A DNA stretch of 32,334 bases from Acidimicrobiia bacterium (lineage in GTDB: Bacteria > Actinomycetota > Acidimicrobiia > Acidimicrobiales > Bin134). Positions 1 through 32,334 of this stretch are shown one piece after another (position 1 is the stretch's first letter; each line of letters starts with the position of its first letter). The notes under the pieces were generated by a model. It ran no database searches and had not been told where the DNA came from. It saw only the letters and a program-made list of their open reading frames with translations. Made by a program: the position numbers and the translations under genes. The stretch spans positions 1 to 32,334 of the forward strand of contig JAJDTA010000077.1 of assembly GCA_022827405.1 (NCBI GenBank). Reading direction: 5' to 3'.

Positions 1-89
1 TCCGCGTCATCAACACCCAAACCGGAGAACTCCTCCGCCACCTCACCCTCAACCCAAACACCGACTACCAACCCCGAAACAAAACATGA
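1..89 (+). CDS. IS481-like transposase / integrase core, C-terminal end (partial)
   Basis: The frame starting at base 3 is open from the window edge to a TGA at 87-89 and encodes 28 residues. They include TGELLRHLTLNPNTDYQP, which resembles the C-terminal tail of actinobacterial IS481-type transposases (rve-superfamily integrase core), where a 'TGE(L/I)...LTL(D/N)P..DYQP' ending is common. The DDE catalytic core lies outside the window, so the family call rests on this tail alone. Only 55 bases separate the stop from the tRNA-Leu gene, and they carry short direct and inverted repeats that would suit the end of the element. Whether the element is intact cannot be judged here. Confidence 0.5.
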   Translation, partial: RVINTQTGELLRHLTLNPNTDYQPRNKT

Positions 90-110
90 AAAACACCCGC
101 CCGCGCAGGT

Positions 111-145
111 TCACAATGTTCCGATGTCCCGCGACATCACAATGT
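111..145. repeat. Likely IS end: direct repeat plus hairpin next to tRNA-Leu
   Basis: TCACAATGT occurs at 111-119 and again at 137-145. Between them lies a palindrome, GATGTC (123-128) - CCGC - GACATC (133-138). The block sits just downstream of the transposase stop and ends at the 3' end of the tRNA-Leu gene. It is best read as the terminal repeat region of the insertion sequence. The exact element boundary cannot be fixed without the other end. Confidence 0.4.
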
Positions 146-229
146 GCGCCAGGTGGGATTTGAACCCACACGGGCTTGCGCCCACAGGGACCTAAACCCT
201 GCGCGTCTGCCAAATTCCGCCACTGGCGC
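145..229 (-). tRNA. tRNA-Leu (anticodon UAG)
   Basis: Read on the minus strand, the acceptor stem GCGCCAG (229-223) pairs perfectly with CTGGCGC (152-146), with discriminator A at 145. The anticodon arm is CAGGG-TTTAGGT-CCCTG, giving anticodon TAG, which reads CUN leucine codons. A long variable arm (class II tRNA) and a T arm with GGTTCAAATCC follow. The 3' CCA is not encoded. The gene lies 19 bases beyond the rdgB stop on the same strand, so it may be co-transcribed with rph and rdgB; RNase PH is itself a tRNA 3'-processing enzyme. A transposase end lies directly at its 3' side. Confidence 0.95.
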
Positions 230-248
230 GTAGCTGTATGGAGCCAGG

Positions 249-841
249 TTATAGGCCCAACTGGGCAGCCAAGGATCGAAATGCCCGACCCCGATGGGAC
301 ACTGCGTTCTTCTCGTCGGCCGACATCTCGGCGAAAGTGCGCCCCTGTCCCCCGTCGGGAACGAACACCGGGTCGTAACCAAAGCCGTGGTCTCCCACAG
401 GCGCCGCGGCAATGGTTCCAGAGACCATGCCCTCGGCCAGCAGCTCACGGCCGTCGGGAAACACCACCACCGCAACGGTGCGGAATCGGGCCGACCGGTC
501 GGCTGCCCCCTCGAGTTCAGCCAGCAGCCGGGCCCGGTTGTCGGCGTCGTCAGCGTGCTCGCCGGCATAGCGGGCCGACCGCACTCCTGGTGCGCCCCCC
601 AAAGCGGCCACCTCCAGACCGGTGTCGTCGGCCACCGCGGGTTGGCCGGTGTGGTTGCCCACCGCGGTGGCCTTCAGTCGGGCGTTGGCCTCCAGGGTGT
701 CGCCGTCTTCCACGATCTCGCCCAGGTCGGCGGGTCGGGGCAGCAGTTCAACCGACGATCCCAATATGGCGGCGATCTCAGCCAGCTTGTGGGGGTTGGC
801 GGTGGCCGCCACCAACCGGGGCGTCTCCCCAGGGGCGAAGC

Positions 842-845
<4 letters not shown>
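249..845 (-). CDS. rdgB: XTP/dITP diphosphatase (Ham1/RdgB family)
   Basis: RdgB hydrolyses non-canonical purine nucleoside triphosphates (dITP, XTP, ITP) to monophosphates and pyrophosphate, keeping them out of DNA and RNA. The protein has 198 residues, normal for the family. Near the N-terminus [14 protein letters not shown] matches the Ham1 'ATxNxxKxxE' nucleotide-binding motif. The middle has VADDTGLEV and GVRSARYAG, and the C-terminal SHRGRAF carries the conserved Ser-His-Arg. The start is TTG at 845-843, overlapping the rph TGA in a TTGA, so translation is probably coupled to rph. The rph-rdgB pairing is common in actinobacteria and other bacteria. Confidence 0.95.
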
Positions 846-1573
<728 letters not shown>

Positions 1574-1601
1574 ATTTCTATCCCATTCTTCCTATCAAGA
1601 G

Positions 1602-1660
1602 GAACGGCCTCGACTCTGGCGGGATGAGTCGAGGCCGTTCGGCTGGAGCTGTGCTCCAGC
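1602..1660 (-). terminator. Tandem hairpins between cysM and rph (terminator or leader structure)
   Basis: A perfect 15-bp inverted repeat, GAACGGCCTCGACTC (1602-1616) against 1626-1640 with a 9-base loop, is followed by an 8-bp inverted repeat, GCTGGAGC (1642-1649) against GCTCCAGC (1653-1660) with a 3-base loop. On the coding (minus) strand they lie downstream of cysM and upstream of rph. No long T-run follows the large stem on the minus strand, so a classical intrinsic terminator is not certain. If the TACAAT at 1691-1686 is a -10 box, the hairpins would sit in the rph leader. Confidence 0.5.
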
Positions 1661-1685
1661 GTGGTGGTGTGGTTTGGGTGGAAGA

Positions 1686-1691
1686 ATTGTA
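1686..1691 (-). promoter_or_regulatory. Possible -10 box upstream of rph
   Basis: TACAAT on the minus strand matches the TATAAT consensus at five of six bases and lies in the cysM-rph gap, upstream of the paired hairpins. No good -35 hexamer is visible 16-18 bases upstream, so this is a weak prediction. Confidence 0.25.
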
Positions 1692-1750
1692 GCAGCGCGG
1701 CGCGCTTATAGCACATCATGGAAAAGAAAACCCGCCCAAATGGTGATTTT

Positions 1751-2701
1751 CTAGAAGTAGACGATCGACTCGGCTCGGGCCGTCACCTGATCGATCGGAT
1801 CGGTCCACGCCCCGGTGGACAGGTACTTCCAACCACCGTCGGCCGACACCACCACCACGGTGCCTTCCTCGGTCCGTTCGGCCACTCGAGCCGCCCCGGC
1901 CAGTGCCGCTCCGGTGGAGATGCCGGCGAAGATCCCCGCCTCCTCAGACAGCCGCCGAGTCCACTCGATCGACTCACGGGGGCGCACGATGCGCTTGCCG
2001 TCTAGGAGCTGATCGCCACCCCATTTTTCGTAAACCGGGGGTATGAACCCATCGTCGAGGCTGCGCAGGCCGTCCACCATCTCTCCGGCAGGGGGTTCCA
2101 CCGCCAGCACCTGCACCGAGGGCTTGCGCTCCTTGAGATAGGCCCCAACCCCCATCAGGGTTCCGCTCGTGCCCAGGCCCGAAACGAAGTGGGTTATCTC
2201 GGGGCAGTCGGCAAGGATCTCCGGGCCGGTGGTGTTGTAGTGGGCCCGGGGGTTTGCCTCGTTGCCGTACTGGTACAGGAACGCCCACTCGGGGTTGTCG
2301 TCGGCCAGCTTCTGGGCCAGGCGGACGGCGCCGTTCGACCCCTCGGCACCCGGCGACCAGATGATCTCGGCGCCGAAAACCTCGAGGAGCTGGCGTCGCT
2401 CGGCCGAGACATTCTCGGGCATGACGATCTTGATCGGATACCCCTGGAGGCGGGCGATCATGGCCAGGGCGATCCCGGTGTTGCCCGACGATGGTTCGAT
2501 GATGGTGCGGCCCGGTTCCAGCGTGCCGTCGTCCTCGGCTTCGAGGATCATCTGGCGGGCTACCCGGTCTTTCACCGAACCGGCCGGGTTCACGCCTTCA
2601 AGCTTGACGTGGATGGATACCGACGGGTTGGGCGACAGCACGGTGACGTCCACCATCGGCGTGTTGCCGATGAGATCAATCACCGATTTGTGCGCAGCCA
2701 C
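1751..2701 (-). CDS. cysM: Cysteine synthase, CysM type (probably CysO-dependent)
   Basis: This is a PLP-dependent fold-type II cysteine synthase of 316 residues. The PLP lysine is K44 in NPAGSVKDR, and the substrate-binding loop is EPSSGNTG (69-76). The stretches PENVSAERRQLLE, YQYGNEANPRAHY, ITHFVSGLGTSGTLMG and the C-terminal GWKYLSTGA closely follow Mycobacterium tuberculosis CysM, which makes cysteine from O-phosphoserine using the thiocarboxylated carrier CysO. The upstream neighbour, 10 bases away, is mec, the peptidase that frees cysteine from CysO. The expected cysO between them is missing. The start is GTG at 2701-2699. An ordinary sulfide-using role is possible, but the resemblance and the neighbour favour the CysM route. 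Confidence 0.9.
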   Translation of the reverse strand: MAAHKSVIDLIGNTPMVDVTVLSPNPSVSIHVKLEGVNPAGSVKDRVARQMILEAEDDGTLEPGRTIIEPSSGNTGIALAMIARLQGYPIKIVMPENVSAERRQLLEVFGAEIIWSPGAEGSNGAVRLAQKLADDNPEWAFLYQYGNEANPRAHYNTTGPEILADCPEITHFVSGLGTSGTLMGVGAYLKERKPSVQVLAVEPPAGEMVDGLRSLDDGFIPPVYEKWGGDQLLDGKRIVRPRESIEWTRRLSEEAGIFAGISTGAALAGAARVAERTEEGTVVVVSADGGWKYLSTGAWTDPIDQVTARAESIVYF

Positions 2702-2711
2702 AGGTTCCAGG

Positions 2712-3128
2712 CTACCCCTCGACTACCACCGGCTCTTCGGTTATCCCGCCATCGAGAATGCGGTAGCAGCGCAGCGAGGGCTCGGGATCCTTCAGCGAAA
2801 CGATCACATAAAGCAGCGCCCCAAAGGGATCGAACGCCGAGGCGTCGCGCACGTCGGTAGGCGACGGATAGGCGGTGGTGTGGGTGTGGGAGTGCATCAC
2901 CGCCACCAGCGTCAGCCCCTCGTCGTCGGCAGTGCGCTCCGCCTGGAGGTATTCACCATCATCCAGCCGGTAAATCTGGCTCGACTCTGCCGCATTTCGC
3001 ACTGGAAAGAACCGGTCGACCACCTCTCCCCCACCTGGAGCAGCCAACAGCCCACAAGCCTCATTCGGCAGCCCCGACAGCGCATGGGCAACAACCTCCG
3101 AATGAACCTCACCACTCAACCGCAGCAC
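2712..3128 (-). CDS. mec: Mec-like JAMM metallopeptidase (M67 family)
   Basis: The 138-residue protein is a JAB1/MPN/Mov34 zinc peptidase. The JAMM signature is complete: E23 in PNEACGLL, then H79-x-H81-x7-S89-x2-D92 in MHSHTHTTAYPSPTD. In M. tuberculosis Mec (Rv1334) removes the cysteine that CysM adds to the C-terminus of the ubiquitin-like carrier CysO. Position directly before cysM, with a 10-base gap, supports the same job here. The start is taken as GTG at 3128-3126; no strong Shine-Dalgarno sequence is visible. The cysO gene normally found between mec and cysM is not in the window. Confidence 0.88.
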   Translation of the reverse strand: MLRLSGEVHSEVVAHALSGLPNEACGLLAAPGGGEVVDRFFPVRNAAESSQIYRLDDGEYLQAERTADDEGLTLVAVMHSHTHTTAYPSPTDVRDASAFDPFGALLYVIVSLKDPEPSLRCYRILDGGITEEPVVVEG

Positions 3129-3212
3129 CCGCTAACCCTACCTTTGCCTCGGCCCCGTTCAGGCGACATATGGTTGCCGCTGTCATGCTGCTCCGCCCGT
3201 AGCCTATGAATC

Positions 3213-3493
3213 GTGGCTTGGCTGTTCTTGGCGGTATTTCCGCCGGATGACGTTGTTGAGCGGCCGAGGTGAGGAACCTGACTGCGGACATAGGGCAGCC
3301 GCCTGGGAAACGAGAGTTCACCGGGCACCTGACGCTGGCCCGAGCTCGCAAGTGGGTACCGGGCACGGTGGTCGGGCAGCCCTTTGAGGATGAATTCCAG
3401 GCCACCGAGTTTTGGCTGGTGTCCAGCGAGCTTCACCCCGACGGTGCCCGCTATACGCGGCTCAGCCATTGGTCGCTGGAGGCCGCGAGCTGA
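3213..3493 (+). pseudogene. thpR: Decayed RNA 2',3'-cyclic phosphodiesterase (2'-5' RNA ligase family, ThpR)
   Basis: Two pieces of one gene are visible in different frames. A GTG at 3213 opens 19 residues (VAWLFLAVFPPDDVVERPR), the typical start of ThpR proteins, and stops at 3270-3272. In another frame, 3269-3493 encodes REFTGHLTLARARKW and, further on, FWLVSSELHPDGARYTRLSHW. This is the C-terminal third of the family with the second HxTx catalytic motif (HLTL). The middle, about 100 residues with the first HxTx motif, is gone and the frame is broken. Functional ThpR is roughly 180 residues. It is the only + strand gene trace in the 249-23340 block. It should be inactive, although the 74-residue remnant frame could still be translated from a GTG at 3269. 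Confidence 0.8.
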
Positions 3494-3505
3494 GGAGAGT
3501 CCCGC

Positions 3506-4156
3506 TCAAGACTCCTCGACGAGGGGGACGAACCTCACCGGACAGAACCGTTTGGAGAAGGTCTCGTCCCCTTTTCGGGTAACCAGGGTGAGGTTCTGTG
3601 AGAAGGACGGTGGCCCCACGGGGATGACTAGCCGGCCGCCGTCGGCCAGTTGATCTATCAGCGCTGGCGGAATGCGGGAGGCGGCCGCGGTCACGACCAC
3701 TGCGTCATAGGGGGCGCCAGGTGGATGGCCCTGCGACCCGTCGGAGCACACCACGGTGGCGGTGGTGTACCCCAGTTCGGCCAGCACTCGGCCCGCAGCG
3801 TCGGCCAGCTTCCGGTGGCGCTCCACCGAAATCACTGAGGCAGCCAGCTCAGCCAGCACGGCGGCCCCGTAGCCCGAACCGGTTCCCACTTCGAGCACTC
3901 GATCATGCGGCCCAATCGCGGCCGCTTCGGCCATGAGGGCCACGATGTAGGGCTGCGAGATGGTCTGGCCCGCGGAGATGGCCAACGGGTAATCCTTGTA
4001 GGCATCGCCAGCCAGCGATCGGGCCACGAAACGGTGCCGCGGCACCGTTCTCATGGCCTCCAGAACCCGTGGGTCGCAAACTCCCCGCCCCTCGATCTGA
4101 CGGCGCACCATGGCCAATCGCCGGTCTCGGTGCCGGTCTTCAGCAGCCCTAGCCAT
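3506..4156 (-). CDS. pcm: Protein-L-isoaspartate O-methyltransferase
   Basis: PCMT methylates abnormal L-isoaspartyl residues in aged proteins using S-adenosylmethionine, starting their repair. The protein has 216 residues, normal for the family. The family segment PRHRFV ... AYKDYPLAISAGQTISQPYIVA is present, followed by SAM-binding motif I, VLEVGTGSGYGAAVLAEL, then VISVERH and a late PYDAVVVTAAA. The start ATG is at 4156. The 149-residue membrane protein is 45 bases upstream on the same strand, so the two are probably one transcript from the promoter near 4698-4726. Confidence 0.95.
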   Translation of the reverse strand: MARAAEDRHRDRRLAMVRRQIEGRGVCDPRVLEAMRTVPRHRFVARSLAGDAYKDYPLAISAGQTISQPYIVALMAEAAAIGPHDRVLEVGTGSGYGAAVLAELAASVISVERHRKLADAAGRVLAELGYTTATVVCSDGSQGHPPGAPYDAVVVTAAASRIPPALIDQLADGGRLVIPVGPPSFSQNLTLVTRKGDETFSKRFCPVRFVPLVEES

Positions 4157-4201
4157 GGCTAATGATGCTCCAACCGCACCTACCTAGGCGCAGAGAAGGG
4201 T

Positions 4202-4651
4202 CTATGTACGCCCTTGGGCCTTCGCCGCAGGGTAAACGCCGGTCTCCTCGAACACCGCTTGCAGGGCGTCGGCATCGCGGGTGAAGTCTCTATCAAGGGG
4301 GGCAGTGACTCGCTCGGCGTCGGCATCCCAGGGCGGTGCCGGTGCCCACCAGGGCGGCATCTCGGATCCGCCGTCGTCGGTTTCTTCGGGGATGAAAGCC
4401 AGGCACCATTGCCAGGAGCCCCTTTGTTCAGGGTCGCCGCTGTCAGGATGTCCCTCGGGGGGAACCAGGGCATAGGTGAAACCTGGGCCGGGACCCGACT
4501 TCTCAACCTGGCGAGACGGGAGGTGGCGAGAGCGCGGCAACCGGGCGGCGATAAACGGCAAGGACAGCAGCAACAGCACAACGAGGGAAGTCACTACCGT
4601 GGTCAGGTTCAAATCGGGCATATCAGGTGTCTCCGGCGAGAGCAGACCCAT
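4202..4651 (-). CDS. Hypothetical single-pass membrane protein
   Basis: I do not recognise a family for this 149-residue protein. A hydrophobic segment at about residues 17-36 (TTVVTSLVVLLLLSLPFIAA) is followed by a basic stretch (RLPRSRH), so the C-terminal part probably lies in the cytoplasm. The rest is rich in Pro, Asp, Glu and Trp (for example QWCLAFIPEE and PPWWAPAPPWDAD) and has no catalytic motif I can see. An internal ATG at residue 11 is an alternative start. A well-formed promoter lies 47-75 bases upstream, and pcm follows 45 bases downstream. Confidence 0.65.
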   Translation of the reverse strand: MGLLSPETPDMPDLNLTTVVTSLVVLLLLSLPFIAARLPRSRHLPSRQVEKSGPGPGFTYALVPPEGHPDSGDPEQRGSWQWCLAFIPEETDDGGSEMPPWWAPAPPWDADAERVTAPLDRDFTRDADALQAVFEETGVYPAAKAQGRT

Positions 4652-4697
4652 GATCTACTCAAGTAACTCTGGCCCCTAGAGCCCCACCCGCAACAAG

Positions 4698-4726
4698 AGC
4701 GTACCCACCTGTTCCACAAACGTCAA
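4698..4726 (-). promoter_or_regulatory. Sigma70-type promoter for the membrane protein-pcm pair
   Basis: On the minus strand, TTGACG (4726-4721; five of six to TTGACA) is followed by a 17-base spacer and TACGCT (4703-4698), which fits the TAnnnT -10 pattern of high-GC actinobacteria. Transcription would start near 4691, about 40 bases before the ATG at 4651. Confidence 0.5.
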
Positions 4727-4758
4727 TCGGCAATCTTGTCTGCGGAAAACAGGAACAC

Positions 4759-5841
4759 TCAGAGCACCACTACTGAGCGGAGCACTTCTCCCCGCTCCAT
4801 GGCGTGAAATGCCTCTTCAACGCCTTCCAACCCGATGGTCTCCGACACGAACCGCTCCAGGTTCAGCCGCCCCTGGAGATACAAGTCGATCAGCATGGGG
4901 AAGTCCCGAGACGGCAGACAATCGCCGTACCACGAGGACTTGAGCATGCCACCCCGGCCGAATACCTCGATCATCGGCAACTCGATCTTCATTTCGGGGT
5001 TGGGCACCCCTACCAGCACTACCACTCCGGCCAAGTCCCGGGCGTAGAAAGCCTGTTCGTAGGTCTGGGGCAGGCCGATGGCCTCGATGGCGACATCCAC
5101 GCCGTGCCCGCCGGTCAGTTCTCGGATCCGCTCCACCGGATCCTCCCGAGCGGAGTTGATCGTGTGGGTGGCGCCGAACTCTTTGGCCCACTCCAGCTTG
5201 GTGTCGTCGATGTCTACCCCGATGATGGTGTGGGCACCGGCCAGCCGGGACCCCTCGATGGCCGCGTCGCCTACGCCGCCGCAGCCGAACACCGCTACCG
5301 AATCGCCCCGACCGACACCGCCGGTGTTCATGGCCGCGCCCAGGCCGGCCATGACCCCGCAGCCGATCAGCCCGGCCACCTCCGGGCTGGCCTCGGGGTT
5401 GACCTTGGTGGCCTGGCCCGCGGCGACCAGCGTCTTCTCGGCGAAGGCCCCGATGCCCAGCGCGGGTGACAGCTCCTGGCCGTTCAGGGTCATCTTCTGG
5501 GTGGCGTTGTGGGTGGCGAAGCAATACCACGGACGGCCCCGATCACACGATCGGCAATTGCCGCACACTGCCCGCCAATTGAGGATCACGAAGTCGCCGG
5601 GGGCCACATTGGTCACGCCGTCGCCCACCGACTCCACGATTCCGGCAGCCTCATGGCCCAAAAGGAACGGGAACTCGTCGTTGATGGCCCCCTCCCGATA
5701 GTGCAGATCGGTGTGGCAGACCCCGCAGGCCTGCACGGCCACCACGGCCTCGCCCGGTCCGGGGTCGGGTACCTCGATGGTCTCGATGCTGACCGGGTCG
5801 CCCTTGGCCTTGGCGATTACGGCTTGAACCTGCTGGGCCAT
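4759..5841 (-). CDS. mscR: S-(hydroxymethyl)mycothiol dehydrogenase (Zn-dependent MDR alcohol dehydrogenase)
   Basis: The protein oxidises the formaldehyde-mycothiol adduct with NAD and may also act on S-nitrosomycothiol, as MscR does in mycobacteria. It has the catalytic zinc ligands in [13 protein letters not shown] and LLGHEAAG, a four-Cys structural zinc loop ([15 protein letters not shown]), the Rossmann motif [11 protein letters not shown] and the near-diagnostic stretches [32 protein letters not shown] and [12 protein letters not shown] start it at ATG 5841 (360 residues) because AAAAGGAG lies six bases before that codon. A longer reading from ATG 5865 adds eight residues (MAGQKEQQ) that are mostly this ribosome-binding site. 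It follows ftsX on the same strand with a 134-base gap. It implies that the host makes mycothiol. Confidence 0.92.
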
Positions 5842-5847
5842 CTGCTG

Positions 5848-5855
5848 CTCCTTTT
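5848..5855 (-). promoter_or_regulatory. Ribosome binding site that decides the mscR start
   Basis: AAAAGGAG on the minus strand is followed by CAGCAG and then the ATG at 5841. It is the clearest Shine-Dalgarno sequence nearby and favours the shorter mscR start over the ATG at 5865. Confidence 0.6.
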
Positions 5856-5975
5856 GCCCGGCCATCGGCCACCAAAGCCGCGGCCATCTGCCGCGAATCT
5901 ACTACGCCCCGAGAATGCCCGGTGGCCAAGAAGAGCCGAAGAGGCGAGGCCAGCCAGTGGGGTGAGGCCAGCCGG

Positions 5976-6869
5976 TCAGGCGTCCAAGAAGCGGCTCACT
6001 GCGATGCCGGAGCCCACCGTGCCCACGATCGCGCCCAGCCCCACCATCTGGAATCCCAGTGTCCAGACCCGGGAGGGATCAACGGTGAACCCCCGCAACA
6101 GTTCCAGGGAGACGTCGTCGTTGATCACGCTGAAGAAGTTGTTGGTGAGCCAGATCAGCGGTATGGCGATCACCCCGCCGATGAGCCCTTGGATCAGCCC
6201 CTCGAACATGAACGGAACCCGGATGAACCAGTTGGTGGCCCCCACCAGCTTCATCACCTCGATGTCTCGTCGGCGGGAGAACAGCGCCATCCGGATGGTG
6301 TTCAAGATCAGCACGGCGGCGGCCACTAGCAAGACGATGGCGATGATGATCACCCTCTGGCGAAGCCCGCTGGACAGATCCTCGATGGCCCGGATGGTCT
6401 CGCTGGCGGTGACCACCTTGGCCACCCCCGGCTGGGCCCGGAAAACCGAGGCCAACTCGTCCACCCGCTCTGGGAGGGTGTCGGTGGGCTTGACCCGGAA
6501 CGACGCCGGCAGCCGTTCAGGGGTGATCACGTCCACCAGCTCTGGCGAGTCGCCCAGCAGATCCTGCACCTCGGCGTAGGCCTCGTCTTTGTCGATGTAG
6601 GTGAACCCGCTGACCTCGGGGGAGCCCTCGAGCTGGCGGCGGACATCGGCCTCCAGCTCAGGGCTGATGTCGGGCTCCATGAACACGATGAACTCCACCC
6701 CGTCCTTCCAGCGGACGGTGGCGTTGTCCACGGCGTCGCCGAACAGCAGCGCCGCGCCCAGAAGCGTCAGCGAGATGGTGACGGTGATGACGGTGGCCAG
6801 GGTGAGGGTGATGTTGCGGCGGAAGTTGCTGATCGTCTCCCGCAGGACGTAGTCCAACCTGAGGCTCAT
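5976..6869 (-). CDS. ftsX: Cell division protein FtsX
   Basis: FtsX is the membrane subunit of the FtsEX complex, which uses ATP hydrolysis by FtsE to activate periplasmic peptidoglycan hydrolases (RipC in mycobacteria). The 297-residue protein has the family layout: cytoplasmic N-terminus (LRETISNFRRN), TM1 (LTLATVITVTISLTLLGAAL), an extracytoplasmic domain of about 130 residues (VEFIVFMEPDIS ... GVAKVV), then three TM segments. The cytoplasmic loop holds MALFSRRRDIEVMKLVGATNWFIR, the FtsX signature that contacts FtsE. Length is typical for actinobacteria. It starts 53 bases after ftsE. The smpB gene that usually follows ftsX in actinobacteria is absent here. Confidence 0.95.
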   Translation of the reverse strand: MSLRLDYVLRETISNFRRNITLTLATVITVTISLTLLGAALLFGDAVDNATVRWKDGVEFIVFMEPDISPELEADVRRQLEGSPEVSGFTYIDKDEAYAEVQDLLGDSPELVDVITPERLPASFRVKPTDTLPERVDELASVFRAQPGVAKVVTASETIRAIEDLSSGLRQRVIIIAIVLLVAAAVLILNTIRMALFSRRRDIEVMKLVGATNWFIRVPFMFEGLIQGLIGGVIAIPLIWLTNNFFSVINDDVSLELLRGFTVDPSRVWTLGFQMVGLGAIVGTVGSGIAVSRFLDA

Positions 6870-6922
6870 CGGCTCACGTCCACCGACCGACCCCCGCTGC
6901 CGGGATCACTCTTGCCCATCGG

Positions 6923-7600
6923 CTATTCGTACACGCCCCGGGACTGGTCCCGGACAATCTGGCCCCGGTCGAGCTCCACAACCCGGCGGCGCATCTTGTC
7001 GACGATGCTCCGGTCGTGGGTGGCCATGACCACCGTGGTACCGGTGCGGTTGATGCGGTCGAGCAGCGTCATGATGCCCAGTGAGGTGTTGGGGTCGAGG
7101 TTCCCGGTGGGCTCGTCGGCCAACAAAATCAGCGGCCGGTTCACGAAGGCCCGGGCGATGGAAACCCGTTGCTGCTCCCCGCCCGACAGCTCGTCGGGAT
7201 AGTTGTGCATCTTCTTGGACAGCCCCACCAGTTCCAATATGGCCGGCACCTTCGACTTGATCACGCTGCGGGGACGGCCGATCACCTCCAGGGCGAAGGC
7301 CACATTCTGCACGACGGTCTTGTTGGGTAGCAGTTTGAAGTCCTGGAAGACGCAGCCGATGTTGCGCCGCAAAAAGGGCACCTTCCAGCTCGGCAGCTCG
7401 CCGATGTCCCGGCCGGCCACGAAGACCCGGCCCCGGTCAGGCTTCTCCTCTTTGTTCAGGAGGCGCATGAAGGTGGACTTGCCCGAACCCGACGGGCCCA
7501 CCAAGAAGACGAACTCCCCCCGCTGCACCTCGCAGGTGGCGTTTTGAAGGGCGAGCACCTCGCCCTTGTACACCTTGGTGACATTCTCCATTCTGATCAT
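6923..7600 (-). CDS. ftsE: Cell division ATP-binding protein FtsE
   Basis: FtsE is the ATPase of the FtsEX complex at the division septum. The 225-residue protein has Walker [10 protein letters not shown] (35-43), Q-loop region [15 protein letters not shown], signature [15 protein letters not shown], Walker [11 protein letters not shown] and the switch histidine in [10 protein letters not shown]. The sequence between Q-loop and signature ([22 protein letters not shown]) is FtsE-like rather than transport-like. The start ATG at 7600 is used; a second ATG at codon 4 is possible. In actinobacteria ftsE normally follows prfB directly, but here a 4.7-kb gene separates them. Confidence 0.96.
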
Positions 7601-7730
7601 GCGATGTGAACTCCGAACCGCCCCCGCCAGACAGCCCCAGCAGCGAGCTGTAAAGCTCGAACCACGCTATCACCAGCGCCAGCCCCCGACGACGCACCCC
7701 GCGGGCTGAACCCGGCCGCCTCCTCCTGCC

Positions 7731-7762
7731 TGTCAGAAGGGCGGTGTGTCAGAAGGGCGGTG
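7731..7762. repeat. 16-bp tandem duplication at the 3' end of the giant gene
   Basis: TGTCAGAAGGGCGGTG occurs twice back to back, at 7731-7746 and 7747-7762. The copy at 7747-7762 contains the TGA stop of the 1564-residue gene (7749-7751); the other copy lies just beyond the gene in the spacer before ftsE. Sixteen is not a multiple of three, so the repeat lies at the coding boundary and does not extend the protein. Confidence 0.75.
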
Positions 7763-10700
7763 TGTAGTCTTGCCCCCTCCACCACTCGGGAATGTCGCGT
7801 TGAGCAGTGAAGAATGCCCTCCCGACTGGGATCCTGCTGAAAGGATTGAGCCTGGCGTGTACCTCCACCCGATAAGTTCTTCCTTCTTCAAGTTCTCCAA
7901 AAGACTCAGAATACGAAATCCGCGTTTCGCTCGTAACACAATCGCCACTGAAAGTTGTGTGGCTAGCAGGACAAGAGTCGAAACCGGATATTTCGTAACT
8001 TATGGCATCGGGATAAGTATCCCAACTCAACTCCCACTCAATGGGAAAATCGGCGGCTATATTCTGCGATTGAGCCCCGGGAAAGGGTTGAGGAACAGGG
8101 CGAGCCAATACGCTTCCCTGAATGGTGACAGTAATAGTGCTGAGGAAGCTGTCGCCGATATCAGAAAGTGCTTGTACAGACACCTTATATACTCCCCTCG
8201 GCCATTGTTCCGGCAACCGGAGTGGGAATTCTCTAGTTTCCGCGGAAACCTTGTGTTGTTGCAACACGTCAGATGCAGGTAAGCCAGCTCTTGTAATTTC
8301 AATTCTGTAGCCGGTTATGGGTGGCGACCCCTCATCACGTTTAGGCTGCGTCCAAGTCAGAAGGGGGGTGCCATCATCCGCCTCCACGATCCCCAATTGT
8401 CTCACCGGGGGAAGGTCGGGTACGAGCACGCACGCCGGGTGACCTTCGCCAATTGGCCATCCAAGTCGCTGCATTGCACTACAGGAGAATACCCGTGAAA
8501 ACAAAGAATTATGCGATGCAATTCCCTCGTTAAAGGAATAATTGCCGTACTGATCGCTGCGAGTATACCCTTCCCATTCATTGAAAAAATGATGAACTCC
8601 AATGTTGTGGTCCAGTTCATGGGCTGCAACAAATAACGTGCTCCTAAGCCAGGATTCCGAAGGCGCTCGCGGGGCTTCATCACGCGGTTGGCGGCGATGG
8701 ATCGTGCTTAGGGGTCCATTTAGATATCCTCTGCCACCGTACCCATCTGTGTTGGCCAAGCCGGTTCCATATTCGTAGAACTGGTGGGCAAGTCCACTGC
8801 TTCTATTTCCGTCGTAGACCTGTTCCACGCATCCTGGCGAAGGTATTTCTATCACCTCTTCATATGAGGTTTCGAGTATTTGGCCAGCTTCGAATTGAAC
8901 ATCCAGCAGCCCGGATGATTGCCAGCTATAGAAGGGCGCGACCTGCTCATTCAAAGCGGCGACATGGTTATCAATGAAGTCTGCGGAGATGAATGGACGT
9001 AGTTCAGGAGTCGTACACACATGAAACTTGACCCTCAGCAATCCCCGAGGCTGGTTCCACCAAGAATGCGAAATAGCGTCGACAGCAACGTCGCCGCCTT
9101 CTGAGACATTTTGCGCCGCCAGCGGGTTTGTCTGGCCATGGGAATTTTCGCCCCAGCAGGCGATTGTCTCGTCGACTCTGATGGCGCACGAATGGTAATT
9201 ACCGATGGCCATGGCAGTGTAGTGGCCCGCGGGAACACTGAGTCGCCCGTAGTCGTCGTCGCCCCAGCAGGCAATTGCCTCGTCGACTCTGATGGCGCAC
9301 GAATGGTAATCGCCGACGGCGATGGCGGTGTAGCGGCCCGGGGGCGCGTTGGCCGCTCCCCAATAGTTCTGCCCCCAGCAGGCGATCGTCTCGTCGACTC
9401 TGATGGCGCACGAATGGTAAACGCCAACGGCGATGGCGGTGTAGGGACCTGGAGGTGCTTCAAGTTGATCGGTGGTGTAGGGGGCCCAGCAGGCGATTGT
9501 CTCGTCGACTCTGATGGCGCACGAATGGTAAGCGCTGATGGCGATGGCGGTGTAGCGGCCAGCGGGAACATCGTAGTCGCGCGCGGGAACATCGGTCTCG
9601 TCGGAGGTGATGTCGCCCCAGCAGGCAATAGTCCCGTCGACTCTGATGGCGCACGAGTGGGAACCGCCTGCACCGATGGCGGTGTAGCGGCCCGGGGGAA
9701 CATCGGTTTGGCCGGTGATGTTTGAGCCCCAGCAGGCGATTGTCTCGTCGACTCTGATGGCGCACGAATGGTAATGGCCGACGGCGATGGCGGTGTAGCG
9801 GCCAGCGGGAACATCGGTCTCGCCAAATGAGTTTGCGCCCCAGCAGAGGATATTGGAATCAAAGAAGAGATTGCCGATTAGTTGACTTGTCCGGATGGCG
9901 CACGAATGGAAGTCGCTGGCGGCGATGGCGGTGTAGTGGCCCGCGGGAACATCGCTCTCGCCGAAGGTGTTTGAGCCCCAACAGGCGATCGTCTCGTCTG
10001 TTCTGATGGCACACGAGTGGGAATGGCCAGTGGCAATGATCGAGTTTGTTGCATTCGCAGCCGTGCCTATTGTGGTATTTTGGCGGGTCGCATTGTCTGT
10101 CAAGCCCCAGTTATTGTTGCCCCAGCAGGCGATGGTCTCGTCGACTCTGATAGCACACGAATACCAATGTTCGGCTGACAGGTCGCGGGATCGGTCCGCA
10201 GGTGCGCTTGTCAGGCCGTTGCCGCGATGAAGATCGAGGCCCCAGCAGGCGATGGTCTCGTCGACTCTGATAGCACACGAATGTCTTCTACCTGCGGAAA
10301 TGGCGGTGTACCGGCCAGCAGGCGCATCCACCTCTACCTCGTCGAGGCTATCGTGGCCCCAGCAGGCGATGGTCTCGTCGACTCTGATGGCACATGTATT
10401 CCAAAATCCGGCCGATCTGGCGATGTATCGGCCGGTGGGCGCATTTCCCTCGCCTGAACTGATGCTCCCCCAGCAGGCGATGGTCTCGTCGACTCTGATA
10501 GCACACGAATGTCTTCCACCTGCGGAAATGGCGGTGTACCGGCCAGCAGGCGCGTCAGTCTGGCCGTCGATACTGTTGCCCCAGCAGGCGACGGTCTCGT
10601 CGATTTTGATGGCGCACGAGTGCGACTCACCGGCGGCGATGGCGGTGTAGCGGCCCAGGGGTGGATCCGACGATCGAAAATGGCCGATGTCGAAGTTGTA

Positions 10701-12443
10701 GCCCCAGCAGGCGATAGTCTCGTCGACTCTGATAGCGCATGAGTGGAAACCGCCTGCAACGATGGCGGTGTAGCGGCCCGGGGGCGCGTTGGCCTGGCCA
10801 TAGTCGTTCCGTCCCCAGCATGCGAGGGTCTGGTCGGTGCTGATGGTGCACGAGTGGAATCGGCCGGTTGCGATAGCGGTGTGACGGCCCAGAGGCGGAA
10901 GTCCTGGTGGGCTTGGGGTTGCCATTGTCTGGCCGTAGCGGTTGTCCCCCCAACAGGCGAGGGTCTGGTCAACCCTGACAGCGCACGAGTGGGTCTCGCC
11001 CGCGGTAACAGAAATGTAGCGGCCCGCAGGCGCTTCCGACGGGCCGGAGACGCGCTCACCCGAACAGGCGAAAGCCGTGCCGGTTCTGATAACGCACGAG
11101 TGCCCGGCTTCGCTGCGGCCCCAGCAGGCGATGCTCTCATCGACTTTGACGGCGCAAGAATGGGCTTCGCCCGCGGCGATAGCAGTGTAGCGGCCCGCGG
11201 GGGCGTCAAGTTGCCCGTAGTCGTCGTTGCCCCAGCAGGCTAGGGTCTCGTCGACTCTGATGGCACATGAGTGCCCGTAGGCTGGACTGTAGCTCGTGTT
11301 TGCGATGCGCTCTGTGGATCCTCCGACGGCCACGGCGGTAAACCGGCCCTCGGGTCCGGTCGTGCTGTTGCCCGAACAGTGGATGCGCGGCTCCGAGTTA
11401 GCAGCGCACGGGTCGCCCCAACAGGCGATGGTCTGGTCGGTGCTGATGGCGCACGAATGGGATCGACCAGCGGATATGGCGGTGTAGCGGCCCGCCGGGG
11501 CGTCGCCGTACTCGCTGGCAGTCTCAATGTTGTAGCCCCAGCATGCGATGGTCTGATCGGTGCTGATAGCGCAGGAATGCACCTTGCCGGCCGATATGGC
11601 GGTGTAGCGGCCCGCGGGGGCGTCGAGCTGCCCGTAGGTGTCGTTGCCCCAGCAGGCGATGGTCTCATCCACTGCAATGGCGCAGGTATGCCACCCGCCA
11701 GCCGAAATAGCGGTGAAGGCACCCTTCGGCGCATCCAACTTGCCACCCGCGCTGTCGCCCCAGCAGGCGATGGTCTGGCTGGTCTTGATAGCGCACGAAT
11801 GCTTGCTGCCCGCGGTAACTGCAAGGTACTCGCCAGAAGGCAACGGTTCGGGTGTCGGATCGGGCGTGGGGTCCGGCGTCGGATCGGGCGTGGGGTCGGG
11901 CGTGGGGTCGGGTTTGGCGGCGGTGCGCAAGGTGGTGAGGGCGGTGTCGTCAAGCACTAGATAACAGCCGACGGTGCTGTGGAAACCCCAGCTCAGGCGG
12001 GCAAGCACCGTTTGGTGGTCGGCGGTCTTGGCGACGTCCACGGGACTCTTGCCAAACTTGTGGTGATCAAAGCACCGTTCGGATGCATCGGTCGAGGCGT
12101 TAGGCAGACTCTGTGGCGGCGGGGCGGCCCGCAAAACGGCCAGGGCTCGTTGGCCAAGGGTGAGGTAACAGCCGATGGCACCGTGCCAGTTCCAACTCAC
12201 CTGGGCGAGGACAGCAGACCCGTCGGCGGTCTTGGCGACATCCACAGGACTCTCACCAAACTTGTGGTGATCAAAGCACCGCTCCGCCGCACTGTGCTCG
12301 GCTGGCCCATGAGCGATAACTGGATCCCCCGGAATCGCCGTCAGCCCCAACGCCAAGGCAGAAAACGCGATAAGTAGAACAACCCGGCGTCTCACAGCGC
12401 CGGATTTTAGACCGCCAACCGCGTCAACAGCCTCTTTGGACAT
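7749..12443 (-). CDS. Giant secreted RCC1-like repeat protein with metzincin protease and Fn3-like domains
   Basis: This protein has 1564 residues. Residues 18-44 are a signal peptide (RRR, then VVLLIAFSALALGLTAI). Two copies of a Cys-containing unit follow (54-107 and 122-176, each opening ERCFDHHKFG). A PDPT-repeat linker covers about 178-200. From about 202 to 1110 come 23 RCC1/BNR-like repeats with the core HSCAIRVDETIACWG and GRYTAIAAG, enough for about three propellers. Then comes a zinc protease domain: HELDHNIGVHH at 1275-1285 fits HExxHxxGxxH, and CSAMQRLGW (Met 1324) suits the metzincin Met-turn. Two Fn3-like stretches (about 1350-1440 and 1460-1550) end the protein. It is probably a surface or secreted adhesin-protease; substrate unknown. 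It interrupts the usual prfB-ftsE link, and the protease end is clearly lower in GC. Confidence 0.85.
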   Translation of the reverse strand: MSKEAVDAVGGLKSGAVRRRVVLLIAFSALALGLTAIPGDPVIAHGPAEHSAAERCFDHHKFGESPVDVAKTADGSAVLAQVSWNWHGAIGCYLTLGQRALAVLRAAPPPQSLPNASTDASERCFDHHKFGKSPVDVAKTADHQTVLARLSWGFHSTVGCYLVLDDTALTTLRTAAKPDPTPDPTPDPTPDPTPDPTPEPLPSGEYLAVTAGSKHSCAIKTSQTIACWGDSAGGKLDAPKGAFTAISAGGWHTCAIAVDETIACWGNDTYGQLDAPAGRYTAISAGKVHSCAISTDQTIACWGYNIETASEYGDAPAGRYTAISAGRSHSCAISTDQTIACWGDPCAANSEPRIHCSGNSTTGPEGRFTAVAVGGSTERIANTSYSPAYGHSCAIRVDETLACWGNDDYGQLDAPAGRYTAIAAGEAHSCAVKVDESIACWGRSEAGHSCVIRTGTAFACSGERVSGPSEAPAGRYISVTAGETHSCAVRVDQTLACWGDNRYGQTMATPSPPGLPPLGRHTAIATGRFHSCTISTDQTLACWGRNDYGQANAPPGRYTAIVAGGFHSCAIRVDETIACWGYNFDIGHFRSSDPPLGRYTAIAAGESHSCAIKIDETVACWGNSIDGQTDAPAGRYTAISAGGRHSCAIRVDETIACWGSISSGEGNAPTGRYIARSAGFWNTCAIRVDETIACWGHDSLDEVEVDAPAGRYTAISAGRRHSCAIRVDETIACWGLDLHRGNGLTSAPADRSRDLSAEHWYSCAIRVDETIACWGNNNWGLTDNATRQNTTIGTAANATNSIIATGHSHSCAIRTDETIACWGSNTFGESDVPAGHYTAIAASDFHSCAIRTSQLIGNLFFDSNILCWGANSFGETDVPAGRYTAIAVGHYHSCAIRVDETIACWGSNITGQTDVPPGRYTAIGAGGSHSCAIRVDGTIACWGDITSDETDVPARDYDVPAGRYTAIAISAYHSCAIRVDETIACWAPYTTDQLEAPPGPYTAIAVGVYHSCAIRVDETIACWGQNYWGAANAPPGRYTAIAVGDYHSCAIRVDEAIACWGDDDYGRLSVPAGHYTAMAIGNYHSCAIRVDETIACWGENSHGQTNPLAAQNVSEGGDVAVDAISHSWWNQPRGLLRVKFHVCTTPELRPFISADFIDNHVAALNEQVAPFYSWQSSGLLDVQFEAGQILETSYEEVIEIPSPGCVEQVYDGNRSSGLAHQFYEYGTGLANTDGYGGRGYLNGPLSTIHRRQPRDEAPRAPSESWLRSTLFVAAHELDHNIGVHHFFNEWEGYTRSDQYGNYSFNEGIASHNSLFSRVFSCSAMQRLGWPIGEGHPACVLVPDLPPVRQLGIVEADDGTPLLTWTQPKRDEGSPPITGYRIEITRAGLPASDVLQQHKVSAETREFPLRLPEQWPRGVYKVSVQALSDIGDSFLSTITVTIQGSVLARPVPQPFPGAQSQNIAADFPIEWELSWDTYPDAISYEISGFDSCPASHTTFSGDCVTSETRISYSESFGELEEGRTYRVEVHARLNPFSRIPVGRAFFTAQRDIPEWWRGQDYTPPF
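9125..11840 (-). repeat. Array of 23 RCC1-like coding repeats
   Basis: Units of roughly 110-130 bases each encode one HSCAI..DETIACWG core followed by a GRYTAIAAG-type strand. I count 23 cores. The 9,100-10,800 part is the most uniform: a 'gcgattgtctcgtcgact' type block recurs in nearly every unit, suggesting recent duplication or gene conversion. Unit 7 (near 11,060-11,120, GHSCVIRTGTAFACSG) is shortened and follows unit 6 directly; unit 17 (near 9,840-9,900) has an insertion before its Cys-Trp. These repeats also create many long but meaningless reading frames on both strands. Confidence 0.85.
11848..11912 (-). repeat. PDPT-encoding tandem repeat (linker)
   Basis: Twelve-base units of the type GGCGTGGGGTCG / GGCGTCGGATCG recur about five times and encode PDPTPDPTP. 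This makes an extended Pro/Thr/Asp linker between the duplicated N-terminal domain and the RCC1-like region of the giant protein, at about residues 178-200. Confidence 0.8.
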
Positions 12444-12491
12444 GACAACAGCGGTCAGGATCGTCTACACCGGCGCGGGATCTGGCCGCGC

Positions 12492-13592
12492 TCAGCTCAT
12501 GCGGCGCCAGCGGAGGTAGGCTTCTATTAGTTCGTCGAGGTCGCCGGCTAGGACGGCTTCTACGTTGCCGATGGAGACGGCGGTGCGGTCGTCTTTGACT
12601 TGTTGGTAGGGGTGGAGGACGTAGGAGCGGATTTGGCTGCCCCATTCGGTTTTTTGGTGTTCGCCGGCTAGGCCGGCGATTTCGGCTTCTCGTTCGGCTC
12701 GTTTGAGGTCGGCGAGGCGGGCGGCCAGGATCTGCATGGCGCGGTCTTTGTTCTGGTGCTGGCTGCGCTCGTTTTGGCAGGACACCACCACGCCGGTGGG
12801 CAGATGGGTGATCCGTACTGCGGAGTCGGTGACGTTGACGTGTTGGCCGCCTGCTCCCGATGAGCGGAAGGTGTCGATGCGGAGGTCTTTGTCGTCGATG
12901 TCCACCTCGCCGGATACTTCGTCGAAGAAGGGCACCACTTTGAATTGGGCGAAGGCGGTGTGGCGGCGGGCGTCGGAGTCGAACGGTGAGATGCGGACCA
13001 GCCGGTGCACTCCCCGCTCTGATTGCAACAGGCCGTAGGCGTTGCGCCCAGAGATGGTGAAGTCGGCTGAGGAGATGCCCGCCCCCTGGCCCTCCGAAAC
13101 GGAGTCCACCTTGAAGTCGAAGCCGCGGCGCTCGGCCCAGCCCTGGTACATCGCCAACAGCATCTCGGCCCAGTCCTGGGCGTCGGTCCCGCCTGCTCCG
13201 CTGTGCAGCTCGCACACCGCATCGGAGCCGTCGTGTTCGCCACCCAACAGCGAGCGCAGCTCCAGGGCGTCCACTTTGGCGGTCAGAGATTCCAGCATCT
13301 GGGCGATCTCCGGGGCCTGCGACTCGTCGCCCTCCTCCACGGCTAACTCGTGCAGCGTGTCGGCGTCCTCTAGCGCGGCCTCCAACCCGGCAAACAGCTC
13401 AATGTCCTCAGCCAGTTCGGACAGCTCTCGGGTCACCTTGCGAGCCCGGTCGGGATCGTCCCACAGGCCGGGGGCGGCCGCGGCCTTCTCCAGGTCGGGG
13501 CGGCGGGCGATCAGGTCGTCGATGTGCAGGTAGCGGCGGGCTTCGTCGAGTTTGGATCGGAGCAGGGCGAGGTCGCCGGTGAAATCAGACAC
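12492..13592 (-). CDS. prfB: Peptide chain release factor 2
   Basis: RF2 reads UGA and UAA stop codons and triggers peptide release. The 366-residue protein has the GGQ loop (RSSGAGGQHVN), the SPF-type recognition tripeptide (VRISPFDSDARRHT) that separates RF2 from RF1, and the conserved ELHSGAGGTDAQDWAEMLL. The frame is continuous from the GTG start at 13592, with no in-frame TGA near codon 26, so the autoregulatory +1 frameshift of many bacterial prfB genes is absent. It starts 22 bases after secA. Downstream lies the giant repeat gene, not the usual ftsE. The last ~350 bases (12500-12850) use more G/T on the + strand than the rest, a mild composition change. Confidence 0.97.
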   Translation of the reverse strand: MSDFTGDLALLRSKLDEARRYLHIDDLIARRPDLEKAAAAPGLWDDPDRARKVTRELSELAEDIELFAGLEAALEDADTLHELAVEEGDESQAPEIAQMLESLTAKVDALELRSLLGGEHDGSDAVCELHSGAGGTDAQDWAEMLLAMYQGWAERRGFDFKVDSVSEGQGAGISSADFTISGRNAYGLLQSERGVHRLVRISPFDSDARRHTAFAQFKVVPFFDEVSGEVDIDDKDLRIDTFRSSGAGGQHVNVTDSAVRITHLPTGVVVSCQNERSQHQNKDRAMQILAARLADLKRAEREAEIAGLAGEHQKTEWGSQIRSYVLHPYQQVKDDRTAVSIGNVEAVLAGDLDELIEAYLRWRRMS

Positions 13593-13614
13593 GGGAACTA
13601 TCGGGAGTTGCCAG

Positions 13615-16314
13615 TCAGCGGCCGCAGCACTGCTTGAACTTGCGGCCTGATCCGCAGGGACAGGGGGCGTTGCGGGGGGTCTTGTCGAATTCTGACTTCA
13701 CCACCGGCGTCTTCGACCGGGGGGCCGACTCCTCCACCACCTCCGGGGCAGCCGAAGCGCTGGCCAGCGACGACTGGCTGGACGGGTCGGCCGGACCCGT
13801 CTCGGTGATGTTGCTGGTACCGGTATCGTCGGCCCGGGTGGGGGCCTCCACGTTGACCTCAACGTGCATGATGTAGGTGACGAAGTCGCGGGCCACTCCG
13901 GTCATCATCTGGCCGAACATCTCGAACCCCTCCCGCTGCCACTCGGTGAGGGGGTCCTTTTGGCCGAGGGCCCGCAGGTTGATGCCCTCTTTGAGGTAGT
14001 CCATCTCGTAGAGGTGCTCGCGCCAGCGCTGGTCGATGATACGGAGCATGATCTGGCGCTCCACTTCTCGCATGGCCCCGGCGCCGACCTCTTCCTCCCG
14101 CTGCTCGTAGTGGGCCACCGCCTCGCCTACCAGCACGTCGTAGAGCTCGTCGGTGGAGACCGCGGCACCCAGTTCGTCGGCGCCCAGCTTGGTGGGCCAC
14201 AGCACTCGGATCTCGGTCTCCAACTGTTCTAGGTCCCAGTCGGTGGGATCCTCCGACGTGCACTGCCCGTCGATCACCGCATCGACCGCCTCGCCCAAAT
14301 GCTCGAGGGCGTCGGCTCTGAGATCCTCGCCCGCCAGGATCTGGGCTCGCCGCTTGTAGATCACCTTGCGCTGCTCGTTGAGCACCTCGTCGTACTTGAG
14401 CACGTTCTTGCGGGCCTCGGCGTTCTTCTGCTCCACCGTCCCCTGGGCTCGCTCGATGGCCTTGGTGACCATCTTGGCCTCGATAGGCACGTCTTCGGGC
14501 AGGGCCTTGTCCATGACCCAGTTCATGGCCCCGGTGGCGAAGATCCTCATGAGGTCGTCCTCCAGCGACAGGTAGAACCGGCTCTCGCCGGGGTCGCCTT
14601 GGCGCCCGGAGCGGCCCCGGAGCTGGTTGTCGATGCGGCGGCTGTCGTGGCGCTCGGTGCCCAGCACATAGAGGCCGCCCAACTCCCGCACCTTCTCGCC
14701 CTCGGCCCCGCACTCGGCCTCGTATTTCTCCAGCAGCTCGGCTGCCCGGGTCTGGCCCTCTTCACTAGCGGGGTCGAGGCCCTCGGCCACCGCGTCCCGG
14801 CGGGCCATGGCCTCGGGGTTGCCCCCTAACACGATGTCAACCCCTCGTCCGGCCATGTTGGTGGCCACGGTGATGGCGTGCAGCCGACCGGCTTGGGCCA
14901 CGATTTCGGCCTCCCGGAAGTGCTGTTTGGCGTTGAGCACCTCGTGGGGGATGCCCCGCTTGTTCAACACATCGGCCAGCTTCTCGGAGTTCTCCACCGA
15001 GACGGTGCCCACCAGCACCGGCTGACCCCGCTCATAGCGCTCGACCAGGTCATCGACCAAGGCGTCGAACTTGCCCTTCTCGCTCTTGTAGATGAGGTCG
15101 CCCTCGTCGGCCCGGACCACCGGCAAATTGGTGGGAATCGGCACCACGTGCAGGCCGTAGGTGCTGAACAGCTCGTTGGCCTCGCTCACCGCGGTGCCGG
15201 TCATGCCGGCCAGCTTGTCGTAGAGCCGAAAGTAGTTCTGGAGGGTGATGGTGGCCAGCGTCTGGTTCTCCTCTTTGATCTTCACCCCCTCTTTGGCCTC
15301 CACCGCCTGGTGCAAGCCCTCCGACCAGCGGCGGCCATCCAGGATCCGACCGGTGAACTCGTCCACGATCTTCACCTCGCCCCGCTGCACGATGTAGTCC
15401 TTGTCGCGGTGGTACAGCTCCTTGGCCCGCAGGGCGGCCTGGAGCTGGTGGACCAAATTGGCGCTAACGGAGTCGTAGAGGTTTTCTACCCCTAGCGCCC
15501 GCTCCACCGCATGCACCCCATCCTCGGTGGGGGCCACGATGCGCTTCTCCTCGTCGACGTCGTAGTGGACGTCTCGCCGCAGGCCCCGCACCACGCTGGC
15601 GAACTTGTAATACGTCTTGGCCGCGTCGGCTAGGCGCCCGCTGATGATGAGGGGGGTCCGGGCCTCGTCAATGAGGATGGAGTCGATCTCGTCCACGATG
15701 CAGTAGCTGTGGCCCCGCTGGACCCGCCGGTCGGCCGACATGGCCATGTTGTCGCGCAGGTAGTCGAAGCCCAGTTCGTTGTTGGTCCCGTAGGTGATGT
15801 CGCAGCCGTACTGCTCGCGCTTGAACTCCGAACCCCGCTCTCCGGGGACCACCAGCCCGACGGTGAGGCCCAGCCAGCGGTGGATGGCCCCCATCCAATC
15901 GGCGTCGCGGGCGGCCAGGTAGTCGTTCACCGTGACCACGTGCACACCCTCGCCACCCAGGCCGTTGAGGTACACGGGAAGGGTCGACACCAGGGTCTTG
16001 CCCTCGCCGGTGCGCATTTCGGCCACCCAGCCGAAGTGAAGGGCCGCGCCCCCCATCAACTGCACGTCGTAGTGGCGCTGGCCGATCACCCGCCAGGCCG
16101 CCTCCCGCACCACGGCGAAGGCCTCGATCAGCAGGTCGTGGAGGTCTTCCCCGTTCTCCAAGCGCTGGCGGAACTCCCCGGTGCGGGCCCGCAGCGCATC
16201 ATCCGATAGCGCCTTGGTCTCCGGTTCGAGCGCGTTGATGTCGGGCACCAGGTCTTCCAGTGCCTTGAGCTTCTTGCCCTCGCCAGTGTTCAGGATCTTC
16301 TGAAACACACTCAT
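13615..16314 (-). CDS. secA: Preprotein translocase ATPase SecA
   Basis: SecA drives secretory proteins through SecYEG using ATP. The 899-residue protein has Walker A in EMRTGEGKT (99-107), VHVVTVNDYLAARD, GTNNELGFDYLRDN, the DEAD-like VDEIDSILIDEARTPLI, the preprotein-binding domain, then ATNMAGRGVDIVLGG and ERHDSRRIDNQLRGRSGRQGD of the second helicase lobe. It ends with a SEC-C zinc motif, NAPCPCGSGRKFKQCC, that can bind SecB or ribosomes. This is the full-length housekeeping SecA1 form. It sits between hpf and prfB, as in many actinobacteria. The start ATG is at 16314. Confidence 0.98.
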   Translation of the reverse strand: MSVFQKILNTGEGKKLKALEDLVPDINALEPETKALSDDALRARTGEFRQRLENGEDLHDLLIEAFAVVREAAWRVIGQRHYDVQLMGGAALHFGWVAEMRTGEGKTLVSTLPVYLNGLGGEGVHVVTVNDYLAARDADWMGAIHRWLGLTVGLVVPGERGSEFKREQYGCDITYGTNNELGFDYLRDNMAMSADRRVQRGHSYCIVDEIDSILIDEARTPLIISGRLADAAKTYYKFASVVRGLRRDVHYDVDEEKRIVAPTEDGVHAVERALGVENLYDSVSANLVHQLQAALRAKELYHRDKDYIVQRGEVKIVDEFTGRILDGRRWSEGLHQAVEAKEGVKIKEENQTLATITLQNYFRLYDKLAGMTGTAVSEANELFSTYGLHVVPIPTNLPVVRADEGDLIYKSEKGKFDALVDDLVERYERGQPVLVGTVSVENSEKLADVLNKRGIPHEVLNAKQHFREAEIVAQAGRLHAITVATNMAGRGVDIVLGGNPEAMARRDAVAEGLDPASEEGQTRAAELLEKYEAECGAEGEKVRELGGLYVLGTERHDSRRIDNQLRGRSGRQGDPGESRFYLSLEDDLMRIFATGAMNWVMDKALPEDVPIEAKMVTKAIERAQGTVEQKNAEARKNVLKYDEVLNEQRKVIYKRRAQILAGEDLRADALEHLGEAVDAVIDGQCTSEDPTDWDLEQLETEIRVLWPTKLGADELGAAVSTDELYDVLVGEAVAHYEQREEEVGAGAMREVERQIMLRIIDQRWREHLYEMDYLKEGINLRALGQKDPLTEWQREGFEMFGQMMTGVARDFVTYIMHVEVNVEAPTRADDTGTSNITETGPADPSSQSSLASASAAPEVVEESAPRSKTPVVKSEFDKTPRNAPCPCGSGRKFKQCCGR

Positions 16315-16432
16315 GTCAGCCCTACTCTACCGCCACGCCCTCCCCATCTAGTCAGCGGAGATGGCCCGGGCTGCGCTGGGCGTGCCCCTGAATGCGGGCG
16401 CGCAAATGGGCAAATTGTCGCTTGAGCGGGGC

Positions 16433-16765
16433 CTAGCTGGCTCGGCGCTCCCGGGTATGGTGCTGGCGGTCGACCCGGCGGGTCTTGGTGCGACGAAGCT
16501 GGCGCTCTAGCTTGGCTATGGCCCGGTCGAGAGCGGCGAACGGCGTCGGTCCGTTGACCCGGCTACGAATGTGATAGCCGTGACCCTCCAGGGTGACCTC
16601 GCAGATATCGGGCTCGGCGATGCGGGGGTTCTTCTCTTCGCTGAACCGGACCGTGGCGTGATCGATGCCCGACAAGTAACGGCTCAGCTTGCCCACCTTT
16701 GTTCGGGTGGTCTCCCCCAGTCTCTGCGACACCTGCATCCCGCTGCTGCTAATGGTCACTTCCAT
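16433..16765 (-). CDS. hpf: Ribosome hibernation promoting factor, short form
   Basis: HPF/RaiA-family proteins bind the 30S decoding centre of idle ribosomes. The 110-residue protein begins MEVTISSSGMQVSQRLGETTRTKVGKL and contains VRFSEEKNPR..EPDICEVTLEGHGYHIRSRV, the beta-alpha fold of this family, then an Arg-rich tail (RRTKTRRVDRQHHTRERR). Actinobacterial HPF at this locus is usually the long form of about 200 residues with a C-terminal dimerisation domain; that domain is missing, and the 112 bases before secA cannot encode it. The ribosome binding site AAAGGGAG is five bases before the ATG. comF ends 23 bases upstream. Confidence 0.88.
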   Translation of the reverse strand: MEVTISSSGMQVSQRLGETTRTKVGKLSRYLSGIDHATVRFSEEKNPRIAEPDICEVTLEGHGYHIRSRVNGPTPFAALDRAIAKLERQLRRTKTRRVDRQHHTRERRAS

Positions 16766-16788
16766 GGCGGCTCCCTTTCGGCTGGGGT

Positions 16789-17418
16789 TTAGTTGTGACT
16801 TCTCATGGTAGCCACACCGGGCGGCCGTTGTGAGGAAGGCAGCGGCGTTGCCCCGGCCACCACCGCGTCCACCCGTTGGGCACCGGCCCGGATCAAGGCC
16901 GAGGCTGCCGCTTGGAGGGTGGCTCCGGTGGTGACCACATCGTCAACCACCAACACCCCGGCCTGTGGCGAGCGCCGGGGAGCAAAGACCGGAGCACAGT
17001 AACGCTGGCTGCGGCTGCGGCCGGTTTGACCAGCGGCGTCAACTCTCTTCAGCAGGGAAATGACGGGCAGACCGGTTTCTCGCCCCACGGCTCGGGCCAA
17101 CAGCTCGGCTTGGTCGAAACCCCGACGGCGGCGGCGGCGGGGCGATGTCGGCGCCCACGTCACAGCGTCGGCAGACAGATCCGAGGGTAGGACACCGGCC
17201 ATGGCCGAAGCCACCCAGCGCACGCATGAACGCTGATTGCGGTACTTGAGCCGGGCCAGCAACTCCCGGCCCGCTCCGACGTAGGCAAAGGCAGCCCACA
17301 AGCCGGACAAGGGCTCGGGTGGGGGCATCTCCCCCACCGCCCGCATTCCAGCCCGGCACCGCCCACACGGCGAAGGCCCCGGCCCTTCGCATCCCGCGCA
17401 CATTTGCAACAACAACAT
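16789..17418 (-). CDS. comF: ComF family protein (phosphoribosyltransferase-like)
   Basis: This 209-residue protein has an N-terminal four-cysteine zinc knuckle (CAGC ... CGRC, residues 7-21) and a C-terminal phosphoribosyltransferase fold with the PRPP loop VLVVDDVVTTGATL. The central GFDQAELLARAVG and TGRSRSQR segments are typical of ComF. In Gram-positive and Haemophilus models ComF supports DNA uptake; in actinobacteria the exact role is unsettled. It heads the comF-hpf-secA order. The ATG at 17418 has AGGG upstream; an ATG at codon 6 is an alternative. Confidence 0.88.
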   Translation of the reverse strand: MLLLQMCAGCEGPGPSPCGRCRAGMRAVGEMPPPEPLSGLWAAFAYVGAGRELLARLKYRNQRSCVRWVASAMAGVLPSDLSADAVTWAPTSPRRRRRRGFDQAELLARAVGRETGLPVISLLKRVDAAGQTGRSRSQRYCAPVFAPRRSPQAGVLVVDDVVTTGATLQAAASALIRAGAQRVDAVVAGATPLPSSQRPPGVATMRSHN

Positions 17419-17483
17419 GACCGCACCCTAAAGACGACCAGTGACACATCCCCTTGGTCCGGCCACGGGCAGCCAACCGGCCA

Positions 17484-18455
17484 TCAAAGAACGCGGTCGC
17501 TGACGCCTTCTTCGGTGATGTAGCCGGTGACTAGTTCGGCCGGCGTGATGTCGAAGGCCCAGTTCTGGGCGGCCATCCCCTCAGGGGCGAGGCGCACTCC
17601 GCCCACCTCCACTACCTCACTGCCGGAGCGCTCCTCCACCACGACCTGCGATCCCGACGCGGTGGCCAGGTCGATAGTGGAGGTGGGGGCGGCCACATAG
17701 AAGGGGACCTCGTGATATCGGGCCAGCACCGCCAGCGAGTAGGTGCCGATCTTGTTGGCCACATCCCCATTGGCCGCGATGCGATCGGCCCCGACGATGG
17801 CCAGGTCAACCTCTCCCGCAGCCATCAGGGAGCCAGCCATGGAATCCACCACCAGCGTTGCCGGGATGCCGAGCTGTTGAAGCTCCCAGGCGGTGAGCCG
17901 GGCGCCCTGGAGCACCGGCCGGGTCTCGTCCACCCACACCGACGGTCGTCGCCCGGCGTCATGCGATGAGCGGATTACGCCCAGCGCGGTCCCCCAGCCG
18001 ACACAGGCCAACGATCCGGTGTTGCAATGGGTGATCACCCGAGCATCGTCGGGCACCACTGCGGTGCCGTGGGCCCCAATGGCCTGGTTGACGGCCACAT
18101 CGTCGGCCGCGATCCGCACCGCCTCGGCCACCGGGTCGGGCGCGGCCAAGGCTCGGTCCACTCCCCAGGCCAGATTCACCGCCGTTGGCCGGGTGGCCTT
18201 CAGCATCGAGGCCACCTCGGACAAGTCCCGGGCTTGCAACGAGGCCAAAGCCACTCCCATAGCTCCGGCGGCGCCCAGCGCCGGCGCTCCCCGAATGGCC
18301 AGGGTGGAGATGAGGTCGCACAGCTTCTCAACGCTGTGCACCTCCACCAGAACAAGCTCGTCGGGGAGCCGCCGCTGGTCGATCAACCGGATGTGGTCGC
18401 CCATCCACTCGATGGTGGGGGGAATGGGTGAGCCCTCAAGCCCCGGCGACGACAT
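17484..18455 (-). CDS. mtnA: S-methyl-5-thioribose-1-phosphate isomerase
   Basis: MtnA turns methylthioribose-1-phosphate into methylthioribulose-1-phosphate in the methionine salvage pathway. The 323-residue protein has the substrate motif TLAIRGAPALGAAGAMGVAL, the catalytic cysteine in HCNTGSLACVGWGTALG, WVDETRPVLQGARLTAWEL, and the catalytic aspartate in IVGADRIAANGDVANKIGTY. These separate it from eIF2B-type relatives. It starts 17 bases after the ahcY stop, so the two are probably one operon handling SAM by-products. The other methionine-salvage genes are not in the window. Confidence 0.95.
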   Translation of the reverse strand: MSSPGLEGSPIPPTIEWMGDHIRLIDQRRLPDELVLVEVHSVEKLCDLISTLAIRGAPALGAAGAMGVALASLQARDLSEVASMLKATRPTAVNLAWGVDRALAAPDPVAEAVRIAADDVAVNQAIGAHGTAVVPDDARVITHCNTGSLACVGWGTALGVIRSSHDAGRRPSVWVDETRPVLQGARLTAWELQQLGIPATLVVDSMAGSLMAAGEVDLAIVGADRIAANGDVANKIGTYSLAVLARYHEVPFYVAAPTSTIDLATASGSQVVVEERSGSEVVEVGGVRLAPEGMAAQNWAFDITPAELVTGYITEEGVSDRVL

Positions 18456-18472
18456 CGCTCAAACAGTCCGAG

Positions 18473-19915
18473 TCAGTACCGGTAGTGGTCGGCCTTGAAC
18501 GGTCCGTCGGCCGACACCCCCATGTAGTCGGCCTGAGCGGGGGTGAGGGTGGTCAGGCGCACACCAAGGGCGTCGAGGTGCAGCCGGGCCACCATCTCAT
18601 CCAGCTCCTTGGGCAGGGTGGTCACGTCGGTGCCGTAGGCCTCGGCGTTGGCGTGCAGCTCCATCTGGGCCAGCACCTGGTTGGTGAAGCTGCACGACAT
18701 CACAAAGCTGGGGTGACCGGTGGCGTTGCCCAGATTCAGCAGGCGCCCCTCCGACAAGACGATCACCGAGTGGCCGTCGGGGAAGACGTACTCGTCCACC
18801 TGGGGCTTGATGTTGATGTGCTGCACATCGGACAAGGCGTTGAGCCCGGCCATATCGATCTCATTGTCGAAGTGGCCGATGTTGCCCACCACGGCCTGGT
18901 GCTTCATCCGGCCCAGGTATTCAGCGCTGATCACGTCCTTGCAGCCGGTGGCGGTGATGAACAAGTCTGCGGTCTCCAGCACATCCTCTAGCCGCTTGAC
19001 CTCGAAGCCCTCCATGGCCGCTTGCAGCGCGCAGATGGGGTCCACCTCGGTGATCACCACCCGGGCGCCCTGGCCCTGTAGCGATTGGGCGCAGCCCTTG
19101 CCCACGTCGCCGTAGCCGCACACCACCGCTGTCTTGCCGCCGATCATCATGTCGGTTCCCCGGTTGATGCCGTCGATCAGCGAGTGCCGACAGCCGTAGA
19201 GGTTGTCGAACTTCTGCTTGGTCACCGAGTTGTTCACGTCGATGGCCGGGAAGCGCAGCGTGCCGTCGGCCTTCATCCGGTAGAGCCGGTGGACGCCGGT
19301 GGTGGTCTCCTCCGACACCCCCCGAACGCCCTGGGCCATGGCGGTCCACAGTCCGGGTTCGCTGCCCAGCGTGCGCCCCAGCAAACGGCGGATCTCGGCT
19401 AAGTCCTCGGAATCGGCCTCATCGGGATCGCCGGCGTCGCCGACAGCCTCGGCGTCGGCCCCCATGTGGACCAAAAGGGTGGCATCGCCGCCGTCGTCCA
19501 AGATGAGATTGGGCCCCCCGCCGTCGGGCCAGCGCAGCACCTTCTCGGTACACCACCAGTACTCCTCCAGGGTCTCCCCTTTCCAGGCATACACCGGAAC
19601 CCCCTGGGGGTCATCAGGGGTGCCGCTGATACCCACCGCCACCGCGGCGGCGGCGGCATCCTGGGTGGAGAAGATGTTGCACGACGCCCAACGCACTTCG
19701 GCTCCCAGCGCGGTGAGGGTCTCGATGAGCACCGCGGTCTGCACGGTCATGTGGAGCGAGCCGGTGATGCGGGCCCCGGCCAGGGGCTGATCGTCGAAGT
19801 GCCGAGCCCTCAGGGCCATCAGACCGGGCATCTCGTGCTCGGCCAGGCGGATCTCCTTGCGGCCGGCCTCAGCCAAGGCCACATCGGCCACTTTGAAATC
19901 GTGCTCAAGGGTCAC
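18473..19915 (-). CDS. ahcY: Adenosylhomocysteinase (SAH hydrolase)
   Basis: This enzyme reversibly splits S-adenosylhomocysteine into adenosine and homocysteine, relieving product inhibition of methyltransferases. The 480-residue protein carries [34 protein letters not shown], the NAD-binding [35 protein letters not shown] and the C-terminal KADHYRY that completes the neighbouring NAD site in the tetramer. It has the insertion typical of the longer actinobacterial form. The GTG start at 19915 is preceded by GGGAGG, a good ribosome binding site. The 76-base upstream gap is too short to hold a full SAH riboswitch. Confidence 0.97.
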
Positions 19916-19991
19916 CGCGACCCTCCCTTGCTGTTGGGGTTTACTGGCGGACTTTCCCGCTTGAATCTAGGGAGTATGCCGGGCGGAGCCG

Positions 19992-21023
19992 TCATTGGGT
20001 GCGACCGGACAGCGCCTGTCGAGCAGCCACGACGGCGGGTACCGGGCCGGGATCGAGGCCCACCGCGGCGGCCATCTCCAAGGCGGTGATCGACCCCTGG
20101 TACATGAGGTCGAATATCTGGGCCACCGGGCCCTCTCCGGCCGCCTCCACGGTGTAGACCGCGGCCACCACCTCGTCCATCAGGTCGATCATGACGTCGA
20201 AGCCCCGCATCACCTCGGGGTGCTCGTGATCGTGGCGCAGTACCACCATGCTGAACACCTGTCGGGTCAGGTCGCCGTGCTGGCCCCACCCGGCGATCTC
20301 GTTGTGCAGCAGGTCGGGCACGCCGGCGCTGAACGCCGGGGCCTTGGCACTGGTGTTGATCATGTTCTTCCAGTGCCGGGCGGCCACCGACCCCAGGCCT
20401 CCCCCGCCGTAGATCAGCGGCACTGTGCCGGCAAGGCGGCGGGCCCGGGCGGTGGCCGATGTGCGGGCTGCCTCTCGGCGGCTGCGAATCTGGTCCACGG
20501 CAAAGCGCACCCATTGCGATGCGCCGGGGAACAGCTCCATCTGCTCGAGAATGATCATGGGGGCCACGGTCAAAACGCTAAGCCCGGCTCGGGGCGGGTA
20601 GAGCATGGGATCCACCTCGACCAGCGGGGCGCCCCAGGCGTTGGCCATCTTGGCCAGTTGGCCGCCGCCGGTCACTGCCACGACCCGCCCCCCCGCTTCG
20701 GCAGCCAGGGCCGCCGCCTGGACGATCTCCGGAGTGTCGCCGCTGGCAGAGAGAGCGAACACCAAGGTCTGCTCGTCCACATAGGAGGGGGGCTGATAAC
20801 TCTTGACCACCACGATGGGCAAGGGCATGAACGGCCCCGCCGTCACCGCCAGCAGATCGCCGGCGAACCCGCCCGGTCCCATTCCCAGTACCAGCACATT
20901 GGTGATCTCCGAGCGGTCGGGCAGGCCGGGCAAGTCCTTGGTCCGGTCCAGAGCGTCCAGCATCTGCTCGGGCAGGCGATTGACCGCAGGCCACATCCCC
21001 AGAGTGTCTACGCGTTCACTCAT
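19992..21023 (-). CDS. Bifunctional phosphoglucose/phosphomannose isomerase-like SIS protein (TobH type)
   Basis: The 343-residue protein has two SIS sugar-isomerase domains. The first contains VLVLGMGPGGFAGDLL and the sugar-phosphate site FALSASGDTPE; the second contains PLIYGGGGLGSVAARHWKNMINTSAKAPAF and the catalytic-type LLHNEIAGWG. This matches the PGI/PMI family (TobH in actinobacteria), which can interconvert glucose-6-P, fructose-6-P and mannose-6-P in some organisms; whether the actinobacterial forms are active is less clear. It is followed by ahcY and preceded by the Trm112-like gene and manA, the mycobacterial-style arrangement. GGAG lies seven bases before the ATG. Confidence 0.85.
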   Translation of the reverse strand: MSERVDTLGMWPAVNRLPEQMLDALDRTKDLPGLPDRSEITNVLVLGMGPGGFAGDLLAVTAGPFMPLPIVVVKSYQPPSYVDEQTLVFALSASGDTPEIVQAAALAAEAGGRVVAVTGGGQLAKMANAWGAPLVEVDPMLYPPRAGLSVLTVAPMIILEQMELFPGASQWVRFAVDQIRSRREAARTSATARARRLAGTVPLIYGGGGLGSVAARHWKNMINTSAKAPAFSAGVPDLLHNEIAGWGQHGDLTRQVFSMVVLRHDHEHPEVMRGFDVMIDLMDEVVAAVYTVEAAGEGPVAQIFDLMYQGSITALEMAAAVGLDPGPVPAVVAARQALSGRTQ

Positions 21024-21057
21024 CAGCGGCTCCGACCTTCGATACGCGCCGTGTTGC

Positions 21058-21300
21058 TCACGGGGTAAATGTGAAGGGAATGGACTCAGACTCAGCCCTG
21101 GCCATCAGGCGCTCGTGCTCTGGCTCGTCCACGGTATCGGCCTCGTCGATGAGCATGTTGGGGATGTCGTCTTCCACCAGATAGCGGCGGTGCAGGCGGG
21201 GGTTGTAGAGGGCGTCCTCGTCGGAGAAGTACAACAGCGGTCCCTTGTCGTCGGGACAGGCCAAAATCTCAAGAAGTCGGGGGTCCAGAGCCATGGCCAC
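21058..21300 (-). CDS. Trm112-like / UPF0434 zinc-ribbon family protein
   Basis: This 80-residue protein begins with DPRLLEILACPDDKGPLLYF, the opening of the Trm112/YcaR family, and has HRRYLVEDDIPNMLIDEA near the middle, matching the conserved 'YPI.dgIPvlL.dEA' core. Only one of the usual zinc cysteines remains (ACPDDKG in place of CPxCxG), as in many actinobacterial members. Trm112 proteins activate methyltransferases in eukaryotes and archaea; the bacterial role is not settled. The start may be GTG at 21300 or ATG at 21294. It lies between manA and the PGI/PMI gene. Confidence 0.82.
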   Translation of the reverse strand: MAMALDPRLLEILACPDDKGPLLYFSDEDALYNPRLHRRYLVEDDIPNMLIDEADTVDEPEHERLMARAESESIPFTFTP

Positions 21301-21329
21301 AGTCTTACCGATGGGCTGCCCCCGCTGCC

Positions 21330-22490
21330 CTATTCCCGGTGGTTGGTTTGAGCCCGGAACACCAGCCCGGTTCCCGAGATGGCGTACTCACCGGTCCCCG
21401 CCGGCAGCCACACTGCCCCACCGCCGGCGATCTCGCAGCCGGCCGCGCTGACCTGGCCTGACGCGCAGAGCACGATCTCCGGTCCCCTGGAATGGCAGCG
21501 CACCGAGTCGGCCACCTCGATGCGGGTCAGGGCGAAGTCGGGCACGGGGGGGCGAAATGTGAAGTTCGGGCTGTCGGGGATTGTCACCGGCACTTCGTAT
21601 GCCCGGCAGTCAACCACCTCCAAGAGGGCGGGAACATCCACATGCTTGGGGGTGAGGCCGCCCCGCAGCACGTTGTCACTGTTGGCCATGATCTCCACTG
21701 CCACCCCGTGCAGGTACACATGAAGGTTGCCGGCCTCCAGAAAAAGGGCTTGTCCGGGGCTCAGCTCCACCAAGTTCAGCATCAGGGCGATGGCCACGCC
21801 GATGTCGCCGGGATGCTGCTGGCCGATTCGCACTGCCCACTGTCGCTCAGCCAGAAATGGGCCGGGCTGGGAGCAGGATTCCACCACGCGGTGGGCGATT
21901 TCCGCACCGGCCGACGGAGGTCGCTCCAGCAGCCACCGAAGCGCCTTGTCGGCGCGATCTTCCCGCAAAAGGACGATCACCGGTGCTAGATCGGAGACCT
22001 TGAGCGAGTCGAGCAGTTCTGCCGCGGTGCTCGGCGGCCGGAACCCGCAAAATGCGGTGAACGGCTCCAGCGCGCAGATCAGCTCCGGCTTGTGATTGCG
22101 GTCGCGATACGACCGCTGGTCGGCATCGACGGGGATGCCCAGTTCATCCTGGGCATCGAACCCGGCCTGGGCTTGCCGGCGGGTGGGGTGAGCCTGGAGC
22201 GAGAGTGGCTGGTCCACGGCCAAGATCTTGAGCAAGAAGGGCAGTTCATCGCCGAAAGACCGGACAGTTTCCGCCCCCAACTCGCCTACCGGGTCAGCGG
22301 CGATCACCCCGTCGAGCGAGAGGTCCTCCCCGTCGCGTAGCAGGCTCGACGGTCCCCGGTGGTGGGCGCCCAGCCACAGCTCAGCCTGGGGCTCGCCGGT
22401 GGGCGGCTCCCCCATGATCCGGGGCAGTGCCTCCCGCGACCCCCATGCGTAGCGCTGCACCGTCCCGCGCAGCACGCCCGGCTTGCTCAC
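21330..22490 (-). CDS. manA: Mannose-6-phosphate isomerase, class I
   Basis: ManA converts fructose-6-P and mannose-6-P, feeding GDP-mannose for glycans. It is a zinc cupin of about 386 residues. It has LRGTVQRYAWGSREALP at the N-terminus, AELWLGAHHRGPS, the zinc-binding LSLQAHPTRRQAQAGF, NHKPELICALEPFTAFCGFRP and GNLHVYLHGVAVEIMANSDNVLRGGLTPKHVDV. I place the start at GTG 22490, just before the conserved opening; the frame can be extended to a TTG at 22535, which would overlap the CPBP gene, but those residues do not look like the family. A second sugar-phosphate isomerase (PGI/PMI) lies two genes downstream. Confidence 0.92.
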   Translation of the reverse strand: MSKPGVLRGTVQRYAWGSREALPRIMGEPPTGEPQAELWLGAHHRGPSSLLRDGEDLSLDGVIAADPVGELGAETVRSFGDELPFLLKILAVDQPLSLQAHPTRRQAQAGFDAQDELGIPVDADQRSYRDRNHKPELICALEPFTAFCGFRPPSTAAELLDSLKVSDLAPVIVLLREDRADKALRWLLERPPSAGAEIAHRVVESCSQPGPFLAERQWAVRIGQQHPGDIGVAIALMLNLVELSPGQALFLEAGNLHVYLHGVAVEIMANSDNVLRGGLTPKHVDVPALLEVVDCRAYEVPVTIPDSPNFTFRPPVPDFALTRIEVADSVRCHSRGPEIVLCASGQVSAAGCEIAGGGAVWLPAGTGEYAISGTGLVFRAQTNHRE

Positions 22491-22527
22491 AACCTCAACG
22501 TAAACACAAAGAACCCCGCGGTGCCCC

Positions 22528-23340
22528 TCAAGCAAGCCAGATCAGATTGATCACCGCGATCAGATTGAAGCCCACGTGGGCCCAGATGGCCGGTCCCAGC
22601 CGCTTGTATCGCTTCACCAGCAAAGCGGCGATGATTCCGAAGACCACGAGAGCGGGAAACTGAAGGAGTTGGAAGTGCACAGCCCCAAAGACCAACGAAG
22701 ACACCAGCACCCCTGCCACCGGTCCCCATTTCCGCTCGAAAGCCCGCAAGGTGAGCCCCCTGAAGAACAGCTCCTCGAAGATGGGCGCCCCCACCACCAC
22801 CCCCAGCATCACCAGGGCGATGTCGCCGGGGGAGGCGGCCCGGTCGGTGATCTGGCGGGCGGCCTCGCTCACGTCGAAATCGAAGAACTGCTGGAACGGC
22901 GCATAGATGAGCCACACCACGACGATCTGGGCGAAAACGCCCACGGCCAGCCCCACAGGGATATCTGAGACCTTCATCGACCAGCCGAAGTCTCGGCGCA
23001 AGCCGTTGCCCCGAAAAGCGGCTGCCACCACCGCAGTAAGCCCCAGCCCAGCCCATAGCCCAAGCTGTCCTACCGGCAGAGTCCACAGCGGCAGCGCCGG
23101 GTCGCTGCGTTCCACGCCGAGGTGGTCGCCCAATCCGTAACGACCGACGTACGACCCTGTACCCGTCTCCCCGCCGGTATCCAGATCGAACGCCGCCAGC
23201 ATGGCAATCAAGACCACGACAGCTGCTATCCACGAGATCACCAGGCCGATGAACACATCGGGCAGACCCCAGCGGATCTCCCGCACTTTGCTCTGATCGT
23301 TGGTCGCCACCGGCCAGCAGCGTAATGGTGACTTTGTCAC
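22528..23340 (-). CDS. CPBP family intramembrane metalloprotease
   Basis: The 270-residue protein has about six to eight hydrophobic segments and the CPBP (Abi/Rce1-like) motifs: PIFEELFFRGLTLRAFER with the Glu pair at 189-190, FGAVHFQLLQFPALVVFG, and a late AHVGFNLIAV. These supply the Glu and His residues of the membrane-embedded metal site. Members process or inspect membrane proteins; the substrate here is unknown. The first residues from GTG 23340 overlap a palindrome, and a later GTG at 23310 could be the true start. It is the first gene of the long minus-strand run and is divergent from ftsH. Confidence 0.85.
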   Translation of the reverse strand: MTKSPLRCWPVATNDQSKVREIRWGLPDVFIGLVISWIAAVVVLIAMLAAFDLDTGGETGTGSYVGRYGLGDHLGVERSDPALPLWTLPVGQLGLWAGLGLTAVVAAAFRGNGLRRDFGWSMKVSDIPVGLAVGVFAQIVVVWLIYAPFQQFFDFDVSEAARQITDRAASPGDIALVMLGVVVGAPIFEELFFRGLTLRAFERKWGPVAGVLVSSLVFGAVHFQLLQFPALVVFGIIAALLVKRYKRLGPAIWAHVGFNLIAVINLIWLA

Positions 23341-23341
23341 C
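23327..23341. promoter_or_regulatory. Palindrome in the CPBP-ftsH divergent region (possible operator)
   Basis: GGTGAC-TTT-GTCACC is a perfect 6+6 inverted repeat. It overlaps the predicted -35 element of ftsH and the first codons of the CPBP protein if that protein starts at 23340. A repressor or activator site serving both directions is possible but unproven. Confidence 0.3.
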
Positions 23342-23356
23342 GAGCCCTCGTAGAAT
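23328..23356 (+). promoter_or_regulatory. ftsH promoter, predicted leaderless start
   Basis: GTGACT (23328-23333) lies 17 bases before TAGAAT (23351-23356; five of six to TATAAT). Seven bases after the end of the -10 box is 23363, the A of the ftsH ATG. No Shine-Dalgarno sequence lies in the six bases between. The layout predicts a leaderless mRNA, common in actinobacteria. Confidence 0.5.
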
Positions 23357-23362
23357 TGTCCA

Positions 23363-25384
23363 ATGGCCTCTCCCCCGCCGCCACCTCCTCCGCCGCCCGA
23401 GCGGCGAGACCCCGAGCGCGGTCCGGGTCAGCAGCAGGCCCCACAGAGCCGGATGCCCCGCTGGGTGTGGTTCATCGTGCTCGGGCTCTTGGCCGCATTG
23501 CTGTTCTCCAACGTCTTTCGCAGCGAGGACAAGGGCGAGGAGGTCTCCTTCCGGGCCTTCGTCGACTCAGCCCAGCTCAATCAGATCGAAGAAGCGGAGT
23601 ACAACAACAACACCGGCGAGATCAAGGGCACGATGGCGGACGGTGCCAAGTTCCACACCACCGGGCCGGTCCCGCTGCCCGAACAAGTTGAGGAGGAGTT
23701 GAGGCTCAACATCTTGACGTTCGAGTTCCACACCCCCCGCAGCAGTTTCTGGGCCGCCATTTGGCCCTTGCTCATCCCAATTGGGTTCATCTTCTTGATC
23801 TTCTGGTGGTTCCAGCGCCGGGCCCAGGGACAGATGAGTGGGATTATGTCCATCGGCCGCTCCAAGGCCAAGACCTACACCACCGAGCGGCCCGGAACCA
23901 CCTTTGAGGATGTGGCCGGCTACGAGGGGGTCAAAAAGGAGATCGTCGAGGTCGTCGACTTCCTCAAGCACCCCGACAAATTCGCCCAGATCGGTGCCCG
24001 CATCCCCAAAGGCGTGCTGCTCGTGGGGCCACCGGGCACCGGCAAGACGCTCATTGCCCGTGCCGTGGCCGGCGAAGCCGGGGTGCCGTTCTTGTCGGTC
24101 ACCGGGTCGGACTTCATGGAGATGTTCGTCGGCGTGGGGGCCAGCCGGGTGCGGGACCTGTTCCTGTCGGCCCGCAAGATGGGCCGGGCCATCATCTTCA
24201 TCGATGAAATCGACTCCATCGGCCGCAAGCGGGGTGCTGGGCTCGGCGGCGGCCACGACGAGCGGGAGCAGACCCTCAACCAAATGCTGTCGGAGATGGA
24301 CGGTTTCGAGGCCACCGAGGGCATTGTCATGATGGCGGCCACCAACCGGCCCGACATCTTGGATCCGGCGTTGCTGCGGCCGGGACGGTTCGACCGCCAG
24401 GTGGTGGTTCCGCTGCCCGAGGCCGACGACCGGCTGCAAATCCTCAATGTCCATGTCCGGTCCAAGAAGATCGCCGCCGACGTAGACCTCCCCCTGATCG
24501 CCCGGGGATCACCGGGAATGAGCGGGGCTGACCTCGCCAATTTGGTGAACGAGGCGGCGTTGTTCGCGGTGCGCAGCGATTCGGATCAGATCCGCATGAT
24601 CCACTTTGAGAACGCCCGCGACCGGGTGCTGATGGGCCAGCGGCGGGAGTCGATGGTCATGTCGGAGGAGGAGCGGCAGATCACCGCCTACCACGAGGCC
24701 GGCCATGCGGTGTGCGCCGTGGTGCTGCCCCACGCCGACCCACTGCACAAGGTAACCATCATTCCCCGGGGCATGGCCTTGGGGGTGACCATGACCCTTC
24801 CTGAGGAAGACCGTCACACCCTCCGGCGCAACTACCTCGAGGACATGCTGGTCATGCGCATGGGCGGGCGCATCGCCGAAGAGCTGGTGTTCGGCGTTTC
24901 GTCCAGCGGTGCGGCCGACGACTTGGCCGGATCCACCGAATTCGCCCGGCGCATGGTGCGCGAATGGGGCATGAGCGACCGCATTGGGCCGATGGCTTGG
25001 CGAAGCTCGGGACAGGTGTTCTTGGGCGACGAGATGATGACCAGCCGGGAATATAGCGACGAGACTGCCCGAGTTATCGATGAGGAAGTGGCTGAGATTC
25101 TGCGGACCCAGGAGAACCGGTGCCGGGAGGTGCTTTCCAAGCATCGCAACGGCCTTGACCTGGTGGCCCGGGCTTTGCTGGAGCACGAGACGATCTCTGG
25201 TGATGAAGTCGGCCGGCTGGTTGAGCTGGGCACCGAAGGCCCCATTGAAGATCCCCGAGACGTGATCGGCGCTGCTCTGAGTTCTCGGAGCACGGCGGCA
25301 ACGCGAGGCTCGGCTGCGACCACCGCAGCTTCGGCGGCCGACATGGAGGAGCCTGACGCCCCGGAGTCGTGGCCCGCACCCTGA
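23363..25384 (+). CDS. ftsH: ATP-dependent zinc metalloprotease FtsH
   Basis: FtsH is a membrane-anchored hexameric AAA+ protease that degrades misfolded or regulated membrane and cytosolic proteins. The 673-residue protein has a Pro-rich N-terminus (nine prolines in a row), TM1 near 34-50, an extracytoplasmic FtsH-Ext domain, TM2 near 130-150, Walker A GPPGTGKT (222-229), Walker [12 protein letters not shown], the second region of homology [20 protein letters not shown], and the zinc motif HEAGH (444-448). The C-terminal tail is Ala/Ser-rich. The start is supported by a -10 box exactly spaced for a leaderless transcript. The next gene overlaps its end by 16 bases. Confidence 0.97.
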
Positions 25385-25794
25385 TCGCCCTGGGGGTCAT
25401 CGCCGGTGCTCTGGCGGCGGCCTGGCTTTATCGCCGCTTCCGACCTTCTAACCCGACTGCGCCCACATACTCGGTGCCCGCCCGACTGGAACGCTGGGAT
25501 TTCGCCCAGCCCAATGCCGACTGGCTGTTGGCCGTGTTCACCTCCAAGACCTGCTCAACCTGTGCGGCGGTGCTCAAGGCGGCTGAGGGGTTGGCCGAAG
25601 ACGCGCTGGCCGTACAGGAGGTGGAGCATCGCCGCCACGGCGAACTGCACCGCCGCTACGCGATCGACGCTGTTCCCCTGACGGTATTGGCCGATCAGAA
25701 TGGCACGGTGTGCGCTTCTCTGGCCGGCCCGGCTACCGAAGCGGAGCTGTCAGCTCTCGTCGCGTCGGCCCGCCAGCTCCCGGATACAGTCTGA
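25369..25794 (+). CDS. Membrane-anchored thioredoxin-like protein
   Basis: This 141-residue protein starts at GTG 25369, inside the end of ftsH (16-base overlap). An N-terminal hydrophobic stretch (residues 4-20, [17 protein letters not shown]) is followed by basic residues YRRFR, so the topology of the thioredoxin domain is uncertain. The domain has the redox pair in FTSKTCSTCAAVL (C62-x-x-C65) and the cis-proline loop IDAVPLTVLAD. The CSTC active site differs from thioredoxin's CGPC and may indicate a reductase with narrower targets. The overlap suggests coupled translation with ftsH. The substrate is not known. Confidence 0.75.
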   Translation: MARTLIALGVIAGALAAAWLYRRFRPSNPTAPTYSVPARLERWDFAQPNADWLLAVFTSKTCSTCAAVLKAAEGLAEDALAVQEVEHRRHGELHRRYAIDAVPLTVLADQNGTVCASLAGPATEAELSALVASARQLPDTV

Positions 25795-25798
25795 TCCA

Positions 25799-26410
25799 GT
25801 GGGTTTGTCGAGGGATTTGGCGCAGACCCGGGAGTTCTTCACCTCTCGGGCAGCCGGCTGGGAAGACCGCCATCCCGATGACGACGTCTTGTTCAGATGG
25901 GCGGTGGACCAGCTCATGCTGTCCCCCGGGGATGTGGCTATCGACGCCGGCTGCGGATCGGGCCGGGCGCTTCCTCCAATGCGGGCCGCGGTCGGACCCC
26001 GCGGCGCAGTACTGGGCGTTGATGCCACTCCGGCCATGCTCCACGAGGCCGCCCGCCTCGGACGGCAGGCCATATCGGTATGCGCTATTGGAGACGTCGG
26101 GCGGTTGCCCGTGCGGGACGGCTGTGCCGCCGGAATCCTGGCTGCTGGACTGCTTCCCCATCTGCCCGACCCGGCGGGGACGCTGCGGGAGCTGGCCCGA
26201 GTGGCTCAGCCCGACGCCCGATTGGCTGTGTTCCATCCCATAGGCCGTCTCGCTTTGGCCGCCCGCCACAAGGACCGGGGCGCTCACGCCCACGACATGA
26301 ACATCGATCCCCACCGCATCGGGCCGCTGCTGGCCCACGGAGGCTGGGCGTTGGAGTTATTGGACGACGCCCCCGACCACTACCTGGCCCTGGCGGTGCC
26401 CAATGGCTGA
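25799..26410 (+). CDS. Class I SAM-dependent methyltransferase
   Basis: The protein has about 203 residues from GTG 25799. It carries SAM motif I VAIDAGCGSGRALP (47-58), motif II AVLGVDATPAML, an acidic/Pro loop DVGRLPVRDGCAAGILAAGLL and LRELARVAQPDARLAVFHP, which is the Methyltransf_11 pattern. The frame is open further upstream to 25700, but those residues overlap the thioredoxin gene and do not look like the family, so the start four bases after that gene's stop is preferred. The substrate cannot be told. Its last eight bases overlap the enoyl-CoA hydratase start, so the two are probably co-translated. Confidence 0.75.
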   Translation: MGLSRDLAQTREFFTSRAAGWEDRHPDDDVLFRWAVDQLMLSPGDVAIDAGCGSGRALPPMRAAVGPRGAVLGVDATPAMLHEAARLGRQAISVCAIGDVGRLPVRDGCAAGILAAGLLPHLPDPAGTLRELARVAQPDARLAVFHPIGRLALAARHKDRGAHAHDMNIDPHRIGPLLAHGGWALELLDDAPDHYLALAVPNG

Positions 26411-27173
26411 CCAGGAGGCAGTCTTGTTCGAGGTGGTCGACGGGGTGGCGTGGGTGACCATCAACCGCCCCGAGGCTCGCAATGCTGTCAACCAGGCGGT
26501 GTCGGCGGGCTTGGCCAAGGCATGGGATCGGGTGGAGTCCGAAGATGACATCGCGGTGGCCGTTTTGACTGGCGCAGGAGAAGTCGCTTTCTCTGCCGGG
26601 GCCGACCTCAAGGAGATGGCTGCCCGGGCCGAGCGGGGGCTTCCGTCTCAATTCGTTGGGGGCCGCTTGGCCGACGGCGGGGTTACCAAGCCGGTCATCG
26701 CCGCAGTGAACGGTGTGGCTTACGCCTTCGGCTTCAACCTGGTAATGCAGTGCGACCTGTGTGTCGCCGCCGACCATGCCCGCTTCGGCATTCTTGAGGC
26801 CAAAGTGGGCCGGGGCTCCCCGTGGGCCAATCAACTGGGCTGGCTGATTCCGCCCCGAACGGCCATCGAGTTGCTGTGTACCGCCGAGCCGATCTCGGCC
26901 CAACGGGCCTACGAAGTCGGCTTGGTCAACCGGGTTGTGGCCGGGGCGCAGTTGAAGTCGGCGGCTGCGGAACTAGCCGCGGCGGTCGCCGCCAATGCGC
27001 CGCTCACCGTCCGGGCCGGCAAGGCCATGGTCCGGGCCACCGCCGGATTGTCCCCCGCCGAAGCGGCTGCCATCGCCGACGAGATCTACGAGCCGGTCTA
27101 TGCCAGTGACGACGCCCAAGAGGGACCTCCGGCCTTCGCCGAGAAGCGCCCGCCCCGTTGGCAGGGTCGCTAG
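26403..27173 (+). CDS. Enoyl-CoA hydratase/isomerase family protein (crotonase fold)
   Basis: The 256-residue protein has the crotonase core: VTINRPEARNAVN, the oxyanion-hole segment FSAGADLKEMA, and FGILEAKVGRGSPWANQLGWLIP. Of the two catalytic glutamates of classical hydratases, the second is present (E132 in ILEAK). The first is replaced by Asn112 in YAFGFNLVMQCD, where hydratases have GGG(C/F)EL. A plain hydratase role is therefore doubtful; isomerase, hydrolase or dehydratase activity is possible. It overlaps the methyltransferase by eight bases. Its TAG stop lies in a CTAG that is also the stop of the convergent reductase gene. Confidence 0.82.
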   Translation: MADQEAVLFEVVDGVAWVTINRPEARNAVNQAVSAGLAKAWDRVESEDDIAVAVLTGAGEVAFSAGADLKEMAARAERGLPSQFVGGRLADGGVTKPVIAAVNGVAYAFGFNLVMQCDLCVAADHARFGILEAKVGRGSPWANQLGWLIPPRTAIELLCTAEPISAQRAYEVGLVNRVVAGAQLKSAAAELAAAVAANAPLTVRAGKAMVRATAGLSPAEAAAIADEIYEPVYASDDAQEGPPAFAEKRPPRWQGR

Positions 27174-28204
27174 CCCAGCGCCCTCAACAGCTCATCCAGA
27201 TTCTGAGGGCCGGGAGTCCTCCGGCCAGATTCGATCTCTCTCACCATCTTGAATACCGCGTCATTGGCCGGGGTGGGGATTCCCAGACGTAATCCCTCCT
27301 GGCTGACGAACCCGCTGAACGAATCGATCTCTGTTCTGCGGCCTTGCTCGATGTCGGTGGGCATCGAACCCTTGATGTCGCCCAACTCGTCGGCGGTAGC
27401 GGCCCATTTGGCGATCAATTCGGCGGCCCCCGATCCGGCCTGTCCTCCCGTCAGGATGAGTTGGGCTTCTATACCGCTCACCGGCTCGATGATGTAGCCC
27501 AGTGCCTGGCCAACCGCCACCGCCTCCGAACCACAGGTCAGGCTCACCCGACGGGGGCCGGGCTGCTCCCGGCAATCCCGGGCCCGGCCGCCGAGTGCCG
27601 CATTGACCGGGTTGCTCATGCAGTTCATCACCAACTTCGACCAGATCGCCCCCCAGATGTTGTCGCTCACCGGTGTGCCGATCCCCTCCCCCAGTGCCGA
27701 TGCCACCCGTTCCAGCCGGTCGGTGCGGGTTCCATCGAGTTCGCCGATCTGAAGCGTGGGCTGCCAATCGAGCCTCACCCGGCCCGGTTCAACAAGTGCG
27801 GCGGGAAACAGCACGACAGCGCCTAACACCGGCTCGGGGCCCAGCAGCTCGACCAACAGGGGTTCGTTGACCCCATTCTGGGCCGAGATCACCGTGGCAC
27901 CGTCGGCCAGCCGAGGGGACAACCGCGCAACAAGCGACCGGTTGTCGAACGCCTTGGCCGCGATGACCAGCACATCAATGGGGGCTAACCGGGGCCACTC
28001 CCCCATATGCCACGCGGGAAGCCGAACGCCTCGCTCTCCAGTCGAATCTGGACCTACCAAGCGCAATCCGTCGGCCCGAGTGGCCTCTATGTGTTCGGCC
28101 CAAGCATCGATCACGCTGACGTTGCCGCCGCTGAGGGCCACCTCGCCGGCAATGGCGCCACCAATTCCCCCGGCACCAGCCACAACCACATGCATCATCG
28201 CCAT
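27170..28204 (-). CDS. Ketopantoate reductase family protein (PanE/ApbA-like)
   Basis: The family reduces 2-dehydropantoate or related 2-keto acids with NADPH. The 344-residue protein opens with the Rossmann motif VVVAGAGGIGGAIAGEVALSG, continues with IDVLVIAAKAFDN and ISAQNGVNEP, and has the conserved Lys-containing NIWGAIWSKLVMNCMSNPVNAALGG and the late MPTDIEQGRRTEIDSFSGFV, close to the usual 'S.M.qDv..gr.tEid...G'. It is somewhat longer than PanE of E. coli (about 300). It sits apart from pantothenate genes, between acyl-CoA genes, so the true substrate may differ. It converges with and touches the enoyl-CoA hydratase. Confidence 0.85.
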   Translation of the reverse strand: MAMMHVVVAGAGGIGGAIAGEVALSGGNVSVIDAWAEHIEATRADGLRLVGPDSTGERGVRLPAWHMGEWPRLAPIDVLVIAAKAFDNRSLVARLSPRLADGATVISAQNGVNEPLLVELLGPEPVLGAVVLFPAALVEPGRVRLDWQPTLQIGELDGTRTDRLERVASALGEGIGTPVSDNIWGAIWSKLVMNCMSNPVNAALGGRARDCREQPGPRRVSLTCGSEAVAVGQALGYIIEPVSGIEAQLILTGGQAGSGAAELIAKWAATADELGDIKGSMPTDIEQGRRTEIDSFSGFVSQEGLRLGIPTPANDAVFKMVREIESGRRTPGPQNLDELLRALG

Positions 28205-28257
28205 GATATTGGCTCGCCTAAGAGCCGAAACCCGGCTGGCCGTGCTACGAATTCCCT

Positions 28258-28599
28258 ATGGCCCTCGCCCGATATCGCGACGTGGAGTGGTTCCAACCCG
28301 GCGAGAACCCCGACCCCGACGACACCGATTTGCAGAAGGCCTGGCTTCACCGGGGATCGTTCTTCGCCCATGCCATCCGGCTGGCGCCCGGCTACGTGAT
28401 TCCGCCCCATAGCCACGACCGCGACGAGCTGATGGTGGTGCTGGCCGGCAGCGCCATTCTGGACAGCGGCGTGGTGGTGGAGCCGCCCGACACGCTGCTA
28501 TTGGCTGCCAACGTCGACTACGGCTTCACCGCGGGACCCGAGGGCATGGATTTCATGGTGGTTCGCACCGGCCAAGCTGGCCTGACCATCACCGGATGA
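28258..28599 (+). CDS. Small cupin-domain protein
   Basis: This 113-residue single-domain cupin has the first cupin motif APGYVIPPHSHDRDELMVVL with metal ligands H51, H53 and E57, and the rest of the barrel up to GFTAGPEGMDFMVVRTG. The second-motif histidine is not obvious. The function is unknown; such cupins bind small acids or act as isomerases or dioxygenases. The ATG lies 53 bases from the divergent PanE-like gene. Its TGA overlaps the ATG of the next gene (ATGA), so it is translated together with the acyl-CoA synthetase. Confidence 0.8.
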   Translation: MALARYRDVEWFQPGENPDPDDTDLQKAWLHRGSFFAHAIRLAPGYVIPPHSHDRDELMVVLAGSAILDSGVVVEPPDTLLLAANVDYGFTAGPEGMDFMVVRTGQAGLTITG

Positions 28600-30584
28600 G
28601 CGCATTGGCCAAAGACCTCACCCCACTGGTGCGACCCCGAACCATCGCGCTGGTGGGGGCCACCCCGCTGGAGAGCAACAAGCTGGGATCCTGGGCGCTG
28701 GGCAACCTGCTCAAACACGATGTTTCCGCGGAGCTCTACCTGGTCAATCCCCGTTACGACACGCTGGAAGGGAGGCCTTGTTATCCCGACCTGGTGTCAC
28801 TGCCCGAACCCCCCGAATTGGTGTTGATACTGGTACCGGCGGCTGCCGCTATCGACGTGCTCCGCCAGGCCGAGGCGCTCGGCAGCCGGGCCGCCATCTT
28901 GTTCAGCAGCGGGTTCGGCGAAGGAGACCGGGCCGGGTCCCCGCTTGATCTGGAACTGAAGGGTTTCCTGAGCGAAACACCGATGGCGGTGTGCGGGCCC
29001 AACACCAACGGCATCATCAACTGCATCGACCGGGTCGCGGCTGGGTTCCCCCCGTATGCCATGGCCGACGAGCTGCCCGCGGGGAATCTCGGGGTGGTGT
29101 CTCAGAGCGGGGCCCTGGTGTCGTCACTGGTCCAGCACTTGCTGGGCAATGGCCTAGGCCTCACTGTGGGGTTTGCAGTGGGCAATGGCATCGATCTCAC
29201 GGTGGGTGACTACGTCCGGTTCCTGGCCACCGACGATTGCACCGAGCAGATCGTGGTGTATGCCGAGGGACTGCACGATGCCGACCGATTCTTCGCGGCG
29301 GCTGATGAGGCCCGAGACGCAGGCAAGCCCGTGCATGTGATGAAGGCCGGCCGCTCCCCCGAGGGCGCCGCTGCGGCCCGCAGTCATATCGGGGCTCTAG
29401 TGGGTGACTACGACGCGTTCGCGGCCCGCTGCCACCGACACGGCATTCTCATGGCCCATGACCTGGCCGAGTTGGCCGCGCTCCCCTTGGCCCGGGGCCG
29501 CTGGGGGCGCCGGATCGGCGTGCTGTCGTCGTCGGGGGCCATGGCGGGAATTTTGGCCGATTCTGCCCGCGAGAACGGCTTCGAAGTCCCCCCATTGGGA
29601 CCGACGAGCCACTCGGCTTTGGCTGAGTGCATGACGCTGGGCGAACCCCGCAATCCCCTGGACCTCACCGGCCAATCAGTGGTCGACCACGAATTGCTGC
29701 CCGCCGCACTCGAAGCCATGGGCGACGATCCCGGTTTGGACGCCCTGGTACACGGGATGCTGATCGGCCCCGAAGTCATTATTGACAAGCAAATGGACGC
29801 TCTCGTGGCTCAGGCCAACCGGGGAACGCCGGTGGCAGTGTTCAGCGCACCGGGGTGGCATCCGGTGGACTACCCCAAACTGGCTGACGCCGGCATCCCG
29901 GTGTTCAACTCCCCTGATCGCCTGTTCCGCTGCCTGGCGGCTTGGGAAAACCGGCGGGACTCGAAACAGCCGAGCGAAGAGCCGCACACTTGGCCGGATG
30001 AGTCCTTGGACAACCTGATGGCCGACATAGCAGCCCCGGCCTGCGCCTCTGCCGATTACTCCGAAGACCGGTCGGCCGCGGTCAAGCTCGTAGGCGATGG
30101 CCTGAACCACAAGACCGAACTCGGACTGGTGGAGCTCAACGTGAAGCCCGGCGACATCGCGGCAGTCGCCGACCGCTTGGAAGCCCGCCGCCGTGAATTG
30201 GGCCTGTCGGATGCTGTGGTGGTGGCCCAGCCCATGGCCGGTCCCGGCATCGAGTTGATCGTCGGAACCAGGCTGGACCCGGAGGCCGGTCCCTGCGTGG
30301 TGGTCGGCCTCGGAGGGGTGTTGGCCGAACTGGTCGACGACGTGGCCATCGCCCCTGCCCCACTAAGTGAGGTGGAAGCCCACGCCCTCTTGGACGCCAC
30401 CCGGGCCGGAGCGCTGCTAGACGGCTACCGGGGCCATCCCCCCTGCGACCGGAACGCCGCCGCCGAAGTGCTGGTGCGACTCGGGCGCATCGCCGCCCGC
30501 CATCACACCGAGGCCGAGATCAATCCGCTCATCGTGCATACTTCTGGGGTCACCGCTGTCGACGTGCTCATCGGCGGCCACTGA
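28596..30584 (+). CDS. Acyl-CoA synthetase, NDP-forming type
   Basis: The 662-residue protein belongs to the ADP-forming acetyl/acyl-CoA synthetase superfamily (alpha and beta parts fused). Residues 1-130 form a CoA-binding Rossmann domain (TIALVGATPLESNKLGSWAL). A succinyl-CoA-ligase-like domain follows with LGVVSQSGALVSSL and the phospho-His region RSHIGALVGDYDAF (His264). A second ligase domain leads to an ATP-grasp part with AVKLVGDGLNHKTELGLVEL and ELIVGTRLDPEAGPCVVVGLGGVLAEL. The ATP-grasp entry (about 465-495) is about ten residues shorter than usual. It could activate a carboxylate for the dehydrogenase next door. It overlaps the cupin by four bases. Confidence 0.85.
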   Translation: MSALAKDLTPLVRPRTIALVGATPLESNKLGSWALGNLLKHDVSAELYLVNPRYDTLEGRPCYPDLVSLPEPPELVLILVPAAAAIDVLRQAEALGSRAAILFSSGFGEGDRAGSPLDLELKGFLSETPMAVCGPNTNGIINCIDRVAAGFPPYAMADELPAGNLGVVSQSGALVSSLVQHLLGNGLGLTVGFAVGNGIDLTVGDYVRFLATDDCTEQIVVYAEGLHDADRFFAAADEARDAGKPVHVMKAGRSPEGAAAARSHIGALVGDYDAFAARCHRHGILMAHDLAELAALPLARGRWGRRIGVLSSSGAMAGILADSARENGFEVPPLGPTSHSALAECMTLGEPRNPLDLTGQSVVDHELLPAALEAMGDDPGLDALVHGMLIGPEVIIDKQMDALVAQANRGTPVAVFSAPGWHPVDYPKLADAGIPVFNSPDRLFRCLAAWENRRDSKQPSEEPHTWPDESLDNLMADIAAPACASADYSEDRSAAVKLVGDGLNHKTELGLVELNVKPGDIAAVADRLEARRRELGLSDAVVVAQPMAGPGIELIVGTRLDPEAGPCVVVGLGGVLAELVDDVAIAPAPLSEVEAHALLDATRAGALLDGYRGHPPCDRNAAAEVLVRLGRIAARHHTEAEINPLIVHTSGVTAVDVLIGGH

Positions 30585-30609
30585 GCAACTTCGGCACGAA
30601 GAGGCGCCC

Positions 30610-31761
30610 ATGGAGTTCACCCCCGAACAGGAGATGCTGCGGGAATCCGTGCGGGCGTTCGCGGTCAAGGAGTTGCCCGACGGATTCGCCCGGGAGTGGG
30701 ACATCAAAGGCGAGCCCCCGCTAGAGACCTACCAGCGGTTCGCCGACGCCGGGTTCATGGGGGTTGGCATCCCCGAGCAATACGGCGGCCAGGGCGGCGG
30801 CATCGTGGAGGTGGCCATCGTCTTATACGAGTTGAGCCGGGCGATGATGTCGTTCGCCATCATGGTCTACCGCTCCGCCATCCACGCTTCGGGCGGGCTC
30901 CAGATCTACGGCACCGAGGAGCAGCGGGTGCGATTCCTACCCGGCATCGCCTCCGGCCAATACAAGTTCTGCTTCTCGCTCAGTGAGCCCGACGCCGGAT
31001 CGGACGCCTTCAACCTGAAGTGCCGGGCGGAGCGCGACGGCGACCATTTCGTGGTGAACGGGACCAAGATGTGGAACTCCTTCGCCCGCCACGCCGACTA
31101 TGTGCTGCTGGCCACCCGCACTTCCGACGAGGCGAAAAAGCAAGACGGCATCACGTTCTTCGTGGTTGATCTGTCCAGCCCTGGCATCGAGATCACCTCC
31201 ATCGAGACCATCGGTGAGAGGGCCAGTGGCACCAACATGGTCACCTACACCGACGTACGGGTACCGGCGGCCAACATCCTGGGCACCGAGGGCCAAGGAC
31301 ACCGCAACCTCCAGGCCAACCTAGAGCGGGAGCGGTTCTCCTCGTTGCCCATCAACCTGGGTCCGATGGAGGCCATCCTGGAGGAGGCCATCGAGTACGC
31401 CAACACTCGGGAGCAGTTCGGCCAGGCCATCGGGCGCTTCCAGGCCATCCAGCACATGCTGGCCGACGTGGCCGTCGACGTGAACATCGCCCGCACCCTC
31501 ACCTGGGATTTGGCCCGGCGCATCGACGCGGGCGAGCAGTGTGCCCTCGAAGTATCGATGGCCAAGCTGTGGATCAGCGAGGCCATGATGCGGGCCAGCT
31601 ACACCGGGATGCAGGTGATGGGCGGCTACGGCTACACCCTCGACTCCAACATGCAGCTCCACTGGCGCAACGCCCGCCTCGGCACCATCGGGGCCGGCTC
31701 CAGCGAAATCCAGCGCAACATCATCGCCCGCCAGATCGGCGTCGGCCGCCAGCCGTCTTGA
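30610..31761 (+). CDS. Acyl-CoA dehydrogenase
   Basis: The FAD-dependent enzyme introduces a double bond into an acyl-CoA thioester. The 383-residue protein has the N-terminal helical domain (EQEMLRESVRAFAVKELP), the FAD/substrate signature FCFSLSEPDAGSDAFNLK, the middle beta domain, and C-terminal YANTREQFGQAIGRFQAIQHMLAD and MQVMGGYGYTLD. The position that holds the catalytic Glu in MCAD-type enzymes (YEGT) is Ala362 in IGAGSSEIQR. The base may instead be a Glu in NLERERF (E239 or E241), as in isovaleryl-CoA dehydrogenase. AAGAGG lies just upstream of the ATG. It starts 25 bases after the acyl-CoA synthetase. Confidence 0.93.
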   Translation: MEFTPEQEMLRESVRAFAVKELPDGFAREWDIKGEPPLETYQRFADAGFMGVGIPEQYGGQGGGIVEVAIVLYELSRAMMSFAIMVYRSAIHASGGLQIYGTEEQRVRFLPGIASGQYKFCFSLSEPDAGSDAFNLKCRAERDGDHFVVNGTKMWNSFARHADYVLLATRTSDEAKKQDGITFFVVDLSSPGIEITSIETIGERASGTNMVTYTDVRVPAANILGTEGQGHRNLQANLERERFSSLPINLGPMEAILEEAIEYANTREQFGQAIGRFQAIQHMLADVAVDVNIARTLTWDLARRIDAGEQCALEVSMAKLWISEAMMRASYTGMQVMGGYGYTLDSNMQLHWRNARLGTIGAGSSEIQRNIIARQIGVGRQPS

Positions 31762-31806
31762 CGGTTCTAAAGTTGAATGGCCTGTCTACCGCGGTTGACG
31801 GGTCGC

Positions 31807-31812
31807 TATAGT
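31807..31812 (+). promoter_or_regulatory. -10 box of the HigA-like gene, predicted leaderless
   Basis: TATAGT (five of six to TATAAT) ends six bases before the ATG at 31819, so the transcript would begin on the start codon, the same spacing as at ftsH. No convincing -35 hexamer lies 17 bases upstream. Confidence 0.45.
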
Positions 31813-31818
31813 GGCCAT

Positions 31819-32151
31819 ATGTCCAGGGAACGCACCGGTGCCGAACGGTATTTTGCAGAGCGCATGGACGACCCGGAGTATCGCTGCACAGTCGAACAGG
31901 CCCGTCACAGAGATGACCAGTTCGATTCCATCATTCGGCTCATTGACCAGCGCCGAAATGAGCTGGGCTGGAGCTACGAGGAGCTAGCCTGCCAGGCCAA
32001 TATCAATCCCGAAGACATCCGGCAGATCTACTCGCTCGAAACACCCGACCCCTCATTCGGCACTGTGGTTGACCTTGCCTGTGCTGTTGGGCTTGAACTG
32101 GGAGCCGGTCACGGGACTGGTGCCGAGCTAGGTGCCGCCAAAATCAGCTAA
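31819..32151 (+). CDS. HigA-like XRE-family helix-turn-helix protein (probable antitoxin)
   Basis: The protein has 110 residues from ATG 31819; an upstream start at 31777 is possible, but the -10 box at 31807-31812 argues against it. The N-terminal RYFAERMDDPEYRCTVEQA resembles the 'YL.erL.DPEfr..Y..A' stretch of HigA-type antitoxins. A helix-turn-helix follows (IIRLIDQRRNELGWSYEELACQANINPEDIRQIYSLETPDPSFGTVVDLACAVGLEL, residues about 38-95). It would bind DNA and probably neutralise a toxin. The gene 3' of it, on the opposite strand and overlapping by eight bases, looks like the C-terminal part of a RelE-type toxin. Confidence 0.75.
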   Translation: MSRERTGAERYFAERMDDPEYRCTVEQARHRDDQFDSIIRLIDQRRNELGWSYEELACQANINPEDIRQIYSLETPDPSFGTVVDLACAVGLELGAGHGTGAELGAAKIS

Positions 32152-32334
32152 GCACATTCCTGGTTCGTTCGAATTCTTCTCGGTATTTTCTGGCCTGCCT
32201 GTAATCTCTGCCGCTTGCACTCTGTCGCTTTGGCTTTGAAAACCCATAGACGCAGATAATCGATGATCCGCCCAGGTCATCAGCGTGGCGGTCGAGAAGG
32301 CAAAGCAACCGATAGTTTGCATCCGACCCTTGAA
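32144..32334 (-). CDS. RelE/Gp49-like toxin, C-terminal part (partial, runs off the window)
   Basis: The minus-strand frame is open from the window edge (32334) to a TGA at 32146-32144 and encodes 62 residues. They include GSDANYRLLCLLDRH, SSIICVYGFSKPKRQ and DYRQARKYREEFER. The pattern 'yR..c..D ... i..v.gF.Kp.. ... y..A..r..e(y/f)' is that of the C-terminal half of type II RelE/HigB/Gp49-like toxins, which cut mRNA at the ribosome. The N-terminus and start codon lie outside the window, so an intact gene cannot be shown. It converges on the HigA-like gene, overlapping its last eight bases. The family call is inferred from pattern, not from a search. Confidence 0.55.
   Translation of the reverse strand, partial: QGSDANYRLLCLLDRHADDLGGSSIICVYGFSKPKRQSASGRDYRQARKYREEFERTRNVLS

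Follow-up and report, generated by a model that had tools for sequence, protein, structure and literature searches.

The window analysed here is a stretch of 32,334 nt from an Acidimicrobiia genome, in which a single large gene, P0001, sits inside a secA-prfB-ftsE-ftsX cluster, between prfB and ftsE (Table 1). Its frame runs from 12443 to 7749 on the minus strand and is open and intact across 4.7 kb, which bears out the single 1564-residue frame described in the initial annotation. Read from the sequence, the protein opens with a hydrophobic stretch, followed by a tandem Cys module and a linker; next come a crinkly-type RCC1_2 array, a metzincin-like domain and one Fn3 domain. The number of Cys residues is even in each region (four in the module, 48 in the array, four in the protease and two in the rest). 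Scanned whole against Pfam, the protein matches RCC1_2 in tandem over 20 stretches (365.7 bits against a cut-off of 22, E 1.2e-112) as well as a single fn3 (E 3.1e-7); up to E 1, neither the Cys units nor the protease region is matched. Among the papers listed by literature searches, none was seen to describe such a protein; the RCC1 of a coccolithophore-bacteria study that also names Acidimicrobi is presumably a culture-collection name. At 7733-7764 of the window the final codons of the gene, with its stop, recur once immediately downstream as a 16-nt direct repeat.

Table 1. Features of the P0001 locus, with positions in the window.
Feature	Position	Strand	Basis or remark
prfB, upstream neighbour	12492..13592	(-)	
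P0001, whole gene	7749..12443	(-)	1564 codons, ATG to TGA
Signal-peptide-like stretch, residues 17-44	12312..12395	(-)	hydrophobic stretch, 2.78
Cys module unit 1, residues 53-107 (C56, C92)	12123..12287	(-)	profile match, model pLDDT 94, Cys positions
Cys module unit 2, residues 121-175 (C124, C160)	11919..12083	(-)	model pLDDT 94, Cys positions
PDPT-repeat linker, residues 178-202	11838..11912	(-)	sequence
Crinkly-type RCC1_2 array, residues 200-1100	9144..11846	(-)	22 full blades, a half motif and 24 Cys pairs (48 Cys)
Half motif, residues 444-462 (C450, C460)	11058..11114	(-)	2.8 bits; 20 residues past the preceding motif
Metzincin-like protease domain	8415..9044	(-)	profile A4 match, E 2.4e-52 (not independent, P0001 being a row of the profile); fold comparison
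HELDHNIGVHH zinc motif, residues 1275-1285	8589..8621	(-)	HExxHxxGxxH whole
CSAMQRLGWP, residues 1321-1330	8454..8483	(-)	family C-x6-G-W motif containing M1324
Fn3 domain, residues 1346-1438	8130..8408	(-)	fn3, 30.9 bits against a cut-off of 25
C-terminal region claimed as second Fn3	7752..8114	(-)	no Pfam hit, low pLDDT
ftsE, downstream neighbour	6923..7600	(-)	empty-site comparison

The hydrophobic stretch at the N-terminus is of the kind expected for the signal peptide claimed earlier, and export may be inferred from it; a GTG at 12395 is a possible true start, paralogues L003 and L005 having GTG at the equivalent V. The two copies of an ERCFDHHKFG unit noted in the initial annotation correspond to the tandem Cys units, which are predicted with confidence as a domain in the structure model and each of which probably holds one disulfide, and the PDPT linker is present where it had been described. 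Sequence comparison of the module with Pfam, NCBIfam and PDB gave weak, scattered matches, none of them significant (at best Zn_ribbon_9 in Pfam, E 0.0018; NCBIfam, E 0.0017; PDB, E 1.5), and comparison with solved and viral structures (Foldseek, VIA-align) gave nothing significant; the module may still adopt a known fold.

Where 23 repeats had been claimed, an RCC1-type array is indeed found, with 22 full blades and an additional half motif; profile-based counts give 23 or 24 depending on the cut-off, and repeat counts in this draft genome (237 contigs, 5.34% contamination) may be wrong. The plant-CRINKLY4-type motif C-x9-CWG occurs 21 times in its strict form, consecutive Cys pairs are 10 apart in 23 of the 24 cases, and many of the blade spacings, read by eye, are 37 residues. 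Identical residues in different repeats use the same codon at a frequency of 0.68, against 0.42 expected from the codon use of the gene, and neighbouring repeats in residues 684-763 and 975-1086 share codons at 11/13 to 13/13 positions, which suggests recent duplication within the array. Of the 24 complete frames that carry both RCC1 blades and the Cys module, 13 have 7, 14 or 21 blades; these counts are in line with rings of seven, with the reservation that many of the rows are close kin. An exact multiple of seven was rejected for P0001, whose 22 blades, rather than 21, speak against a simple reading as seven-bladed rings; the array would instead form three seven-bladed propellers and a spare blade, with one disulfide per blade, serving as a binding surface. 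RCC1_2 is present in 58 of 198 genomes of the class; a propeller is thus nothing unusual there and was rejected as the surprise of this locus.

The zinc motif recognised in the initial annotation is confirmed, and its three His and the Glu are invariant in 12/12 aligned rows of the protease family, here termed A4. The Met-turn placed at residue 1324 is not: M1324 belongs to a separate conserved C-x6-G-W motif and does not align with the S-x-M that lies shortly past the third His in 10 of 11 relatives, while P0001 and its nearest relative, L038, have a longer loop and no Met-turn residue at the expected place. We lean towards rejecting a Met-turn at 1324, though the alignment of the loop is uncertain. 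Structure prediction and a domain search had both been proposed earlier for this region. The model is weak (mean pLDDT 52), with a strand-helix order and best solved-structure matches that are adamalysin-like; scanned alone against Pfam, the protease part reaches Reprolysin_4 at E 0.13, and the domain misses the cut-off (12.8 bits against 22). For the 11 other A4 members a position below the cut-off is presumed from best E-values (0.0012 at best). The domain is classed here as metzincin-like only and not as a member of a curated family. One of two Fn3-like stretches claimed for the C-terminus matches fn3 above cut-off, and the second was rejected (no Pfam match, low pLDDT). The initial annotation thus stands in part, for the frame, the Cys units, the repeats and the zinc motif; it is doubtful for the Met-turn and fails for the second Fn3.

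A genome scan yielded 50 stretches matching the pattern of the Cys module, of which 26 were confirmed, at 25 loci, and those record titles that name a taxon give Acidimicrobiia, Acidimicrobiales or the Sva0996 marine group, two bins being labelled simply 'bacterium'. The source genome carries ten Cys-module loci. The module was found in 17 of the 22 genomes of the genus (as sampled, the genus is the whole family), in 6/395 genomes of the class, five of this genus and one in another genus whose match (G233, E 3.5e-4, internal stop) is treated as doubtful, and in 1/396 genomes of the phylum, this being the source genome. Only 10 or 11 candidates per genome were scored in the class and phylum samples and all candidates in the genus search, so absences in the wide samples are weaker than those in the genus. 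The five genus genomes that lack the module are small (1.8-2.8 Mb as listed); module-bearing genomes below 3 Mb number two and are 68% complete. On a PrfB and FtsE tree of 20 genomes, presence of the module fits one gain and one loss (2 changes), with 5/16 inner branches open. A link to phages was rejected, none of 35 pattern matches in viral contigs being confirmed.

At least one Cys unit was detected in 52 frames, 37 of them complete with two units, seven with a single unit and eight cut by an edge. In all 37 complete two-unit frames the module starts before residue 160 and no later strongly hydrophobic segment follows; a hydrophobic signal-like stretch precedes it in 36, and the remaining frame comes from a record that is partly masked. 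At least three RCC1 blades are present in 24 of the 37, an A4 protease in nine and both in eight, counts that include P0001 and the rows used to build the profile. Other partners are SLH, LRR with PD40, GDSL, CAP with Big_12, Fn3 arrays and Excalibur (below cut-off). One relative (L069:100-3189 and L038) combines the Cys module with an SLH domain and the protease, bridging two surface designs. Four differing Cys-module genes lie within ~10 kb at L021 (contig C121), two with CAP, one with RCC1 only and one with GDSL. At L105:3957-7733 the module is joined to PD40 and leucine-rich repeats and adjoins a single-unit frame of 143 residues on the opposite strand, and in the first 4.6 kb of L113 the module-RCC1-protease region of a relative is split by in-frame stops. 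A 734-residue frame on contig C123 of the source genome (L029:4422-6623, minus strand) has seven RCC1 blades without a Cys module; by our reading, the part ahead of them is SGNH-hydrolase-like.

At a threshold of 1e-60, FtsE was detected in 20 of the 22 genus genomes, and both genomes without a match are 68% complete. In 19/19 relatives, source genome excluded, prfB lies 19-185 nt upstream of ftsE with the site between them empty; in our reading the right flank of P0001 still resembles the ftsE leader of the relatives. The A4 family occurs in 17/395 genomes of the class, in five genera. Out-of-genus A4 frames listed, some of them cut, have no RCC1 or Cys unit beside the protease, and the four that were scanned contain Fn3 in 4/4 and SLH in 3/4, with the order SLH-protease-Fn3 in two. 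Within the genus, L156, L157, L162 and L173 carry the protease but no module, so the two parts are not coupled. Since the protease is found without module or RCC1 outside the genus and without the module inside it, the protease-Fn3 half is, judging by these sequences, probably the older and the front half exchanged; related proteases behind SLH repeats in other Acidimicrobiia make a domain swap likely.

We propose, with a probability of about 0.55, that P0001 is a secreted, probably envelope-held, adhesive, modular and disulfide-rich protease that arose by domain shuffling, with Cys module and propellers placed ahead of the protease-Fn3 half, and was then acquired by the source lineage at the prfB-ftsE junction. 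The protein would be exported by Sec via its N-terminal hydrophobic stretch, the propellers would act as a binding surface and the putative zinc protease would cut extracellular protein that they hold close by. The surface or secreted protease with a binding platform envisaged by the initial annotation is supported as to architecture, and secretion, binding and proteolysis are predicted from it. The Cys module may keep P0001 at the cell surface or mark it for an extracellular site shared with other proteins: no other part is common to the otherwise different secreted-looking proteins of the genus, and the 37 complete frames have no later membrane segment. Surface retention is argued from guilt by association, and P0001 could be freely released; SLH and Cys module together in L069/L038 would be redundant if both anchor, which counts against an anchor. 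The protease domain could itself be a degenerate, inactive relative, because its model is weak, a Met-turn is not recognisable and no Pfam cut-off is reached.

It is rather unlikely that P0001 is instead an enzyme that is released and diffuses as a whole, supplying nutrients by breaking down proteins of the matrix or of prey, with the Cys module binding host or substrate. The lack of a later strongly hydrophobic segment, the absence of any flagged LPxTG among the frames listed and the several hydrolases among the partners agree with release; the module is, however, also carried by repeat proteins without a recognised enzyme (for instance RCC1 only or Fn3 only) and by an SLH protein, and a common location therefore fits better than a common substrate. 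That P0001 is a pure adhesin, with a dead protease-like domain as a structural or binding part, is quite improbable: the longer loop that P0001 and L038 have where the Met-turn residue is missing speaks for it, but the zinc motif is whole and its three His and Glu are invariant in 12/12 rows. A chimeric frame fused in assembly from repeats of different genes is very improbable, for although repeat genes break contigs, as with C55 and C132, whose ends share sequence inside one module-RCC1-protease gene (starts of L024 and L027), the frame is open throughout, prfB and ftsE flank it in conserved order, and the module-RCC1-protease order recurs on the single-contig record OX638344.1 (L047).

The novelty lies in the Cys module and its exchange of partners and not in RCC1 arrays alone. 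The module is a new domain family to annotate, A4 is a protease family without a name in any library searched, and the locus offers an example of probable gene acquisition through domain swapping in which 19 relatives still show the empty site. A survey of ~1200 genomes from seven sponge species reports eukaryotic-like repeats as low or absent in Actinobacteriota, suggests that these bacteria keep their association by other means and describes Fn3 genes as abundant in them (PMC8163846); excerpts of a study of a sponge Acidimicrobiia isolate do not mention eukaryotic-like or fibronectin (PMC12263773). Sponge life of the present genus is suggested by bin names, RHO being taken as Rhopaloeides. 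As a tentative idea, the tandem Cys module may be a new domain for surface display or sorting in one probably sponge-associated genus. It would head an interchangeable group of secreted proteins, adhesive as well as enzymatic, and be the lineage's answer to the eukaryotic-like repeat proteins by which other sponge symbionts live with their host. Limited to the genus and placed at the head of many repeat proteins and enzymes that look secreted, the module is a concrete, testable candidate for the means of association of Actinobacteriota.

P0001 resembles the tandem Cys module proteins of its own genus in the N-terminal double unit, which is 44-68% identical in 13 other rows of the module alignment (A2), and differs from them in payload, theirs being CAP, GDSL, Excalibur-like, Fn3 arrays, LRR/PD40 or other HExxH proteins. 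With the SLH-protease-Fn3 proteins of other Acidimicrobiia it shares a homologous protease followed by Fn3 (L158, L160), whereas those proteins have SLH repeats in place of Cys module and propellers, often differ in the spacing to the third His and, in L164, place Fn3 first and SLH last. HExxHxxGxxH, the strand-helix order of the weak model and the best structural matches (ADAM-8, acutolysin A) liken the protease domain to adamalysin/reprolysin metzincins (M12B), unlike which it falls below the Pfam cut-off, has no recognisable Met-turn and carries, with its family, a C-x6-G-W motif that is conserved close to the C-terminal helix. The best solved relative of the array is the ACR4 propeller, and the CRINKLY4 paper describes the same C-x~10-CWG motif with presumed disulfides (PMC4617170). 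The extracellular CRINKLY4/ACR4 propeller (RCC1_2, PF13540) and the array have in common C-x~10-CWG repeats of ~37-39 residues with a presumed disulfide per blade; the former has seven repeats and is borne on a plant receptor kinase, whereas P0001 is bacterial, has 22 full blades and carries no kinase.
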